64,000 nt of DNA from Pseudochrobactrum saccharolyticum (GTDB taxonomy: Bacteria; Pseudomonadota; Alphaproteobacteria; Rhizobiales; Rhizobiaceae): assembly GCF_008801715.1 (NCBI RefSeq), contig NZ_VZPG01000004.1:248001-312000 (forward strand). The letters are read 5' to 3'. Numbering within the stretch: the stretch's first letter is position 1; the number at the start of each line of letters is the position of its first letter. A program made the translations under genes and the position numbers. This document shows positions 1-64,000 of the stretch, in pieces. Under the pieces are notes generated by a model, which had not been told where the DNA came from, made no database searches, and saw nothing but the letters and a program-made list of their open reading frames with translations.

Positions 1-2
1 TT

Positions 3-2417
3 GTGCTGGGCGAAACCGTTCTGCAGGGTAGTTTTGAACGCAGCGGCGGGGAAAGCCGCGCGGCATCTTCGGTCCTGAATATTCAGGGTAAAGCTCTGGA
101 TGCAGGTACAATGCAGTTGCTGAGCGGCATGTTCCTGCGTGAAGGTGATCTTTCGGCACTTGCCGGTGAAAACTTGACGGTCAATCTAAAGGCAGGCCCC
201 GTTAAATTTGCAGGGCTGGAAGCGGAACAGCTGGATACTGCATTTCGTCTGAGCAATGGCAAGCTGGATTTTGACAAGCTGCTGGTCAGTGGTTTGGAAG
301 GCGCAACCGTTTCTGCAACCGGATCATTGCGGCCGTTTGATAATTCGGTCAATGCGTCACTTGATGCGACAATTCTGGCCGATGATCTCAGCCCTGTCTT
401 GCGTCAGCTCGATGCAGCTTTCCCGCGTGAGCCTCTTATTTCTGCGCTTTCCGCCAGAGCCAATGCCTATCCGGATTTGTTCTCCGGCACCAAGCTCGAT
501 CTGCTTGTGAATGCGGTTAACCTGTTCGGGGACGGAGCGCATGCGCAGAAAACTGACGATGCCGGAACCGAGAAAACGGAAACAAAAGATACCAAAGCGC
601 GGGGCAGTCGTGTCAAAGCGGGGAGCAATCCGGCCGATGGTGCAAAATCCGATATTGCCGAGTTTTCTTTCAGCCTGAATGGTCAGAGCGGCGCGCTGAT
701 CCTGTCTGTTGCCGGATCCTCAAAAGGGACACTGGCCGGTTCCGAGCCGATGCAATTATCGCTGACGGCCAATGCCAAAGCCGCTTCAGGTGAAGCCGCC
801 TTGGCACTGCTCGGTCTGCCTGTTGTGCCGCTGGGACTGATGGGAGAGGCGGAGATTAATCTGCAGGCGCAGGGTGCGCCGGTTGCCGGTATGAAAACCG
901 CGCTGGAAATCAGCGGCGATGATGGCAATGCCCGTCTTGATGGTGTGATTACGCTGACCGGTGATGAGCTGACGGCCAGCGGTAAAGCCGTGCTGAAAAG
1001 CGATGATCTCGAGCCGTTTCTGGCCACCGCCGGTTATGCCCTGCCATTTGGTCGTGGCTTTGGCTCAGGTCTGCCGGTGGATATCGTCAGCGATTTTCAG
1101 TTCGGGAAAAATATCGTCCGGCTGCCGAATTTGCAGGGCAAACTGGATAATGAGACTGTCAGCGCCAGACTGGACGGATCGCTCAGCGATCAGTCGGTTG
1201 CACAATTACGCGGCGAAATAAAGCTGGAGCGTTTTGATCTGGCTGCATTATTTGCGGCGATGAGCGGTCTGTCGGTTGCAGATATCACCGGCGCTGACGG
1301 CCGAAGCTGGTCTGAAACCGGCTTTGGTAACAGAACCAATCTTCCGCTGGGTATGGATTTGAAAGTGAGTGCCGCACAGGCTGCGCTGACGGATGCAGCG
1401 ACATTCAGTGATTTCTCTGCTCGTATCATCAAAAACGACCAGCAATTACAGCTTAGTGATATTGGCGGAGAGTGGGCTAAGGGCAAATTATCCGGCAAAC
1501 TGGAGCTGAACAACGCCAATGGAACCTTGCTCACCAACGGGGATTTGCGTCTTTCCGGCGGGGATATGCAGGTGCTCTATCAGCCGGAAAATATGCAGCC
1601 GCCAGTGAGCGGTGCTAGCGATATCAAGCTGGGCTTTACGGGCAGCGGCAAGTCGATGGCTGATCTGGTGCATTCTCTGGCCGGTGAGGGGGCCGTGACT
1701 GTTGAGCAGCCTGTTATTGCAGGATTTAACCTCACAGCTTTACCGGATTTGTTGCGACGTTCCGATGAATTGTCGGATACGGCTCTCTCTCAGGTTGAGC
1801 CGAAACAGGCCGAAGCCGAGCGCGGTAAATTGTCGAAAAGCCTGACGCAGGACGGACAAATAAGCACTGCCCGGATTCAGGCTCCGTTATCGCTTGCCGG
1901 AGGGATTATCCGTGCGCCGTCTGTTAAGGCAGAGAATGAAAGAGCCATAGTGCAGGCGGATTTGCAGTTTGACCTGAACCGCTTTCTCTGGGGCGGCAGC
2001 GGGCGGCTGGATCTGGTGTTGCCGCAGCATGAGCGGAATGATGTAACCCCGCAATTGCAGTTCACGGTTTCCGGCGGATGGCAGCAGCCACAATTGCAGT
2101 TCGATTATCAGCCGATGGTGCAGTTCTTGACCCAGCGCGGCTTGTTGCGCGAACAACAGCGGGTAGAGGCGGCACAGGCTTTGATTATTGAAAAGCAGCG
2201 CCTGAAGCGCGAGGCTGATTATTATACTGCGAAAGCAGAAGCCCGCAAACGCGAGCGTATTGAAGCTGAAGAAGCTTTGCGCAGACGTGCGGAAGAAGCT
2301 GCGGGTGCAGGAACAACACTTCCGCAGGAAACACCGCAGCAGCCAAATACCGCGCCTGATTTCAAACCAAGCCTTGATGAGTTTCTGCAAACTCTGCCTG
2401 AAACGCAGTTACAGTAA
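3..2417 (+). CDS. AsmA-family protein, C-terminal part (5' end outside window)
   Basis: The gene enters from the left edge, so only about 804 C-terminal residues are visible and the true start is missing. The protein is built of long beta-rich stretches of the AsmA/TamB-like kind, with repeated 'G-x-L-x-a-x-G' strands, and an AsmA C-terminal region near residues 500-700. The last 80 residues form a charged, Glu/Arg-rich coiled coil (about 724-770) followed by a Pro/Gln tail, which is common in rhizobial members. AsmA-like proteins are inner-membrane anchored periplasmic proteins linked to outer-membrane lipid homeostasis; the exact role of this one is unknown. It converges on the small gene that follows. 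Confidence 0.8.
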   Translation: MLGETVLQGSFERSGGESRAASSVLNIQGKALDAGTMQLLSGMFLREGDLSALAGENLTVNLKAGPVKFAGLEAEQLDTAFRLSNGKLDFDKLLVSGLEGATVSATGSLRPFDNSVNASLDATILADDLSPVLRQLDAAFPREPLISALSARANAYPDLFSGTKLDLLVNAVNLFGDGAHAQKTDDAGTEKTETKDTKARGSRVKAGSNPADGAKSDIAEFSFSLNGQSGALILSVAGSSKGTLAGSEPMQLSLTANAKAASGEAALALLGLPVVPLGLMGEAEINLQAQGAPVAGMKTALEISGDDGNARLDGVITLTGDELTASGKAVLKSDDLEPFLATAGYALPFGRGFGSGLPVDIVSDFQFGKNIVRLPNLQGKLDNETVSARLDGSLSDQSVAQLRGEIKLERFDLAALFAAMSGLSVADITGADGRSWSETGFGNRTNLPLGMDLKVSAAQAALTDAATFSDFSARIIKNDQQLQLSDIGGEWAKGKLSGKLELNNANGTLLTNGDLRLSGGDMQVLYQPENMQPPVSGASDIKLGFTGSGKSMADLVHSLAGEGAVTVEQPVIAGFNLTALPDLLRRSDELSDTALSQVEPKQAEAERGKLSKSLTQDGQISTARIQAPLSLAGGIIRAPSVKAENERAIVQADLQFDLNRFLWGGSGRLDLVLPQHERNDVTPQLQFTVSGGWQQPQLQFDYQPMVQFLTQRGLLREQQRVEAAQALIIEKQRLKREADYYTAKAEARKRERIEAEEALRRRAEEAAGAGTTLPQETPQQPNTAPDFKPSLDEFLQTLPETQLQ

Positions 2418-2456
2418 AACTACCGCCGGTTTGGGGTTTAGAGCATGTCGCAGCTA

Positions 2457-2729
2457 TTAAGGTGCTTTGATGCTTAGCACCCAATCCAGCGCATAGAGGC
2501 GCAGGCTGGAAGACAGATTGCTGTTGCGGTCGCGTTCATCATCAATCATGGCAATGAGTGAAGCCAGCGACTGACCGTTCTGCGCTGCAATCTGCACGAT
2601 GATGTCATAAAATGCATCTTCGAGCGAGAAGCTGGTGGCATGGCCGTGCAATGTGATCGAATGTTTGCGCAACCGTGCTTTGCTGCGTGCTGCTGTGCTC
2701 AATGGCTGACGGGCAGTTTTATTGCTCAT
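2457..2729 (-). CDS. Ribbon-helix-helix domain protein (RHH_4 type)
   Basis: The 90-residue protein has the RHH_4 pattern: a short basic strand (RLRKHSITLHGHATS, about 21-35), then SLEDAFYDII and a second helix with SLASLIAMID, ending in SSSLRLYALDWV. Such proteins are small DNA-binding folds, but no target is known. It overlaps the upstream DUF4169 gene by four bases (ATGA type), so the two are co-translated, and both lie downstream of sspB on the same strand, an arrangement seen in Brucella relatives. Function beyond probable DNA binding is inference. Confidence 0.8.
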   Translation of the reverse strand: MSNKTARQPLSTAARSKARLRKHSITLHGHATSFSLEDAFYDIIVQIAAQNGQSLASLIAMIDDERDRNSNLSSSLRLYALDWVLSIKAP

Positions 2730-2935
2730 TCTTTTTCATCAGCAGATGAGACGGAGCTGCGTGGTTCCAGCCTGTTCTGGTCAAGGAACCGGACTTGCTT
2801 ATCGTTCTGATTTTTATCGAAAGATTTTTCCGCTTTGGTACGACCGAACAGGATGCGATTGGCATCCGCTTCAACTTCTTTCGTCGCACGGGCTTTGCGT
2901 TTTTTGAATTGTTTGAGATTGATAATGTCACTCAT
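2726..2935 (-). CDS. DUF4169 family small basic protein
   Basis: The 69-residue protein starts MSDIINLKQFKKRKARATKE and is rich in Lys and Arg, which is the DUF4169 signature. The family is confined to alphaproteobacteria and has no established function. It lies between sspB (73 bases upstream, with a strong hairpin between) and the RHH gene, which it overlaps by four bases. The conserved pairing with a DNA-binding RHH protein suggests a joint role, but the sequence does not show what it is. Confidence 0.75.
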   Translation of the reverse strand: MSDIINLKQFKKRKARATKEVEADANRILFGRTKAEKSFDKNQNDKQVRFLDQNRLEPRSSVSSADEKE

Positions 2936-2971
2936 GACTATGCCCTCTCAAAATAGAATATTCTCATGAAT

Positions 2972-2999
2972 ATATTCCGGCCGCTGCCGGCCGGAATAT
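2972..2999 (-). terminator. Strong hairpin downstream of sspB
   Basis: A 12-bp perfect stem (arms 2972-2983 and 2988-2999, loop CTGC) follows the sspB stop codon. There is no clear run of U after it on the minus strand, so it may be an intercistronic RNA-stabilising hairpin rather than a full terminator, with some read-through into DUF4169 and the RHH gene. Confidence 0.55.
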
Positions 3000-3008
3000 T
3001 GCATCTGT

Positions 3009-3605
3009 TTATTTTTTGCGGAAAGCATCCAGCGATACAACATCGGCAGAAGGCTTCGGAGCCTCTTCCTTATCTGTAGTTTCGCTGCTGTCTTCCTTGG
3101 CCGTTGTCTTGCTGCGGTCAGCCTTTTTGGCTGGCTTTTTAGCAGGCTTGGCCGGTGCTTCTGTTTCATCTTCTTCCGCATCATCCTGCAGGCGCAGTTC
3201 CGATACGATTTCCAGATCATCCGTGTCATTGTCACCGGTCGGCAGCGCAACAGACACATCAAATTCCAGTTCGAAATTCACTGACGGATCGTAGAAGCCG
3301 CGGATTGCGGAGAACGGAATGACCAGCTTTTCGGCGATTTCACCAAAGGAAAGACCGACTTCAAAAAACTGCTCGGTAACCACCAGGTCCCAATACTGGT
3401 GCTGCATAACAATTGTCATCTGTTCAGGATATTTTTCCTTCAAACGAGATGAAATGCGAACGCCCGGTGCCTCTGTCAGAAAGGTGATGAAGAAGTGGTG
3501 ATTGCCGGGCAGACCGGCCTTGTTCACTTCCATGAGCACTTTGCGGATAACGCCGCGCAGCGCATCCTGAGCAAGAATATCGTAACGGATAAGATCCTGA
3601 ACCAT
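3009..3605 (-). CDS. sspB: SspB-family ClpXP adaptor
   Basis: The 198-residue protein has the alphaproteobacterial SspB fold in residues 1-125 (start MVQDLIRYDILAQDALRGVI, then HHFFITFLTEAPGVRIS and IVMQHQYWDL). A long acidic and lysine-rich linker follows, ending in the conserved tail VVSLDAFRKK. In SspB the body binds the tmRNA-encoded degradation tag and the tail (XB motif) docks on ClpX, so tagged proteins reach the ClpXP protease in the cytoplasm. The tmRNA gene itself lies only about 1.7 kb away. The linker is rich in Ala, Lys, Glu and Ser and probably disordered. Confidence 0.9.
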   Translation of the reverse strand: MVQDLIRYDILAQDALRGVIRKVLMEVNKAGLPGNHHFFITFLTEAPGVRISSRLKEKYPEQMTIVMQHQYWDLVVTEQFFEVGLSFGEIAEKLVIPFSAIRGFYDPSVNFELEFDVSVALPTGDNDTDDLEIVSELRLQDDAEEDETEAPAKPAKKPAKKADRSKTTAKEDSSETTDKEEAPKPSADVVSLDAFRKK

Positions 3606-4077
3606 TAAATCCTTATCCCGCGGATTCGAGGAGTGTTGTCATATATGTTGTCTAAGTCAGCATTGCCGTATGATCAATTGATAATCAAGGATCAGGGCAT
3701 TTCCGTTGAAATGAAATGCGCCGGTCATTCTGGCCGAGACAATATAATCTGATGGATTGATACAGCAGCTTTTATCACTTGTGCGAGAAAAATGCTGCAA
3801 CCCTGTCTCATTTATCAATATACCGCTGTAATGAAAGGTGAAAGAACTTTCTCAAATAATTGCCGTTCAGATCCGTGTGTTACAGGATAAATCGGCTGAA
3901 ATTGACGGTTGACCATTTTCCGCTTCACTTCTATTTTTGCGCTCCCGTCAGTCCGGATGATGTGACAAATCCGAATGCGATGACAAGCGGCTGATTTATC
4001 TCGTGGATAATGATCTCTGCGCAGAGGCGGAGAAATAATCTGTCTTCATTTTTATTGCGCTTCTGAAAGTTAAACGC
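3606..4077. other. Intergenic region between sspB and the exporter gene, no gene seen
   Basis: About 470 bases separate two divergent genes. I see no convincing reading frame. The stretch holds a repeat-like palindrome with GCATTTC/GAAATGC arms near 3698-3722 and a weaker TGACGG/CCGTCA pair near 3902-3951. It presumably carries the two divergent promoters, but I could not fix them with confidence. Confidence 0.5.
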
Positions 4078-5295
4078 ATGTCCGCTCGTTTGTACCGCAC
4101 AGCTCTTGTGCTCGGTTTTATTTCGGCTATCGGGCCGTTCGCTATTGATATGTATTTGCCGGCACTGCCGACAATTGCCAAAGATTTACACGCCAATGAT
4201 GCCGCCGTGCAGATGAGCCTGATGGTGTTCTTTCTGGCGACGGCTTTGATGCAAATGTTTTGCGGGCCGTTTTCGGATATTTACGGTCGTAAACTGCCGC
4301 TTTATCTGGGGCTTGCACTCTTTGCTGCGGGCAGTGTCGGTTCGGCAATGGCGACCAATATCGAGATGCTGATTTTCTTCCGCTTTATTCAGGGTGTGGG
4401 GGCGAGTGCGGGTATGGTTGTGCCGCGCGCGATTGTCCGCGATCTCTATACCGGTGTGGATGCGGCACGGCTGATGTCGATGCTGATGCTGGTTTTTTCG
4501 ATTTCACCAATTCTGGCACCTTTGACCGGCAGTTTCATCATTGAAGATTTTAGCTGGCGCGGTGTGTTCTGGGCTGTTCTGCTGGCGGCCATTCTCGGTC
4601 TTGCGCTGGTCTTTTTCGCACAGGAAGAGACGCGTCCCGTTGAACAGCGTATTTCCGGCGGGGTAGGGCGCGCATTGCGCGGCTATGCTTTTCTGATACG
4701 CGACAGCAAATTTATCGGCCTGACCTGTATCGGCGGCTTCTGCATGGCCGCATTCTTTGTCTATATCGCCAATTCATCCTTCATCTTCATTGAGAAATAC
4801 GGTCTGACCCCGCGCGAATATTCGCTGGTGTTCTCACTCAATGCTATCTCGTTTTTCGGTGTGTCGCAGCTCAATGGCATGTTGGCGAGCCGTTACGGGC
4901 TGGGTAAGGTCGTTTCCTATGCGGTAACCGGCTATCTGGTGACGATGGTTATCATGGTTCTTGCAGCCATATTCCTCACACAGAGCCTGTGGATGATTAT
5001 GACTTTCCTGTTTATCGGCAATGGTTTTCTCGGACTGGTATTGCCGGGCACCAGTGTGCTGGCACTGGATGATCATGGCGAGATTGCCGGAACGGCAGCA
5101 GCTTTGCTCGGTACATTGCAATTGCTGGTCGCAGCGGCTGCTATGGGGCTCAGCTCATTCATTATGACAGGGAATGTTTTGCCGATGCTGGTCGCCATTG
5201 CGCTTTGCGGTTTTTCCGGCTGGGTACTGACCTATCTGACCATCATGCGGCACGGGCTTAAAAAGCCGTCATCGCATGTGACTGAAATTCACTGA
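4078..5295 (+). CDS. Bcr/CflA-type multidrug efflux MFS transporter
   Basis: The 405-residue protein is strongly hydrophobic with about 12 transmembrane segments. It opens with ALVLGFISAIGPFAIDMYLP and ALPTIAKDL, and then has GPFSDIYGRKLPLYLGL, the loop 2-3 motif (G-x-x-x-D-x-x-G-R-[KR]) of the drug:H+ antiporter-1 group. These are hallmarks of the Bcr/CflA subfamily, which exports bicyclomycin, chloramphenicol-like compounds or cysteine; the substrate here cannot be read from sequence. The Shine-Dalgarno sequence before the ATG is weak. It is monocistronic and ends at a clear terminator. Confidence 0.85.
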   Translation: MSARLYRTALVLGFISAIGPFAIDMYLPALPTIAKDLHANDAAVQMSLMVFFLATALMQMFCGPFSDIYGRKLPLYLGLALFAAGSVGSAMATNIEMLIFFRFIQGVGASAGMVVPRAIVRDLYTGVDAARLMSMLMLVFSISPILAPLTGSFIIEDFSWRGVFWAVLLAAILGLALVFFAQEETRPVEQRISGGVGRALRGYAFLIRDSKFIGLTCIGGFCMAAFFVYIANSSFIFIEKYGLTPREYSLVFSLNAISFFGVSQLNGMLASRYGLGKVVSYAVTGYLVTMVIMVLAAIFLTQSLWMIMTFLFIGNGFLGLVLPGTSVLALDDHGEIAGTAAALLGTLQLLVAAAAMGLSSFIMTGNVLPMLVAIALCGFSGWVLTYLTIMRHGLKKPSSHVTEIH

Positions 5296-5308
5296 GTGAC
5301 TAAAATAG

Positions 5309-5334
5309 GGCATCGGAAATTCCGGTGCCTTTTT
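5309..5334 (+). terminator. Terminator of the MFS exporter gene
   Basis: A hairpin with arms GGCATCGGAA and TTCCGGTGCC (one G-U pair) is followed by TTTTT, 14 bases after the exporter stop codon. It lies next to the 3' end of the convergent tmRNA gene. Confidence 0.8.
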
Positions 5335-5345
5335 CATATCATCTT

Positions 5346-5684
5346 GTAAAGGGGAGAAGTGGAGGCTTCTGTTGCCAGGTGCCTCCGAACCCCGCCTTAA
5401 GGGGCTAACCCTAAGGACTTAGGTTGGGTTTCTCGCACCGCCATTAGGCAGCGAGAGCATAACCCTGAGCTTTGTTGTCATTTGCAACTACTCAATTAGC
5501 CCGATAACGGTGGTACAATGCCGAGTGAAAGATCAACCTTTACGCCCTTGTCGATCCTGTTTCGCCCCCGCCACAATACAGCCGTTTCAGTTTAAGCTGT
5601 ATTCTGGTGGAGGCGCCGGGTACCGCCCCCGGGTCCAATAGGTTTATTACGCAGTCCATTTATCACCATAGCCGGTCAAGCCGA
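5346..5684 (-). ncRNA. ssrA: Circularly permuted two-piece tmRNA
   Basis: On the minus strand the order is acceptor piece, then loop, then coding piece, the permuted alphaproteobacterial layout. The acceptor piece ends in a T-arm and CGCCTCC-A-CCA (CCA at 5605-5607). A hairpin loop to be removed follows. The coding piece starts at 5569 with GGGGGCG, which pairs with CGCCTCC over seven pairs, including the G3-U70 wobble that alanyl-tRNA synthetase recognises. The tag frame is at 5485-5444: resume codon GCA, peptide ANDNKAQGYALAA, then TAA. tmRNA rescues stalled ribosomes and tags their products for ClpXP; sspB lies nearby. The outer ends of the precursor are estimated. Confidence 0.93.
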
Positions 5685-5689
5685 CAAGG

Positions 5690-5718
5690 TTTATATAGGT
5701 GGCTTCCGTGCGCTTGAA
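5690..5718 (-). promoter_or_regulatory. Promoter of ssrA
   Basis: On the minus strand TTCAAG (5718-5713) and TATAAA (5695-5690) are separated by 17 bases. This puts the predicted RNA start near 5683, just before the acceptor piece of tmRNA. Confidence 0.55.
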
Positions 5719-6004
5719 AAGAGGGGAAAGGGCTTTCCTTATCTTTCAGCTGTGAAAAATATAAAACTCCGGCGATTTTGCCGGGCAATCATTTATTGAA
5801 AAAGACTGAAATAACAGTTTGGTGTGTTTTCTGAAAGAATAGAGGTTTTACGGCATTGACAGGTTTTGTCTGCTGGTCAATCTTTCCATAATACAGAGGT
5901 AAATAGGCTGAATGTCGATTCAGCTATGATATTGAGCAATTGTCTTATTTACTTTTTCTGGTTTAACGGCCGTAAAAGCGGTCAGATTGAAGGAGACTGG
6001 TTTC

Positions 6005-6316
6005 ATGACTGATTATCTAGCCGACGTACGCCGTTACGATGCTGCTGCCGATGAGGCTGTTGTTGCTAAAATTGTCAAACATCTTGGCATTGCTCTGCGC
6101 AGCCGCGATGCATCGCTGGTTGCTGCATCCGACCCTGAAGAACTGGCGCGTGTGCGCACCAGCTGGATCGGCAAGAAGCTCGGTATTGAAGATGCTGAAA
6201 AGGCAAATGCGGTTATCGCCAGTGTGGCTGAAACCATGAAGGGTGATCACAGCAAGCAGCGTGTGACCTTCTATTACCTGACTGCAAAAGCACTCGGTAA
6301 GCTGGAAAGCCTCTGA
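6005..6316 (+). CDS. DUF2853 family protein
   Basis: A small cytoplasmic protein of 103 residues, MTDYLADVRRYDAAADEAVV onward, matching DUF2853. The family has a compact helical fold and no known function. I chose the ATG at 6005 because AAGGAGACT lies just upstream, whereas the in-frame ATG at 5987 would have no ribosome site. It is a single-gene unit bounded by the tmRNA region and a textbook terminator. Confidence 0.8.
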   Translation: MTDYLADVRRYDAAADEAVVAKIVKHLGIALRSRDASLVAASDPEELARVRTSWIGKKLGIEDAEKANAVIASVAETMKGDHSKQRVTFYYLTAKALGKLESL

Positions 6317-6327
6317 TAAGTTTAAAA

Positions 6328-6355
6328 AAGCCCCGCATTCAGCGGGGCTTTTTTT
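6328..6355 (+). terminator. Terminator after DUF2853 gene
   Basis: Arms AAGCCCCGC and GCGGGGCTT around a short ATTCA loop are followed by a run of T, a canonical intrinsic terminator. Confidence 0.9.
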
Positions 6356-6449
6356 ATGGTTGCTGCGATCAAATAACTGTGCGTGCCCACGCTGTGCATT
6401 GCCGCAGATTGCGCGTGATATTTTCGCTGAAAAAGGCTAAAGACCATCT

Positions 6450-7244
6450 ATGCGTACATATCTTGATCTTCTTCAGCACGTTCTCGACAATGGCACTGAC
6501 CGCGGTGATCGCACCGGTACCGGCACACGTTCGGTTTTCGGTTATCAGATGCGTTTTGATCTCGCTCAGGGCTTTCCTGTTCTGACAACCAAAAAGCTGC
6601 ATCTGCGCTCTATCATCCATGAATTGCTGTGGTTTTTGCGTGGCGACACCAATATCTCCTATCTCAAAGAGAATGGTGTGAGCATCTGGGATGAGTGGGC
6701 AGACGAGAATGGTGATCTCGGTCCTGTCTATGGTGCGCAATGGCGTTCATGGCCTAAACCGGATGGTACGCATATCGACCAGATTGCGAATCTTATGAGG
6801 GATTTGCAGAAAAATCCTAATTCAAGACGTTTGATTGTATCTGCGTGGAATCCGGCGCTGGTTGATGAAATGGCGCTGCCGCCATGCCATTGCCTGTTCC
6901 AGTTCTATGTGGCGGACGGTAAAATATCGTGCCAGCTCTATCAGCGTTCAGCTGATATTTTCCTCGGCGTGCCGTTTAATATTGCATCTTATGCGCTGCT
7001 CACCATGATGATTGCGCAGGTTGCCGGTCTGAAACTGGGGGATTTTGTGCATACGCTTGGTGATGCGCATCTCTATCACAATCATTTCGATCAGGCGAAG
7101 TTGCAGCTGACCCGCGAGCCGAAAGCGCTGCCGGTGATGGAAATCAATCCGCAAATAAAAGACCTGTTTGCCTTCCGCTTTGAGGATTTCAAGCTGGTTG
7201 GCTATGAAGCCGAACCATCTATCAAAGCGCCGATTGCGGTGTGA
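6450..7244 (+). CDS. thyA: Thymidylate synthase (folate-dependent, ThyA)
   Basis: A full-length 264-residue ThyA, the same length as the E. coli enzyme. It methylates dUMP to dTMP using methylene-tetrahydrofolate. The catalytic cysteine is C146 in [11 protein letters not shown]. The phosphate-binding arginine region ([12 protein letters not shown], 20-31) and the [20 protein letters not shown] folate/dUMP motif are intact. The product dihydrofolate is recycled by dihydrofolate reductase, whose gene follows and is essentially contiguous. Together they form the classic thyA-folA pair. Confidence 0.97.
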
Positions 7245-7249
7245 AGACT

Positions 7250-7753
7250 ATGATTATTTCTTTTGTAGTTGCCGTTTCTGAGAATGGTGTGATCGGGCGT
7301 GACAATGGCATGCCATGGCGTCTTTCCACGGATTTGCAGCGCTTTAAAAAACTCACACTGGGCAAGCCGGTGGTGATGGGGCGCAAAACATGGGAATCCC
7401 TTGGTCGCCCGTTGCCGAACCGCACCAATATTGTGATTACCCGTGATGCCGGTTACAGCGCGGAAGGTGCGCTGGTTGTGCCCTCAATTGATGAAGCGCT
7501 GATTGCCGGTGAAAAAGCAGCACGTGAAGCCGGTGCCGATGAGATCTGCATTATCGGCGGTGCGCAGATTTATGCGCAGGCAATGGACAAGGCCACGCGC
7601 CTGCACGTGACGCATATTAAAGCCAGCATAGATGGTGATGCTTTTTTCGGTCCTGTTGATCCGCAGGTCTGGCAGATCACCAGCGAAGAAGACGTACCGG
7701 CGGGCGAGAAAGATAATTACCCGACCCGCTATGTGGTTTACGACCGGCTTTAA
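7250..7753 (+). CDS. folA: Dihydrofolate reductase
   Basis: The protein (167 residues from ATG 7250) has the DHFR signature VVAVSENGVIGRDNGMPWRL near its start, the acidic active-site residue in LSTDLQRFKKLT, the NADPH-binding VVMGRKTWESLGRPLPNR, and IIGGAQIYAQAM. It reduces dihydrofolate to tetrahydrofolate, completing the cycle begun by ThyA. A GTG at 7241, overlapping the thyA stop codon, is an alternative start that would add three residues; neither has a strong ribosome site, so translational coupling to thyA is likely. The gene ends at a small hairpin terminator. Confidence 0.95.
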   Translation: MIISFVVAVSENGVIGRDNGMPWRLSTDLQRFKKLTLGKPVVMGRKTWESLGRPLPNRTNIVITRDAGYSAEGALVVPSIDEALIAGEKAAREAGADEICIIGGAQIYAQAMDKATRLHVTHIKASIDGDAFFGPVDPQVWQITSEEDVPAGEKDNYPTRYVVYDRL

Positions 7754-7761
7754 ACGAAAAG

Positions 7762-7786
7762 ACAGCTGCATAAAAAGCTGTTTTTT
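7762..7786 (+). terminator. Terminator of thyA-folA
   Basis: Arms ACAGCT and AGCTGT around an A-rich loop are followed by TTTTT. The stem is short, so termination may be partial. Confidence 0.6.
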
Positions 7787-7849
7787 ACCATGTCGATCAA
7801 CTATTTTGCCAGAAAATTACAAAAGCGTGATGAATCTGCGTGTCCTGCG

Positions 7850-7878
7850 TTGAAAGACTGCTTTTGCGTACCTATAAA
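7850..7878 (+). promoter_or_regulatory. Probable promoter of hflK-hflC
   Basis: TTGAAA (7850-7855) and TATAAA (7873-7878) are spaced by 17 bases. The -10 context CCTATAA also resembles alphaproteobacterial heat-shock sigma (RpoH) promoters, which would fit a protease-regulator operon, but this is inference from a single site. Confidence 0.45.
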
Positions 7879-7940
7879 CGGAACATACTGATTGATGAAT
7901 AGAGGTGTTCCGCCTCTGACATCTGGCACGAGAGGTGAGG

Positions 7941-9089
7941 ATGCCCTGGAGTAATCAAAATGGCGGCGGCCCATGGGGCGGCGGCGATAAGAATGGCGGA
8001 TCCGGCAACGGCGGTTCCAATAATGGCGGCTCTAATCAGGGCGGACCATGGGGACAAGGCCCTAAAGGACCGCGCGGCGGGCCTGGCGGCTCGGGCGGAA
8101 CGCCTCCGGATCTCGAAGATATTTTGCGCAAAGGTCAGGATCGCCTTAAAAAGGTGATGCCGGGTGGCGGCGGTGGTGGCGGCCCTGCTTTGTATATTGT
8201 TGGTGCGCTTGCGCTTGCCGGTTTCTGGCTGTTCCAGTCCATGTATACAGTGCAGCCGGATGAGCTTGCGGTTGAAATGCGCTTCGGTGTGCCGAAAGAA
8301 ACCATTTCCGAACCGGGTCTGCATTTCCATCTCTGGCCGATTGAAACTTATGAAAAAGTTTCGACCGGCGAACGCCAGATCAATATTGGCGGTCAGGGCA
8401 CTCGTGGTGCCACACAGGGTCTGATGCTGACCGGTGACCAGAACATTGTTAATGTTCAGTTCTCCGTACTTTACCGTGTTTCCGATCCGCGTTCTTACCT
8501 GTTCAAGGTACAGGATCCTGACAATATGGTTCGTCAGGTTTCTGAAAGCGCGATCCGTGAAATCGTCGGCCGTCGTCCTGCACAGGATGTATTCCGTGAC
8601 AACCGTGCGGCAATTGCCCAGTCGGTGCGTGATATTGTTCAGGATACGCTGAACGGCTATGGCGCCGGTATTCAGGTAACTGCTCTTTCCATCGAAGATG
8701 CTGCACCGCCGCGTGAAGTGGCTGATGCCTTTGACGAAGTGCAGCGTGCTGAGCAGGATGAAGACCGCTTTGTAGAAGAAGCTAACCAGTATTCCAACCA
8801 GAAGCTGGGTCAGGCACGCGGTGAGGCTGCGCAGGTTCGTGAAGATGCTGCCGGTTATAAAACCCGTATGGTTCAGGAAGCCGAAGGTGAAAGCCAGCGC
8901 TTTAACTCTGTCCTGAATATTTACAAAGAATCTCCTGATGTTACCCGCGACCGTCTCTTCATTGAGACCATGGAGCAGGTGCTGAAAGACAGCAATAAAG
9001 TGATTATCGAAGGCGGCAATAATGTCATGCCATATTTGCCTTTGACTGAACTGATGCGTCAGCAGGGCAAAGCAGGAGGCAACCAGTAA
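7941..9089 (+). CDS. hflK: HflK, subunit of the FtsH-regulating HflKC complex
   Basis: The 382-residue protein starts with about 65 residues of Gly/Asn/Pro-rich low-complexity sequence. One transmembrane helix follows (about 84-102, ALYIVGALALAGFWLF), then an SPFH/band-7 domain with VQPDELAVEMRFG and PGLHFHLWP. HflK and HflC form a periplasmic cage around FtsH and tune membrane-protein degradation. ATG 7941 was chosen because AGAGG sits five bases upstream; a GTG two codons earlier is the alternative. hflC overlaps its stop codon by one base (TAATG), so the two subunits are translationally coupled. Confidence 0.95.
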   Translation: MPWSNQNGGGPWGGGDKNGGSGNGGSNNGGSNQGGPWGQGPKGPRGGPGGSGGTPPDLEDILRKGQDRLKKVMPGGGGGGGPALYIVGALALAGFWLFQSMYTVQPDELAVEMRFGVPKETISEPGLHFHLWPIETYEKVSTGERQINIGGQGTRGATQGLMLTGDQNIVNVQFSVLYRVSDPRSYLFKVQDPDNMVRQVSESAIREIVGRRPAQDVFRDNRAAIAQSVRDIVQDTLNGYGAGIQVTALSIEDAAPPREVADAFDEVQRAEQDEDRFVEEANQYSNQKLGQARGEAAQVREDAAGYKTRMVQEAEGESQRFNSVLNIYKESPDVTRDRLFIETMEQVLKDSNKVIIEGGNNVMPYLPLTELMRQQGKAGGNQ

Positions 9090-10012
9090 TGAATCAGAAT
9101 CGTTTGCCTTTTATTGTTGGTGCGATCGCTGTTGTCGCATTTCTGGTTTATTCCTCGGTTTTCGTTGTGAATGAACGCCAGCAGGCTATTGTCTTACGTT
9201 TCGGTCAGATCGTTGACGTGAAAACAGAGCCTGGTCTCTACTTCAAACTGCCATTTGCTTTCGCTGAAGCAGACAATGTGCAGATCATTGATGACCGTAT
9301 GCTGCGTTTTGATCTGGACGATATCCGCGTTCAGGTTTCCGGCGGTAAATTCTATGATGTGGATGCGTTCCTCGTTTACCGCATTACCAATGCCCGTAAA
9401 TTCCGTGAGACTGTTTCGGCAAATACAATGCTTGCTGAACAGCGTCTGCGTACCCGTCTCGATGCGGCTCTGCGTCAGGTCTATGGTCTGCGCGGCTTTG
9501 AATCGGCTCTGTCGGAAGAACGTGGTAGCATGATGCGTGAAGTACGCGACCAGCTGCGTCCGGATGCGGAATCCCTTGGTCTGACCATTGAGGATGTGCG
9601 TATCCGCCGTACGGACCTGACTGCTGAAGTTTCCCAGCAGACCTTCGACCGTATGAAGGCCGAGCGTCTTGCTGAAGCTGAGCGTCTGCGTGCCCGTGGT
9701 CGTGAAGCAGCCCAGCGTATCAAGGCTGTTGCTGACCGTCAGGTTGTGGAAATCGTTTCCGAAGCCAACCGCGATTCTGAAGTGCTGCGCGGTGAGGGTG
9801 AAGGTGAACGTGGTCGTATCTTCGCGGAAGCTGCAAAACAGGATCCTGACTTCTATGCATTTTACCGTTCGATGAATGCTTATCGTCAGTCCTTGCAGGC
9901 TGAAGGCACAACCATGGTTCTGTCGCCGGATTCTCAGTTCTTCCGCTTCTTTAAGGATGCCGCTGGTAAACTGCCGCAGCAGCCTGCGAATGCCGGTCAG
10001 AGCGTACAGTAA
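9089..10012 (+). CDS. hflC: HflC, subunit of the FtsH-regulating HflKC complex
   Basis: A 307-residue SPFH protein with a single N-terminal membrane anchor (about 8-25, IVGAIAVVAFLVYSSVFVV), then NERQQAIVLRFGQIVD and PGLYFKLPF, the band-7 start. A long helical region rich in Glu, Arg and Ala (about 190-250) matches the coiled-coil segment that closes the HflKC cage. Its start overlaps the hflK stop codon by one base. A DUF2065 gene follows 15 bases later, the order seen widely in proteobacteria. Confidence 0.95.
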   Translation: MNQNRLPFIVGAIAVVAFLVYSSVFVVNERQQAIVLRFGQIVDVKTEPGLYFKLPFAFAEADNVQIIDDRMLRFDLDDIRVQVSGGKFYDVDAFLVYRITNARKFRETVSANTMLAEQRLRTRLDAALRQVYGLRGFESALSEERGSMMREVRDQLRPDAESLGLTIEDVRIRRTDLTAEVSQQTFDRMKAERLAEAERLRARGREAAQRIKAVADRQVVEIVSEANRDSEVLRGEGEGERGRIFAEAAKQDPDFYAFYRSMNAYRQSLQAEGTTMVLSPDSQFFRFFKDAAGKLPQQPANAGQSVQ

Positions 10013-10027
10013 GGACCGGATGCCGCT

Positions 10028-10225
10028 GTGAGTGACCTGATTACAGCCATAGGATTGCTCCTCGTTTTAGAAGGGCTTCTCTATGGCGGCTTCCCGCACT
10101 TTGCCAGACGTATGGCTAAAGACGTGTCAGAAGCTCCGGAAAATTATCTGCGAATAGCAGGTATTGTTGCACTGGCGCTTGGCGTCGGGGTGATATGGCT
10201 GGTCAGAGGCGGATCTGCCGGATAA
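10028..10225 (+). CDS. DUF2065 small membrane protein
   Basis: The 65-residue protein has two transmembrane helices (about 3-22 and 43-61) around a short positive loop with PHFARRMAKDVSE. It matches DUF2065, a family nearly always found after hflC. No biochemical role is known; its fixed place suggests a link to the HflKC/FtsH machinery. Start codon is GTG. The gene ends the hfl operon at a strong terminator. Confidence 0.85.
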   Translation: MSDLITAIGLLLVLEGLLYGGFPHFARRMAKDVSEAPENYLRIAGIVALALGVGVIWLVRGGSAG

Positions 10226-10234
10226 AATTACAAA

Positions 10235-10267
10235 GAGGCGTATGATATTTCATACGCCTCTTTTTTT
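10235..10267 (+). terminator. Terminator of the hflKC operon
   Basis: A perfect 10-bp stem with arms GAGGCGTATG and CATACGCCTC, loop ATATTT, followed by seven T. Confidence 0.93.
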
Positions 10268-10329
10268 CAGAATTTGCAGCATTAAATCATAGCGACTGCT
10301 TGGGCTTCAAACTTCTGATAATGTGCTTC

Positions 10330-10584
10330 AGAGCACCGCGTGCCCGATCGGGCGCACAAAGGTCGCTCTAACACTTTAAAAGCAGAGCATAATGGGCTTA
10401 AACCTGAGCGTATTGTATTCAGGCAGCTCATAGAGGCGCTTCGGATTGCAGGTGAGTGTATGTTGCGGATATTAAATGAAGACATTTAACTGCGACATGC
10501 TCTGGCCGTATTTTGCTTGCAATCCGTTGTAAGTATCAGAGTTGGAACGACCTTTGTGCGCCTGATCGGGCGCACGGCGATCTA
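10330..10584. repeat. MITE-like element with terminal inverted repeats upstream of degP
   Basis: The left end (10330-10380) and the right end (10537-10584) are inverted copies of the same roughly 48-base unit: AGAGCxCCGxGTGCCCGATC followed by GGCGCACAAAGGTCGCTCT. The same unit, with CAGACTTGG in the centre, recurs near 15.57 kb and 47.2 kb. The 150 bases inside carry AGAGCATGTCGCAG-type sequence also seen near 2.44 kb. There is no transposase gene, so if mobile it would need an enzyme supplied elsewhere. It lies directly upstream of degP and may carry its promoter. Confidence 0.65.
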
Positions 10585-10609
10585 AATAACAAAACAGGCG
10601 GAGTTTCAG

Positions 10610-12202
10610 ATGGTTCGCACTCAGACTAAAAGCACGGTTTCATTTCCCCTGCGTACCGCACTTGCCGCCTTGTCTGTAAGCACGGTGCTGCTGGGCGCCA
10701 TGACAGCTCAGGCACAGCAGCAAACCGCTGCAAACCCGCCGCAGGCACCACAGCCGGCCATTGCCGGCAAGCTGGCGCCGCTCGGACTGGCTGCCGGAAC
10801 TGCCACTGCGGGACCTGCTTCCATTGCCGATCTGGCGCAGGGCTTGCTGGATTCTGTTGTCAATATTTCCACATCCCAGACCGTGAAAGATGAAAACGGA
10901 GAGGAAAAGGCCGAGCCTGCGCCGCAATTGCCGGAAGGATCACCGTTTCAGGAGTTTTTTGACGATTTCTTCTCTGAAGAAAATCAGAAAGACGGTGGCA
11001 GTGCTGCCCGCAAGATGCAGTCGCTCGGCTCCGGTTTTGTGATCGATGCGGAGAAGGGGCTGGTTGTCACCAACAATCACGTCATTGCCGATGCTGATGA
11101 AATCGAGGTGAATTTCACCGATGGTAAAAAACTGAAAGCAGAACTGCTCGGCACGGATACTAAAACCGATATTGCGCTGCTGAAGGTTGATCCGACGAAG
11201 CATAAGCTCACTGCGGTTGGCTTTGGCGATTCAGAGAAATCGCGGATCGGTGACTGGGTGATGGCTATCGGCAATCCGTTTGGCCTTGGCGGTACTGTGA
11301 CCCTCGGTATTATTTCTGCCCGCAACCGCGATATTCAGGCGGGGCCTTATGATAATTTCATTCAGACCGATGCGGCGATTAATCGTGGTAATTCCGGCGG
11401 CCCGCTGTTTGATATGAACGGCAAGGTCATCGGCATTAACACCGCGATTATTTCACCGACCGGCGGCTCTATCGGTATCGGTTTTGCTATTCCGTCTGAG
11501 CTGGCTGTTTCCGTTATTCAGCAGCTGGAAGAATTTGGTGAAACCCGCCGAGGCTGGCTGGGTGTGCGCATTCAGCCGGTAACAGACGATGTGGCTGAGA
11601 GCTTTGGCATGAGTGAGCCTAAGGGTGCGCTGGTTGCCGGACTGATTGCCAATAGCGGTGTTGAGAATAAAGAACTGATGCCGGGCGACATCATTCTGAA
11701 ATTTGACGGTAAGGATGTGGAAAGTGCCCGCGACCTGCCGCGCGTGGTGGCAGAAAGTCCTGTGGGCAAAGAGGTCAGTGTTCTGGTGCTGCGTAAAGGC
11801 AAAGAGCAGACTGTGAAGATCAAACTCGGCCGTCTCGAGGATTATGAGAATAAGGATAAAGCTGCGGCTGCCAAGGACAGTACTAAGGCCAAAGAAGCTG
11901 AGACAGTAAAAGTTCTCGGCATGACACTTGGCAAGCTGGATGACGCGCAGCGCAAGCAGTATGAAATCTCCGCCGATGTGGAAGGTGTGGTGATTAGTGC
12001 TGTTGAAGGCAAATCCGCCGCTGAAGAAAAGCGGGTTAATGCAGGTGATGTAATTGTTGAATTCGCGCAGGAAGCTGTGAAAGCGCCTGCAGATATTCAA
12101 AAGAAAATCGAAAAACTGCGTCAGCAGGGACGTAAAAATGCATTGCTGATGCTGGCTGCGCCAAGCGGTGAGCTGCGCTTTGTAACCCTGCGTATTGATT
12201 GA
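10610..12202 (+). CDS. degP: DegP/Do-family periplasmic serine protease
   Basis: The 530-residue precursor has an export signal (hydrophobic about 17-31, cleavage near AQA-QQ). The trypsin-like domain carries the catalytic triad H157 (VTNNHVIAD), D187 (TKTDIALLKV) and S262 (RGNSGGPLFD). Two PDZ domains follow (about 300-390 and 420-525). The charged, Ala/Lys-rich linker between the PDZ domains is longer than in E. coli DegP. It degrades or refolds damaged proteins in the periplasm. GGCGGAG is a good ribosome site. The gene is monocistronic, with a repeat element upstream and a two-way terminator downstream. Confidence 0.93.
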   Translation: MVRTQTKSTVSFPLRTALAALSVSTVLLGAMTAQAQQQTAANPPQAPQPAIAGKLAPLGLAAGTATAGPASIADLAQGLLDSVVNISTSQTVKDENGEEKAEPAPQLPEGSPFQEFFDDFFSEENQKDGGSAARKMQSLGSGFVIDAEKGLVVTNNHVIADADEIEVNFTDGKKLKAELLGTDTKTDIALLKVDPTKHKLTAVGFGDSEKSRIGDWVMAIGNPFGLGGTVTLGIISARNRDIQAGPYDNFIQTDAAINRGNSGGPLFDMNGKVIGINTAIISPTGGSIGIGFAIPSELAVSVIQQLEEFGETRRGWLGVRIQPVTDDVAESFGMSEPKGALVAGLIANSGVENKELMPGDIILKFDGKDVESARDLPRVVAESPVGKEVSVLVLRKGKEQTVKIKLGRLEDYENKDKAAAAKDSTKAKEAETVKVLGMTLGKLDDAQRKQYEISADVEGVVISAVEGKSAAEEKRVNAGDVIVEFAQEAVKAPADIQKKIEKLRQQGRKNALLMLAAPSGELRFVTLRID

Positions 12203-12223
12203 TCGCAGGACTTGAATCGTAGC

Positions 12224-12261
12224 AAAAAGGCCGGAGGATGTGCGCATCCTCCGGCCTTTTT
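12224..12261. terminator. Two-way terminator between degP and the GNAT gene
   Basis: A 12-bp perfect stem (GGCCGGAGGATG / CATCCTCCGGCC, loop TGCG) is flanked by A on the left and T on the right, so it can end transcripts from both convergent genes. Confidence 0.93.
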
Positions 12262-12290
12262 ATTTTGAAATATTGAATCAGTTGAATGGT

Positions 12291-12869
12291 TTAAGCAGTC
12301 GTCTTGTCATGTTGATTCAACCATTGCTCTTTGTTGATTGTGTAGAGCACATGACGTTTCAGTTGCGGATGTGTATCCGGCACTTTCGGATGGTCGAAAT
12401 CGCGTTCCGGCTTGTTGACCATGCCAATGCGCTTCATCACAGCTGTGGAACGATGATTATTATGGACAGCGAAAGACACAACCTCATCTTGCCCGCGCTC
12501 ATCAAAAGCATAGGCAAGAGAAGCAAGCGCTGCCTCGGTGACATAACCTTTGCCCCAATAGCGTTGTGCTAAGCGCCAGCCGATTTCCAGCACACCCTTT
12601 GGTACAAATGGAGGGATATCAGTTTTCATCAATCCGGTGAAACCGACGACATCACCGCTTGCTTTTTCCTGCACGGCGTAAAAGCCAAAATTGTCTTCCC
12701 TGGCCATGGCCACAATGCGATCCATCAGTGCATCGGATTCCTCACGGCTGCGCAGGGCAGGGAAGAATTCCATCACCACCGGATCGGAATTGATCTCGTG
12801 AAAAAATGCACGGTCATCTTCCTGCCAGTTGCGCAGGAGCAGGCGGGGCGTTTCAATAATTGCGGTCAT
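12291..12869 (-). CDS. GNAT acetyltransferase, RimJ/RimL-like
   Basis: The 192-residue protein begins TPRLLLRNWQEDDRAFFHEI, the start typical of the RimJ/RimL-type Acetyltransf_3 family. The acetyl-CoA site is in GWRLAQRYWGKGYVTEAALA (about 92-111). These enzymes acetylate N-termini or small molecules; the substrate is not predictable. Its start overlaps the end of serB by four bases (ATGA), so the two are co-translated. Confidence 0.85.
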   Translation of the reverse strand: MTAIIETPRLLLRNWQEDDRAFFHEINSDPVVMEFFPALRSREESDALMDRIVAMAREDNFGFYAVQEKASGDVVGFTGLMKTDIPPFVPKGVLEIGWRLAQRYWGKGYVTEAALASLAYAFDERGQDEVVSFAVHNNHRSTAVMKRIGMVNKPERDFDHPKVPDTHPQLKRHVLYTINKEQWLNQHDKTTA

Positions 12870-13765
12870 ATTACAAAATCCGTTTTTCGATAGCCCTGAA
12901 TATAGAGCAGTGCTGTAAGGTCGCCATGATCAATGCGGATGCGCGCCTGCGCGGCGACCGCAGGCTTGGCATGGAGTGCTACGCCGCTGCCAGCATGTTT
13001 AATCATCGGCAGATCATTGGCACCATCGCCCACGGCCATCGCTTCCTGCTCGGTAATACCAAGTTTAGCGCAGATATCATCAAGGCTGATCTTCTTGGCA
13101 TCGGCGCCGAGGATCGGTTCTTCAACAAGGCCTGTCAGATGCGTGCCGTCATCGAGCAGGATATTGGCGCGGTTTTCATCAAAGCCGAGCTGTGCAGCGA
13201 TTTTGGAAGTGAAGCTGGTAAAACCGCCGGAAACCAGTGCTGTATAGGCACCGTGTTTCTTCATGGTGGCGATCAGCTCTTTACCGCCCGGTGTCAGGGT
13301 GATGCGATTGGCAATCACCTGATCGATAATACTGACCGGTAGGCCTTTGAGCAGAGCAACGCGCTCACGCAAGGCTGGCTCAAACGCGATTTCACCATTC
13401 ATTGCGCGGGCGGTGATGCCGGCAATATGTTCGCGCAGGCCGACTTCTTCTGCCAGTTCGTCAATGCACTCCTGCTGGATCATCGTGGAATCCATATCCG
13501 CGATCAGCAGTTTTTTGCGGCGGGTATCCTGTTCCTGAATGACAATATCCACAGGGGCATCACCCAGAGCGGCTCTGATTTTTGCCGTTGTTTCTGCGCT
13601 ATCTGTGCCGGTTTTCAGCGGCAGATCACAGGCAATACCATCTGCCAGCCAGTAAAGGGCTTGCGTATCAGCCGCCTCGCAGGCTTTATGCCCCAATTCA
13701 GGTGTCAGAACCGGATTGGCAGGATTGCAGATCAGTGTGGCAACAAGTGAGGCTGGCTGGGACAT
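12866..13765 (-). CDS. serB: Phosphoserine phosphatase
   Basis: A 299-residue HAD hydrolase with motif I D90-M-D92-S-T, motif II SGGFTSF and motif III/IV VGDGANDLPMI. SerB removes phosphate from 3-phosphoserine in the last step of serine synthesis. The N-terminal 80 residues form the extra domain found in rhizobial SerB. It is divergent from miaA with only 37 bases between the two starts, so the promoters must overlap or one lies within the other gene. Confidence 0.95.
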   Translation of the reverse strand: MSQPASLVATLICNPANPVLTPELGHKACEAADTQALYWLADGIACDLPLKTGTDSAETTAKIRAALGDAPVDIVIQEQDTRRKKLLIADMDSTMIQQECIDELAEEVGLREHIAGITARAMNGEIAFEPALRERVALLKGLPVSIIDQVIANRITLTPGGKELIATMKKHGAYTALVSGGFTSFTSKIAAQLGFDENRANILLDDGTHLTGLVEEPILGADAKKISLDDICAKLGITEQEAMAVGDGANDLPMIKHAGSGVALHAKPAVAAQARIRIDHGDLTALLYIQGYRKTDFVI

Positions 13766-13802
13766 AATACCGGTTCCGCTTTGTGCGTTTGGAGAATGAT
13801 GA

Positions 13803-14714
13803 GTGGTAGAGCAGAGAGACAGGCAAAAGACAATTCTGATCGCGGGGCCGACTGCCAGCGGTAAATCAGCATTGGCACTGCGTCTCGCACGGGATTGCGG
13901 CGGCTATATCATAAATAGTGATTCCATGCAGGTTTATGATGTGCTGGATCAGCTGACAGCGCGCCCGCAAGCTGATGATCTGCAAACTGTTCCTCATTAT
14001 CTTTACGGCCATGTCTCGCCATTGCAACTTTATTCCACCGGCCGCTGGCTTCAGGAAGTGGAAGCCCTGCTGGCAAAGCCTGAATTGCAGGGGCGCGTCG
14101 CAGTTTTTACCGGCGGTACCGGATTGTATTTTAAAGCGCTGCTCGGCGGCCTCTCGGATATGCCGCAGGTGAAAGACGAAGTGCGCGATTACTGGCGCAA
14201 TCGCATGGCGCAAGATGGTGCGCCGCTTCTGCATGAGGAATTGCAAAAGCGCGATCCGGCAATGGCGGAACGGCTGAAGGCGGGAGACAGTCAGCGCATT
14301 GTCCGTGCGCTGGAGGTTGTCGACAGCACCGGACGCTCTCTCATTGAATGGCAAAACAGTACAGGCAGGGCGCTGATTGATCCCGACAGCGCAGAGAAAC
14401 TGGTGCTGATGCCGGACAGAGCATGGTTGCGTCAGCGTATTGCGCAGCGCTTTGATCTGATGATGCAGGGTAATGCTGTTCAGGAAGTGCAGTCGCTGCT
14501 GGCTTTGCAGCCGGATGCGGCTCTGCCGGTGATGAAAGCCATTGGTGTGCGCGAGATCGAAAGCTGGCTCAAGGGTGAGATATCGCGTGAACAGGCTGTT
14601 GAGCTGTCAGTAATTGCCACGCGCCAATATGCCAAGCGGCAGATGACATGGTTCCGTAACCAGTTTGGTGATGACTGGCGGCGGCTGGTACGGGCAGAAG
14701 ATTACTTCGCCTGA
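13803..14714 (+). CDS. miaA: tRNA dimethylallyltransferase
   Basis: The 303-residue enzyme carries the P-loop GPTASGKS (15-22), the DMAPP/tRNA-binding [18 protein letters not shown], and [20 protein letters not shown]. MiaA adds a dimethylallyl group to A37 of tRNAs that read codons beginning with U. GTG at 13803 is the best available start. The serB/miaA divergent arrangement is conserved in Brucella. It overlaps no other gene once the next start is placed at 14806. Confidence 0.95.
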
Positions 14715-14805
14715 GCAGGCTTTGTTGTTAACGCAGGTGAAACACTTAAGATTTAATCTCCCACCTAAATCTGTTGTTGTGATACAACGGGTCAACGGGG
14801 GGATC

Positions 14806-15558
14806 ATGCGTTATCTGCGGGCTGAACTGTTTTTCATCATCATGATTGTGCTGCTCTGCGGCGCAGGCCTGATGCTGTTTATGCAGTATCGGCTGATGCA
14901 TGATCTTGGTGAGCCGTATAAATCCGGTTCCCTGTCCGATACGCCTTTGGGCATTGCCTTGCTGTTGCTGGTGGCTGCGGGGGCAGCCGGTGGCCTGATG
15001 CTGTTGCCGCAAATCCGTATGCAGGTCAAAAACAAAGGCCAGCTGAAAATCATCACATGGATGATTGCGCGCAACTCCAAAGATTTGGATCAGATCAGCT
15101 TCAATGATCCTTTGACGGGGCTGCAAAGCCGTCCTTATTTCGATGCCGCTCTGCACGAATATTTGCTGCAATTCGGCAAGATCAATCATCCTGTTACCGT
15201 TTTGCTGATTGGTATTGAGAAACTGCAATTGCTGTGCGAGCAGCGTGGCCGTGATACTGCTGACCGCTTGCTGATGGAAGCGGCTTTATGTATCCGCAAC
15301 TGCACCCGCTATCATGATGTTCTGGCGCATATGGGCGATGGAGAGTTTGCATTGATCGTGCCGGATCTGCAGGAAGGGGATGCTTCGAGGATGGCTGCGA
15401 GAATCTGCAAGGAGCTGGAAGCCTGCGAATTGCGGATGGGGCATGACAGCCATATTATTCATGCGGTGTCTGCGGTTGCCGAATGGAATGGTAAGGATAA
15501 AGCACCGGCTCTTTATAAAAAGGCGCGTGTTGCTTTGCAGAAGATGACCGGCCGCTGA
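14806..15558 (+). CDS. Membrane protein with an altered GGDEF domain
   Basis: From ATG 14806, which has an ACGGGGGGA ribosome site, the protein has 250 residues: two transmembrane helices (about 8-27 and 49-67) and a GGDEF fold with DPLTGLQSRPYFDAAL. The signature loop reads HMGDGEFALI where active enzymes have xxGGDEFxxx, so the second Gly and the Asp are exchanged. That should abolish or weaken cyclic-di-GMP synthesis; the domain may bind GTP or act by protein contacts. There is no EAL domain. A longer in-frame start at 14665 would overlap miaA and has no ribosome site. Confidence 0.8.
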   Translation: MRYLRAELFFIIMIVLLCGAGLMLFMQYRLMHDLGEPYKSGSLSDTPLGIALLLLVAAGAAGGLMLLPQIRMQVKNKGQLKIITWMIARNSKDLDQISFNDPLTGLQSRPYFDAALHEYLLQFGKINHPVTVLLIGIEKLQLLCEQRGRDTADRLLMEAALCIRNCTRYHDVLAHMGDGEFALIVPDLQEGDASRMAARICKELEACELRMGHDSHIIHAVSAVAEWNGKDKAPALYKKARVALQKMTGR

Positions 15559-15566
15559 TTTTTCTT

Positions 15567-15671
15567 TAGAGCGCCGTGTACCAGACTTGGCACACAAAGG
15601 TCGCTCTAACATTTTAAAATTTGAGCATAATTTTACCTTAAACTGATCCAAGTTTAAGGAATTATGCTCTA
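15567..15671. repeat. Palindromic interspersed repeat, about 105 bp
   Basis: The left half matches the unit at 10.33 kb and 47.2 kb (AGAGCGCCGTGTxCCAGACT, then TGGCACACAAAGGTCGCTCT). The right half is a long palindrome, GAGCATAATT to AATTATGCTC, with CCTTAAAC/GTTTAAGG inside. There is no coding capacity. It separates the GGDEF gene from the ilvI leader. Confidence 0.7.
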
Positions 15672-15795
15672 ATATTTTTCAATGGCTTGCGGGTCTTGTT
15701 TGTCTGTTAGATTCATGAGGGACGCAGGCTTGGTATCAAGCGGTGCTTTTCTGCCCGAACCGGCAAAGAAAATAACAAGATTACGTTTTTTGCCA

Positions 15796-15824
15796 TTGAC
15801 GTGAAAAAAACAGCTGTTTAATCT
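15796..15824 (+). promoter_or_regulatory. Promoter of the ilvI leader
   Basis: TTGACG (15796-15801) and TAATCT (15819-15824) are spaced by exactly 17 bases. The predicted RNA start, six to seven bases after the -10 box, falls on the A of the leader-peptide ATG at 15831. Confidence 0.75.
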
Positions 15825-15830
15825 CCCCTT

Positions 15831-15884
15831 ATGGCTAAGAAAATTATTCTCGTGGTGGGTAAGCGTATGGGCAGGATGGTGTAA
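15831..15884 (+). CDS. ilvI leader peptide (attenuation)
   Basis: A 17-codon frame encodes MAKKIILVVGKRMGRMV and stops at TAA. Codons 5-9 are Ile-Ile-Leu-Val-Val, the three branched-chain amino acids made by the downstream pathway. No Shine-Dalgarno sequence precedes the ATG, and the promoter places the predicted transcript start at the ATG itself, so the peptide is probably translated from a leaderless RNA, as reported for the rhizobial trpL leader. Ribosome stalling on these codons would signal shortage and let transcription proceed into ilvI-ilvH. Confidence 0.8.
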   Translation: MAKKIILVVGKRMGRMV

Positions 15885-15940
15885 CCATCCGGCGAAAGCT
15901 CCCATGCGCGAAACACAGGCTCCCTCAGGGGGCCTTTTTT
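15864..15940 (+). promoter_or_regulatory. Transcription attenuator of ilvI-ilvH
   Basis: Hairpin one has an outer stem CGTATGGG (15864-15871) with CCCATGCG (15901-15908) and an inner stem GGATGG (15874-15879) with CCATCC (15885-15890), spanning the leader stop codon. The terminator is GGCTCCC (15918-15924), loop TCA, GGGGGCC (15928-15934), then six T. AGCTCCC at 15897-15903 nearly duplicates the terminator's 5' arm. If a stalled ribosome opens hairpin one, this copy can pair with GGGGGCC and act as antiterminator. All parts of a leader-peptide attenuator are present; the folding is my inference. Confidence 0.75.
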
Positions 15941-16036
15941 ATTATCTTCACACAACGAATATAGCTAAACAGTACGGGACTTCCGGTGGATATCAGGGAG
16001 TAATCACCGGAACAGCAGACGGGACATCGAAAGACA

Positions 16037-17851
16037 ATGAGTACAGATACAAGTGGCACCACAGCCGCAGCGCAGAACGAAACCGGCAAACGGGAAATGA
16101 CCGGTGCGGAAATGGTTGTGCAGGCACTGATCGATCAGGGCGTTGAGCATATTTTCGGCTATCCGGGCGGTGCGGTACTTCCGATCTATGACGAGTTGTT
16201 TCAGCAGGAAAAAGTTGAGCATATTCTTGTGCGTCACGAGCAGGGCGCCGGCCATGCGGCTGAAGGCTATGCCCGCTCAACCGGCAGAGTCGGTGTTATG
16301 CTGGTAACCTCCGGTCCGGGTGCCACCAATGCGGTAACACCTTTGCAGGATGCGCTGATGGATTCCATTCCGCTGGTTTGCATCACCGGTCAGGTTCCGA
16401 CCAGTCTCATTGGTACAGATGCGTTTCAGGAAGCTGATACGGTCGGCATTACCCGTCCTTGCACCAAACATAACTGGCTGGTTAAGGATGTGAATGATCT
16501 GGCACGCGTTCTGCACGAGGCATTCCATGTTGCGCGTACCGGTCGTCCGGGTCCTGTTGTTATTGATATTCCGAAGAACATCCAGTTTGCCACCGGCATG
16601 TATACGCCACCGGCAACCAGCCCGCGCACCAGCTATAATCCGGTTCTGAACGGTGATCAGAGTGCTATCCGCACTGCGGTTGAACTGCTGGCCAATGCGA
16701 AGAAGCCGGTTATCTATTCCGGCGGCGGTGTTATCAATTCCGGTCTTGAAGCCTCGAAACTGCTGCGTGAACTGGTCGAAATTACCGATTTCCCGATCAC
16801 ATCGACCCTGATGGGGCTGGGTGCTTATCCGGCATCGGGCAAGAACTGGCTGGGTATGCTCGGCATGCATGGTACATTCGAAGCCAATATGACCATGCAT
16901 GAATGTGATGTTATGCTGTGTATCGGTGCGCGTTTTGATGACCGTATCACCGGTCGTCTTGATGCTTTCTCGCCGAATTCCAAGAAGATTCACATTGATA
17001 TCGACCCGTCGTCGATCAACAAGACCGTTCGCGTTGATGTGCCGATTATCGGTGATGTTGCCCATGTTCTGGAAGATATGGTGCGCCAGTACCGTGCCTC
17101 TGCCCAGCGTCCTGATAAGAAGGACATGAGCGCATGGTGGCAGCAGATCAATAAATGGCGTGCGCGCAATTCGCTGGCCTATAAGCACAGCCGCGATGTG
17201 ATTATGCCGCAATATGCTCTGGAGCGTCTGCAGGAACTGACTAAAGATCGCAAGACCTACATCACGACAGAAGTTGGCCAGCACCAGATGTGGGCTGCTC
17301 AGTTCATGAAATTCGAGGAGCCGCATCACTGGATGACTTCCGGTGGTCTGGGCACCATGGGCTATGGTCTGCCTGCGGCTCTGGGTGTGCAGATTGCTCA
17401 TCCGGATGCGCTGGTTATTGATATTGCCGGTGATGCTTCGGTACAGATGTGTATTCAGGAAATGTCAGCGGCCATTCAGCATAATGCGCCGATCAAGATT
17501 TTCATTCTGAATAACCAGTATATGGGCATGGTGCGCCAGTGGCAGCAGCTGTTGCATGGTAACCGTCTGTCGCATTCTTATACAGAAGCGATGCCGGACT
17601 TTGTTAAACTGGCTGAAGCCTATGGCGGCACAGGTATCCGTTGCTCCAAGCCGGATGAGCTGGATGATGCAATCATGAAAATGATTGAAACAGACGGTCC
17701 GGTGATTTTTGACTGTCACGTTGCCAATCTGGCGAACTGCTTCCCGATGATCCCTTCAGGCAAGGCGCATAATGAAATGCTGTTGCCGGACGAAGCGACG
17801 GATGAAGCTGTTGCCAATGCTATCGACGCCAAAGACCGTCACCTCGTCTAA
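16037..17851 (+). CDS. ilvI: Acetolactate synthase, catalytic subunit
   Basis: A 604-residue TPP-dependent enzyme. The catalytic glutamate is E68 in VRHEQGAGHAAEGYAR; a FAD-binding middle domain and the C-terminal TPP motif (GDASVQMCIQE near 465 to ILNNQY) follow. It condenses two pyruvates, or pyruvate with 2-oxobutyrate, in the first common step of valine, leucine and isoleucine synthesis. It needs the regulatory subunit encoded 22 bases downstream. Expression is likely governed by the leader-peptide attenuator about 100 bases upstream. The gene may be called ilvB in some genomes. Confidence 0.96.
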   Translation: MSTDTSGTTAAAQNETGKREMTGAEMVVQALIDQGVEHIFGYPGGAVLPIYDELFQQEKVEHILVRHEQGAGHAAEGYARSTGRVGVMLVTSGPGATNAVTPLQDALMDSIPLVCITGQVPTSLIGTDAFQEADTVGITRPCTKHNWLVKDVNDLARVLHEAFHVARTGRPGPVVIDIPKNIQFATGMYTPPATSPRTSYNPVLNGDQSAIRTAVELLANAKKPVIYSGGGVINSGLEASKLLRELVEITDFPITSTLMGLGAYPASGKNWLGMLGMHGTFEANMTMHECDVMLCIGARFDDRITGRLDAFSPNSKKIHIDIDPSSINKTVRVDVPIIGDVAHVLEDMVRQYRASAQRPDKKDMSAWWQQINKWRARNSLAYKHSRDVIMPQYALERLQELTKDRKTYITTEVGQHQMWAAQFMKFEEPHHWMTSGGLGTMGYGLPAALGVQIAHPDALVIDIAGDASVQMCIQEMSAAIQHNAPIKIFILNNQYMGMVRQWQQLLHGNRLSHSYTEAMPDFVKLAEAYGGTGIRCSKPDELDDAIMKMIETDGPVIFDCHVANLANCFPMIPSGKAHNEMLLPDEATDEAVANAIDAKDRHLV

Positions 17852-17873
17852 TACCGGAACAAGGATATTCATT

Positions 17874-18446
17874 ATGAACGCACAAAATGCAGCTTCCGGT
17901 TCAGCTTACTTTCTGACCGAAGAAACCCAGCTAGTTGAAACACATACACTATCGGTACTGGTTGATAACGAGCCGGGTGTTCTAGCCCGTGTTATCGGCC
18001 TGTTTTCCGGCCGCGGTTACAATATTGAAAGCCTGACGGTTTCTGAAACCGAGCACGAAAAGCACCTGTCGCGTATTACGATTGTGACACGCGGCACTGC
18101 CAATGTTCTGGATCAGATCCGTCACTCGCTGGAACGCATTGTTCCGGTGCACCGCGTGGTTGATCTGACCTATCATGCCCAGCAGCTTGGTCATGAGCGT
18201 CCGGTCGAGCGTGAACTGGCGCTGATCAAAGTGGTTGGCAAAGGTGATGACCGTGCAGAAATGCTGCGTCTGGCTGATGCTTTCAAAGCCAAGGTTGTGG
18301 ATGCAACGGTCGAGCATTTCATTTTTGAAATTACCGGTAAGGGCGCGAAGATCGATCAATTTATCGCGATTATGAAGCCGCTCGGTCTGATTGAGGTTTG
18401 CCGCACCGGCGTAGCTGCTATGATCCGTGGTGCAGAAGGAATGTAG
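17874..18446 (+). CDS. ilvH: Acetolactate synthase, regulatory subunit
   Basis: From ATG 17874 the protein has 190 residues with an N-terminal ACT domain (THTLSVLVDNEPGVLARVIG, about 23-42, then GYNIESLTV) and the C-terminal ALS_ss domain (RELALIKVVGK onward). It activates the catalytic subunit and confers valine feedback inhibition. The short extension before the ACT domain is normal for rhizobial IlvH. A longer frame opening inside ilvI was rejected. The ilvIH operon ends in a clear terminator. Confidence 0.95.
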   Translation: MNAQNAASGSAYFLTEETQLVETHTLSVLVDNEPGVLARVIGLFSGRGYNIESLTVSETEHEKHLSRITIVTRGTANVLDQIRHSLERIVPVHRVVDLTYHAQQLGHERPVERELALIKVVGKGDDRAEMLRLADAFKAKVVDATVEHFIFEITGKGAKIDQFIAIMKPLGLIEVCRTGVAAMIRGAEGM

Positions 18447-18471
18447 TTCTTTCTGATAAGTGATTGAAAGC

Positions 18472-18512
18472 AGCACCGCTGTTCTCTGTCTGAGGCAGCG
18501 GTGTTGTTTTTT
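18472..18512 (+). terminator. Terminator of ilvI-ilvH
   Basis: Arms AGCACCGCTG and CAGCGGTGTT with a 14-base loop are followed by GTTTTTTG. Confidence 0.85.
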
Positions 18513-18532
18513 GCAACGAGAGCGTTTTCAAG

Positions 18533-19135
18533 ATGTTGCTTTCTTATGATGTTTTTATGGCCTTGGTGGTGTTTGCCTTTGTGACATCCATCACACCGGG
18601 GCCGAATAATCTGATGTTGCTGGCTTCCGGCGTGAATTTCGGTTTCCGCCGTACCATTCCGCATATGCTGGGAATTGGCATCGGCTTTCTGTCGCTTCTG
18701 CTTGGCGTCGGCTATGGTCTGGGCGCTGTGCTCGAAACCGCACCGGCGCTGTATGTGGGACTGAAATTCGCCGGCGGTGCCTATATGCTCTATCTGGCCT
18801 ATAAAATCGCCACATCGACGTCTGTCGGTCGTGTCGATGATGAGAGTGCTCAGCCGATGAGTTTCATGCAGGCATGGCTGTTTCAGTGGGTGAATCCAAA
18901 AGCATGGGTGATGGCCGTGACAGCAATGGCGAGCTATACAGTGCATGATGCTTATTCGCTTTCCGTGCTGCTGATCGGTGTTGTGTTTGCTGTGATTAAT
19001 GTGCCGAGCGTGTCGTCATGGGCAGCCTTTGGCAGTTTGTTACGCCAATGGCTGGAAGATCCGGTGCGGCTTAAATGGTTCAATCTGACGATGGCTGCTC
19101 TGCTGGTGGTCAGCCTGTGGCCGATGCTGAAGTGA
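18533..19135 (+). CDS. LysE/RhtB-family amino acid exporter
   Basis: A 200-residue membrane protein with about six helices and the family opening FVTSITPGPNNLMLLASGVNFG, plus QWVNPKAWVMAVTAM in the middle. Members export amino acids or small metabolites. The substrate is unknown, but its location right after ilvI-ilvH, behind their terminator, makes it a plausible overflow exporter; a link to branched-chain amino acids is only inference. It lies 86 bases after ilvH. Confidence 0.85.
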   Translation: MLLSYDVFMALVVFAFVTSITPGPNNLMLLASGVNFGFRRTIPHMLGIGIGFLSLLLGVGYGLGAVLETAPALYVGLKFAGGAYMLYLAYKIATSTSVGRVDDESAQPMSFMQAWLFQWVNPKAWVMAVTAMASYTVHDAYSLSVLLIGVVFAVINVPSVSSWAAFGSLLRQWLEDPVRLKWFNLTMAALLVVSLWPMLK

Positions 19136-19193
19136 TAAACCTTGCTCTTTCGGGACGAATCCGGTCAATGGAAGGCATGATGGCAGAGGCATA

Positions 19194-20321
19194 ATGGAAT
19201 TTTCACCGGAACAGGACAACGCGCTGCAGGCTGTGGCGCAATGGTTGGCTAAAGGCCGTTCACCGATTTTTCGCCTTTTTGGCTATGCGGGAACGGGTAA
19301 GACGACGCTTGCGCGCTATTTCGCCGAGCATGTGGATGGTGAGGTGCAGTTTGCGGCCTTTACCGGTAAGGCTGCACAGGTCTTGCGCTCTAAAGGCGCA
19401 AGCAATGCCCGCACGCTGCATTCGCTGATCTATCGTCCGAAAGGTGAGGAAGCGATTGAAGACGAAACAACCGGAAAGACCTCAATCTCGCCGACCTTTT
19501 CGCTCAATCGTCAAAGCCCTGTTGCCAAAGCTGCGCTGATCGTTGTCGATGAATGTTCGATGGTCGATGAGCAACTTGGCCGCGATCTGATGACATTCGG
19601 CACACCTATTTTGGTGCTCGGTGATCCCGGTCAGTTGCCGCCGATCAGCGGTGGTGGCTTCTTTACCGAACATGAGCCGGATTATCTGCTGACAGAAATT
19701 CACCGTCAAGCTCAGGATAATCCGATTATCCGTTTGGCACTGGACGTGCGTGAAGGCCGCGAAATCCCTTATGGCGATTACGGTGCCGCACGGGTCATCA
19801 GCAAGGCGGAAGTTAATCAGGAACTGGTGCTGGATGCCGATCAGGTGCTTGTCGGCACCAATCGCACCCGCAAGCGTTATAATCAGCGGCTGCGTGAGCT
19901 CAAAGGTTTTACGGCAGAATATCCGCAATCCGGTGACAAGCTGGTTTGTCTGCGCAATGATCCGGCCAAGGGGCTGCTTAATGGTTCGCTCTGGAAGGTG
20001 ATGACATCTTCCAAGGAAACCGTGAAGCCCGGCATTAATTTGCTGATTGCGCCGGAAGATGAAGAACCGGGTCGCGGCGTTGCCAAGATCAAGCTTCTGA
20101 AGGCGCAGTTTGAAGATCCTGATGCGGAAATTCCTTGGCAAACTAAAAAGCGTTTTGATGATTTTGACTATGGCTATGCGCTGACCACCCATAAAGCGCA
20201 GGGTTCGCAGTGGAATAATGTGGTGTTGTTTGATGAGAGCTATGCTTTCCGCGATACGCGTGAGCGCTGGCTCTATACGGCAATTACCCGTGCGGCGGAA
20301 AAACTAACAATCGTTCGCTAA
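19194..20321 (+). CDS. RecD-like SF1 DNA helicase
   Basis: The 375-residue protein has Walker A GYAGTGKT (30-37), a Walker B-like VVDECSMVD (about 118-126), GDPGQLPPISG (motif III), and near the C-terminus YALTTHKAQGSQWNNVV with WLYTAITRA (motifs V and VI). This is a compact RecD2-type helicase lacking the long N-terminal domain of full RecD2. Such proteins are common in Rhizobiales and are assumed to act in DNA repair or replication restart. It stands between the exporter gene and pdxJ, 24 bases before the latter. Confidence 0.88.
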   Translation: MEFSPEQDNALQAVAQWLAKGRSPIFRLFGYAGTGKTTLARYFAEHVDGEVQFAAFTGKAAQVLRSKGASNARTLHSLIYRPKGEEAIEDETTGKTSISPTFSLNRQSPVAKAALIVVDECSMVDEQLGRDLMTFGTPILVLGDPGQLPPISGGGFFTEHEPDYLLTEIHRQAQDNPIIRLALDVREGREIPYGDYGAARVISKAEVNQELVLDADQVLVGTNRTRKRYNQRLRELKGFTAEYPQSGDKLVCLRNDPAKGLLNGSLWKVMTSSKETVKPGINLLIAPEDEEPGRGVAKIKLLKAQFEDPDAEIPWQTKKRFDDFDYGYALTTHKAQGSQWNNVVLFDESYAFRDTRERWLYTAITRAAEKLTIVR

Positions 20322-20345
20322 TAAATATAGCAGGGAGCTCGGATC

Positions 20346-21083
20346 ATGGTTGCAACTCTGTCGGTTAATCTTAATGCGGTGGCAATGTTGCGTAACCGCC
20401 GTGATCTGCCTTGGCCGAGTGTGACAGGCTTGGGACGTGTTGCGCTTGATGCCGGTGCTTCCGGCCTGACCGTGCATCCGCGCCCCGATCAGCGTCATAT
20501 CCGTTTTTCTGATCTGGCCGATATTCGTGCATTGATTGATGATGAGTTCCCTCAGGCTGAATTCAATATTGAAGGCTATCCGTCTGAAGAGTTTCTGGCT
20601 CTGGTGGAACAACACGAGCCGGAACAGGTAACACTGGTGCCGGATGATCCGGCGCAGAATACTTCGGATCACGGCTGGGATTTTGCCAAACATAAGGTGA
20701 TGCTGAGCGAAGTGACCAAGCGGCTGAAAGCACGCGGTATGCGTGTTTCAATGTTTGCTGATCCGACACCGGATGGTCTTGAGATTGCGAAAGAGACCGG
20801 TGCCGACCGCGTGGAATTTTTCACCGGCCCTTATGGCGGTGCTTATGCGGATCCTAAAGCGCAGGCGCATGAACTGGCATTGCTGGAAAAGGCCGCGTTG
20901 AAAGCTGCGGAACTCGGGTTAGGCATTAATGCGGGGCATGATCTGACCGTTGCCAATCTGCCTGCACTGGTAAAAGTCATGCCGACACTGAGCGAAGTTT
21001 CTATCGGTCATGGCCTGACAGCAGATGCACTGGAATATGGTATGCGCCAGTCAGTACAGCGTTTTATCAAAGCACTCGGCTAA
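20346..21083 (+). CDS. pdxJ: Pyridoxine 5'-phosphate synthase
   Basis: The 245-residue TIM-barrel enzyme starts [18 protein letters not shown] and contains [43 protein letters not shown] and [15 protein letters not shown]. PdxJ condenses 1-deoxyxylulose 5-phosphate with 3-amino-2-oxopropyl phosphate in the last step of the DXP-dependent vitamin B6 route. The upstream helicase gene is only 24 bases away, so they may share a transcript. A strong hairpin follows downstream. Confidence 0.95.
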
Positions 21084-21141
21084 AGTGCTTTTTGTGTTTT
21101 GATTCAGTTTTCTCTTGTAATATTTTGATTTTGTTTGATTT

Positions 21142-21186
21142 CTGCCCTGATGAGCTATCCGTATTTGTGATGCCTCATCAGGGCAG
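21142..21186 (+). terminator. 13-bp hairpin after pdxJ
   Basis: Perfect arms CTGCCCTGATGAG and CTCATCAGGGCAG enclose a 19-base loop. No U run follows, so it may be a terminator, an RNA-stabilising hairpin, or a short repeat element in the 280-base gap before kup. Confidence 0.5.
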
Positions 21187-21363
21187 TTATGCATTGATGC
21201 ACATTGTTTTTGTGTAAAATTGAGCATTTATATACGGCCTTTCCGGCAGTTTTCTTTATGTCCGGAACATGGTTATACTGAGCACCGGATCAGCCTGTTT
21301 TCTTGTCTTCATATCCGGCTATCTGTGCTCATTCTGCATCAAAAGGTATTTAAAAGGTATTTT

Positions 21364-23313
21364 ATGAATCAGGCGCAGCGTGAAGATATTGCCAATCAGG
21401 ATGCGCCGGTCAGCGCAGATGAGGAAACTCTTGATCCTCATAATCATAAGGGAAATCTGAAGCTTTTAATGATGGGCGCGCTTGGCGTCGTCTATGGCGA
21501 TATCGGCACCAGCCCGATTTATGCATTTCGTGAAGCACTGCACGCTTCTATCACCGACGGCAATTTGCTGCGCACTGAAATTCTTGGCGTGATCTCTCTG
21601 ATCGTCTGGTCGCTGGCGCTGATTGTGACCGTGAAATATGTGTTGTTTGTGCTGCGTGCGGACAATAACGGCGAGGGTGGTATTCTCTCGCTGATGGCGC
21701 TGGTGCGCTCCAGTTTTGCCAATCGTCCGGATATTATTCTCGGCATCGGTATTGTCGGTGCGTCGCTGTTCTTCGGTGATGCGGTGATTACACCGGCAAT
21801 TTCTGTACTTTCCGCAGTGGAGGGGCTGGAAATTGTTGCGCCGGATATGACGCCCTATGTGGTGCCGATTACGATCACTATTCTGGTTGTGCTGTTTTTT
21901 GTCCAGAAGCACGGCACAGGACGTATGGCGAGTATTTTCGGGCCGGTGATGCTGATCTGGTTTCTGGCACTTGGTCTCACAGGCTTTATCCATATTTTTG
22001 ATGATCCGGGTATTCTGGCGGGGCTTAATCCTTATTACGCCTTTGCATTTCTTGGCGGTAATCCGGCCACGTCCTTTGCCACGATCGGTGCAATCTTTCT
22101 GGCGGTTACCGGTGCCGAGGCGCTTTATGCCGATCTCGGTCATTTCGGCCGCAAGCCGATTGTGCGGGCATGGCTGTGGGTTGTGTTTCCGAGCCTGATC
22201 CTGAATTATTTCGGGCAGGGCGCTTTCATCCTGACCCATAGCGCTGCGGGCGGCGAGGAAGTGCGCAATCCGTTTTTCCAGATGATGCCGCATTGGGCGC
22301 TGCTGCCGATGGTGCTGCTGGCAACTGTTGCCACGGTTATTGCCAGTCAGGCGGTTCTGACCGGTACTTATTCGCTGGCGCGGCAGGCGGTGCAGCTGAA
22401 TATTCTGCCAAGGCTTGAAGTGCTGCATACATCGGAAACATTGCACGGCCAGATTTATATGCCTCGCATTAATATGCTGCTTGGTATTGCCGTTGTTCTG
22501 CTGGTGGTAACCTTCCAGAAATCGACAAATCTGGCGGCTGCCTATGGTATTGCGGTGACCGGCAATATGCTGGTGACAACAACTCTGCTGTTTTTTGTCA
22601 TGCGCCGTCTCTGGAAATGGAGCCTGCCGGTTGTGGTGCTGACAATTGCCGGTTTCGCTATTGTTGATCTGATGTTCTTCAGTGCTAATCTGGTCAAAGT
22701 GCATCAGGGCGGCTGGGCGTCAATTGTGGTGGCCGCGTTGGTGCTGCTGGTGATGTGGACATGGGTGCGCGGCAGCCGTCATCTGTTCCAGAAAACCCGC
22801 AAAACAGAAGTGCCGCTGGATATTATTGTCAGCCAGATGGCGCGTAAGGAGCCGGTTATTGTGCCCGGCACGGCGGTGTTCCTGACCGGTGATCCGTCCA
22901 GTGTGCCGACGGCTCTGATGCATAGTCTCAAACATTATAAGGTTCTGCACGAGAACAATGTGATCCTGACCGTGGTGACAGCACCACGCCCTTGGGTGGA
23001 TGAGGATGACCGTGCTCGCGTCTCGCAATATAGCGACCGGTTTATGCAGGTGACGCTGACTTTCGGTTATATGCAGTCGCCTAATATTCCGCGTGCGCTG
23101 GGGATTTGTCGCAAGCTTGGCTGGAAATATGACATTATGACCACGTCATTCTTCCTGTCGCGACGCGTCTTGCGTATTTCTCCGCGTTCACCAATGCCGC
23201 TTTGGCAGGCGAAATTGTTTATTACGCTTGCCCGCAGTGCATCTGATGCCACGGAATATTTCCAGATTCCGACCGGTCGTGTGGTGGAGATTGGCACACA
23301 GGTTAATCTCTGA
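21364..23313 (+). CDS. kup: Kup-type potassium uptake protein
   Basis: From ATG 21364 the protein has 649 residues. The first transmembrane segment carries the Kup motif MGALGVVYGDIGTSPIYAFR; about 12 helices follow, and a cytoplasmic C-terminal domain starts near residue 500. Kup is a K+/H+ symporter of low turnover used at low pH or low osmolarity. A longer frame from 21220 exists but its extra 48 residues lack family similarity. Just before the start, AAAAGGTATTT is repeated, giving a weak ribosome site. The gene is monocistronic. Confidence 0.95.
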   Translation: MNQAQREDIANQDAPVSADEETLDPHNHKGNLKLLMMGALGVVYGDIGTSPIYAFREALHASITDGNLLRTEILGVISLIVWSLALIVTVKYVLFVLRADNNGEGGILSLMALVRSSFANRPDIILGIGIVGASLFFGDAVITPAISVLSAVEGLEIVAPDMTPYVVPITITILVVLFFVQKHGTGRMASIFGPVMLIWFLALGLTGFIHIFDDPGILAGLNPYYAFAFLGGNPATSFATIGAIFLAVTGAEALYADLGHFGRKPIVRAWLWVVFPSLILNYFGQGAFILTHSAAGGEEVRNPFFQMMPHWALLPMVLLATVATVIASQAVLTGTYSLARQAVQLNILPRLEVLHTSETLHGQIYMPRINMLLGIAVVLLVVTFQKSTNLAAAYGIAVTGNMLVTTTLLFFVMRRLWKWSLPVVVLTIAGFAIVDLMFFSANLVKVHQGGWASIVVAALVLLVMWTWVRGSRHLFQKTRKTEVPLDIIVSQMARKEPVIVPGTAVFLTGDPSSVPTALMHSLKHYKVLHENNVILTVVTAPRPWVDEDDRARVSQYSDRFMQVTLTFGYMQSPNIPRALGICRKLGWKYDIMTTSFFLSRRVLRISPRSPMPLWQAKLFITLARSASDATEYFQIPTGRVVEIGTQVNL

Positions 23314-23470
23314 GTGTCTGGCCAAAAAGACACCGGACATGGTTGCAAACAGCGATATTGGCCTCGGGCATGAACCGGCCTTTGCGGTGTTGAGAATGCT
23401 GTATTATTTCCTCTGTCTGTAGCGGGCAGGGGAAATAGCCTATAAAATTTGTTTCGGCATAAAATCCCTC

Positions 23471-23518
23471 TTGCATTGTTGGTAAACTGGCGGCATAGTC
23501 CGAACCGTAACGTACGGT
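23471..23518 (+). promoter_or_regulatory. Promoter and operator-like palindrome of the TetR gene
   Basis: TTGCAT (23471-23476) and CATAGT (23494-23499) are 17 bases apart. The inverted repeat ACCGT-AACGT-ACGGT (23504-23518) begins five bases after the -10 box and covers the predicted RNA start, the expected position for TetR autorepression. Binding by the neighbouring TetR protein is inference. Confidence 0.55.
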
Positions 23519-23577
23519 ACGCATGATGAGAATCTCGTCAGGCTGCTGTTCAGACAAGAATCAAGGAGCGTGGAAGC

Positions 23578-24237
23578 GTGCAGTTGCAGCAACCTGAGAA
23601 TGTCGTGAGCAATGTCGGAACCGGCACAGAGCTGACAGATCGTCAGAAGGATGTGCTGAATGCCGCGCTGGAACTCCTCGTTGAGGGTGGTGACAGTCTT
23701 ACGATGGCGGGTGTTGCACGACGTGCAAGCTGCTCCAAGGAAACGCTGTATAAATGGTTCACCGACCGTGACGGTTTGCTGACTGCAACCGTGCAATGGC
23801 AGGCGTCTAAAGTGCGTGTTGTGCCGGTGGCGCGGGAAGGACTGGATGAAGAATCGCTCTTTACCAGTCTGGAGCATTTTGCCCGCGACTGGTTGCTGGT
23901 TCTGTCCGGAAGCACATCCATCGCACTGAACCGTTTAGCGGTCAGCCATGCGGGTTCCGGTAAGTCGGATCTCGGTGAGATCGTGCTGAATAATGGTCCG
24001 ATCGCTATGGCGCGTCGTCTCAAGCCGGTGCTTGAAACCGGACGCGATGCAGGCCTGCTGGACTTTGATGATATTAATGAGGCTTTTGCCTCGTTCTTCG
24101 GCCTTGTGGTGCGCGATATGCAGATTCGTCTGCTGCTCGGCGACCGTCATGAGGTCAGTGATGCAGAAATTATCCGCGATGCCAGAACGGCAACACGACA
24201 GTTTTTTGCACTTTACGGAAATAAAGCCGGCGCCTGA
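23578..24237 (+). CDS. TetR/AcrR-family transcriptional regulator
   Basis: The 219-residue protein has an N-terminal helix-turn-helix (about 42-64, LTMAGVARRASCSKETLYKWF) and a variable ligand domain. GTG at 23578 is preceded by AAGGAG at good distance. It stands immediately upstream of ilvC on the same strand, a conserved neighbourhood in Brucella, but no evidence ties it to branched-chain amino acids. A probable autoregulatory operator lies over its own promoter. Ligand unknown. Confidence 0.88.
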   Translation: MQLQQPENVVSNVGTGTELTDRQKDVLNAALELLVEGGDSLTMAGVARRASCSKETLYKWFTDRDGLLTATVQWQASKVRVVPVAREGLDEESLFTSLEHFARDWLLVLSGSTSIALNRLAVSHAGSGKSDLGEIVLNNGPIAMARRLKPVLETGRDAGLLDFDDINEAFASFFGLVVRDMQIRLLLGDRHEVSDAEIIRDARTATRQFFALYGNKAGA

Positions 24238-24268
24238 TTTTGCCGGTGTGGAATAGTGCCGGTTTTGA

Positions 24269-25333
<1,065 letters not shown>

Positions 25334-25359
25334 TTTGGCATTGCCTAATCGCTGAATAT

Positions 25360-25393
25360 CAGGCCCGCACAAAGATTTGTTTGTGCGGGCCTG
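25360..25393 (+). terminator. Terminator of ilvC
   Basis: A perfect 14-bp stem, CAGGCCCGCACAAA with TTTGTGCGGGCCTG, followed by a T-rich stretch. Confidence 0.85.
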
Positions 25394-25413
25394 ATTGTTT
25401 CTGGCAGTACTGC

Positions 25414-25560
25414 TAGAGCGTATCCTGAAAAGCGGGAACCGCCTTCGCGGGAAAATCAGTCCACTGGACTGATTTTTGAATCCCGCTACGATCGGATAAG
25501 ATACGTGTAAAAATAAAAAGATAGAGCGGTTCTGCTGATTCAATATTAACAGGAACCGCT
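25414..25560. repeat. Nested palindromic repeat
   Basis: The outer part, GCGTATCCTGAAAAGCGGGA to GGATAAGATACG, is a form of the 'CCGAAAACC...TTTTCGGGATAAGATACGC' repeat common in Brucella-type genomes. Its centre is occupied by a perfect 12-bp palindrome, AAAATCAGTCCA-C-TGGACTGATTTT (25452-25476), flanked by GCGGGA/TCCCGC. A second small palindrome (AGCGGTTCT/AGGAACCGCT) ends at 25560. Confidence 0.65.
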
Positions 25561-25579
25561 TTAGCGGGAGGACGGAAAA

Positions 25580-26086
25580 ATGACAGGAATAACAATCCGG
25601 CAGCTGGTGCCTGATGATTTTGCAATCATGCGCGAGATCAGGCTGGAAGCTCTGCAACTGCATCCGGAAGCCTATAGTTCGGCCTATGAGGACTGGGTGA
25701 AATTCTCTGAAGCTGACTGGCGTGCAAAGTTAAATGCACCGGTTTTTGCTGCTTTCGACGGCGATAAAGCTGTCGGGCTCATTGGTTTGTGGCCGCAGGC
25801 TGGTGCGCGAACTGCTCACCGCGCCATTGTTGTGATGGTCTATGTGAAAAGCGAGATGCGCGGGCAGGGCATTGCGCAGAAATTAATGCAGGTTGTTGAA
25901 GCCTATGCGCGCGACAATGGCTTTACCCAGCTTGAGCTGAGTGTGCTGGCTGAGAATAAAACGGCATGGCAGCTTTACCTGCGCGAAGGATATACAGAAT
26001 TCGGCCGCAGACCGAACTGGATTTCTCTCAACGGAGAAATGTTTGATGAGGTGATGATGCTGCGGTCAGTTGCTGAAAATGCATGA
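25580..26086 (+). CDS. GNAT-family N-acetyltransferase
   Basis: The 168-residue protein opens ITIRQLVPDDFAIMREIRLE and has the acetyl-CoA motif MRGQGIAQKLMQVVEAYARD (about 93-112), followed by LELSVLAENKTAWQLYLREGY, the usual C-terminal signature. It acetylates an unknown amine. GGGAGGACGG gives a strong ribosome site. The nested repeat element lies immediately upstream, and no functional partner is evident. Confidence 0.85.
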   Translation: MTGITIRQLVPDDFAIMREIRLEALQLHPEAYSSAYEDWVKFSEADWRAKLNAPVFAAFDGDKAVGLIGLWPQAGARTAHRAIVVMVYVKSEMRGQGIAQKLMQVVEAYARDNGFTQLELSVLAENKTAWQLYLREGYTEFGRRPNWISLNGEMFDEVMMLRSVAENA

Positions 26087-26160
26087 TTGTTAGTTTTGTG
26101 CAGCTGATTTTGTTCGAATGTAACGAAATTATCCGTCAAATCGCAATAAAATGAATAAAG

Positions 26161-26175
26161 GTCAGTATTGCTGAC
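26161..26175. promoter_or_regulatory. 15-bp palindrome upstream of aminotransferase
   Basis: GTCAG-TATTG-CTGAC is a 5-bp inverted repeat with a 5-base centre, about 120 bases before the aminotransferase start in an A/T-rich promoter region. It could be an operator, for example for an Lrp/AsnC-type factor, but the regulator is unknown. Confidence 0.3.
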
Positions 26176-26292
26176 ATATTTTGCTTGTTTTGTTGTGAAA
26201 TACGCATAAGGTGATAACCAAAGGCACACAGCTTTTAGTTAAGTTTTATGGTCTATTTCACGGCATCTCTTTTGACTTTATGAGGAACCCCC

Positions 26293-27513
26293 ATGCTGGA
26301 TTGGGAAAAAATATTCGCAACACGTTCATCGCGTATGAAAGCGTCGGAAATTCGTGAATTGTTGAAACTGCTTGAGCGTCCGGATATTATTTCTTTCGCG
26401 GGTGGTATTCCTGATCCGAAACTGTTTCCGGCAGAAGAATTCAAAGAAGCCTATGCCGATATTTTCGCCACGGGCAAATCCGATGCCGCGCTGCAATATT
26501 CGGTAAGTGAAGGCTATAAGCCGCTGCGCGAATGGCTGCAGGGTGAAATGGCAAAAATCGGCGTGCCTTGCACTGCCGAAAATATCTTCATCACTTCCGG
26601 TTCGCAGCAGGCGCTGGATTATCTCGGCAAGCTGTTCCTGTCGCCGAATGATACGGCGCTGGTTGTGCGCCCGACCTATCTCGGTGCGCTGCAGGCTTTC
26701 AATGCCTATGAGCCGACCTATGATACATTGCAGCCAAACGGCAACCGCACTCCGGCTTCCTATGAAGAAGCTGCTGAGAAGGCTGGCGGCAAGGTGAAAT
26801 TTGCCTATTTCTCAGCAGATTTCAGCAATCCGACCGGTGAAACCATTGATCGTGAAGGCCGTGAAAAGCTGATCGATCTGGGCGATGAAATGGATATCGC
26901 GCTGATCGAAGATGCTGCCTATCAGTATCTGCGTTTTGACGGCACGCCGATCCCGCCGGTTCTGGCGCTGGAAATTGAGCGCAAAGGCTCGATTGAAAAT
27001 ACCCGCACCATCTATTCCGGCAGCTTCTCCAAGACGCTGGCACCGGGCTTGCGTGTTGGTTATGTCGTTGCCAATGCTACCGTGATCCGCAAACTGGTGC
27101 TGATGAAACAGGCTGCTGATCTGCATTCCTCAACCATCAATCAGCTGGCTGTGCATCATGTTGCTGCCAATGGTTTTGATGCACAGATTGCTAAAATCCG
27201 CTCTGTCTATTCACATCGCCGCAATAAAATGCTGGAAGCGCTGGATAAATATATGCCGAAATCGGCTACATGGACAAAGCCTGAGGGCGGTATGTTCGTC
27301 TGGGTCAATCTTCCGGATTATATGAATGGTGCTGATCTTCTGGCCGCTGCGATTGAAACAGAGAAAGTGGCTTTTGTTCCGGGTAAAGCATTCCATGCGG
27401 ATGGCACCGGTGCCAATACGCTGCGTCTCGCTTATTCCTGTGCCAATGACGAGATGATTGATGAGGGCATCAAGCGCCTTGGCAATCTGATCCGTGCCCA
27501 TGAGAAAAATTGA
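26293..27513 (+). CDS. PLP-dependent aminotransferase, class I/II (2-aminoadipate/LysN-like)
   Basis: The 406-residue fold-type I enzyme has the Schiff-base lysine K247 in YSGSFSKTLAPGLRVGYVV, and SQQALDYLGKLFL and FSNPTGETIDREGR. The FAGGIPDPKLFP start segment is typical of the MocR-related/LysN group without the GntR domain, which uses 2-aminoadipate, kynurenine or aromatic and branched amino acids. The specific substrate is uncertain. It is a stand-alone gene, closed by a terminator and followed by a peptide-type binding protein gene that may or may not be related. Confidence 0.88.
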   Translation: MLDWEKIFATRSSRMKASEIRELLKLLERPDIISFAGGIPDPKLFPAEEFKEAYADIFATGKSDAALQYSVSEGYKPLREWLQGEMAKIGVPCTAENIFITSGSQQALDYLGKLFLSPNDTALVVRPTYLGALQAFNAYEPTYDTLQPNGNRTPASYEEAAEKAGGKVKFAYFSADFSNPTGETIDREGREKLIDLGDEMDIALIEDAAYQYLRFDGTPIPPVLALEIERKGSIENTRTIYSGSFSKTLAPGLRVGYVVANATVIRKLVLMKQAADLHSSTINQLAVHHVAANGFDAQIAKIRSVYSHRRNKMLEALDKYMPKSATWTKPEGGMFVWVNLPDYMNGADLLAAAIETEKVAFVPGKAFHADGTGANTLRLAYSCANDEMIDEGIKRLGNLIRAHEKN

Positions 27514-27540
27514 GAATAAGCAATCTCACTGAATGAAAAA

Positions 27541-27569
27541 AAGCCGGAGCCCGCTGCTCCGGCTTTTTT
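27541..27569 (+). terminator. Terminator of aminotransferase gene
   Basis: Arms AAGCCGGAGC and GCTCCGGCTT, loop CCGCT, followed by a run of T. It lies 28 bases after the stop codon. Confidence 0.9.
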
Positions 27570-27789
27570 ATATCTTCACGGCCGGAGTTTCAGCTGAAGT
27601 ATATCACCGTTAAATGGATGTATTTAATTGCGATATGCTTTGGTGCTTAACCTGCTGAATTTACGGCTTTCTTTGCAAAAAGATGCTTGGCTTTGTCCGG
27701 CAATCCTGTAGCCTGACCTTGTTATAATTTTATAAATCTGAGTCCTTATACAGCGACAGGATTCAGGCGGAGAGATTGAGGGGAAACTC

Positions 27790-29412
27790 ATGACTATAAT
27801 TAAAAAATACACGCTGGCTCTGGCCTGTGCGTCGGTGCTTGGTCTGTCAGCGGTTGCTGCACAGGCGGCAACGCCGGCGGATACGCTGGTTGTGGCAATG
27901 GCCATTGATGATGTGATTTCTCTCGATCCGGCAGAAATTTTCGAGATCACCACGTCGGAAATTCTGACCAATACCTATGAGCGTCTGGTGACCACAGATC
28001 CGAAAGATCCGACCAAGATCATTCCGCAGATTGCGGAAAGCTGGGTGGTCTCGGAAGATGGCAAGACCATTACTTTCAAGGTTAAGCAGGGGCAGAAATT
28101 TGCTTCGGGCAATCCGCTGACGGCGCAGGATGTTGTTTATTCCCTGCACCGCGCGATCAAGCTTGATCTCAGCCCTGCATTCATCATCAGCCAGTTTGGT
28201 CTGAACAAAGACAATGTGGAAAAGCTGGTGACTGCGCCGGATGATTATACGGTCGTGTTCTCCACGGAAGAAACTTTCGCGCCGAGCTTCGTGCTCAATG
28301 GGCTGTCTTCCAGTGTGGCTTCTGTTGTTGACAGCAAGCTGGTTGAAGAACATGCGGTTAAAACCGAGAAAACAGAAGCCAAGCCGTTTGATACAGATTT
28401 CGGCTATGACTGGCTCAAGCGTAATTATGCAGGTTCCGGCGTTTACAGCCTGAAAGAGTGGCGCTCGAATGAAGTGATCCTGCTGGAGCGCAATGAGAAT
28501 TACAGCGGCCCAAAACCGGCTGTAAAACGCGCTATTTACCGTCATGTGAAGGAAAGTGTGTCGCAGCGTCTGCTGTTGCAGGCCGGTGATATTGATGTCG
28601 CCCGTAACCTTGAGCCGGGTGATATTGCAGAATTTGCCAAGAACAGCGATTTCAATATTCTCAGTGCTCCGAAGGGGCGTACCTATTATCTGACAGCCAA
28701 CCAGAATGTGCCAAATCTTGCCAAGCTGGAAGTGCGTCAGGCGATGAAATATCTCGTTGATTATGATGCGATTGAAAATACGCTGATTAAGGGTATCGGC
28801 CGCACACATCAGTCCTTCCTGCCACTTGGTATGTTCGGAGCGATTGATGACAAGCCGTTCAAACTGGATGTTGATAAGGCGAAGCAGCTTCTGGCCGATG
28901 CCGGTTTGCAAGACGGTTTCAGTGTGACGCTCGATGTGCGTAATACACAGCCAGGCGTTGGTATTGCAGAAAGCATTCAGCAGACTTTTGCCAAAGCCGG
29001 TATCAAGGTTGAGCTGTTGCAGGGTGACGGCAAGCTGACGACGACAAAAGTACGTGCGCGCAAGCATCAGCTTTCGCTGGGTATCTGGGGCCCTGATTAC
29101 TGGGATCCGCATACCAATGCATCGACCTTCTCCTATAATCCGGATAATGGCGATGAAGTGTCAATGAAAACGACAGCATGGCGCAGTTCATGGGACATTC
29201 CAGAAATGTCCAAGGAAACCATGGATGCGGCAAAAGAAACAGACACTGCAAAACGCGAGCAGATGTACCACAAAATCCAGAAGGATTTTCAGGAGACAAG
29301 CCCGTTCGTGATGCTCTATCAGCAGATCGAAACGGCTGTTGCTGCCAAGAATGTCAAGAACTTCAATATGGTGGCTGATGCCAACTATATTACCGAAGTC
29401 AGCAAAGACTAA
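27790..29412 (+). CDS. Orphan ABC transporter substrate-binding protein (peptide/nickel type)
   Basis: The 540-residue SBP_bac_5 protein has a signal peptide (about 1-27, cleavage near AQA-ATP) and the family pattern: SLDPAEIFEITTSEILTNTY, PQIAESWVVSEDGKTITFKV, and a C-terminal lobe with LGIWGPDYWDPHTNAS. It delivers oligopeptides or similar solutes in the periplasm. No permease or ATPase gene is adjacent, so it must feed a transporter encoded elsewhere; the dpp-type system at 37-43 kb has its own binding protein. A terminator closes the unit. Confidence 0.9.
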   Translation: MTIIKKYTLALACASVLGLSAVAAQAATPADTLVVAMAIDDVISLDPAEIFEITTSEILTNTYERLVTTDPKDPTKIIPQIAESWVVSEDGKTITFKVKQGQKFASGNPLTAQDVVYSLHRAIKLDLSPAFIISQFGLNKDNVEKLVTAPDDYTVVFSTEETFAPSFVLNGLSSSVASVVDSKLVEEHAVKTEKTEAKPFDTDFGYDWLKRNYAGSGVYSLKEWRSNEVILLERNENYSGPKPAVKRAIYRHVKESVSQRLLLQAGDIDVARNLEPGDIAEFAKNSDFNILSAPKGRTYYLTANQNVPNLAKLEVRQAMKYLVDYDAIENTLIKGIGRTHQSFLPLGMFGAIDDKPFKLDVDKAKQLLADAGLQDGFSVTLDVRNTQPGVGIAESIQQTFAKAGIKVELLQGDGKLTTTKVRARKHQLSLGIWGPDYWDPHTNASTFSYNPDNGDEVSMKTTAWRSSWDIPEMSKETMDAAKETDTAKREQMYHKIQKDFQETSPFVMLYQQIETAVAAKNVKNFNMVADANYITEVSKD

Positions 29413-29438
29413 ATTTCAGCCCCTGCTGTAAACATTTT

Positions 29439-29472
29439 ATGCCCCTTCCGCGATCAATGGCTGAAGGGGCAT
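29439..29472. terminator. Terminator between convergent genes
   Basis: Arms ATGCCCCTTC and GAAGGGGCAT with a 14-base loop and A/T-rich flanks serve the plus-strand binding protein and probably the minus-strand hypothetical gene. Confidence 0.8.
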
Positions 29473-29492
29473 AATTATTTGAGACGCAAATT

Positions 29493-29921
29493 TCAGAACG
29501 GCGAATTGCAGGTGGTGCGGCTGCCGGCAAAAGGCTGGTATGTATTATCGGACGCACGATATGAGCGGTACTGATTGCTGCACCACTGCATATGGTTGAC
29601 ATTATCACCTGCATTGGCTGATTTTGCCGAGCCGATGCGTTTTGTAGCGCCGCGCTGCACCAGCGGATCGCCGTTTTTATAATGCAGCACGCCGTCTTCC
29701 GTATAATAGGCACCGCTTTCTTTGCAGAGTGTGGAGCCGTAACAGTTCCGGCTGGCAGGGTCTGCGCGATTGCTGCCGGTAATGCCGCCGACAATCAGAA
29801 GGCCGGTTGGGTTCAGAGATGGAATGCCGCCGCTGATCTGGTTGCCGCCTGCATAGGCTGATGCGCCGGAGAGCAGGGCAATGCCCATTGTGAATGCGGT
29901 TTTCAGAATGAATCTGGACAT
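29493..29921 (-). CDS. Secreted hypothetical protein
   Basis: From ATG 29921 the product is 142 residues with a signal peptide (about 1-23, ASAYA-GG). The mature part is Gly/Asn/Ser-rich and has four cysteines (NCYGSTLCKES, WCSNQYRS and near the C-terminal end), suggesting disulfide bonds in the periplasm. Upstream in-frame codons back to 30038 are rejected because the signal peptide then would be internal. I do not recognise the family. It is flanked by a terminator and an A/T-rich promoter region. Confidence 0.7.
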   Translation of the reverse strand: MSRFILKTAFTMGIALLSGASAYAGGNQISGGIPSLNPTGLLIVGGITGSNRADPASRNCYGSTLCKESGAYYTEDGVLHYKNGDPLVQRGATKRIGSAKSANAGDNVNHMQWCSNQYRSYRASDNTYQPFAGSRTTCNSPF

Positions 29922-30069
29922 AGGGATATCCGTTCGTGAATTTATATAGCTTAGGGCTAATATAGTATAAAAATGCTGCCAATTTAAGAGGCAGGCTTTC
30001 CGAAGAAAATCAGTTGCAGGCAATATCACTGATTGCAATTCAACATATGGTGTTTAGGTTGAGTTATCG

Positions 30070-30101
30070 CATGCTGCGGAAAAGTGGGTGCCGGTTTATC
30101 C
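30070..30101. repeat. Partial palindromic repeat before the EEP gene
   Basis: GCATGCTGCGGAAAAGTGGG then TGCCGGTTTATCC resembles half of the Brucella-type repeat 'GGAAAAGTGGGxACCGGTTTTCGG'. It overlaps a GTG that could be mistaken for the start of the next gene. Confidence 0.5.
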
Positions 30102-30122
30102 TGTAAGCCTGATGTGAACGCA

Positions 30123-31310
30123 ATGATGAGTAGCTTAATGTCTGAGACGGTTTCTGCGCAGTCAACACCGGTTATGGATAATGTTCAGCCAGAAGGGCCG
30201 GTATTATTCACCTTAGCGACATTCAATATTGAAAACCTGATGCGCCGGTTTGATTTTACCGGTTATCGCAATGAGTTGCGTCAGGATCGCTCATTGCAGC
30301 TCTTTGCGATTGATAATGAAACACAATACCGACAGCTCGAACAGGCGCGGATGGTGGCGCATACGGATGATACACGGCAATTATCTGCTCTGTCGATTGC
30401 GCAGACACGGGCGGATATTCTCTGCCTGCAGGAAGTTGATGATCTCGCTGCGCTGAACGCTTTTGAATATGGCTATTTGTTCAAGATGGTGGGGCAGGGC
30501 TACAAACATAAATATCTGATCGACGGCAATGACAGTCGCGGTATTGATGTCAGTGTGATGATGCGTGACGTAACGCGCAGCGGCCACACGATTGAGCTGG
30601 TGAAGCTGGAGAGCAATGCACATCTGACCTATCAGGATCTGGGTATTTATGATCCTGTACTGTCCTCCGTGGGAATTGAAGCCCATGAGCGGGTGTTTAA
30701 ACGCGATTGTCTGATGCTGGATCTGCGCATCGGCGGCAAGCCGCTGACGGTCTTTGTTACGCATTTCAAATCCATGGGCGGTGTACGCTATGGTCAGGAT
30801 CCCAAGCTGACAACACTGCCGGTACGACTGGCCGAGGCGCAGGCGGTTCGTATGATTATCGAGAAAAAATTCGGCCGTGACGGTGCTGCGGATGCTTCAT
30901 GGGTGATCTGCGGTGATTTCAATGATTATTACGAGAAGCTTGCGATAAGCGGCGACCAGTGGGGCGGCTATGATTTTACGCCGGTTCAGGAGCCGGATAA
31001 TTGCCTGAATGTGTTTCTGAATGACGGTTTTGCGGTCAATCTGGTAGAGCGGCGGCCGGAGCTCGATCGCTGGACATTGTATCACACACGTGGCCCGCAG
31101 GAGCGCCACCTGTGCCAGCTGGATTATATCTGGGCATCACCGGCTCTGGCGCAGCGCAATGCACAGGCTGTGCCGGAAATTATCCGCAATGGGCAACCTT
31201 ACCGCACCTTATTTCCTGAAGGGCAGGATGTGGCGCGTTTCCCGCGTATCGGCTGGGACAGACCAAAAGCGAGCGACCATTGTCCTGTTGCCGTCACACT
31301 TGAGCTTTAA
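30123..31310 (+). CDS. Endonuclease/exonuclease/phosphatase (EEP) family protein
   Basis: About 395 residues from ATG 30123, with the EEP motifs in order: TFNIENLM, LCLQEVDD, VTHFKSMGG, WVICGDFNDYYE and SDHCPVAVTLEL. These provide the metal-binding Asn/Glu, catalytic His and Asp, and final Asp-His. The family cleaves phosphodiester bonds in DNA, RNA or lipids; the substrate is not evident. There is no signal peptide, so it is probably cytoplasmic. A longer frame from 30084 starts inside a repeat and is less likely. A Nudix gene follows 29 bases later, suggesting an operon. Confidence 0.82.
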   Translation: MMSSLMSETVSAQSTPVMDNVQPEGPVLFTLATFNIENLMRRFDFTGYRNELRQDRSLQLFAIDNETQYRQLEQARMVAHTDDTRQLSALSIAQTRADILCLQEVDDLAALNAFEYGYLFKMVGQGYKHKYLIDGNDSRGIDVSVMMRDVTRSGHTIELVKLESNAHLTYQDLGIYDPVLSSVGIEAHERVFKRDCLMLDLRIGGKPLTVFVTHFKSMGGVRYGQDPKLTTLPVRLAEAQAVRMIIEKKFGRDGAADASWVICGDFNDYYEKLAISGDQWGGYDFTPVQEPDNCLNVFLNDGFAVNLVERRPELDRWTLYHTRGPQERHLCQLDYIWASPALAQRNAQAVPEIIRNGQPYRTLFPEGQDVARFPRIGWDRPKASDHCPVAVTLEL

Positions 31311-31339
31311 TGACAGGCTCAGTCTAACGGAGCAGACGA

Positions 31340-32047
31340 ATGCAAAGCAGAGACCAGAACAGGGTTTATCCTGTCCGTGACGTCAGGATACAGGTTGTTG
31401 GCGGTGTTCCTGATTATGTTGTCCGGAATCAGAAGGCTATTGATGAAAACTGGCAGCAGGAAGTAGCAAGCAATCCGACACTCTATGACGGCGAAATTTA
31501 TCTGGCAGCAGAGGCCGTTTTAGCGGACGGTATTTTGCGTGCGCCCTATCAGCGTACCAGTTTTCGCAGTCTGCTTTACTGGCGCAAAGACAAAACTGCG
31601 GATAAGCCGTTTCATATTTTCGGCAGTGGCGTCATCGTCTCCTCCGATAATCAGCTGCTGCTCGGACAAATGGCCTCACACAACGTTGTCGGCGGCCGGA
31701 TTTATTTTCCGGCGGGCTCCAATGATGATCAGGATATTGTTGACGGTGCGGTTGATCTTGACGGAAATGCCAGACGTGAAGTGCTGGAGGAAACAGGAAT
31801 TGATCTGAATCATGCAGTGCGCACCGGCGGCTACAGTCTGGTTATGTGTGATCGCAGTCTGGCGCTGTTCCGTTGTTATTATTTCGACCGCACGGCGGAT
31901 GAATTGCAGAGGCAGGCGGAGGAATTTATCGTAGCGCAAAAGCAGCCGGAATTATCGCGGGTGCTGATGATCGGGCAGGGCGGCATATTGGATGAACGCA
32001 GTCCCGATTATATTCGCACTTTCACCGACTGGTATTTTGCGCAATAG
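31340..32047 (+). CDS. Nudix hydrolase
   Basis: The 235-residue protein carries NARREVLEETGIDLNHAV, the second half of the Nudix box (REUxEExGU), with the Mg-binding glutamates. The first half is unusual: between the PAGSNDD loop and the REV helix the expected G-x5-E spacing is altered, as in a group of long rhizobial Nudix proteins. The N-terminal 90 residues are an extra domain. It probably hydrolyses a nucleoside diphosphate derivative. It is likely co-transcribed with the EEP gene, hinting at joint nucleotide clean-up, which is inference. Confidence 0.8.
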   Translation: MQSRDQNRVYPVRDVRIQVVGGVPDYVVRNQKAIDENWQQEVASNPTLYDGEIYLAAEAVLADGILRAPYQRTSFRSLLYWRKDKTADKPFHIFGSGVIVSSDNQLLLGQMASHNVVGGRIYFPAGSNDDQDIVDGAVDLDGNARREVLEETGIDLNHAVRTGGYSLVMCDRSLALFRCYYFDRTADELQRQAEEFIVAQKQPELSRVLMIGQGGILDERSPDYIRTFTDWYFAQ

Positions 32048-32209
32048 TAACGGCATATGATGCGGGCGGCTGAGATTTGAATTGCATATTATGCACTTCA
32101 TGAATCATTTGAATGTTTTAACCGGCAATGCAAATGTGTTGAATCAGATACGGTACTTTTGAAAGTTCCGGAGCGGGGCGGACATGGATCATCTTAAAGG
32201 GCAGGGAAT

Positions 32210-33163
32210 ATGAACGGCATGGCTGTACAGGGGCGTTTCTACGAGATCTATGATGTTTTCACCGAGAAAGCTCTAAGCGGTAATCCGCTTGCTATTGTTC
32301 ATGATTCTGAAGGGCTGGATGATGCCACAATGCTGGCCATTGCCCGCGAGTTCAATCTCTCGGAGACTGTGTTTGTTGCTCCTGCAGCCAATCCGCTACA
32401 CACAGCTTCGATACGGATTTTTACGCCGGATTATGAGCTGAATTTTGCCGGTCATCCGACTGTGGGTACGGCGGTTGCGCTGGCCTATAAGAATTGTAAC
32501 GGACAAAAACCTCAGACTGATCTGATCATGACGCTTGAGGAAAAAGTCGGGCCGGTGCGTGTTGCGGTTCATTGCGCAGGCTCCGGTGACACGGAAGGAC
32601 AGTCGGCAGCTTTCGCCGAATTTGACCTGCCACGCCTGCCTGAGCGCGTGAATATCACCGTAGAGAAGGAGCAGGCCGCCGCTGCCTTGCGCCTCAATAC
32701 ACATGAAATCGGCTTTGAAAATCACGTGCCCTCGGTCTGGAGCGGCGGTAAGCCGTTTGTGCTGGTGCCGGTGAAGAATATGATTGCCGCAGCCAAAGTT
32801 GTGGTTGATCCGGTTTTTGTGGAAGATCATATGCAGGCTTTTGAAGGTCGTGCGATACCTTTCTACATCTATACCCGCGAGACACGGCTCTTTGAGAGCA
32901 ATTATCATGCGCGGATGTTCACATCCGGCAAGCATGTCTATGAAGATCCGGCCACCGGTTCTGCGGTTGCCGCCTTTGCCGGTGCAATCAACGAATTTGA
33001 CCAGCCTGTAGACGGGCTTACGCAGCTATGGATTGAGCAGGGTATTCAGATGGGCAGACCATCGCGCATCCGGCTGGAGCTGGATGTGGCTGCGAAGAAG
33101 CTGACCGGTGCGCGTATCGGCGGCAGTGCGGTTAAGGTTGCTGAAGGCTATCTGAAGATTTAG
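32210..33163 (+). CDS. PhzF-family isomerase/epimerase-like protein
   Basis: The 317-residue protein has the diaminopimelate-epimerase-like double fold of PhzF: YEIYDVFTEKALSGNPLAIV, the catalytic glutamate in EFNLSETVFV, and FAGHPTVGTAVAL, with the second lobe's EDPATGSAVAAFAGAI. PhzF proteins catalyse proton shifts on cyclic amino acid derivatives. Outside phenazine producers the substrate is unknown, and no phenazine genes are present here. It ends about 60 bases before the DeoR gene and may share its regulation. Confidence 0.88.
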   Translation: MNGMAVQGRFYEIYDVFTEKALSGNPLAIVHDSEGLDDATMLAIAREFNLSETVFVAPAANPLHTASIRIFTPDYELNFAGHPTVGTAVALAYKNCNGQKPQTDLIMTLEEKVGPVRVAVHCAGSGDTEGQSAAFAEFDLPRLPERVNITVEKEQAAAALRLNTHEIGFENHVPSVWSGGKPFVLVPVKNMIAAAKVVVDPVFVEDHMQAFEGRAIPFYIYTRETRLFESNYHARMFTSGKHVYEDPATGSAVAAFAGAINEFDQPVDGLTQLWIEQGIQMGRPSRIRLELDVAAKKLTGARIGGSAVKVAEGYLKI

Positions 33164-33166
33164 AAT

Positions 33167-33215
33167 ATGTTGCATTGCGTGGCTGGTTCTTGCTAAAAGT
33201 CACAAGATGCAACAT
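33167..33215. promoter_or_regulatory. Inverted repeat upstream of the DeoR-type gene
   Basis: ATGTTGCAT (33167-33175) and ATGCAACAT (33207-33215) are perfect inverted copies with centres 40 bases apart, in the promoter of the regulator gene. The TGTTGCAT core recurs in front of the next gene at 34084. Autoregulation by the DeoR-type protein is a reasonable inference. Confidence 0.5.
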
Positions 33216-33235
33216 TTCTGTATCTGGAGTTGTCT

Positions 33236-34072
33236 GTGGCAGAAACCTCATCGCAATCTGATCCTCAAAATCCGGTTGATGCTCAAAACCCGACTGGGCA
33301 ACGCATTCTGGCATCGCAGCGTCATGATGAAATTCTGCGCAGGTTGAATGAAGATGGCGTGGCGGGGATCAGTGAGATTGCGGCGTTTTTTGACGTCTCA
33401 CGGGAGACAATCCGCCGTGATCTGAAACTGCTGGCGCAGCGGGGATTACTGGCGCTGGTTCATGGCGGGGCGACAAAAATCCAGCTTCATGAACCAGCCT
33501 TCGGACTGCGCAGTCAGGAAAATAGCGGAGGTAAAGCCGCAATAGGTCAGGCCGCCTGTGCCTTGATCCGTTCCGGCATGGTAGTTTTTCTGGACTCCGG
33601 CACAACGACTTTGGCTCTTGCTCAGGCTTTAACACAACAGGATAAAGCACCGGAAAACCTGACAATCTGCACCACAAGCCTGCGAATTGCATTGCAGCTT
33701 TGCCATGTGCCGACCATACGCGTGCATATTTTAGGCGGTGAGATCAGTCCTGAAGAAGAGGCCAGCGGCGGCATTGATGTGCTGCAGGCGCTGGAGCATT
33801 TCCGGTTTGATCTGGCATTTCTTGGCACGGGCGGCATTACTGCCGAGGGTGAGATTACGGACTTTACCCGTAATGGTGCGGAACTGCGCTCGCGGCTTGC
33901 CGTTGTTGCCGGTGAAGCATGGTTTCTGGCCAGCGCAGAGAAATTCGGACGCATGACGCCGCTTCGTGTTGCACATTATGAGCAAGCCGCAGGCATTATT
34001 ACAGATCACAGACCGGAGCCGCAGTTTGTGACGGCACTGGCTGAGAAGGGCCTCCGGTTACATATTTCATGA
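33236..34072 (+). CDS. DeoR/GlpR-family transcriptional regulator
   Basis: About 278 residues with an N-terminal helix-turn-helix (about 44-66, SEIAAFFDVSRETIRRDLKLL) and a DeoRC sugar-phosphate sensing domain (GMVVFLDSGTTTLALAQAL). GTG 33236 is chosen because GGAG lies seven bases upstream; a TTG two codons earlier is too close to that site. These repressors usually respond to phosphorylated sugars or intermediates. Its position directly before the dehydrogenase gene, and shared TGTTGC motifs in both promoters, suggest it controls that gene. Confidence 0.88.
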   Translation: MAETSSQSDPQNPVDAQNPTGQRILASQRHDEILRRLNEDGVAGISEIAAFFDVSRETIRRDLKLLAQRGLLALVHGGATKIQLHEPAFGLRSQENSGGKAAIGQAACALIRSGMVVFLDSGTTTLALAQALTQQDKAPENLTICTTSLRIALQLCHVPTIRVHILGGEISPEEEASGGIDVLQALEHFRFDLAFLGTGGITAEGEITDFTRNGAELRSRLAVVAGEAWFLASAEKFGRMTPLRVAHYEQAAGIITDHRPEPQFVTALAEKGLRLHIS

Positions 34073-34083
34073 ATGTGATTTTT

Positions 34084-34115
34084 TGTTGCATTTAATGTTG
34101 TTTTTTGTTGCTTTG
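34084..34115. promoter_or_regulatory. Array of TGTTG direct repeats upstream of the dehydrogenase gene
   Basis: TGTTG occurs at 34084, 34096 and 34106, roughly one helical turn apart, within TTGTTGCATTT and TTGTTGCTTTG contexts. DeoR-type repressors often bind tandem 10-11 bp direct repeats, and the core matches the repeat at 33167. Binding is inference. Confidence 0.5.
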
Positions 34116-34150
34116 TTTTTATAGTGATCTCAACCGGAGGGAGTGAGGTC

Positions 34151-36631
34151 ATGACAGAGCATAATGCAGATCATAAAGACAAAGCAGACAGCTTTCCGTC
34201 TCAGGCGCGGGTGGTGATTATTGGCGGGGGCATTATCGGCTGTTCCGTTGCCTATCATCTGACCAAAGCGGGATGGACAGATGTTGTGTTGCTGGAGCAG
34301 GGAGGCTTGAGTTGCGGCACAACATGGCATGCGGCAGGACTGGTGGGGCAGTTGCGCAGCCATGCCAATATGACCGGCCTGATCCGCTATTCTACTCAGC
34401 TTTACAGCGAACTTGAGGCAGAAACCGGCTTAGCGACCGGATGGAAAAAATGCGGCTCCCTGTCTGTTGCCCGCAGCAAAGATCGCATGACTGTTTTGCA
34501 ACGCACTGCTGCCTCCGCCCGTGCGCAGGGTGTCAATGTCGAGGTTATTTCAGCCCGTGAGGCAGGCGATCTCTGGCCGGTTATGGCGACGGATGACTTA
34601 CAGGGGGCTGTCTGGCTGCCGGATGATGGCAAGGCCAATCCCAGTGACCTAACACAATCTTTGGCGCGCGGCGCACGAATGCGCGGTGCCAGAATATTGG
34701 AACGGGTTCAGGTGACCGGTATTACCGTGAAAAATGGCCGTGCTTGCGGTGTTGAAACGGATCGCGGGAATATTACTGCAGAAATTGTGGTCAATTGCGC
34801 GGGGCAATGGGCACGTAAAGTCGGACAGATGTGCGGCGTAACGGTGCCTCTGCATTCGGCAGAACATATGTATATCGTCACCGGAAAGATTGAGGGCGTG
34901 CATCCGGATTTACCGGTTATGCGTGATCCGGACGGTTATATTTATTTCAAAGAAGAGGTTGGTGGTCTGGTCATGGGTGGTTTTGAGCCGCAGGCCAAAC
35001 CATGGGGTATGCAGGGTATCCCCGAAAAATTTGAATTTGCTTTGCTGGAAGATGACTGGGATCAGTTTGAGCCGTTGATGGAAAATGCTCTGATCCGTGT
35101 GCCGCAACTGGCGGAAGCTGAGGTAAAGAAGTTTTACAACGGACCGGAAAGCTTCACCCCTGATAATAATTTTATTCTCGGTGAGGCACCGGAACTGAAG
35201 AATTTCTTTGTCGGTGCGGGCTTTAACTCTATGGGCATCGCCAGTGCCGGCGGTGCGGGACGTGCGCTTGCAGAGTGGATTATCAATGGTGCTCCGACGA
35301 TGGATTTATGGCCGGTGGATATTCGCCGTTTTGCCGGTTTCAACAATAATCAGCGCTGGCTACATGACCGCGTTAAAGAAACGCTTGGCCTGCATTATGC
35401 AATGCCCTGGCCGAACCGCGAGCTGGATACGGCACGGCCGTTCCGCCGGTCGCCGCTTTATCATCTTCTGGAGGCGAAGGGAGCTTGTTTCGGTTCGAAA
35501 ATGGGGTGGGAGCGCGCGAACTGGTTTGCGGATAAGGGGCAGAAGCCGGAGACTGTCTATAGTTTCGGGCGGCAGAACTGGCATGAGAATGTCGGGCGTG
35601 AAATGCAGGCTGTGCGCGAGCGTGTTGCTCTCTTTGACCAGAGCTCCTTCGCCAAGCTGCTGATACAGGGGCGTGATGCCTGTCGGGTTCTCAATCATCT
35701 CTGTGTCGCTGATATTGATGTGCCGGTGGGGTCGTCGGTTTATACGGGCATGCTCAATGAGCGCGGCGGTTATGAAACAGATCTGACTGTATTGCGGCTT
35801 GGTGCGGAGAAGTTTCTGATTATTACCGGCTCCGCGCAGGCAGTTCACGATGCGGATTGGATTAACCGGCATATCAACGACGAAGATTATGTAACGGTCA
35901 CCGATGTTTCCTCCGCCTATGCAGTGCTGGCACTGATGGGGCCGCAGTCGCGCAGCCTGTTGCAAAAACTGAGTGATACGGATTTCAGCAATGCGGCATT
36001 TCCGTTTGGTCAGGTGCGTGAAATCGGCGTGGGCTATGCAACCGCTTTTGCCAACCGCATGACTTATGTGGGGGGGCTTGGCTGGGAGCTGATTGTCCCT
36101 GTGGAATTTGCCGTTGGTGTTTATGAAGCGCTGCAGGAAGCGGGGCAGGAATTCGGCCTGCGTGATGCCGGATATTATGCACTGGAAGCGCTGCGTCTTG
36201 AGAAAGGTTATCGTGCATGGAGCCGTGAACTGACGCCGGATATTAATCCCTATGAGGCCGGACTGGGATTTACCGTGGCGATGGACAAGGCCGGTGGTTT
36301 TATCGGGTGGGATGCGCTGGTGAAGTTCAAGGCTGATAATCTTCTGAAGCGGCGCATTGTGCAGCTGACGCTTGATGATGCAGATGCCGTTTTGTGGGGC
36401 GGGGAACTGATCCTGCGCAATGGCGTGCCTGCCGGTGAAATCCGCTCTGCCGCCCATGGTCATACATTGGGCTGTGCTGTTGCACTGGGGTTGCTCAGTC
36501 ATGCGGAGGGCGCTAGTAAAGACTGGCTGGAGCAGGGGGATTTCGAGGTTGATGTTGCCGGTCAGCGCTATCGCGCGCAGATGTATTTGCGCAGCCCTTA
36601 TGACCCGAAATCCGAGCGGGTAAAGATCTGA
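34151..36631 (+). CDS. FAD-dependent dimethylglycine/sarcosine dehydrogenase-like protein
   Basis: From ATG 34151 (GGAGGGAGTGAGG upstream) the protein has 826 residues. A DAO-type FAD domain comes first (VVIIGGGIIGCSVAYHL, dinucleotide motif about 25-30; GTTWHAAGL for covalent FAD attachment), then a FAO_M middle segment, then a GCV_T aminomethyltransferase domain (about 435-715) and its C-terminal barrel. This layout matches dimethylglycine dehydrogenase and related enzymes that demethylate N-methyl amino acids and pass the one-carbon unit to tetrahydrofolate. The exact substrate (dimethylglycine, sarcosine or another methylamine) is unresolved. Confidence 0.88.
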   Translation: MTEHNADHKDKADSFPSQARVVIIGGGIIGCSVAYHLTKAGWTDVVLLEQGGLSCGTTWHAAGLVGQLRSHANMTGLIRYSTQLYSELEAETGLATGWKKCGSLSVARSKDRMTVLQRTAASARAQGVNVEVISAREAGDLWPVMATDDLQGAVWLPDDGKANPSDLTQSLARGARMRGARILERVQVTGITVKNGRACGVETDRGNITAEIVVNCAGQWARKVGQMCGVTVPLHSAEHMYIVTGKIEGVHPDLPVMRDPDGYIYFKEEVGGLVMGGFEPQAKPWGMQGIPEKFEFALLEDDWDQFEPLMENALIRVPQLAEAEVKKFYNGPESFTPDNNFILGEAPELKNFFVGAGFNSMGIASAGGAGRALAEWIINGAPTMDLWPVDIRRFAGFNNNQRWLHDRVKETLGLHYAMPWPNRELDTARPFRRSPLYHLLEAKGACFGSKMGWERANWFADKGQKPETVYSFGRQNWHENVGREMQAVRERVALFDQSSFAKLLIQGRDACRVLNHLCVADIDVPVGSSVYTGMLNERGGYETDLTVLRLGAEKFLIITGSAQAVHDADWINRHINDEDYVTVTDVSSAYAVLALMGPQSRSLLQKLSDTDFSNAAFPFGQVREIGVGYATAFANRMTYVGGLGWELIVPVEFAVGVYEALQEAGQEFGLRDAGYYALEALRLEKGYRAWSRELTPDINPYEAGLGFTVAMDKAGGFIGWDALVKFKADNLLKRRIVQLTLDDADAVLWGGELILRNGVPAGEIRSAAHGHTLGCAVALGLLSHAEGASKDWLEQGDFEVDVAGQRYRAQMYLRSPYDPKSERVKI

Positions 36632-36668
36632 TTTTGATTCAATAATCTGCCGGATGATGTTGTTTTAT

Positions 36669-37532
36669 TTATAAAAACAGATCTTCCGGTGGGCTTCCGA
36701 TTGTGGAGGCGACTATGTCGGGGCGGCGTGCCGCGACCGCTGTCACAATGGCATCTGCCAGCGCAAAGATTGCTGCCGGAGAATTCGGCAGCAAACGGTT
36801 CCGCGCCGGTGCGAAAAAGATCGTATCAGCAACCTGAACGAGCGGTGATGTCGGGCTGTCGGTGATTGCCAGAATCACTGCCCCTTTTTGCTTGGCAGCT
36901 TTGGAAAGCTGCACGGTATTGTTGGAATAACGCGGCATGGAAATAGCGATAACCACATCACCTTCATCCACCGAGCGCACAAAATTGTTGGAATATTGGG
37001 ATGCGCCGCGCGATAGAATATTGGATACGTTTTTCTCCGTATAGAGAGCCAGTCCTTCCTCCAGCAGTGTCGCCGCATAATGGCTGGCGCCGGTGCCGAG
37101 AATGATGATGCGTCTGGCATTGATAATGGCTTCAATAAATGCCTCCGATGAAGGCGTATCAATATTGGCCATCGTGTCTTTGATATTGTCGGAACAATCG
37201 GCCAGAACAGTATGCAAATAGGCACTTTGCTGGCCCGATTGGGTGTTTTCAGCGCTGTTTAATCTGTTTGCTGACGGTGAAAACTGAAAATCCGAGACAA
37301 TTTTTTCACGAAACTCACCATAGCCGCTATAGCCAGCCGCACGCACAAAACGGGTGATTGTGGCGGTCGAACTGCCACTGGCATGAGCCAGACCTTCAAT
37401 CGACATGGCAACGACATCCAGCGGTTTTGCCAGAACAAAATCGGCAATCCGGCGATAGGATTTGCTGAAAGAAGGATATGCCGCAGACATGCGGTTGGCA
37501 AAATCGGACTTGGGATTCAAAGTTTGCGACAT
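36669..37532 (-). CDS. RpiR/MurR-family transcriptional regulator
   Basis: About 287 residues from ATG 37532: an N-terminal helix-turn-helix (SIEGLAHASGSSTATITRFV, about 44-63) and a C-terminal SIS sugar-isomerase-like domain (IIILGTGASHYAATLLEEGL). ATG 37532 has a GGAAA ribosome site; ATG 37556 is an alternative. RpiR proteins sense phosphosugars or related ligands. It is divergent from the transporter operon, with a palindrome between the two, so it most likely controls that operon. Confidence 0.87.
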   Translation of the reverse strand: MSQTLNPKSDFANRMSAAYPSFSKSYRRIADFVLAKPLDVVAMSIEGLAHASGSSTATITRFVRAAGYSGYGEFREKIVSDFQFSPSANRLNSAENTQSGQQSAYLHTVLADCSDNIKDTMANIDTPSSEAFIEAIINARRIIILGTGASHYAATLLEEGLALYTEKNVSNILSRGASQYSNNFVRSVDEGDVVIAISMPRYSNNTVQLSKAAKQKGAVILAITDSPTSPLVQVADTIFFAPARNRLLPNSPAAIFALADAIVTAVAARRPDIVASTIGSPPEDLFL

Positions 37533-37591
37533 GATGGTTTCCGGTGTTGACGGCATAAAATTTTCATATACTCTATTTTTGAAAATAACCA

Positions 37592-37608
37592 TGTCAAATA
37601 TAATGACA
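37592..37608. promoter_or_regulatory. Operator-like palindrome between RpiR gene and transporter operon
   Basis: TGTCA-AATATAA-TGACA is a 17-bp palindrome in the 117-base A/T-rich divergent intergenic region. It is the best candidate for the RpiR binding site; this is inference. Confidence 0.45.
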
Positions 37609-37649
37609 ATCATATCAAAAATGACATTCGTTGGGGAACGGAGACTTTT

Positions 37650-39275
37650 ATGTATAAAAAAATGCTCGTGGCGAGTCTGCTGGGAACAACTCTGCTGAGC
37701 TCTGCTTTGATGAGCGGTGCGGCATCGGCTGAAACACTGCGCATTGCGCTCGGATCAGAACCGACTGCAATTGATCCGCATTATCATGATCTGACACCGA
37801 ATAATGCTTTGGCAGTCCATATATTTGACGGACTGACCCGTCAGGATGAAAAGCAGAATGTACATCCGTCTCTTGCAAGTTCATGGGAGAATGACGGCAA
37901 GAATACCTGGACATTCAAATTGCGGGAAGGCGTGACTTTCTCTGATGGTTCACCTTTTACTGCCGATGATGTGATCTTTACTTTCTGCCGCACGCTGAAA
38001 AACGAAACAGCGATTGCCGGTTCCTTTGCGGACATTACCGCGAATTTTGAGTCTGTTGAAGCACCTGATGCGCAGACACTGGTGATTAAGACCAAAGCGC
38101 CTGAGCCGCTGCTTCCGTCCTTTATCGGCACTGTTGGTATTCTGAGTTCCTCAATCGTCAAACATGACAAGATCAGCTTCGCACCGGAGCAGAATTGCGG
38201 TGTGACCGGTGCATGGCCGGTGGTTGGTGATTTCAATGATGGCAAACTTGCAATCGGCACCGGCCCTTACAAGCTGAAAAGCTATGTGCGCGGTTCTGCT
38301 ATCGAGCTGGAACGTAATGATAAATATTGGGGCGAAGCCGAGCCATGGGAAGCTGTACGTTTCCTGCCGGTTCCGAATGCCGGTCCGCGTCTCGCCGGTC
38401 TTCTCGCCGGTGACTATGATATTATTGAAAATCCGGCTGCGCGTGATCTGTCCCGTATCAAGGATGACAAGCGTTTCGGCTATACGATCACGCCTTCAAC
38501 ACGCGTGATTTATTACCAGCTTGATGTGGCGCGTGATGAAAGTCCTTATGTTAAAGCTGCTGACGGCAAAAACCCGCTGAAAGATGTGCGTGTCCGTCAG
38601 GCTATGTCGCTGGCGATTGACCGTAATGCTATTGTTTCCCGTCTGATGGACGGTGCGGCGGAACCTGCCTATCAGTTCCTGCCTACGGGCATGTTCGGTA
38701 CGCTGCCAAACCCGCCGGAACTACGTTATGATCCTGCTGAAGCCAAGAAACTTCTGGCTGAAGCCGGATATCCGGACGGTTTCCAGCTGACACTTTCCAC
38801 CACCAATGACCGCTATATCAATGACAGCCAGATCACGCAGGCCGTGGCACAATATTTGACGCAGATCGGCATTAAGTCGGATGTGGATGCGATGACCCGC
38901 GCCATCTATTTCCCGCGCCGTTCCAAGAAGGAACTGAGTGTGGCAATCGGCGGCTGGGGTTCCACCAGCGGTGAGGCTTCATCCTTCCTGCGTCAGTGGC
39001 CGGCAAAACCGAATGAAGAAGGCACTTTGGGCGGCTCCAATTATGGCGGCTATTCCAACCCTGCTTTCGACAAGCTGATCTATGAAGCTGTTGCAACAAT
39101 GGACGATAATAAGCGTTCGGAATTGCTCCAGCAGGCACAGACCGAAGTGATGAAAGACTATGCTTTCATTCCGCTGCATTTCGAAAGCGGTATCTGGGCG
39201 CATAAGGCCAATGTCACTTATACCGGTCGTTCAGATCAGTTCACGATGGCGATGTCTGCCAAGCCGGCCAAGTAA
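37650..39275 (+). CDS. ABC transporter substrate-binding protein, oligopeptide type
   Basis: The 541-residue SBP_bac_5 protein has a signal peptide (about 1-27, ASA-ETL) and motifs RIALGSEPTAIDPHYHDLT, HIFDGLTRQDEKQNVHPSLA and the C-terminal PRRSKKELSVAIGGWG. It captures the solute in the periplasm for the permease genes that follow. GGGGAACGGAG gives a strong ribosome site. Two hairpins between this gene and the first permease probably keep the binding protein in excess over the membrane parts, as in other peptide ABC operons. Confidence 0.93.
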   Translation: MYKKMLVASLLGTTLLSSALMSGAASAETLRIALGSEPTAIDPHYHDLTPNNALAVHIFDGLTRQDEKQNVHPSLASSWENDGKNTWTFKLREGVTFSDGSPFTADDVIFTFCRTLKNETAIAGSFADITANFESVEAPDAQTLVIKTKAPEPLLPSFIGTVGILSSSIVKHDKISFAPEQNCGVTGAWPVVGDFNDGKLAIGTGPYKLKSYVRGSAIELERNDKYWGEAEPWEAVRFLPVPNAGPRLAGLLAGDYDIIENPAARDLSRIKDDKRFGYTITPSTRVIYYQLDVARDESPYVKAADGKNPLKDVRVRQAMSLAIDRNAIVSRLMDGAAEPAYQFLPTGMFGTLPNPPELRYDPAEAKKLLAEAGYPDGFQLTLSTTNDRYINDSQITQAVAQYLTQIGIKSDVDAMTRAIYFPRRSKKELSVAIGGWGSTSGEASSFLRQWPAKPNEEGTLGGSNYGGYSNPAFDKLIYEAVATMDDNKRSELLQQAQTEVMKDYAFIPLHFESGIWAHKANVTYTGRSDQFTMAMSAKPAK

Positions 39276-39291
39276 CGCAAGGCTAAGCCAG

Positions 39292-39383
39292 AGCGGTTTA
39301 CATTCCGGCTGGAATATTGAGACCGCTCCGGATTCTTTCGTGGCCGTATGGCGCAGTTTAATCAGTTCATTTCACTGCGCCAT
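39292..39383 (+). promoter_or_regulatory. Intercistronic hairpins after the binding protein gene
   Basis: Two inverted repeats, AGAGCGGTTT...GACCGCTCC (about 39292-39329) and ATGGCGCAGT (39348-39357) with ACTGCGCCAT (39374-39383), lie in the 150-base gap. Neither has a full U run, so they are more likely mRNA-stabilising or partial terminators than full stops. Confidence 0.55.
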
Positions 39384-39425
39384 GCTTCAGCCATCCTGAC
39401 AGAATGATAGTCCGAGAAGCATGTC

Positions 39426-40403
39426 ATGACAGCTTATATTTTGCAGCGACTTATTCAGAGCGCCTTGGTGCTGCTTGCCGTGTCGGTTGCTGTTTTCTTT
39501 GCCGTATATGGCATTGGTGATCCGATTGAACTTCTTGTACCCCCGCAGGTGAGTGCCGCCGAACGGCTGGCTCTGATTAAGCGGCTGGGGCTCGATCTGC
39601 CGGTATGGCAGCAATATTTCACATTTCTGGGCAATGCCCTGAAAGGCGACCTCGGCACATCTTTCGTTCACGGTGTGCCGGTGGTCTCGCTTATTCTTGC
39701 CCGCCTGCCAGCAACATTTGAACTGGTACTGCTGTCGATGACAGTTGCCGCCGTTATCGGTATTCCGCTCGGACTGTTGGCTGGTCTCAATCCTGACAGC
39801 CGCCCGTCGCGTTTCATTATGGCGGGAACAGTCATCGGCTTTTCACTGCCAAGTTTCTGGAAAGGCATGATGCTGGTGCTGCTGTTCAGCGTGGCACTTG
39901 GCTGGCTGCCGACCGCAGGGCGGGGCGAAACAGTCTCGGTGCTGGGCATTCAGACCAGTCTGTTCACCACCAATGGTCTGCGCCATCTGATCCTGCCTGC
40001 ACTTAATCTTGCTATTCCGAATATGGCGCTGATGATCCGCCTTGTAGCGACCGGCACCACGGAAGCGATGACGCAGGATTATGTGAAATTCGCCCGCGCT
40101 AAAGGTGTACGCCGCAAGCGCATCGTCAATCGTCATGTGCTGCGCAATATTCTGATACCGGTTGTGACTGTTGTCGGCATTGAATTCGGCAGTCTTGTTG
40201 CTTTCTCCACCATTACCGAAACCGTGTTCTCATGGCCCGGCATGGGCAAACTGCTGATTGACAGTATCTACCAGCTCGACCGCCCTGTGGTGGTTGCCTA
40301 TGTGCTGCTGGCCACGCTGCTGTTCGTCGCCGTGAATTTCATGGTCGATGTGCTCTATGCGGTTCTCGATCCGCGGGTCAAACTTTCCGGAGATATGGTA
40401 TGA
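39426..40403 (+). CDS. ABC transporter permease, DppB type
   Basis: A 325-residue inner-membrane protein with six helices. It starts TAYILQRLIQSALVLLAVSVAVFF, the DppB/OppB opening, and has the ATPase-contact loop YVKFARAKGVRRKRIVNRHVLRNIL (about 222-245). It pairs with the DppC-type permease, whose start overlaps its stop by four bases (ATGA), forming the translocation channel. Confidence 0.93.
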   Translation: MTAYILQRLIQSALVLLAVSVAVFFAVYGIGDPIELLVPPQVSAAERLALIKRLGLDLPVWQQYFTFLGNALKGDLGTSFVHGVPVVSLILARLPATFELVLLSMTVAAVIGIPLGLLAGLNPDSRPSRFIMAGTVIGFSLPSFWKGMMLVLLFSVALGWLPTAGRGETVSVLGIQTSLFTTNGLRHLILPALNLAIPNMALMIRLVATGTTEAMTQDYVKFARAKGVRRKRIVNRHVLRNILIPVVTVVGIEFGSLVAFSTITETVFSWPGMGKLLIDSIYQLDRPVVVAYVLLATLLFVAVNFMVDVLYAVLDPRVKLSGDMV

Positions 40404-41299
40404 ATAAGCCGATTATTCCGGATTATGCCAATACACCGCTACGCCAGAAAGTGCTGCGCAGCATCCGCAACAAGCCGACAACACGCGGTGCGGGTATCCT
40501 GCTCGGGCTGCTGGTTCTGCTGGCGGTGCTGGCGCCTTTTATTGCCCCGCAAGACCCTTATGATTTGGCCTCTTTGAGCGTGATGGATAACCGGCTTGCA
40601 CCGGGCTCAACAAGTATGACGGGTTCGGTCTACTGGCTGGGCACGGACGCACAGGGGCGCGATATGGTTAGCGCCATTCTCTATGGTTTGCGTACCAGCC
40701 TGCTGGTCGGCTTGCTGTCGACACTTGGTGCCATGACCATCGGTGTGAGTGCCGGATTGCTGGCCGCACAACTTGGTGGTGTTGCCGATGCGATTATCAT
40801 GCGCGTCGTGGATTTTATGCTCGGCTTTCCGTCAATGCTGGTGGCGCTGGTGCTGCTGGCCTCTGTCGGGCGTGGCGTTGATAAAGTGATCCTCGCGATT
40901 ATTCTGGTGCAATGGGCGCAATATGCCCGTCTTATGCGTGCTTCCGCGCTGGTTGAACGCCGTAAGGAATATATCGAAGCGGCCGTCAATTTCGGCCTGC
41001 CGACCCATTATATTATGCTCCGGCATTTGCTGCCGAACTCTATCGGTTCGGTACTGGTGATCTCTACTATCAGCATCGCCAGCGCGATTACACTTGAAGC
41101 TACATTGTCGTTTCTCGGTGTTGGTGTGCCGGTTACGCAGCCGTCGCTCGGCCTGCTGATTGCCAATGGATTTGATTATCTGTTGTCGGGCGAATACTGG
41201 ATTGCCGTCTTTCCGGGTATTGCACTGGTTCTGCTGATTATCTCGCTCAATTTTGTTGGTGACCGCCTGCGTCGCAGCTTTAATGTGAGGGGCGTATGA
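40400..41299 (+). CDS. ABC transporter permease, DppC type
   Basis: The 299-residue second permease has the typical N-terminal OppC_N segment (GAGILLGLLVLLAVLAPFIAP), then GTDAQGRDMVSAILYGLRTS, and the EAA-like loop EYIEAAVNFGLPTHYIMLRH (about 193-212). It forms the channel with the DppB-type partner. Start and stop overlap both neighbours by four bases, so the operon is tightly coupled. Confidence 0.93.
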   Translation: MNKPIIPDYANTPLRQKVLRSIRNKPTTRGAGILLGLLVLLAVLAPFIAPQDPYDLASLSVMDNRLAPGSTSMTGSVYWLGTDAQGRDMVSAILYGLRTSLLVGLLSTLGAMTIGVSAGLLAAQLGGVADAIIMRVVDFMLGFPSMLVALVLLASVGRGVDKVILAIILVQWAQYARLMRASALVERRKEYIEAAVNFGLPTHYIMLRHLLPNSIGSVLVISTISIASAITLEATLSFLGVGVPVTQPSLGLLIANGFDYLLSGEYWIAVFPGIALVLLIISLNFVGDRLRRSFNVRGV

Positions 41300-42300
41300 T
41301 GACAGCTTTGCTTGAAGTAAAGGGCTTAAGAACCGTATTTCACCTGCTGGGCGGTGCATGGTCGGCAGTTGACGGCATTGATCTGAGCATCGCGCGCGGC
41401 GAAGTGCTGTGCCTTGTCGGCGAGTCCGGTTCCGGTAAATCTGTCACCGGTTTCTCATTGGTGCAATTGATTGATCCGCCGGGGGAAATCGTTGAAGGCG
41501 AAATCCTGTTCAATGGCGAAAATCTGCGTGAAGCATCCGATGAACGTTTGCGTAATTTACGCGGCGACCGCATTGCGATGATCTTTCAGGATCCGCTCTC
41601 CACACTCAATCCGGTGCTGACCATTGGTGAGCAAATGTGCGAGGCGATCCTTGAACATCGTTCCTGTGGTAAAGCGCAGGCGATGAAAGAGGCTGCTGAT
41701 GCGCTGGGGCGTGTGGGTATTTCCTCGCCGGAAATACGGCTAAAACAATATCCGCATGAATTCTCCGGTGGTATGCGCCAGCGCGTGGCGATTGCCACCG
41801 CATTGCTCAACAATCCCGATCTGATTATCGCTGATGAGCCGACCACAGCACTGGATGTGACCATTCAAAGCCAGATCCTCTACGAAGTGCAGAAACTGGC
41901 ACGGGAAACCGGTACTGCCGTGCTGTGGATTACTCATGATCTTGCAGTCGTGGCTGAACTCGCCGATCGTGTGGCGGTAATGTATGCGGGGCAGATTGTT
42001 GAAACCGGTGCGGTCGATGATGTGCTGGACAGACCGCTGCATCCGTATACGCAAGGTCTGCTGAATTCGTCTTCCGGCATGGTAAAACCGGGGGAACGCC
42101 TGCACCAGATTGACGGCAATGCACCGCGTATTGATGACAGGCCAAGCGGTTGTCCGTTCCGCACGCGCTGCGAGCGCGTCAAACCGGTTTGTGCAGAAGT
42201 TAATCCCGAACAGCAGGTGATCGACGGGCGGATTTTCCGTTGTCACAATCCGGTATCACTGCCTGTCCGTGAGGTATTCGCTCAGGAGGCAAGACCATGA
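41296..42300 (+). CDS. ABC transporter ATPase, DppD type
   Basis: A 334-residue ATPase with Walker A GESGSGKS (about 45-52), Q-loop FQDPLSTLNP, signature FSGGMRQR, Walker B LIIADEPTTALD and the switch His in THDLAVVAE. The C-terminal oligopeptide extension has the cysteine cluster CPFRTRCERVKPVC, an iron-sulfur site in DppD-type proteins. It powers import with the DppF-type partner. Two consecutive ATG codons at 41296 and 41299 are both possible starts. Confidence 0.94.
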   Translation: MMTALLEVKGLRTVFHLLGGAWSAVDGIDLSIARGEVLCLVGESGSGKSVTGFSLVQLIDPPGEIVEGEILFNGENLREASDERLRNLRGDRIAMIFQDPLSTLNPVLTIGEQMCEAILEHRSCGKAQAMKEAADALGRVGISSPEIRLKQYPHEFSGGMRQRVAIATALLNNPDLIIADEPTTALDVTIQSQILYEVQKLARETGTAVLWITHDLAVVAELADRVAVMYAGQIVETGAVDDVLDRPLHPYTQGLLNSSSGMVKPGERLHQIDGNAPRIDDRPSGCPFRTRCERVKPVCAEVNPEQQVIDGRIFRCHNPVSLPVREVFAQEARP

Positions 42301-43298
42301 GTGATGCATTTTTTGAAATGCGCGGGGTGAAGAAGCATTTTCACTCCAAATCCACAATGGCTGATCGCATTCTGCGCCTGACAGGACAGGCCGCACCGGC
42401 GCGGGTTTTGCGTGCGGTAGATGGTGTTGATCTGAGTATCAAACGTGGTGAGGTGCTGGGACTTGTCGGCGAGTCCGGCTGTGGGAAGTCCACTCTGTCC
42501 CGTATGGCTACTGGTATTTATCAGCCGACAGAAGGTAATGTGCTTTATGACGGTCGCGCCGTTGAAAAGCTCAAAGGCCGTGAAAAGCTCGACTTTCTTT
42601 TGAAAGTACAGATGATTTTTCAGGACCCTTACGCTTCACTTGATCCGCGCATGAAGGTCAATCAGATTGTCGGTGAGGCACTGAAGGTGCATCGCCTGAT
42701 GCCGAAAGCCGAGATTGCCGGTGCGGTGAACAAAGCATTGGAGGAGGTGGGGCTGGATCTCGCATATCGTGATCGCTATCCGCACCAGTTTTCCGGTGGC
42801 CAGCGTCAGCGTATCGGCATTGCCCGCGCTTTGTCAGTTAAACCTGATTTTCTGGTTTGCGATGAGCCGGTATCTGCACTTGATGTGTCTATTCAGGCGC
42901 AGGTGATCAATCTGTTTATGGATTTGCGTGCCCGCTACGGGCTGACCTATCTGTTTGTCAGCCATGATCTCGGCGTTGTCCGGCATATCAGCGACCGGAT
43001 TGCGATCATGTATCTCGGCCGTATCGTTGAGATTGGTTCCGCATCAGCAATTTTCAGCAAGCCTGCGCATCCCTATAGCGCGGCTCTGATTAATGCCAGC
43101 CCGTCGATCAGCTGTCGTAAACGTGATTTCCAGCCGCTGACCGGTGATCTGCCATCACCGCTGGCACCGCCTTCCGGCTGTCCGTTTCATCCGCGTTGCG
43201 CCCATGCCATGCCGGTATGCCGCGAGCGCCGCCCCGAACTAAAAGATGTGACAGCCGACCAGAGTGCTGCCTGTCATTTGCATAATCCGGAGACATAA
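42297..43298 (+). CDS. ABC transporter ATPase, DppF type
   Basis: A 333-residue ATPase with Walker A GESGCGKS, FQDPYASLDPRMKV, signature FSGGQRQRIGIARAL, Walker B LVCDEPVSALD and SHDLGVVRH. The C-terminal CPFHPRCAHAMPVC cluster matches the oligopeptide family. The 20-residue insertion before the Walker A (TMADRILRLTGQAAPARVL) is usual in DppF/OppF. Its stop overlaps the next start by one base (TAATG), which ties the hydrolase to the transporter. Confidence 0.94.
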   Translation: MSDAFFEMRGVKKHFHSKSTMADRILRLTGQAAPARVLRAVDGVDLSIKRGEVLGLVGESGCGKSTLSRMATGIYQPTEGNVLYDGRAVEKLKGREKLDFLLKVQMIFQDPYASLDPRMKVNQIVGEALKVHRLMPKAEIAGAVNKALEEVGLDLAYRDRYPHQFSGGQRQRIGIARALSVKPDFLVCDEPVSALDVSIQAQVINLFMDLRARYGLTYLFVSHDLGVVRHISDRIAIMYLGRIVEIGSASAIFSKPAHPYSAALINASPSISCRKRDFQPLTGDLPSPLAPPSGCPFHPRCAHAMPVCRERRPELKDVTADQSAACHLHNPET

Positions 43299-44173
43299 TG
43301 ACTACCACCATTCTTCGTCCAGAAACCGGACGCAGTACGCTGCCGTTTGTTGATCAGTATCATCCGGACAGACCGCTGGAAGTAAACTTCTACCGCCCTG
43401 AAAGCTATCGCCCTGAAGATCCGGTGATTATCGTGCAGCATGGTATGCTGCGTAATGGCGATGAATATCGTGATTTCTGGATTCCGGCGTCTGAAAAACA
43501 CCGCTTGCTGATTGTTGCGCCGACTTTCCCCGATGCACAATTCCCGATGGCGGAAAGCTATAATAACGGGCTGATCCTCGATGAAAGTGCAGGGCTTGTG
43601 CGTGAAAAGCAGGATTGGCTCTATGGTGTGCCTGCGCGTGTTCTTGCAGCCCTTCAGGCCGGTGGGGTAACCACGCAGAAACAGGCGCGTTTATACGGCC
43701 ATTCGGCTGGTGGCCAGTTCTCGCACCGTCTGCTGGCCACGCAGGATCACGGTATTTTCTCGGATGTTGTTGCGGCCAATCCGGGCTGGTACACATTGCC
43801 TGATCTGACACGTAAATTTCCGGAAGGTATGGGCGGCATCGGTCTTGATGAGACGCAGCTTGCCCGTTGGTTTGCCTATCCGATGCATATTTTTGCCGGT
43901 GATCAGGATATTGATGAGGCTGATCCCAATTTGCCGGATCAGCCGGAAGCATTTGCGCAAGGGCCTTCCCGCTATAAACGCGCATATTTCGTCTATGATT
44001 TTGCGAAGAAACAAGCACAAAGTTTGGGCATGCCGTTTAACTGGAAGCTGATTGATGTGGCCGGAGTCGGCCATGACGGTGCGGCTATGTCGCGTGCGGC
44101 TGCGGCTTACTGGTTTGAGGGGCGTATCCCACCCGCATCCGAACTGGTCTTTGAAGAAGCTACCAATCTCTAA
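43298..44173 (+). CDS. Alpha/beta hydrolase linked to the transporter
   Basis: A 291-residue esterase-like protein. VIIVQHGMLRNGDEYRDFWI carries the oxyanion His-Gly, the nucleophile is Ser in RLYGHSAGGQFSHRL (G-H-S-A-G), and the catalytic His is probably in DVAGVGHDGAAMS. There is no signal peptide, so it acts in the cytoplasm on the imported compound. Coupled translation with the DppF-type gene implies its substrate enters through this transporter. The substrate is unknown. Confidence 0.85.
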   Translation: MTTTILRPETGRSTLPFVDQYHPDRPLEVNFYRPESYRPEDPVIIVQHGMLRNGDEYRDFWIPASEKHRLLIVAPTFPDAQFPMAESYNNGLILDESAGLVREKQDWLYGVPARVLAALQAGGVTTQKQARLYGHSAGGQFSHRLLATQDHGIFSDVVAANPGWYTLPDLTRKFPEGMGGIGLDETQLARWFAYPMHIFAGDQDIDEADPNLPDQPEAFAQGPSRYKRAYFVYDFAKKQAQSLGMPFNWKLIDVAGVGHDGAAMSRAAAAYWFEGRIPPASELVFEEATNL

Positions 44174-44193
44174 TTTTATGCAGGAATGATCCA

Positions 44194-45618
44194 ATGAGCA
44201 TGAATGACCGTCAGGACTTGTGGCAAAAGGTTGAGGACGAAAAGCAGCGCCTCATCGAAATGAGCGACCGCGTTTGGGGAATGCCGGAGGTTTGCTATAC
44301 CGAAGAGCGCTCTATGGCTGAACATAAGGCTGAGCTGTTGCATCACGGTTTTCGTGTGACCGAGGGCATTGCCGGTATTCCGACCTCTGTGATTGGCGAG
44401 GCCGGTGAAGGCGGGCCGGTTATTGCTTTTATGGGCGAATATGATGCGCTGCCGGGGCTCAGTCAGGAAGCCGGTGCCTCTGAACATAAGCCGATTGAAG
44501 CGGGTGGTCATGGTCATGGCTGCGGTCATAATCTGTTGGGCGCGGGTGCATTGCTTGCGGCAGTTGCTCTCAAAAATTATCTTGCTGAACATAAAATTCC
44601 TGGGCGTGTGCGTTATTATGGCTGCCCAGCGGAAGAGGGCGGTGCGGCCAAAGCATTTATGGTGCGTGCCGGTGCTTTTGACGATGCCGATGTTGCAATC
44701 TCCTGGCATCCATACAGCTTCTGGGAAGTGGCTCCGGCTTTGTCGCTGGCCAATACCCGTGCGGACTTCATCTTTACCGGTCGTGCTTCTCATGCGGCTG
44801 CTGCGCCGCATCTTGGTCGCAGTGCACTCGATGCGGTTGAGCTGATGAATGTCGGTGTCAATTATATGCGTGAACATATGCCGTCTGACGCGCGTATCCA
44901 TTATGCATTGCTGGATACCGGCGGTATTGCTCCGAATGTGGTGCAAGCCCATGCACGCGTGCGATATTCTATCCGTGCGATGGATTTGCAGACCATGCTC
45001 TCACTGGTGAACCGCGTGAACAAGATTGCGCAAGGTTCTGCGATGATGACCGAAACCCGTATGGAGATGAAAATCGTCAGCGCGGTTTCCAATACGCTGA
45101 GCAACAAGCCGCTGGAACAGGCACTGTATCGCACTATGCAGGAGTTGGGCGCACCGGAATTTGACGATCAGGATCGTGATTATGCCCGCAAAATCCGTGC
45201 CACCCTCTCACCGGAAGAAATCTCTTCCGTCTATAATGTGATTGGAATGCCGGAAACGGATGCACCATTGGCAGAGTTCTTAGTGCCGCTCGATCAGCCA
45301 CATAAGCCACAGATAGGCTCGACTGATATTGGTGATGTCAGCTGGGTGGTGCCGACTGTGCAGGTTCATGCGCCGACAGTGGCCATCGGCACGCCTTTTC
45401 ACACATGGCAGGTGGTGGCGCAGGGCAAATCTCCGGCAGCACATAAAGCCATGGTGCATGTGGCAAAAGCGATGGCCGCGACCGGTCTTGCTGTGCTGAG
45501 TGATCCGGTGCTGATGGCAGATGCCAAGGCAGCATTGGCGGCACAAACTGCCCGCACACCTTATATCAGTCCGTTGAGCGAAGGCGTGGAGCCGCCGCTG
45601 GATATGTCTAAAGGCTGA
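44194..45618 (+). CDS. M20-family amidohydrolase (AbgB/aminoacylase-like)
   Basis: The 474-residue metallohydrolase contains GEYDALPGLSQEAGASEH, GGHGHGCGHNLLGAGALLA (about 104-122, metal histidines), YYGCPAEEGGAAKAFMV (catalytic Glu) and SDIGDVSWVVPT. The long C-terminus and motif spacing resemble AbgB, the p-aminobenzoyl-glutamate hydrolase subunit, and the N-acyl amino acid amidohydrolases. It would cleave an amide bond in the molecule brought in by the transporter. It ends the cassette at a strong terminator. Confidence 0.87.
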   Translation: MSMNDRQDLWQKVEDEKQRLIEMSDRVWGMPEVCYTEERSMAEHKAELLHHGFRVTEGIAGIPTSVIGEAGEGGPVIAFMGEYDALPGLSQEAGASEHKPIEAGGHGHGCGHNLLGAGALLAAVALKNYLAEHKIPGRVRYYGCPAEEGGAAKAFMVRAGAFDDADVAISWHPYSFWEVAPALSLANTRADFIFTGRASHAAAAPHLGRSALDAVELMNVGVNYMREHMPSDARIHYALLDTGGIAPNVVQAHARVRYSIRAMDLQTMLSLVNRVNKIAQGSAMMTETRMEMKIVSAVSNTLSNKPLEQALYRTMQELGAPEFDDQDRDYARKIRATLSPEEISSVYNVIGMPETDAPLAEFLVPLDQPHKPQIGSTDIGDVSWVVPTVQVHAPTVAIGTPFHTWQVVAQGKSPAAHKAMVHVAKAMAATGLAVLSDPVLMADAKAALAAQTARTPYISPLSEGVEPPLDMSKG

Positions 45619-45644
45619 TGGTCGTTTAAAGTGATTATGAAACG

Positions 45645-45672
45645 AAAAAGGCAGCCTTCAGGCTGCCTTTTT
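45645..45672 (+). terminator. Terminator of the transporter-hydrolase operon
   Basis: A 12-bp stem, AAAAAGGCAGCC with GGCTGCCTTTTT, loop TTCA, with T following. Symmetric flanks allow use from both strands. Confidence 0.93.
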
Positions 45673-45693
45673 TGCTGATGATTTTGAGTGCTC

Positions 45694-46041
45694 TCAATCA
45701 TTCGATTTAGTGCGATACCAAATATATCCGATACCAATGATGGCTATAAATGGTGCGAAAGCCCATAGCAGCGCATTGATGAATAGTTTCAGCATCATCA
45801 GGATCAGCGCGTTCATCAGGAAAATATTCTGTCCCATGACGAGATTTTTCAGCTCATCCCAGACGAGTTTTGAAAACGGGAACATAAGCGTGCAGATTGC
45901 AAAATAGAAAAGCGGGGCGAACTGTGCGCCGTTTTTTGCCTGCAAAGCTACCGTGACCATTAAAGCGAAGAAACAAGCACCAATTAACCAGGCACGGATC
46001 AGATATGTGCGTTCAACACCGTTCAGAATACGCCCTAACAT
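45694..46041 (-). CDS. Hypothetical inner-membrane protein
   Basis: A 115-residue protein with three hydrophobic segments (about 17-35, 43-59 and 76-107) and short charged loops (WDELKNLV). Length and composition suggest an inner-membrane protein. I do not recognise the family and no motif gives a function. It stands alone between a terminator and the SH3 gene, which it faces head to head. Confidence 0.65.
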   Translation of the reverse strand: MLGRILNGVERTYLIRAWLIGACFFALMVTVALQAKNGAQFAPLFYFAICTLMFPFSKLVWDELKNLVMGQNIFLMNALILMMLKLFINALLWAFAPFIAIIGIGYIWYRTKSND

Positions 46042-46203
46042 TCTACCTCAGTCATATTTATGAATATTGATAAAGGGGCGTATAACTTTCATGTGTCGAA
46101 AAAGTAAACAAATCAAATAATCTGGTATTACTGAGACTATGTTCATGCCCGGTACAGTTTTGAATGTTATTGTGCAATTGTAATTTACGACAGGAAGTCC
46201 GGT

Positions 46204-46527
46204 ATGTTTTCAAAACCTATAATTATCGCTTTGGCACTGGCAGTCTTTCCGGTTTCGGCACATGCAACAACAGGGCCGGGTTGTCTTCGCGTTGTGAATG
46301 TTGATGCCGGTGATGCGTTGAATGTTCGTGCGAGACCCTCTGCAAAAAGCAGAATTGTGATTTCAATTCCTGCCAATAATTATGGTGTGCTGGCTCTGAA
46401 GGGGGAATGCACACCGAAGACAATTCCGTGGGGGCAGCGCTGGTGTCCGGTCAGCTATTCCTATGAAGACGGTACATTGCACGGTTTTGTTAAAGCCCGT
46501 TTTGTTCGGGATCAGGAATGCCCGTGA
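46204..46527 (+). CDS. Secreted SH3-domain protein
   Basis: The 107-residue precursor has a signal peptide (about 1-22, SAHA-TTG) and a bacterial SH3 domain: LNVRARPSAKSRIVISIPAN, then the WCPVSYSYEDGTLHGFVKARFV half. It has cysteines at CLRV, GECT, RWCP and the C-terminal QECP, likely forming disulfides. Bacterial SH3 domains often bind peptidoglycan; a periplasmic envelope role is likely but unproven. CAGGAAG precedes the start. Confidence 0.8.
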   Translation: MFSKPIIIALALAVFPVSAHATTGPGCLRVVNVDAGDALNVRARPSAKSRIVISIPANNYGVLALKGECTPKTIPWGQRWCPVSYSYEDGTLHGFVKARFVRDQECP

Positions 46528-46570
46528 TCAAATTCATTCATGGATGAACGGGATATGCATGACTAAAGTA

Positions 46571-46594
46571 TAAGGCAGTCTTTTGACTGCCTTA
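46571..46594 (+). terminator. Terminator after the SH3 gene
   Basis: Arms TAAGGCAGTC and GACTGCCTTA, loop TTTT, followed by TTTG. Short T run, so strength is uncertain. Confidence 0.7.
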
Positions 46595-46659
46595 TTTGTT
46601 TTACTTGACCTTAATCAATCCCTTGGCCAATTAGACTGTGTGTATATGGCGGGGGAATC

Positions 46660-46995
46660 ATGAAGATCAAATTAATATTAGCTCTGTCTTTGACAGTATT
46701 TTCTGTAGCATGTGCTAAAAGACCTGATGCTATAGTGCCGGTTGATATTCCGATGGCAGCTTATTCAAATTTGAACTGTCAGAGTTTGGCTCATGAATAT
46801 TCCAGAGAGAAAAGTAATCTTGCTGTTCTTTCTAAACAGCAGAATGATGCCGCAACCGGAGATGCCGTTGGTGTGTTTTTAATCGGTGTTCCGGCTTCGA
46901 GCACATTTGGCGGAAATAAAGAAGGACAGGTTGCTGTGTCTAAAGGCAAAATAAATGCCATTGAAGCCGTGTGGAGAAACAAAGGCTGCAGATAG
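46660..46995 (+). CDS. Small lipoprotein
   Basis: The 111-residue protein has a lipoprotein signal (LTVFSVAC, lipidated Cys18). The mature part contains LNCQSLAHEYSREKSNLAVL, a short helix then Gly-rich stretch (VGVFLIGVPASSTFGGNKEGQVAVSKGKINAIE) and a C-terminal cysteine. This layout recurs in small rhizobial lipoproteins with a glycine-zipper-like segment that may insert in the membrane. Function unknown. A terminator follows. Confidence 0.75.
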   Translation: MKIKLILALSLTVFSVACAKRPDAIVPVDIPMAAYSNLNCQSLAHEYSREKSNLAVLSKQQNDAATGDAVGVFLIGVPASSTFGGNKEGQVAVSKGKINAIEAVWRNKGCR

Positions 46996-47013
46996 TCATT
47001 CGCAATTTTACAG

Positions 47014-47037
47014 ACCCCGCCAAGTGCGGGGTTTTTA
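47014..47037 (+). terminator. Terminator after the lipoprotein gene
   Basis: Arms ACCCCGC and GCGGGGT with loop CAAGT, followed by TTTT. It overlaps the stop region of the small minus-strand gene. Confidence 0.8.
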
Positions 47038-47205
47038 TTGAAGCAGGAATAGAGTGGCTACAAATGTGCAGATGAAAACAACAATCACAATTGCTGAAAA
47101 AGCAGTGCTATTCAGCTGAGTTTTAGGCGGAGGCGGAAGCATTTGCAGCTTCTTTTCAGGATCTGCGTGTTTTACACTTCTGAATTTGTGGACATTGTTT
47201 CTCAT
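47035..47205 (-). CDS. Small single-pass membrane protein (56 residues)
   Basis: A minus-strand frame encodes 56 residues: a basic N-terminus (MRNNVHKFRSVKHADPEKK), a PPPP stretch, and one clear C-terminal transmembrane helix (about 36-55, FSAIVIVVFICTFVATLFLL). The tail-anchor layout and the hydrophobic run with no stop codons argue that it is real. Weak point: no good Shine-Dalgarno site precedes the ATG, and a repeat element abuts the start. An internal ATG at residue 22 is another possible start. Confidence 0.5.
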   Translation of the reverse strand: MRNNVHKFRSVKHADPEKKLQMLPPPPKTQLNSTAFSAIVIVVFICTFVATLFLLQ

Positions 47206-47209
47206 CGGC

Positions 47210-47274
47210 TAGAGCATAATTTTAAAGTGTTAGAGCGACCTTTGTGTGCCAAGTCTGGCACACGGCGCTCTATA
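47210..47274. repeat. Palindromic interspersed repeat, short copy
   Basis: This is an inverted copy of the unit at 15567-15630: TAGAGCATAATTTTAAAGTG, TTAGAGCGACCTTTGTGTGC, then the GCCAAGTCTGGCACACGGCGCTCTA palindrome end. It lies between the starts and ends of two minus-strand genes. Confidence 0.7.
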
Positions 47275-47283
47275 TCGTTTTAT

Positions 47284-47622
47284 CTAACGATACCGCGAGA
47301 ATAAATCGAACTGGGCCTGATTGATTGTCTGTTCATTCCAGTCAACTTCACGCTTTGATTGCGGTATGAAGCTTTTACGGTGATCGTTATCGTAGAATAA
47401 TGTCCCGTGAATGCCAACAGCATTACGTTTCAATATCGGACGCTCCCAAAGAGGAGCCAGTACACGATTGGTTTCATCGTCACCGAGCCGTGCAATGAGG
47501 TCTTCAATCAGCTCCATATCACATTCATCCGGGAAGATGATGTTATATTCACTCTCGGTTGCCTGAAATATGCTATAAGTCGCGTTTATTGCACCGTCGA
47601 TAATCTGGATATTTTTCATCAT
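47284..47622 (-). CDS. Hypothetical protein
   Basis: A 112-residue soluble protein beginning with two Met codons. It has an acidic start (FPDECDMELIEDLIARLGDDE) and a basic, aromatic C-terminal half (HGTLFYDNDHRKSFIPQSKREVDW). No signal or membrane segment. Its length and pattern suggest a small cytoplasmic fold that I do not recognise. Repeats lie downstream and MgtC gene sits 100 bases upstream on the same strand. Confidence 0.65.
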   Translation of the reverse strand: MMKNIQIIDGAINATYSIFQATESEYNIIFPDECDMELIEDLIARLGDDETNRVLAPLWERPILKRNAVGIHGTLFYDNDHRKSFIPQSKREVDWNEQTINQAQFDLFSRYR

Positions 47623-47721
47623 TATTATCTGCTGTTTTTATCGGACACACTATTACTGCAAGCTTATGTCATATGGATACTGGTAATAAGCAAGCGGTTT
47701 TCTGGTAATATATTCTACAGT

Positions 47722-48231
47722 TTATTGGCTGCCTTTTTTGTTGATCGCTGTTTCAGGTGCGGAGGTGTCGGGGTCATCTGTCAGAGACTTTCCGTTGGAG
47801 AACATCCACAGGGTTAATAGTGCGAAAACGACAATGATGATTGCGACATCAAATGTGCCCATCGCACATGCGATGCCGACTGCGCCGGTGGCCCAAAGGC
47901 TTGCGGCTGTTGCAGTCCCTTTGACTGAAGTGCTGAGGCGTAAAATTGCACCGCCGCCGATAAACCCCATGCCGGTGATGACACCTTCTATAATACGGGC
48001 AAGCGCTTCCGGATTGTCTGCTGTGATGCTTTCAGCTGCCTGAACAAAGCCGCAGCTGGCTACGGCAACTAAGGGGAAAGTTCGAAGGCCTGCGCTTCTT
48101 TCTTCCCTTTCCCGGTGCCAGCCTATGGGCAAAGCCAATATATAGGCCGCTGCAAGGGCGATAATATGCGGCCAGACATTGAAATTATCGGCGCTGAACG
48201 TGGTTGTGATTGCTGCCTGAAACGCTTCCAT
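47722..48231 (-). CDS. MgtC/SapB-family membrane protein
   Basis: The 169-residue protein has five helices and the MgtC/SapB motifs: LPIGWHREREERSAGLRTFPLVAVASCG, then VITGMGFIGGGAILR and VKGTATAASLWATGAVGIACAMG. MgtC affects growth in low Mg2+ and survival in macrophages in several pathogens, partly through the F1Fo ATPase; Brucella has an MgtC that matters for intracellular growth. This copy lacks the C-terminal ACT-like domain of full MgtC, so it is the short SapB-like form. No Mg-sensing leader is apparent upstream. Confidence 0.88.
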   Translation of the reverse strand: MEAFQAAITTTFSADNFNVWPHIIALAAAYILALPIGWHREREERSAGLRTFPLVAVASCGFVQAAESITADNPEALARIIEGVITGMGFIGGGAILRLSTSVKGTATAASLWATGAVGIACAMGTFDVAIIIVVFALLTLWMFSNGKSLTDDPDTSAPETAINKKGSQ

Positions 48232-48316
48232 CCGCTTCCTCGAATCTTTGTGGTGATGAAGAGGAAAACGTGGTGATCTGCAGAATGTTCCAAAGAAGCA
48301 GTTGTGGCAGAAGCTC

Positions 48317-48646
48317 TTACAGTTCCGCGCGGATGCTCATTTTCTCAATGTGACCTTCCCGCAGATATAAGAATAATGGCAGCGCGAAGGATACGCCCGC
48401 AGCTAAGCCGATCAGAGCATAATATCCGGAAGGCATTTTAAGTTTCCGGCTTTGATGGATGATAAAGATAATCAGTACCAGTGCGGATATAGCGACATCT
48501 GCTGCGAAGAAGCGTGAGATATTGTTTGCAAATAAATGCTCAAAAAATAAAGCTGAGTTGAACCCGTTCTCGATCAGGAACAAACAGAAAAAATATAAAG
48601 GGAATGCTGCGCCTATAATCATCAATAGAAAATAAATCTGCCGCAT
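48317..48646 (-). CDS. DUF2834-like membrane protein
   Basis: From ATG 48646 the protein has 109 residues and three hydrophobic segments (about 4-24, 46-63 and 73-93), with NISRFFAADVAISALVLIIF matching DUF2834. The family is of unknown function. I rejected the longer frame to 48751 because the first 35 residues are not hydrophobic and the gene would overlap the next small gene. A start near a ribosome site (AGAGGGCAG) supports 48646. Confidence 0.72.
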   Translation of the reverse strand: MRQIYFLLMIIGAAFPLYFFCLFLIENGFNSALFFEHLFANNISRFFAADVAISALVLIIFIIHQSRKLKMPSGYYALIGLAAGVSFALPLFLYLREGHIEKMSIRAEL

Positions 48647-48751
48647 TCTGCCCTCTGATTTAAATATTAAAACCCGAGGAGAATAAAACGCGACTTCCGG
48701 AGTAAAGCAAGAGGCGATAGCATGAGGAACTGCAACGGTCCGGCTGGCCAA

Positions 48752-48841
48752 TTAGTTGTCGCGTCTGCCACCAGCATAATAAAGTGCGATTGCCCCGTTT
48801 ATGGCGAGTATCACAAAAATACATATCCAGAACCCTGCCAT
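48752..48841 (-). CDS. Small membrane protein (29 residues)
   Basis: A 30-codon minus-strand frame. The product is almost entirely one transmembrane helix (FWICIFVILAINGAIALYY, about 4-22) followed by the basic tail AGGRRDN. AGGAG lies eight bases before the ATG, an unusually good ribosome site for this stretch. It is too short for usual annotation. It is upstream of the DUF2834 gene on the same strand, so the two may be one transcript. Such one-helix proteins often modulate larger membrane partners. Confidence 0.6.
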   Translation of the reverse strand: MAGFWICIFVILAINGAIALYYAGGRRDN

Positions 48842-48980
48842 ATCAATCTCCTGTCCGTGGAGAATGGCAAGTTAGAGGGCGTGTTGCCCAGCTATAATTT
48901 TCTGTAGTTTTGTTCGCTGTGAAAGTTTTGTTCTACAGGCAGATAATCAGTTAAGACCGATAAGCGAAGGCATGCCGTGC

Positions 48981-49067
48981 TTGAGCATTTCACAGTCAAG
49001 TTGGATCAACTTGACTTCTTGATTATGTCAAGTTGGATCAACTTGACGCCCGTGATAATGCGAGCAA
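48981..49067. repeat. Element with two identical 21-bp palindromes
   Basis: The palindrome with arms GTCAAGTTG and CAACTTGAC around GAT occurs twice, at 48995-49015 and 49027-49047, with 32 bases from start to start (three helical turns). The pair is framed by TTGAGCATTTCAC on the left and GTGATAATGCGAGCAA on the right, themselves roughly inverted. It may be a repeat of the Brucella palindromic type or a double operator. Confidence 0.7.
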
Positions 49068-49075
49068 ATAAAGAA

Positions 49076-49120
49076 TCTAGAGCGAGCGCTATGATCCAAT
49101 CTAGACGTAAACCGCTCTAG
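49076..49120. repeat. Small palindromic element
   Basis: TCTAGAGCGAGCGCTATGAT, then CCAATCTAGACGTAAACCGCTCTAG, with matching ends CTAGAGCG/CGCTCTAG. It belongs with the other AGAGCG-ended repeats and ends just before the following gene. Confidence 0.5.
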
Positions 49121-49130
49121 GTGTCGGGAT

Positions 49131-49637
49131 ATGCATGAAGAGGATAGTTGGGGCAAAATGATTTTCAGCCGGTTCTTCGCAGAAGATGTCGCTCATTTTT
49201 TATCCAAGAGAGGGAGCATAACAGGGGGTGTCTGTCTGCTTTGCGTTGTTGCTGTTTTTACTCCGGCTTCTGCCCATGCAGAAGATGTTGCAGACTGGGA
49301 AAATATAGCTTCAGGCACTGCATTTATGTCCAATCCTGCTGCTGTTGAATATAAGACCGGCTATAGCAATATTGGTTATGACCATTTCCGTTCGGAAATT
49401 ATGCTGAACTGGTCTGATGGTGAGGCGCAGTCACAGACTATTTATGAGGGGATTTACGACAGGCCTCCCGCTAAAGTCTGGGGTGCCGGTGACCGTCTCT
49501 GTGTATCGATGCAAACCTGCGCACGATATGAGGATAACTGTACGACAAATATCATAGTGTATCGCTATGATGCTGATGTTAAACTGTTTTCGGAGCTTCC
49601 GGCTGGTGACAATCTATGCGTTCAAGTAAAAAAATAA
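49131..49637 (+). CDS. Secreted hypothetical protein
   Basis: The 168-residue product carries a hydrophobic segment (about 32-48, GGVCLLCVVAVFTPASAHA) with a signal-cleavage site AHA-ED, preceded by an unusually long N-terminal stretch, so ATG 49158 may be the real start. The mature part has repeated aromatic residues (YDHFRSEIMLNWSDGEAQSQ) and Cys pairs at LCVSMQTC, NC and NLCVQV, suggesting disulfides. Family not recognised. Likely periplasmic or surface exposed. Confidence 0.65.
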   Translation: MHEEDSWGKMIFSRFFAEDVAHFLSKRGSITGGVCLLCVVAVFTPASAHAEDVADWENIASGTAFMSNPAAVEYKTGYSNIGYDHFRSEIMLNWSDGEAQSQTIYEGIYDRPPAKVWGAGDRLCVSMQTCARYEDNCTTNIIVYRYDADVKLFSELPAGDNLCVQVKK

Positions 49638-49698
49638 TTGTGCGGCTTAATATCTGAAGTCAGCCAGAGTTGTGTAGAATGTCTGCTTTGGCGAATAG

Positions 49699-50118
49699 TT
49701 AAACGGTCCGGCGGGAATGGCGCGGTGCAATTATTTTTCCGGCATGGGCGGCAATCGCCATTTCAAAACTATCGGCAATGCGGCGCGCCCGATCAATAAA
49801 GATAATGGCTGCTTCCTCAGGAAAAATTTCCCGTGCAGTTTGCTCAAACAAGCCGAGCCAGCGGTCAAAATGCTCGCTTTTTAAATTGAGCTTCAGGTGA
49901 GGCGGCATCGGACGACCTTCATAGCCACCGGTTTTGAGAATGACCGCTGACCAGAATTCCGAAATCTGCGCAATGTGATGATCCCAGTCATGTACTGCAT
50001 CGGCGAAAATCGGGCCAATTAATGCATCTTCACGGGCACGGCCGTAAAATCTGGCAACCAATGTCTGGATTGACGCTTTGTCGATGGATGGATGCGGTTG
50101 ATTAATAAGAACAGTCAT
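49699..50118 (-). CDS. Group III truncated haemoglobin
   Basis: From ATG 50118 the protein has 139 residues in the truncated 2-on-2 globin fold of group III. Tyr26 (ARFYGRAR) is the distal B10 residue and His83 in SEHFDRWLGLF is the proximal haem ligand. FYGRAREDALIGPIF and FWSAVILKTGGYEGRPMPPH are typical. These globins are associated with low-oxygen and reactive nitrogen biology in Campylobacter and rhizobia; the exact role is open. A longer frame with 27 extra residues was rejected. It is close to argP on the same strand. Confidence 0.88.
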   Translation of the reverse strand: MTVLINQPHPSIDKASIQTLVARFYGRAREDALIGPIFADAVHDWDHHIAQISEFWSAVILKTGGYEGRPMPPHLKLNLKSEHFDRWLGLFEQTAREIFPEEAAIIFIDRARRIADSFEMAIAAHAGKIIAPRHSRRTV

Positions 50119-50214
50119 AACCGGTACAGGAAGCACTGCCCGACGTAAGGTGTGCTTTTTTGTTGGAAGGATATAGCAGGTTGTACTCAAAACGGGCATG
50201 TTTTGAAAGCAAAT

Positions 50215-51117
50215 TCACGGCTGGATCAAAAATTGCTTTGCAACCTGTGTAACCTGTCGGGTGAGATTGGTCAGTTCATTCGCTGCCAGATGATTGACTT
50301 GCCAGAACAGAGGAATTTCCAAAGCACTGTCGGGAACCAGTTCAACCAGACGACCAGATTTGATGTGTTCATGCACGATATGAACCGGATTCATACCCCA
50401 GCCCATTCCTGCTAAACAGGCATCGATAAAACCTTGTGTTGAAGGAATCCGATGTGTGGGCATATTAATAATACGCCCCAGTGTCCGGTTAATCCATTCC
50501 TGTTGCAGCCGGTCTTTCTGATTGAATGAGAGTGCTGGTGCTTTAGCAATTCCTTCTGCAATACCATTGGTAAAATGCTTTTCAATAAAAGCGGGGGTGG
50601 CCGTTGCCTGATAGCGCAATGCTCCCAACTGCGAAACACGACAGCCCTTTATTGGCTTTGAAAGTGATGTAACTGCCGCAAGCACCCGGCCGCGCTCAAG
50701 CCATTCAGCCGTATAGTCTTCATCATCAATCGCAATGCTCAGTAAATAGCCTGTATCCTGCACAAAAGGAGCCATAGCCTTTAGGAACCATGTGCCTATA
50801 CTGTCGGCATTTACAGCTATATTGATGGTAATTCGTTGCATCGCTGAGTTTTGCATCTCAGCCAGATTAGGCAAATGCTTGGCCAGCTCGCTTTCAAGCA
50901 TGCTGACATGTTCCAGATGACGGCAGAGCCATTCACCTTTCTCTGTTGCCACACACGGGCTTCCTCTCTCGATCAAAGACACGCCGAGACGTTCTTCTAT
51001 GATTTTCACACGCTGAGAGATTGCAGAGGGCGTTACATGCAGAGCTTTGGCAGCCTGTTCGAAGCTGCCGGTTTGTACAACCATCTTGACAGCAAGAGCG
51101 GCAGGATAGTCAATCAT
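50215..51117 (-). CDS. argP: ArgP/LysG-type LysR-family regulator
   Basis: A 300-residue LysR-type protein with an N-terminal winged helix (about 17-44, SFEQAAKALHVTPSAISQRV) and a periplasmic-binding-like effector domain. Its pattern (MIDYPAALAVKMVVQTGSFEQAA) and position, divergent from an ArgO-type exporter 99 bases away, match ArgP/LysG, which activates lysine or arginine export when these amino acids are abundant. Confidence 0.88.
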   Translation of the reverse strand: MIDYPAALAVKMVVQTGSFEQAAKALHVTPSAISQRVKIIEERLGVSLIERGSPCVATEKGEWLCRHLEHVSMLESELAKHLPNLAEMQNSAMQRITINIAVNADSIGTWFLKAMAPFVQDTGYLLSIAIDDEDYTAEWLERGRVLAAVTSLSKPIKGCRVSQLGALRYQATATPAFIEKHFTNGIAEGIAKAPALSFNQKDRLQQEWINRTLGRIINMPTHRIPSTQGFIDACLAGMGWGMNPVHIVHEHIKSGRLVELVPDSALEIPLFWQVNHLAANELTNLTRQVTQVAKQFLIQP

Positions 51118-51216
51118 GCATTAGTTTCCCTTACTTTGAATTAGATTGTTTAATTTTACTAAACTCACGCTTCTGATAACACGGTTTGCAATTCCAGCCG
51201 AGTTTAAAATTCAGAT

Positions 51217-51828
51217 ATGAGCTTATCAGTATTCATTACAGGCATGACGATGGGGCTGAGCCTGATCGTTGCCATTGGTTCGCAAAATGCTTTCCTGCTG
51301 CGGCAAGGCTTGCGCAACGAACATGTTTTTGCCGTTTCCTTAACCTGCGCTTTGTCCGATGCAATTCTGATCGCATTGGGGGTCGCGGGCTTTGGTACGA
51401 TTATCGGCATGGCGCCCTGGCTTGATCCGGTCATGCGCTATGGCGGAGCCGCATTTCTTATATTCTATGGGGCGGCTAATATGCGCTCGGCATTGCGATC
51501 ATCTGAAACCCTTGCATCCGGTAATTCTGCTGAAAAGCAAAGTTTAAAAGCAGCTGTGCTGACCTGTTTCGCGCTCACATGGCTCAATCCGCATGTTTAT
51601 CTCGATACGGTGATGCTGCTCGGCTCTATCTCGACCCAGTTTTCAGGTTTTGAGTTTATGTTTGCAGCCGGTGCAATCTTAGCTTCATTTTTATTTTTCT
51701 TTTCGCTTGGTTACGGGGCAAAGTGGTTGAGACCGCTATTTGCAAAACCGTCAGCGTGGAGAATTCTTGAGGCAATTATTGCATTTGTAATGTGGGGAAT
51801 TGCTGCCCGTCTTCTTATTGGTTTGTGA
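51217..51828 (+). CDS. argO: ArgO/LysE-family arginine or lysine exporter
   Basis: A 203-residue transporter with about six helices and the family opening MGLSLIVAIGSQNAFLLRQGL, then CALSDAILIALGVAGFG and CFALTWLNPHVYLDTVMLLG. These are signatures of LysE/ArgO (SQNAF, LNPHVYLD). It exports basic amino acids and is presumably activated by the divergent ArgP. Start ATG 51217 follows an A-rich stretch without a strong ribosome site. Two further genes follow at 23- and 21-base intervals, apparently in the same operon. Confidence 0.88.
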   Translation: MSLSVFITGMTMGLSLIVAIGSQNAFLLRQGLRNEHVFAVSLTCALSDAILIALGVAGFGTIIGMAPWLDPVMRYGGAAFLIFYGAANMRSALRSSETLASGNSAEKQSLKAAVLTCFALTWLNPHVYLDTVMLLGSISTQFSGFEFMFAAGAILASFLFFFSLGYGAKWLRPLFAKPSAWRILEAIIAFVMWGIAARLLIGL

Positions 51829-51851
51829 GTAAATCACCGGAGTTTAACTGA

Positions 51852-52535
51852 ATGCCTGAAGCCCCGTTTATTTCTGAGAAAGTAATGGCAATAGCGCCGG
51901 ATTTTCGTGCGCTGAGTATCTATGTCGATACCAAGGCGGGTGTCATGAATGAGATTGATCCTGTTATTCTGGACGATGCGTGTGCTTATGTGCTGGCAGG
52001 CGGACCATCATGGGCAGAGGATCACCTGGCTGGTTGGGCAGACATCTATCTGAAATTTGGTGCGAAGCCTAATCGCACTCCATGTTCTGCTCAGGCGCTT
52101 CGAAAGCGCGTCTTGAAAGAGGGACGCATTCCTGCAATCAATCCTGTTGTTGATCTCTATAATGCAATTAGCTTGCGCTATGCGCTGCCGGTAGGCGGGG
52201 AAAATTACGATGCCTATGTCGGGCGTCCTCAATTGATGCTTGCTGAAGGAACCGAGATTTTTGACACTAAGAATAACGGAGAGGACGTCATTGAGAACCC
52301 TATGCCGGGGGAGGTGATTTGGCGTGATGATCTGGGTGTTACATGCAGGCGCTGGAACTGGCGTCAAGGAGGCAGGACGCGGCTTGATCATGCTGGAGGC
52401 CGTATGTGGTTTATATTGGAAAGTTTAAAAGCAATGCCTGCATCTGCTCTTGATGAAGCAGGGGATATGCTTGTGAATGGTATCAGGAAAATGGCACCGA
52501 ACAGTGAAATACTCATACAAAAAACTGCGGTTTAG
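51852..52535 (+). CDS. B3/B4 domain protein (stand-alone tRNA synthetase editing-like domain)
   Basis: The 227-residue protein matches the B3/B4 domain of the phenylalanyl-tRNA synthetase beta chain: AIAPDFRALSIYVD, then INPVVDLYNAISLRYALPVGGEN and EVIWRDDLGVTCRRWNWRQGGRT. In PheRS this region hydrolyses mis-charged Tyr-tRNA(Phe). Free-standing versions are widespread and may clear mis-charged tRNA or bind amino acids; no role is established. It lies in the apparent operon between argO and a dapA-like gene. Confidence 0.85.
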   Translation: MPEAPFISEKVMAIAPDFRALSIYVDTKAGVMNEIDPVILDDACAYVLAGGPSWAEDHLAGWADIYLKFGAKPNRTPCSAQALRKRVLKEGRIPAINPVVDLYNAISLRYALPVGGENYDAYVGRPQLMLAEGTEIFDTKNNGEDVIENPMPGEVIWRDDLGVTCRRWNWRQGGRTRLDHAGGRMWFILESLKAMPASALDEAGDMLVNGIRKMAPNSEILIQKTAV

Positions 52536-52556
52536 CCGGTAGGTGCAAAAAATTTT

Positions 52557-53462
52557 ATGTCAGTATTAACCGGTCTCTCTGCGTTTCCGATCACGCCTGC
52601 CAATGAATATGGCGAAGTCTGCATAGAAAATCTATGTTCGCTAATCGAAAGAATGATTGTCGCCGGGGTCGATTCAATCGGGCTTCTCGGCAGTACAGGT
52701 ACATATATGTATCTGAATTATGCAGAGCGGAAAAAGGCAATAGAAGCGGCGCATCAGCAAATTAAAGGCAGGGTGCCGCTAATTGTCGGCGTAAGTGCTC
52801 TACGGACGGATGATGCCGTTAAATTTGCACAGGATGCGAAGTCTTTAGGGGCTACAGTAGGGCTATTAGCGCCTGTTTCATACACAAGTTTAACGCAGGA
52901 TGAGGTCTTTGAGCACTACGCTAGTGTTGCTAGAGATAGTCAGCTACCGATCTGTATCTACGATAATCCGGGAACGACGCACTTTAACTTCTCTGATGCG
53001 TTAATAGCCCGTCTATCCAGAGTGACGGGGATTGTCGGCATCAAAAATGCATTGCCGGCAGATAGTAATTTGGAGCAGCATATACTGAAGCAACGCGCTT
53101 CAGTTCCGCCGGAGTTCTCGTGTGGCTATAGCGGTGATTGGAAATGCTCCGAAGCTTTGCTCAAAGGCGCGGATGTTTGGTATAGCGTTTTGGGAGGCGT
53201 TTTTCCTGAACTCTGTGTCAGTTTAACACGTGCATCTGAAAGAAAAGATACAGAGCTGGCACACAAACTTAACGGGATTTTGCAGCCGGTTTGGTCTTTG
53301 TTTCAACGACATGGCAGTCTGCGTGTTGTTTATGAAATGCTTAATCAGCTGTCTTTGTCTGATGCTGTACTTCCGCGCCCGTTCTTGCCACTCGATAAAA
53401 GCATTGCTGCTGAAATTGCAGTTGCAATAAGGGCAATTTCTGGAGCCACAGGGCAGGAATAA
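52557..53462 (+). CDS. Dihydrodipicolinate synthase/N-acetylneuraminate lyase family protein
   Basis: A 301-residue TIM-barrel aldolase with the Schiff-base lysine K163 (IVGIKNAL) and catalytic Tyr135 (ICIYDNPGTT). The substrate loop reads GLLGSTGTYMYL, where DapA has GTTGE, so the family's usual Glu is missing and it is probably not the housekeeping DHDPS. It condenses or splits a 2-oxo acid. It is the third gene of the apparent argO operon. Codon use looks less biased than in core genes. Confidence 0.85.
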   Translation: MSVLTGLSAFPITPANEYGEVCIENLCSLIERMIVAGVDSIGLLGSTGTYMYLNYAERKKAIEAAHQQIKGRVPLIVGVSALRTDDAVKFAQDAKSLGATVGLLAPVSYTSLTQDEVFEHYASVARDSQLPICIYDNPGTTHFNFSDALIARLSRVTGIVGIKNALPADSNLEQHILKQRASVPPEFSCGYSGDWKCSEALLKGADVWYSVLGGVFPELCVSLTRASERKDTELAHKLNGILQPVWSLFQRHGSLRVVYEMLNQLSLSDAVLPRPFLPLDKSIAAEIAVAIRAISGATGQE

Positions 53463-53566
53463 ATAACAATGGCAGAGCTTTGTAACATGCGAGCCTGCCG
53501 CTAAAATCACATATAAATGTGCACGGTTTTTATATGTAACTACGCTGTTATGTTCTTGCGAGAAAT

Positions 53567-53590
53567 CACTAAGCTATTGAAAAATTGGTG
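53567..53590 (+). repeat. Left copy of tRNA-Lys flanking direct repeat (att-like)
   Basis: CACTAAGCTATTGAAAA is identical to 55679-55695, and the following A-TTGGTG matches GC-TTGGTG there, which is the end of the tRNA-Lys gene with CCA. The copy stands free of any tRNA gene, with sequence beyond it unrelated. It fits the left attachment site of an insertion of about 2.1 kb. Confidence 0.6.
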
Positions 53591-53682
53591 AATACGATAT
53601 TGCGCACCCTTGCCCCTCTGATTAGAGGGCACGAAGGAAATCGACGAACTATGGTATTGGTTATGATGCGGGAGTTTACTGA

Positions 53683-54156
53683 TTATTGAGCGGGCATATT
53701 GGGTGGAGCAAAGACGATAAACGGCGTTTTGGGTGTCTGGTTTGGTTCCACATATTCTGGAGCAGGACGCCCAATTTCCCCAAATGACTTCACATATTGA
53801 TATAATGACCGCAACTCATGGTCAGTCATGGTATTCACTCCGTACCACGGCATAGGTGGACGGGTTTTCATTGTATGTCCGTATTTTACGAACTCATTTT
53901 CGCTCATTTTGGAGAGGGTAATGCGCAAATTAGCGGGATAAGTCGTCCCCCAAGGCCCTTGAAACCCGATTTGATTTCCTAACAGCGCTTTCTTGGTGTC
54001 TACTTTACCACCACTTTCAGCGAAGCCTTCTGTGTGGCAGTCATGGCATCCGCCGGTCACAGCGATACGCGCACCTTCTTCCACGCTGGCCTTGTCGGCC
54101 GCTATTGCTGTACTTGCAAAAACAATAATGAAAGTCGCTGTAACAAACCTTATCAT
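53683..54156 (-). CDS. Secreted c-type cytochrome
   Basis: From ATG 54156 (GGAGAG five bases upstream) the precursor has 157 residues: signal peptide (about 1-20, AIAA), then a CHDCH haem-binding motif (Cys37, Cys40, His41) and a methionine-rich region (RPPMPWYGVNTM) with probable axial Met. One haem, class I fold. It lies inside the putative tRNA-Lys insertion, without an obvious redox partner. Electron-transfer partner unknown. Confidence 0.82.
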   Translation of the reverse strand: MIRFVTATFIIVFASTAIAADKASVEEGARIAVTGGCHDCHTEGFAESGGKVDTKKALLGNQIGFQGPWGTTYPANLRITLSKMSENEFVKYGHTMKTRPPMPWYGVNTMTDHELRSLYQYVKSFGEIGRPAPEYVEPNQTPKTPFIVFAPPNMPAQ

Positions 54157-54340
54157 TTTTCTCTCCATTTAGCTTGATACCTATGACAGTTAACAAGGTA
54201 GAGGCGCTTAAGTAAGCTAGCTAAACGGAGTACAATATTAGCCTTTTGATGGAGGGCGTGGGTTAAATACAGAGCAGGATAAGTATTAATGAGGTAATCG
54301 ATGGCTTAGGCAGAGTTGAACATGGTGACTTACGTGGCGA

Positions 54341-54586
54341 ATGCCGATAGTTGTTCGGATGATATCAATGGCTGATCGGGATATCTGCCTCTATAGCCGT
54401 TTCATTTCGGTTGCGTCTATCAAGTCTGGTAACGATGCGTTGCATGAGGCGATAAGCAGGGCATGTGATGATTACGTACACCGTGTTGGTCTTGACGGCC
54501 ATGTGAACCAGTTACGCGAAGGTATGAAAGAGCTAAAGGAAGAGATGTGGGAAAGTGCCAAAGAGACAATTAAGGGTCTCGACTAG
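54341..54586 (+). CDS. Small hypothetical protein
   Basis: Up to 81 residues; true start may be the ATG at 54368 (MADRDICLYS). The C-terminal half is a charged helix (HVNQLREGMKELKEEMWESAKETIKGLD), probably a coiled coil or amphipathic helix. No family is recognised and no ribosome site is good, so it may be a fragment of a larger gene carried by the insertion. Confidence 0.4.
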   Translation: MPIVVRMISMADRDICLYSRFISVASIKSGNDALHEAISRACDDYVHRVGLDGHVNQLREGMKELKEEMWESAKETIKGLD

Positions 54587-54740
54587 GTGTTGGCTGTTTT
54601 AGCTCAGGAGAAAAAGTAACATCCATCGACCCGTTTTTGAGTTAAGCGTTGCAAGTTGGGTACGGACGAAAAACTGATTAATTCTCAATCATTGCCATTC
54701 ATAAACCCATCGTTATCTGGCGCTTATTGGAGATCACTCC

Positions 54741-55367
54741 TTGCCGACAATGTCTACGGTATTAGCCTTCGCAAGTTTGACATTTGGAATGGCCCTCATT
54801 CCGGGGCCTAATATGATTTATTTAATCTCACGTACTGTTTGTCAGGGGAAAACAGCAGGTTTTATCTCTCTCTTCGGTATTGCAATGGGGTTTGTTGTTT
54901 ATGTCTTGTGCAGTGCCTTGGGAATAACTGCGGCGTTTTTCGCAGTGCCTTACGCTTATGAGGTGCTGCGTTATCTGGGGGCTTTGTATCTGCTTTTCCT
55001 GGCGTGGGCAGCCCTACGGCCAAAGAAAACACTTTCGTTAACACCTCGTCGAGTTGATGTTGATTGCTATCAAAAGCTTTTTATAGTTGGGTTTTTGACA
55101 AATTTATTAAATCCAAAAGTTGCAATGCTTTACTTAGCGCTGCTCCCTCAATTTATTGACCCAGCACAAGGGAGTGTGTTTGTGCAGTCTTTGACACTAG
55201 GCTTAGTGCAGATATTGTCGGCAATTACGGTTCAGTCAGTAGTAATAGTAACAGCCGGTTCAATTTCCTTTGTCGTGTTGCGTCACACGAAGTGGATCAA
55301 GATACAGCAGTGGGTAATGGGAACTATTTTTGCAGGCCTTGCACTTCGTGTTGCAACACAAAATTAA
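54741..55367 (+). CDS. LysE/RhtB-family amino acid exporter (second copy)
   Basis: The 208-residue protein has six helices and LTFGMALIPGPNMIYLISRTV and NLLNPKVAMLYLALLPQFID, the RhtB/LysE family motifs (GPN, LNPK). TTG at 54741 is favoured because GGAG lies eight bases before it; ATG 54750 is the alternative, with spacing of 17. A/T-rich codon use compared with the chromosomal lysE-type gene at 18.5 kb suggests acquisition. It lies in the putative insertion beside tRNA-Lys. Confidence 0.83.
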   Translation: MPTMSTVLAFASLTFGMALIPGPNMIYLISRTVCQGKTAGFISLFGIAMGFVVYVLCSALGITAAFFAVPYAYEVLRYLGALYLLFLAWAALRPKKTLSLTPRRVDVDCYQKLFIVGFLTNLLNPKVAMLYLALLPQFIDPAQGSVFVQSLTLGLVQILSAITVQSVVIVTAGSISFVVLRHTKWIKIQQWVMGTIFAGLALRVATQN

Positions 55368-55698
55368 AACTATCTAATACAATGTGAGTTACTCTACTCA
55401 TACCACCCCTGAGGTAAAGCCGGACAGTTCATCCAGCCTGACCATAGCTATGCGCATCTGACCTTTGCAGCCTCTAGCCTTGCATCGGACACGGTTTCAA
55501 TTTCATTTAGATGGGGTTGTTTTTGAACTGCATGGCAATCTTCCAGCTCATCTATGTTCCTGCCAGAGATGCATAAAGAGTGCTCCAGTGCATTCAATCT
55601 CATGCTGATTAAGGAGTGAGATTGCACAAAAACAGTAAACTGATTGTAAACTACAGCAGTTCGTTCTGGGGAGGTTTCCACTAAGCTATTGAAAAGCT
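55368..55698. other. Region before tRNA-Lys, no convincing gene
   Basis: About 330 bases between the exporter stop and the tRNA. A minus-strand frame of about 51 codons from 55603 to 55448 has no ribosome site and no recognisable family. It may be remnant sequence of the insertion. Confidence 0.5.

Positions 55699-55703
<5 letters not shown>
55679..55703 (+). repeat. Right copy of the att-like direct repeat, at the 3' end of tRNA-Lys
   Basis: CACTAAGCTATTGAAAAGC then TTGGTG, where TGG (55699-55701) is the complement of the tRNA CCA end. It matches 53567-53590, the expected structure for site-specific integration at the 3' end of a tRNA gene. Confidence 0.6.
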
Positions 55704-55774
<71 letters not shown>

Positions 55775-55792
55775 ACTTTTCTGAATAATCAT

Positions 55793-56290
55793 TCAGTAAG
55801 TGAGCGGTTCTATAAAGTGGAGCCGAAGGCCTGTCTAGTCATGAAATTATTTTTTTGAAAAAAAATGTGCAATTTTCATGTCTTGTGATGTGAGGCAGGC
55901 AAGTGACTGATCCGGATTGTGCTTTTACGCCTGACTGGGATGTTTCGGTTCATAAACCGCAAAACAGGCGGCTAAATAGCCTTGATACGTGATAAATGAT
56001 TGCACATATAGTTTGCATTGCAGACATATAGGTATATCACGCTGAATTAAGTTTCAGCCTGCATATCGGATTTTTAATAATCTAACAGCTATACAGACTG
56101 CTGAATATTGTTGCTGCTGACTGGTTTTGTCATCAGAGTTTTGTCTTTGTGCCATAATTAGGCGCAAAAAAACTGGCATAGCGTCTGCTATGGTTCTGGT
56201 TAATCCTCCTTCCGGGCAGTATTAATCATTTACAGGAATGATGGCGAAGCAGCGCGGAAATTTTCATGCTTTGCATGATCTGAGGGTTCA
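55793..56290. other. Intergenic region between tRNA-Lys and DedA gene
   Basis: About 500 bases without a convincing gene. It holds a CTGAATAATCATTCAG palindrome just before the tRNA promoter side (55780s), an A/T-rich stretch near 55.85 kb, and short repeats such as GGTTCATAAACC. It presumably contains promoters for the tRNA and for the DedA gene. Confidence 0.5.
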
Positions 56291-56968
56291 ATGGACGGTT
56301 TTATCGGCGATCTCGGGCAGTTTATTTCGGCCAATCAGGCTTGGGCCGGACCGATTGTCGGGTTGATAGCATTTGGTGAGTCTCTGGCTGTGATCGGTAT
56401 GCTGATTCCGGCAACACCAATCATGCTGGCAATCGGCGGTCTGGTCGGGGCCGGTATTATCGATCCTATTCCCGTCATGATCGGCGCTGTTATCGGTGCC
56501 GTTATCGGCGATGTTATTTCCTATTTGCTGGGCTGGTGGCTCGGACGTCGGGTTATTCACCAGTGGCCGCTGAACAAATACCGTTCCCATATTGCGCAGG
56601 CACGCCTGTTGTTCCGCAAATATGGTTTTGCTGCCGTGTTTTTTGGCCGTTTCTTCGGCCCTGTGCGTTGTACCGTGCCGCTGGTTGCGGGCATGATGTC
56701 CATGGATCAGAAGCGTTTTCAGACCGCTAATATTACCTCCGCGCTGGTTTGGGCGCCGGTTATGATCCTGCCAGGTTGGTTGGCCGGTAAAGGTGCGGGC
56801 ATCTTTGCACGTCTCGATGGTACTGACTGGGTGTGGATGGCTGTTGCTCTTACAGTGCTGGCGACAGTTGTCAGTATTGTTGGTGTCCGCTTTATGCGTG
56901 CACGCCCGAAACATGAGCGCAGACGCGGTGCCGCGAAGAATAAAATCTCTGCAACACCAGCTGAATAA
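56291..56968 (+). CDS. DedA-family membrane protein
   Basis: A 225-residue DedA protein with about five helices. It contains VGLIAFGESLAVIGMLIPATP, GAVIGAVIGDVISYLLGWWLG, and FRKYGFAAVFFGRFFGPVRCTVPLVAGMMSM, including the conserved F-x-x-R-F/G-x-x-R residues. DedA proteins are lipid scramblase or flippase-like and needed for membrane homeostasis, and several flip undecaprenyl phosphate. GAGGG serves as the ribosome site. A hydrophilic basic C-terminus (RARPKHERRRGAAKNK) follows. Confidence 0.88.
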   Translation: MDGFIGDLGQFISANQAWAGPIVGLIAFGESLAVIGMLIPATPIMLAIGGLVGAGIIDPIPVMIGAVIGAVIGDVISYLLGWWLGRRVIHQWPLNKYRSHIAQARLLFRKYGFAAVFFGRFFGPVRCTVPLVAGMMSMDQKRFQTANITSALVWAPVMILPGWLAGKGAGIFARLDGTDWVWMAVALTVLATVVSIVGVRFMRARPKHERRRGAAKNKISATPAE

Positions 56969-57741
56969 TAGTTCCTGTCATAAAATTCGGGGCAGTGTCT
57001 GATATACACAGACACGTAAAATTGTTGCCGCATTGCCAGAGGTTTGGCAAAATAATCACCGGACGAACTTGATTAGATTTGCATTTGTATTCATTATAAA
57101 TGCAAATTATCAGTCCAACAGACAGCCGTTCATCGTGCAATGGTCTGATTTTTAAAAGCTTTACGCTGAATATGAAATGTTTAACCGCGCAAATTGCGCC
57201 TAAAATGGGTCTTTAAAAACTCCGATGCCGGAAGATACTTCTGACGATTCGTCTATTCCGGATTGTTGCCGCTCCGAACTGGTAACAATCCGAAACACAA
57301 TTTTCCTGCACGCCGCTGGCAGACAAAACAGGTCTTTGACATATCAGACCTCTGTTCCACCGGTTGTGCATGTTTCCCGTCCTGTACAATTTCTGCGTGA
57401 TAAGACTGCCGGTGCTGCAGCTGTCATCGCCCGCCTGTTTTCTGCAAAGGAGACCGGCCCGCGGGATAAAATCCTTCTGTTTTTCTCGGTGATGTATCAA
57501 ACCTTGTTTCAGGTGCCTGAAGCGGCTCTGAAAAAAGGGATCTCTGATCCTGCGCTATCAGCAGGAAATCACACTGCCAATAAGCATGTCCGGTTATCTG
57601 ATTTCAAAACCGGTAGCGGAACGGAACTGACACGGTTTTTTGTAACCGGATTCAGTGCCGAACCAGTGCTTGCGCGTTTGGCTGGCCAAAAACAGGCTTG
57701 CAACCGCATCCCGCAACAGAAATTCTAGGAAACGACAACCC
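56969..57741. other. Long region before the TerC gene, with an inverted repeat
   Basis: About 770 bases without a convincing gene. At 57077-57107, ATTTGCATTT and AAATGCAAAT form a perfect 10-bp inverted repeat with an 11-base spacer. TGCAAAT-type half-sites resemble Mur/Fur-type metal boxes of rhizobia, which would fit a manganese-linked TerC gene, but the repeat is over 600 bases upstream. An open frame at 57225-57728 reads as a 167-residue protein with no ribosome site and no family resemblance, so I doubt it. Confidence 0.4.
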
Positions 57742-59301
57742 ATGGAATGGATTGCCGATCCCAATGCCTGGATAGGCTTGGTTACTCTGATTGTTCTTGA
57801 GATTGTTCTTGGTATCGACAATCTCGTATTTATTTCTATTCTTGCCGGTAAATTGCCACCGAGCCAGCGTAATAAAGCGCGACTGCTCGGCCTTGCGCTT
57901 GCGCTTTTGATGCGCCTTGGTTTGCTGGCCTCGATCTCGTGGATCGTAACGCTTACACAGCCGCTCTTTACCATTTTCTCCTTTGGTTTCTCCGGCCGCG
58001 ATATCATTATGATCGTCGGTGGTGTGTTCCTGCTTGCCAAAGGTACGATGGAACTCCATGAGCGTCTTGAAGGTGAAAATGCCGTCAAGGAAGGTAATCC
58101 GGTTCATGCGGTGTTCTGGCAGGTTATTGCCCAGATCGTTGTTCTTGATGCTGTGTTCTCGCTCGATAGCGTGATTACCGCTGTGGGCATGGTGCAGCAT
58201 CTGCCGGTGATGATGATTGCTGTTGTCGTTGCTATGGCAGTGATGATGGTTGCTTCCAAGCCGTTGATGACATTCGTCAATAAACATCCGACCGTGGTTA
58301 TCCTGTGTCTTGGCTTCCTGATGATGATCGGTTTCAGTCTGGTGATTGAAGGCTTCGGTTATCACGTGCCTAAGGGCTATCTCTATGCGGCAATCGGCTT
58401 CTCGATCCTTATCGAAGCTGCCAATCAGGTCGGCCGTCACAACCGTGAAAAACGTGTGACGACCAATGACCTGCGTGAACGTACCGCCGGTGCCGTTCTG
58501 CGCCTTCTTGGTGGTGGTCGCGGCAGTGACAATGCTCTGTCGGAAACTGTTGACGTGATTGCGGAACATACTGCTGCGGCAGATGTGTTCCGTCCGGAAG
58601 AGAAGGAAATGATCCGCGGTGTGCTGGATCTGGCTGATCGTCCGGTTCGTTCCATCATGACACCGCGTAATGAGGTGGAGTGGCTGGATCTGGATGCGAG
58701 TGAAGAAGAGCTTCGCAATGAATTGCGTCAGTTTGCCCATTCACGTGTCATTCTTGCCCGTGGACAGGTCGATGAATTTGTCGGCGTGGCGCTGACAAAA
58801 GACTTGCTGCTTTATCTGGCGGATTCCGCACCGATTGACTGGCAGAGTGCCATGAAACAGCCGCTGGTTGTTCATGAACACAGCAATGTGCTGCGGGTTA
58901 TGGAGCAGTTGCGCGGTTCTCCGGTGCAGATGGCGGTTATCGTCGATGAACATGGCTCTTTCGAAGGTGTTGCAACGCCAACGGATATTCTTGAAGCCAT
59001 TGCCGGTGAGTTTCCGGATGAAGACGGCGATGCTCCGAGTGTCGAGACCGTCGAAGACGGTGTCTGGATTGTCGATGGCTTTACAGATATCCGCCGTCTG
59101 AGCGGTATTCTGGATCGTGATCTTGTGGATGAGGATGACCGTTATACGACACTGGCCGGTTTTGTTCTCTGGCATCTCGGACATATTCCGACAGGTGGTG
59201 AAAAATTCACTGCCGAAGGTTTTGAGTTCGAGGTTCTGACCATGGAGCGCCGTAACATCGCCAAAGTCAAAATCACAGCTTTGCCTGCTTATGATCTTTA
59301 A
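57742..59301 (+). CDS. TerC-CBS-CorC fusion membrane protein
   Basis: From ATG 57742 the protein has 519 residues in three parts. A TerC domain of about seven helices (about 1-225) opens with [20 protein letters not shown] and has the second acidic motif [23 protein letters not shown] pair follows (about 300-420) and then a CorC_HlyC domain (about 430-510). TerC proteins of this group move Mn2+ or help load exported metalloenzymes; the CBS and CorC parts probably regulate by nucleotide binding. No yybP-ykoY riboswitch signature is seen upstream. Confidence 0.9.
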
Positions 59302-59322
59302 GCTGGCTGACTGATAAGAGAG

Positions 59323-59353
59323 AAACGCCGCATCATCTGATGCGGCGTTTTTA
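59323..59353 (+). terminator. Terminator of the TerC gene
   Basis: Arms AAACGCCGCATC and GATGCGGCGTTT with a four-base loop, followed by T. Perfect 12-bp stem. Confidence 0.92.
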
Positions 59354-59491
59354 TATAAAATGCATTGTCCTATTCTGTGAACACTGTGTCGCAGGAGATA
59401 ACTTGCAGTTTTTCTGAAACACTTTTAACAGGTGGCTGAAAAGAGGGCGCAGTTATGCCTGTCTGTTTTTCAGCTGAAAAAGGAAATATCC

Positions 59492-60058
59492 GTGCCAAAG
59501 CTTTATACAATCATTTGTGCAACACGTTCTGCGCGTCATGGCGATAAATTTGCCAAATGGTTTAATGATTTTGCAGCCGCAAATTCTGATTTCGATGCAG
59601 AGCTGGTTGATCTGGCAGAAGTTAAACTGCCGTTTTTTGATGAATCCACACATCCACGCGCGCAGAAATATGAGCATGAGCATACCAAAAAATGGAGCAA
59701 GCTCATTGATGCCGGTGATGCATTTGTCTTTGTGATTCCGGAATATAACTATTCCCCTCCGGCTGAATTCTTCAATGCGGTGAACTTCCTCAATACCGAA
59801 TGGAATTATAAGCCTGCGGCTATTATGAGCTATGGCGGTGTGTCCGGCGGTTTGCGCTCCGCACAGGTTGCCCGTTCGCATCTGAGCACATTGCGTATGA
59901 TGCCGCTGCCGGAAGGTATTCCGCTGCCGAATTATCCGCAGTTCCTGAATGAGAACGGTGAATTTGTTGCGACTGAAATGGTTGAAGCCAGTGCAAAGAC
60001 TGTTCTGGCAGAGCTGAAAGTCTGGAATGACGGCCTGCAGACAATCCGCAATAAGTAA
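59492..60058 (+). CDS. NADPH-dependent FMN reductase family protein
   Basis: GTG 59492 is chosen because AAGGAA sits eight bases upstream; the product has 188 residues. The flavodoxin-like fold is evident from IICATRSARHGDKFAKWF near the N-terminus, then FVFVIPEYNYSPPAEFFNAVNF, the FMN/NADPH loop (PEYNxSPP), and IMSYGGVSGGLRSAQV. Such enzymes reduce FMN, azo dyes, chromate or quinones; the natural substrate is unknown. It is monocistronic and ends at a terminator. Confidence 0.88.
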   Translation: MPKLYTIICATRSARHGDKFAKWFNDFAAANSDFDAELVDLAEVKLPFFDESTHPRAQKYEHEHTKKWSKLIDAGDAFVFVIPEYNYSPPAEFFNAVNFLNTEWNYKPAAIMSYGGVSGGLRSAQVARSHLSTLRMMPLPEGIPLPNYPQFLNENGEFVATEMVEASAKTVLAELKVWNDGLQTIRNK

Positions 60059-60083
60059 GCTTCCATCTTATTGATGTTGAATG

Positions 60084-60114
60084 AAAAACCGCTGCAGCAA
60101 TGTAGCGGTTTTTT
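60084..60114 (+). terminator. Terminator of the FMN reductase gene
   Basis: Arms AAAACCGCT and AGCGGTTTT around GCAGCAATGT, followed by TTG. Good terminator of moderate stem length. Confidence 0.8.
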
Positions 60115-60212
60115 GTGTTTAGCGCCAAATTAGCAATCTTAAACCACATAAAATTAATGGGATTATTGACAATAGCACTGTATTGGCAGACATTAACGGA
60201 ATGTTAATTCTG

Positions 60213-60309
60213 GAGCATTTTCAGTTTATCTTGATCACAGGAAATGCTCTGTCTCTTTGTTTTTGCGCGTATCTTACCCGAAAACCGTTTCACACTTTTC
60301 GGGAAACGC
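60213..60309. repeat. Double palindromic repeat
   Basis: The left half runs from GAGCATTTTCAGTTTATCTT to GGAAATGCTC, an inverted pair. The right half, GCGTATCTTACCCGAAAACC to TTTTCGGGAAACGC, is the classical Brucella/Ochrobactrum palindrome. It precedes the 57-residue gene. Related halves are found at 25414 and 30070. Confidence 0.65.
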
Positions 60310-60339
60310 TGGCAATCTGACGATACAGGAGTGTTATTC

Positions 60340-60513
60340 ATGGCTCTATTTCAGTCTCTGAAGGGAATAATGCAGCAGCGCGGTCAGGCGTTTCAAAAAT
60401 TCTGGCAGGAAATTTCTCAGGACGAGAAGACCATTGAACGGCGACGCCAAAGCCGCCTTGCACCTAACCAATCCGAAAAATTCGGCTGCTGGCGTCACCG
60501 CGGTATTTGGTAA
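60340..60513 (+). CDS. Small basic protein (57 residues)
   Basis: ATG 60340 has AGGAG nine bases upstream. The 57-residue product is helical and basic, with MALFQSLKGIMQQRGQAFQK then FWQEISQDEKTIERRRQSRL and a C-terminal CWRHRGIW. No signal. Family not recognised. A longer frame from 60244 would run through the repeat and is unlikely. It may be an order-specific small cytoplasmic protein. Confidence 0.6.
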   Translation: MALFQSLKGIMQQRGQAFQKFWQEISQDEKTIERRRQSRLAPNQSEKFGCWRHRGIW

Positions 60514-60762
60514 AACCTTCCGCAAACTGCGATTTTTCAACCATGTTCCGGAAATCAAATTGCGCCATATGAATGTTTGCTAGCAAAATCTTGCTCATTC
60601 TTTTTCTGACGTATCATAGATTTCTGATTTTGTTTCTAAAAGTAAATTATCTATTTAAATCAATAATTTAGTATTGATTTCATGCCGCTGCTGCTTAATC
60701 TTTGGAGCTATAGATAACTCCAATCATTTGCCTCAGGCAAAGACACAGGCGGCGGTTATTTC

Positions 60763-61773
60763 ATGAAAAAACTTCTGTTAGCGGCCGGGCTTGTGCTCGG
60801 TTTGGGAACTTCTTTGACTGCGGCACAGGCTGAGGATCCGAAAGAAATCCTCAATGTCTCTTATGACATTGCCCGCGAGCTGTATGAGCAGGTCAACACA
60901 GCCTTTATTCCGGTGTGGAAAGAGCAGACCGGTGAAACACTCACCGTCAATCAGTCTCATGCCGGCTCCTCCAAACAGGCCCGTTCTATTCTCGAAGGGC
61001 TGGAAGCCGATATCGTGACCTTTAATCAGGTGACGGATGTGCAGGTACTGCATGACAAAGGCAATCTGATCCCTGCGGACTGGCAGAGCCGTCTGCCGAA
61101 CAATTCCTCGCCTTATTATTCACTCCCAGCGTTTCTTGTGCGTGCAGGCAATCCGAAGCAGATCAAAAACTGGGATGATCTGGTGCGTGAAGACGTACAG
61201 GTGATTTTCCCGAACCCTAAAACCTCCGGCAATGCGCGCTATACCTATCTGGCCGCGACCGCCTATGCGCGTGAAGCTTTCAATAAAGACGATGCCAAGG
61301 TTCGCGATTTCATTACCAAGCTGTTCAAGAATGTTCCGGTGTTTGATACCGGCGGCCGCGGTGCGACCACAACCTTTACCGAGCGCGGTATTGGCGATGT
61401 TCTGGTGACATTTGAAGCTGAAGTACTGGGTACTCAGAAGCTGCTTGGCAAAGATAAATATGAAGTCGTGGTACCGCCAATCAGCCTGCTGTCCGAGTTT
61501 CCGGTGACTATTGTTGATAAGGTTGTCGATAAACGCGGCTCGCGTAAAATCGCTCAGGCCTATCTTGATTTCCTCTATGCACCACAGGGGCAGGAAATTC
61601 TCGCCAGCAATTTCAACCGTGTGCATGACGCTGCAACCATTGAAAAGCACAAAGCCAATTTCCCTGAGGTGAAACTGGTACGTGTGGAAGATGAATTTGG
61701 TGGCTGGGCAAATGTGACCAAAGAGCATTTTGCCGAAGGCGGTATTCTCGATCAGCTGTTCACGGGCAAATAA
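60763..61773 (+). CDS. sbp: Sulfate ABC transporter substrate-binding protein
   Basis: The 336-residue precursor has a signal peptide (about 1-23, AQA-EDP). The mature part reads ILNVSYDIARELYEQVNTAF and VNQSHAGSSKQARSILEGLEADIVTFNQVTDV, with KTSGNARYTYLAA, the Sbp signature. It binds sulfate (or thiosulfate, as CysP) in the periplasm. The following permease genes belong to the same operon, with an attenuating hairpin between them. Confidence 0.93.
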   Translation: MKKLLLAAGLVLGLGTSLTAAQAEDPKEILNVSYDIARELYEQVNTAFIPVWKEQTGETLTVNQSHAGSSKQARSILEGLEADIVTFNQVTDVQVLHDKGNLIPADWQSRLPNNSSPYYSLPAFLVRAGNPKQIKNWDDLVREDVQVIFPNPKTSGNARYTYLAATAYAREAFNKDDAKVRDFITKLFKNVPVFDTGGRGATTTFTERGIGDVLVTFEAEVLGTQKLLGKDKYEVVVPPISLLSEFPVTIVDKVVDKRGSRKIAQAYLDFLYAPQGQEILASNFNRVHDAATIEKHKANFPEVKLVRVEDEFGGWANVTKEHFAEGGILDQLFTGK

Positions 61774-61792
61774 CGTGATCTGAACATGACAG

Positions 61793-61823
61793 CCGGTGCG
61801 TCCTCAAAGGCGCGCCGGTTTTT
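61793..61823 (+). promoter_or_regulatory. Intercistronic hairpin between sbp and cysT
   Basis: Perfect 8-bp stem CCGGTGCG (61793-61800) with CGCGCCGG (61811-61818), then TTTTT. It looks like a partial terminator that lets sbp be expressed at a higher level than the permeases. It also argues that the longer cysT start (61786) is wrong. Confidence 0.65.
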
Positions 61824-61851
61824 CCCGTATCCCATACAGAGCAGACCGGTT

Positions 61852-62694
61852 ATGAAAAGACCAATCTTTAAAGTCAGAAAAACTGTGATGCCGGGCTTTG
61901 GTATTACGATGGGCTGTACGCTGCTTTATCTGACGGTGATTGTGGCTCTGCCGCTCTTTGCTCTGATTATGAAAACGGCCAGTCTTGGCTTTGCGGATTT
62001 CTGGGCGATTATCAGTTCGCCACGCGCTGTGGCGACATTCAAGCTGACCATACTCACCTCTGCCGCCGCTACGGTGTTTAATGCTCTGTTCGGTCTGCTG
62101 ATGGCATGGGTGCTGGTGCGTTATGAGTTTCCGGGCAAGCGCCTGCTGGATGCTGCCGTTGATCTGCCTTTTGCATTGCCGACCGCCGTTGCCGGTCTGG
62201 CGCTGGTAACCGTTTTATCGAAGAATGGCTGGATCGGGCAATATACTGAACCGCTTGGCCTATACCTGGCCTATACGCCTGCAGGCATAATAATTGCGAT
62301 GGCCTTTACCAGTATTCCTTTTGTTATCCGCACGGTACAGCCGGTTCTTGAAGACTTGAATCACGATGTGGAGGAGGCGGCGGAGACGCTAGGTGCCAAT
62401 CCATGGCAGGTCTTCAGCCATGTGATCTGGCCGATGATCCTGCCTGCATTTCTGGCGGGCAGTGCTTTGTCCTTTGCACGTGGTTTGGGAGAGTTTGGTG
62501 CGATTGTTTTCATTTCTGCCAATCTGCCATTTAAAACCGAAGTGACTTCGCTGCTCGTTTTCGTGCGGCTGGATGAATATGAATATCCGGCAGCGGCGGC
62601 TCTGGCGATGGTGATGTTGCTGATGGCTTTTGCCATGCTGCTGATAACCAATCTGATGCAGGCACGGCAGCTGCGCTATGCGGAGCGAAACTGA
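61852..62694 (+). CDS. cysT: Sulfate ABC transporter permease CysT/CysU
   Basis: From ATG 61852 the protein has 280 residues and six helices. It shows MPGFGITMGCTLLYLTVIVALPLFALI, FALPTAVAGLALVTVLSKNG and VEEAAETLGANPWQVFSHVIWPMILPAFL, the EAA loop that contacts the ATPase. It forms the sulfate channel with CysW. The ATG of cysW follows one base after its stop codon. Confidence 0.92.
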   Translation: MKRPIFKVRKTVMPGFGITMGCTLLYLTVIVALPLFALIMKTASLGFADFWAIISSPRAVATFKLTILTSAAATVFNALFGLLMAWVLVRYEFPGKRLLDAAVDLPFALPTAVAGLALVTVLSKNGWIGQYTEPLGLYLAYTPAGIIIAMAFTSIPFVIRTVQPVLEDLNHDVEEAAETLGANPWQVFSHVIWPMILPAFLAGSALSFARGLGEFGAIVFISANLPFKTEVTSLLVFVRLDEYEYPAAAALAMVMLLMAFAMLLITNLMQARQLRYAERN

Positions 62695-62695
62695 T

Positions 62696-63550
62696 ATGGC
62701 GATTTTAGCTTTTCCTGCTTTAGCTTCTGAAAAAACTTCACCGCAGTTTCGACGCAGACTTTGGGGACGGCGTTTCCTGATCGGGCTGGCCGTTGTGCTG
62801 TCGCTGATCGTGCTCGGCATTCCGATGGCGGTGATTTTTTCTGCAGCTTTTGGCAGCGGTATGGGACGCTTCTGGGCAGAAATTACCAAGCCGGATACGA
62901 TGCATGCGGTGTGGCTGACTATGTTGACGGCGATTGTGGTTGTACCGATCAATATGGCTTTCGGTGTCTGCGTGGCATGGCTGGTCACACGTTTCCGCTT
63001 TCCGGGGCGGCGTTTGCTGATCAGCTTTATTGAAATACCGTTTTCTGTATCGCCGATTATTGCCGGTACAGCCTATCTGTTTCTCTATGGTGCGCAGGGG
63101 ATGCTGGGGCCTTTGCTGGAGAGCTATGATATCAAGATCATGTTCACAATTCCGGCGATTTTTCTGGTCAGCCTGTTTGTCACCAGTCCTTTTGTTGCCC
63201 GCGAGCTGATCCCGCTGATGGAAATGCAGGGCGGCGAGGATGAGGAGGCGGCACTCTCGCTCGGTGCCAGCGGCTTGCAAACCTTCTTCTATGTGACGCT
63301 GCCGAATATCAAATGGGCACTGCTCTATGGTGCCGTGCTGTGTAATGCACGGGTTATGGGCGAGTATGGCGCGACATCGATTGTCTCCGGCGCCATTCGC
63401 GGTAAAACCAATACGCTGCCTTTGCAGGTTGATCTGTTGTTTCAGGATCAAAACACAGTTGGCGCATTTGCTGCGGCTTCAACATTGGCGGTGCTGGCTC
63501 TGCTGACACTGGTGCTGAAAGTCTGGCTGGAACGCAAGCAGGTAGATTAA
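62696..63550 (+). CDS. cysW: Sulfate ABC transporter permease CysW
   Basis: The 284-residue protein has six helices, with GIPMAVIFSAAFGSGMGRFW, FIEIPFSVSPIIAGTAYLFLYG and the EAA loop EEAALSLGASGLQTFFYVTLPNI (about 184-206). ATG 62696 overlaps no gene and has a start right after the cysT stop. No cysA ATPase gene follows; a terminator comes directly after. Confidence 0.92.
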   Translation: MAILAFPALASEKTSPQFRRRLWGRRFLIGLAVVLSLIVLGIPMAVIFSAAFGSGMGRFWAEITKPDTMHAVWLTMLTAIVVVPINMAFGVCVAWLVTRFRFPGRRLLISFIEIPFSVSPIIAGTAYLFLYGAQGMLGPLLESYDIKIMFTIPAIFLVSLFVTSPFVARELIPLMEMQGGEDEEAALSLGASGLQTFFYVTLPNIKWALLYGAVLCNARVMGEYGATSIVSGAIRGKTNTLPLQVDLLFQDQNTVGAFAAASTLAVLALLTLVLKVWLERKQVD

Positions 63551-63557
63551 AAAGATG

Positions 63558-63600
63558 AAGCCGCCTCTGAAATTGATTCAAAGGCGGCTTTTATCTTTTT
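63558..63600. terminator. Terminator between cysW and the convergent permease
   Basis: Arms AAGCCGCCT and AGGCGGCTT with a 15-base loop, then TTATCTTTTT. It closes the sulfate operon, and the flanks suit the opposite strand too. Confidence 0.85.
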
Positions 63601-63613
63601 GTAATTGTTTATT

Positions 63614-64000
63614 TTATTGCGGCTGTGCAGCTGCTTTACGCTGTGTCAGGATCATCACCAGCGCAATTAATATTGTACCGACAATGAAGACGAATGCAGC
63701 GGCGGCAATAGCCGGACTGATATTCTCACGGATGGTCGAGAACATCTGTCGTGCCAGTGTGCGCTGGTTCGGACCTGCCACGAACAGGGTCAGCACCACT
63801 TCATCCAGCGAGGTTGCGAAAGCAAAGACAGCACCGGAAATAATGCCGGGTTTTGCCAGCGGCAGTGTCACTTTTTGCAGGACTATATGGGGCGGTGCAC
63901 CAAGACTTGCAGCCGCCTGTTCCACGCGCCGGTCAACACTTTGCAGCACAGCCAGCACATTGATGACCACGAATGGTACTGCCACAACCGTATGGGCGAT
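63614..64000 (-). CDS. ABC transporter permease, PotC-like (truncated by window edge)
   Basis: The last 129 codons are visible; the start lies beyond 64000. IAHTVVAVPFVVINVLAVLQ, then EQAASLGAPPHIVLQKVTLP (EAA loop) and GAVFAFATSLDEVVLTLFVAGP are hallmarks of PotC, the spermidine/putrescine permease II class. The C-terminus ends with a short basic-polar tail. It converges with the sulfate operon. Substrate (polyamine or other) unknown. Confidence 0.85.
   Translation of the reverse strand: MAHTVVAVPFVVINVLAVLQSVDRRVEQAAASLGAPPHIVLQKVTLPLAKPGIISGAVFAFATSLDEVVLTLFVAGPNQRTLARQMFSTIRENISPAIAAAAFVFIVGTILIALVMILTQRKAAAQPQ

Follow-up and report, generated by a model that had tools for sequence, protein, structure and literature searches.

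At the locus considered here, the genes for the two subunits of acetolactate synthase, ilvI and ilvH, are preceded by a short transcribed leader, and the question it raises is how translation of this leader could be communicated to transcription of the operon. The window, meaning the whole 64,000-nt stretch of Pseudochrobactrum saccharolyticum DNA that was analysed, had been described from its letters in an earlier note, which proposed a leaderless branched-chain amino acid attenuator. The promoter and its spacer, the ATG at 15831, the 17-residue ORF with its Ile/Leu/Val (ILV) codons, the hairpin and the terminator arms of that description were all confirmed by direct reading, although a further stem, P1, had been missed (Table 1). 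We consider it likely that the element is a ribosome-mediated transcription attenuator of ilvIH with a leaderless start and with P1 under the control of the ribosome. Comparison among relatives shows the ORF, the codon run, P1, the second hairpin P2, the terminator, the synteny and the promoter geometry.

An ilvIH attenuator as such is not new, having been predicted previously. In the available part of PMC2573895, an "ilvIH cis regulatory" element of S. meliloti was tabulated in 2008 and credited to Vitreschak 2004, and a figure legend in PMC4117421 reports ilvIH attenuation in Caulobacter. The open-access literature searched yielded neither a leaderless ilvIH leader nor a description of the RNA family Atu_C8 (see below) as an ilv attenuator.

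The leader locus

Table 1. Features of the leader and its surroundings, in positions of the window
Feature	Positions	Strand	Basis and remarks
Block GCAAAGAAAATAACAAGATTACGTTTTTTGC ahead of the -35 box	15763..15793	+	Complementary ends; near-invariant within the genus
Promoter TTGACG-17-TAATCT	15796..15824	+	Direct reading: -35 TTGACG 15796-15801, spacer 17 nt, -10 TAATCT 15819-15824; predicted to start the transcript at the A of ATG 15831
Leader ORF, 17 aa, MAKKIILVVGKRMGRMV	15831..15884	+	Predicted leaderless; stop codon 15882-15884
Control codons ATT ATT CTC GTG GTG (Ile Ile Leu Val Val)	15843..15857	+
Stem P1, 5' arm GCGTATGGG	15863..15871	+	Covariation; starts 5 nt past the last control codon
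Hairpin P2 over the stop codon	15874..15890	+	Arms 15874-15880 / 15884-15890; folding and covariation
Stem P1, 3' arm CCCATGCGC	15901..15909	+	Covariation
Intrinsic terminator with T run	15917..15940	+	Arms 15917-15924 / 15928-15935; T run 15935-15940
ilvI, acetolactate synthase large subunit	16037..17851	+	Three TPP enzyme domains
ORF with ilvH, acetolactate synthase small subunit	17772..18446	+	ALS_ss_C and ACT_AHAS_ss domains; true ilvH start probably downstream of 17772

Six bases (CCCCTT) separate the -10 box from the ATG. This box is a weak match to the -10 consensus, and a strict sigma-70 scan returned no site. The 130-nt leader folds more stably than its shuffles (z -3.5), and a terminator between the leader ORF and ilvI is also visible in aligned relatives. 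Among six genomes of the genus, that of the window included (a seventh had no usable leader), all 112 of 112 leader columns are identical, as are 39 of 40 in the promoter (-40 to 0) and 31 of 40 between -80 and -40, where the block with complementary ends lies; further upstream, from -280 to -80, identity falls to 46 of 208 columns. The block is possibly a binding site for a regulatory protein.

Upstream of the ilvIH promoter, at 15562-15674, the window also carries a repeat of about 110 bp with inverted parts. It occurs in at least 40 places of the genome, a count for which 40 of 71 candidates were scored; 16 of the 56 matches listed are reverse half-matches. Pseudochrobactrum plasmid records contain it at 93-94% identity, and by eye it is absent upstream of ilvIH in five relatives of the genus.

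Family membership and gene neighbourhood

Positions 15830-15950 match the Rfam family RF02502, "Rhizobiales sRNA Atu_C8", over the whole model (1-122 of 122) with an E value of 3e-21 and 102.1 bits against a gathering threshold of 50, so that the element is a full-length member, present once in its genome. At E<=1e-3 the family was found in 138 of 249 genomes surveyed within the order (its own included) and in none of 14 control genomes. These amount to 144 matches, six genomes having two, of which 112 were examined: ilvI lies directly downstream in 109, and the remaining three precede a gene for an MFS transporter. Where Rfam has a small RNA gene, the comparison of sequences and gene order identifies Atu_C8 as the ilvIH leader, which has an ILV upstream ORF and a terminator. 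In the text available from PMC5913331, RF02502 is named merely as an entry in a list of test families.

The leaders were collected in a set of 133, with 111 from the order-wide search and 22 from nearer relatives, after one locus of the former (L044) and one of the 23 relatives' loci (L119) had been dropped for want of a leader start. The set takes in three leaders located before MFS genes (L011, L012 and L032) and five identical leaders of the same genus, and a few of its start calls, those of L086 and L093 and other GTG ones, are uncertain. The longest run of Ile, Leu or Val codons comprises 3-6 codons in 132 of the 133, in peptides of 13-20 residues which vary beyond this run from family to family. 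The locus has one of the traits of a ribosome-mediated branched-chain attenuator, in that regulatory codons are clustered in a small ORF ahead of a gene of branched-chain biosynthesis. Outside the order, RF02502 was found in 6 of 289 genomes of the class and our own model R1, which lacks P2 because MAFFT aligned this stem poorly, in 5 of 387 (own genome included), counts of little weight since just 10-11 candidates were scored per genome under strict filters.

A very unlikely alternative is that the element is a trans-acting small RNA, or a small protein gene, merely located before ilvI. Such a role would agree with the Rfam type "Gene; sRNA" and with the available accounts of S. meliloti, where rnTrpL and peTrpL work in trans (PMC7298713, PMC10117765), but it would leave unexplained the presence of ilvI in 109 of 112 cases and the retention of ILV codons and terminator, and apart from the ILV run each family has a different peptide. 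The Rfam label fits a terminated leader equally well. The further idea of the earlier note, that the released peptide or leader RNA could also act in trans, gained no support here.

Two further arrangements were seen. A tandem pair of ilvI genes 2.7 kb apart, each with a family leader led by a Shine-Dalgarno (SD) site, occurs at L048 and L083 (genomes G236 and G202), and in genome G021 a leader of the MFS type, MKIAMVLAVVIGRMGRMV, stands ahead of a diverged paralogue of ilvI that shares 70% identity with the window's copy (L031).

Conserved stems and terminator

The structure was compared in an alignment of 81 leaders out of 109 non-redundant references. P1 is paired in 96.8% of cells and shows two-sided changes at seven of its nine pairs, and none of 500 shuffles matched the full structure in covariation score. 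In 114 of the 133 leaders P1 starts exactly 5 nt past the end of the codon run, and a shift of one codon accounts for 11 of the 19 that depart from this distance. P2 and the terminator covary as well, less cleanly owing to length variation and alignment, and the pairing of P2 in 64% and 53% of cells is lowered by its poor MAFFT alignment and variable length. Synteny, the ILV run, the covarying stem and the terminator together uphold the view that a branched-chain attenuator precedes ilvIH. The comparative alignment of leaders that the earlier note had called for bore it out on the retained ILV run and the covarying stems, while its antiterminator from a duplicated arm stayed at the level of shuffles (see below).

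ILV leader peptide, terminator and biosynthetic operon are shared by the window with other proteobacterial attenuators (E. coli leu, ilvB and ilvG; the predicted alphaproteobacterial ilvIH elements; Caulobacter ilvIH). This clade differs from them in being apparently leaderless, in having no detectable overlapping antiterminator, and in a P1 at a fixed distance from the control codons.

Putative leaderless and Shine-Dalgarno initiation

The position of the promoter relative to the start codon is bimodal among the 133 leaders. TTGAC lies at -35 to -38 in 50 (the near class) and at -53 to -70 in 56 (the far class); it never occurs at -39 to -52, and 27 leaders have it in neither range. Stray copies are found at -30 in L134 and at -21 in L050, which has another at -68. 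The two groups of leaders also differ in their initiation signals, with SD pairing weaker than -4 kcal/mol in 45 of 50 near-class leaders against 25 of 83 others (Fisher p 5e-12) and an ATG start in 50 of 50 against 63 of 83 (p 3e-5), although these p-values ignore kinship and the counts are not independent across related genomes. The five near-class leaders that do have SD pairing include three of the window's own family (L115, L129 and L111). When only independent pairs on well-supported branches were taken, three were left, a number with which significance is out of reach, and sign tests gave a median p of 0.25 for SD and 1 for AUG; over 200 pairings the SD difference went in the expected direction in 2.5 of 3 pairs on average, whereas start codons did so in 0.6 of 3, since in most cases they did not differ. 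The IlvI tree used was a quick one with many weak branches (130 rows, 101 with a promoter state), and on this weakly supported tree parsimony asks for at least six switches between near and far promoters. Promoter bimodality, SD sites and start codons suggest that one attenuator exists in leaderless and SD-led forms, and two genomes (G115 and G235) hold both modes, with an SD site at the ilvI leader and a near-class leader before the MFS gene.

The window leader has an ATG start and no SD-like pairing upstream of it (+0.4 kcal/mol), as the earlier note had said, which is the configuration of a leaderless mRNA. The leaderless transcripts of S. meliloti all start with AUG, according to the portion of PMC3616915 consulted, and an AUG-only near class is what would be expected if the AUG were the 5' end. 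The leaderless start proposed for this locus is therefore supported by promoter position, the lack of an SD site and the AUG-only near class. An upstream promoter giving a longer 5' end seems improbable to us; the weak -10 box TAATCT would allow for it, and 59 of 171 leaderless transcripts of S. meliloti have further starts (same available portion of PMC3616915), but little is conserved beyond about -80 in the genus (the 46 of 208 columns above) and the bimodal promoter positions speak against it.

Leaderless attenuators have been described before. In the accessible parts of PMC7298713 and PMC10117765, the attenuator RNA of S. meliloti trpL begins at the AUG of its leader ORF, a likeness to the start predicted here, although trpL senses Trp. 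The window's own genome has a trpL leader ahead of trpE, MTNFTFASLIWWWARF (L166), with weak SD pairing (-2.1 kcal/mol), which may be leaderless, but in its genus relatives L164, L165 and L168 trpL is preceded by an SD-like match (-6.6).

Search for an antiterminator

The earlier note had proposed that the duplicated 5' arm of the terminator, AGCTCCC at 15897-15903 and GGCTCCC at 15918-15924, supplies an antiterminator partner for GGGGGCC. The comparison did not support this. The pairing is possible in 40.2% of cells against 40.3% in shuffles, with no gain over slid versions, and AGCTCCC paired with GGGGGCC would form a hairpin before the same T run. The CCC of AGCTCCC belongs to the 3' arm of P1.

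A more general search was made by folding the transcript just short of the 3' arm of the terminator with the part covered by the ribosome masked, the mask reaching 12 nt beyond the A-site codon in folds of early and late states and 9 nt in the position profile and in the E. coli and trpL tests. A measure from full-length equilibrium folds was discarded because the terminator persisted in all states, those of the E. coli controls included. With the masked folds, the terminator 5' arms of E. coli trp, thr and leu are trapped upstream when the ribosome is at the control codons (0.62, about 0.59 and 0.46) and free when it is at the stop codon (0.00). For alphaproteobacterial trpL leaders, 19 trpE loci gave 14 fold measures. 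In seven of these the terminator arm is 6 nt or longer, and all seven show the same fall, which is moderate in two; the other seven have mixed values, their arms having been miscalled at 2-4 nt. This antiterminator behaviour of their relatives' trpL is not shared by the ilvI leaders. In 127 distinct ilvI-type leaders the mean upstream pairing rises from 0.07 to 0.18 over the two codons that precede the last ILV codon, then to 0.41 at that codon and 0.47 at the stop, and the terminator 5' arm of the window follows the same profile (0.01, 0.05, 0.31 and 0.30). The ribosome at the stop codon thus frees no terminator arm, the reverse of what the three E. coli controls show; the arm has little upstream pairing as long as P1 is able to form and gains more when a ribosome covers the base of this stem.

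Two other approaches agreed. A covariation scan gave isolated weak column pairs only, and no helix joining the terminator arms to upstream columns. Native tails pair upstream less (0.46) than tails swapped between species (0.54), which gives no sign of a selected antiterminator. Covariation, early and late masked folds, tail swaps and position profile therefore found no overlapping antiterminator, an absence that rests on computed folds and covariation and is not proof. A classical overlapping antiterminator, be it AGCTCCC with GGGGGCC or a weak family-specific equivalent, has in our view a small probability. The window and some of its near relatives do have the CUCCC repeat, and the terminator 5' arm finds weak species-specific partners once P1 is covered; against this stand the shuffle-level pairing in 81 leaders, the lack of a covarying helix and the position of the proposed pairing itself before the T run. 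With no antiterminator found, P1 is the only element clearly under the control of the ribosome.

A model for control by the ribosome

In the attenuator we favour, the first transcribed base would be the A of the leader AUG, where, as we assume from the promoter geometry, a 70S ribosome would initiate without an SD site. While it translates Ile-Ile-Leu-Val-Val, its position would decide whether P1 forms. When amino acids are ample, the ribosome would pass and leave, P1 and P2 would form and the terminator would halt transcription, leaving a short leader RNA, the Atu_C8 of Rfam. A stall at the last Val codons would cover the base of P1 and keep its 3' strand free, and this free strand, again by assumption, would delay the terminator so that ilvIH is read. 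The direction of this response, like leaderless translation, is inferred, and the action of P1 on the terminator above all. P1 would then be an anti-antiterminator, a role favoured by its likeness to the first hairpin of the C. glutamicum ilvBNC attenuator, which the available text of PMC11857589 describes as an anti-antiterminator and discusses as leaderless. Both are branched-chain attenuators with a first hairpin and a putative leaderless start; the C. glutamicum system belongs to another phylum, operon and sequence, and the antiterminator described there was not found here. Since P1 stays free when the ribosome stalls at the earlier Ile and Leu codons, the model accounts for a response to Val more readily than for one to the other two amino acids.

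The roles could also be reversed, with P1 as the starvation structure. A stall on the first ILV codons would allow both P1 and P2, a ribosome that has reached the stop codon would prevent them, and P1, a few nucleotides before the terminator, would lower termination without sharing bases with it, by a steric or polymerase-directed effect. This is rather unlikely in our judgement, though P1 is indeed free at control-codon stalls before the last one and is covered at the last ILV codon and onward as far as the stop, and an overlapping antiterminator was not found. On the other hand, no physical route is known by which an adjacent, non-overlapping hairpin could block this terminator, and constant read-through would be predicted without translation.

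Copies before a transporter gene

Paralogues of the leader lie directly before an MFS_1 gene of the Bcr/CflA type in four genomes (G115, G235, G169 and G364) and in 12 of 17 plasmid records matching the window leader; of the other five records, two were checked and have ilvI downstream, and the remaining three are from Sinorhizobium. S. meliloti strain Ak57 has the leader ahead of ilvI. The records with the transporter come from Rhizobium and Phyllobacterium, and in one the gene is annotated "Bcr/CflA subfamily drug resistance transporter protein". In most of the loci (L011, L012, L032, L149 and L188-L199) the leader lies at about position 1500-1700, with peptides such as MKIAMVLVVVIGRMGRMV, and model R1 matches it in 12 of 12 plasmid records. 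TTGAC stands at -36 to -38 in 14 of 16 of these leaders (10 from plasmids and four from genomes), which are apparently leaderless, L197 and L198 being two loci of the 16 without a called leader start. Among 30 loci of MFS homologues, R1 gave a single weak match (23 bits), and an Rfam scan of 20 of them gave none; this near-absence indicates that the link between leader and transporter is confined to a subset. No attenuator before Bcr/CflA genes was found in the open-access literature searched.

Implications

A catalogued "sRNA", RF02502, can be reread as an amino-acid attenuator. Its relatives make up a natural set in which one switch is used with two modes of translation start, and may serve as a probe for the effects of leaderless initiation on the coupling of ribosome and polymerase. 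Tentatively, and with the chances rather against it, they could form a non-classical family in which the ribosome controls a P1 that contains no terminator bases, which switched several times between leaderless and SD-led forms and which was copied before a Bcr/CflA-type exporter. Through the copies before MFS transporters, the state of amino-acid supply or of translation is linked to an export gene, a link that can be tested: if this is true, branched-chain starvation or slowed translation would turn on the transporter together with biosynthesis.
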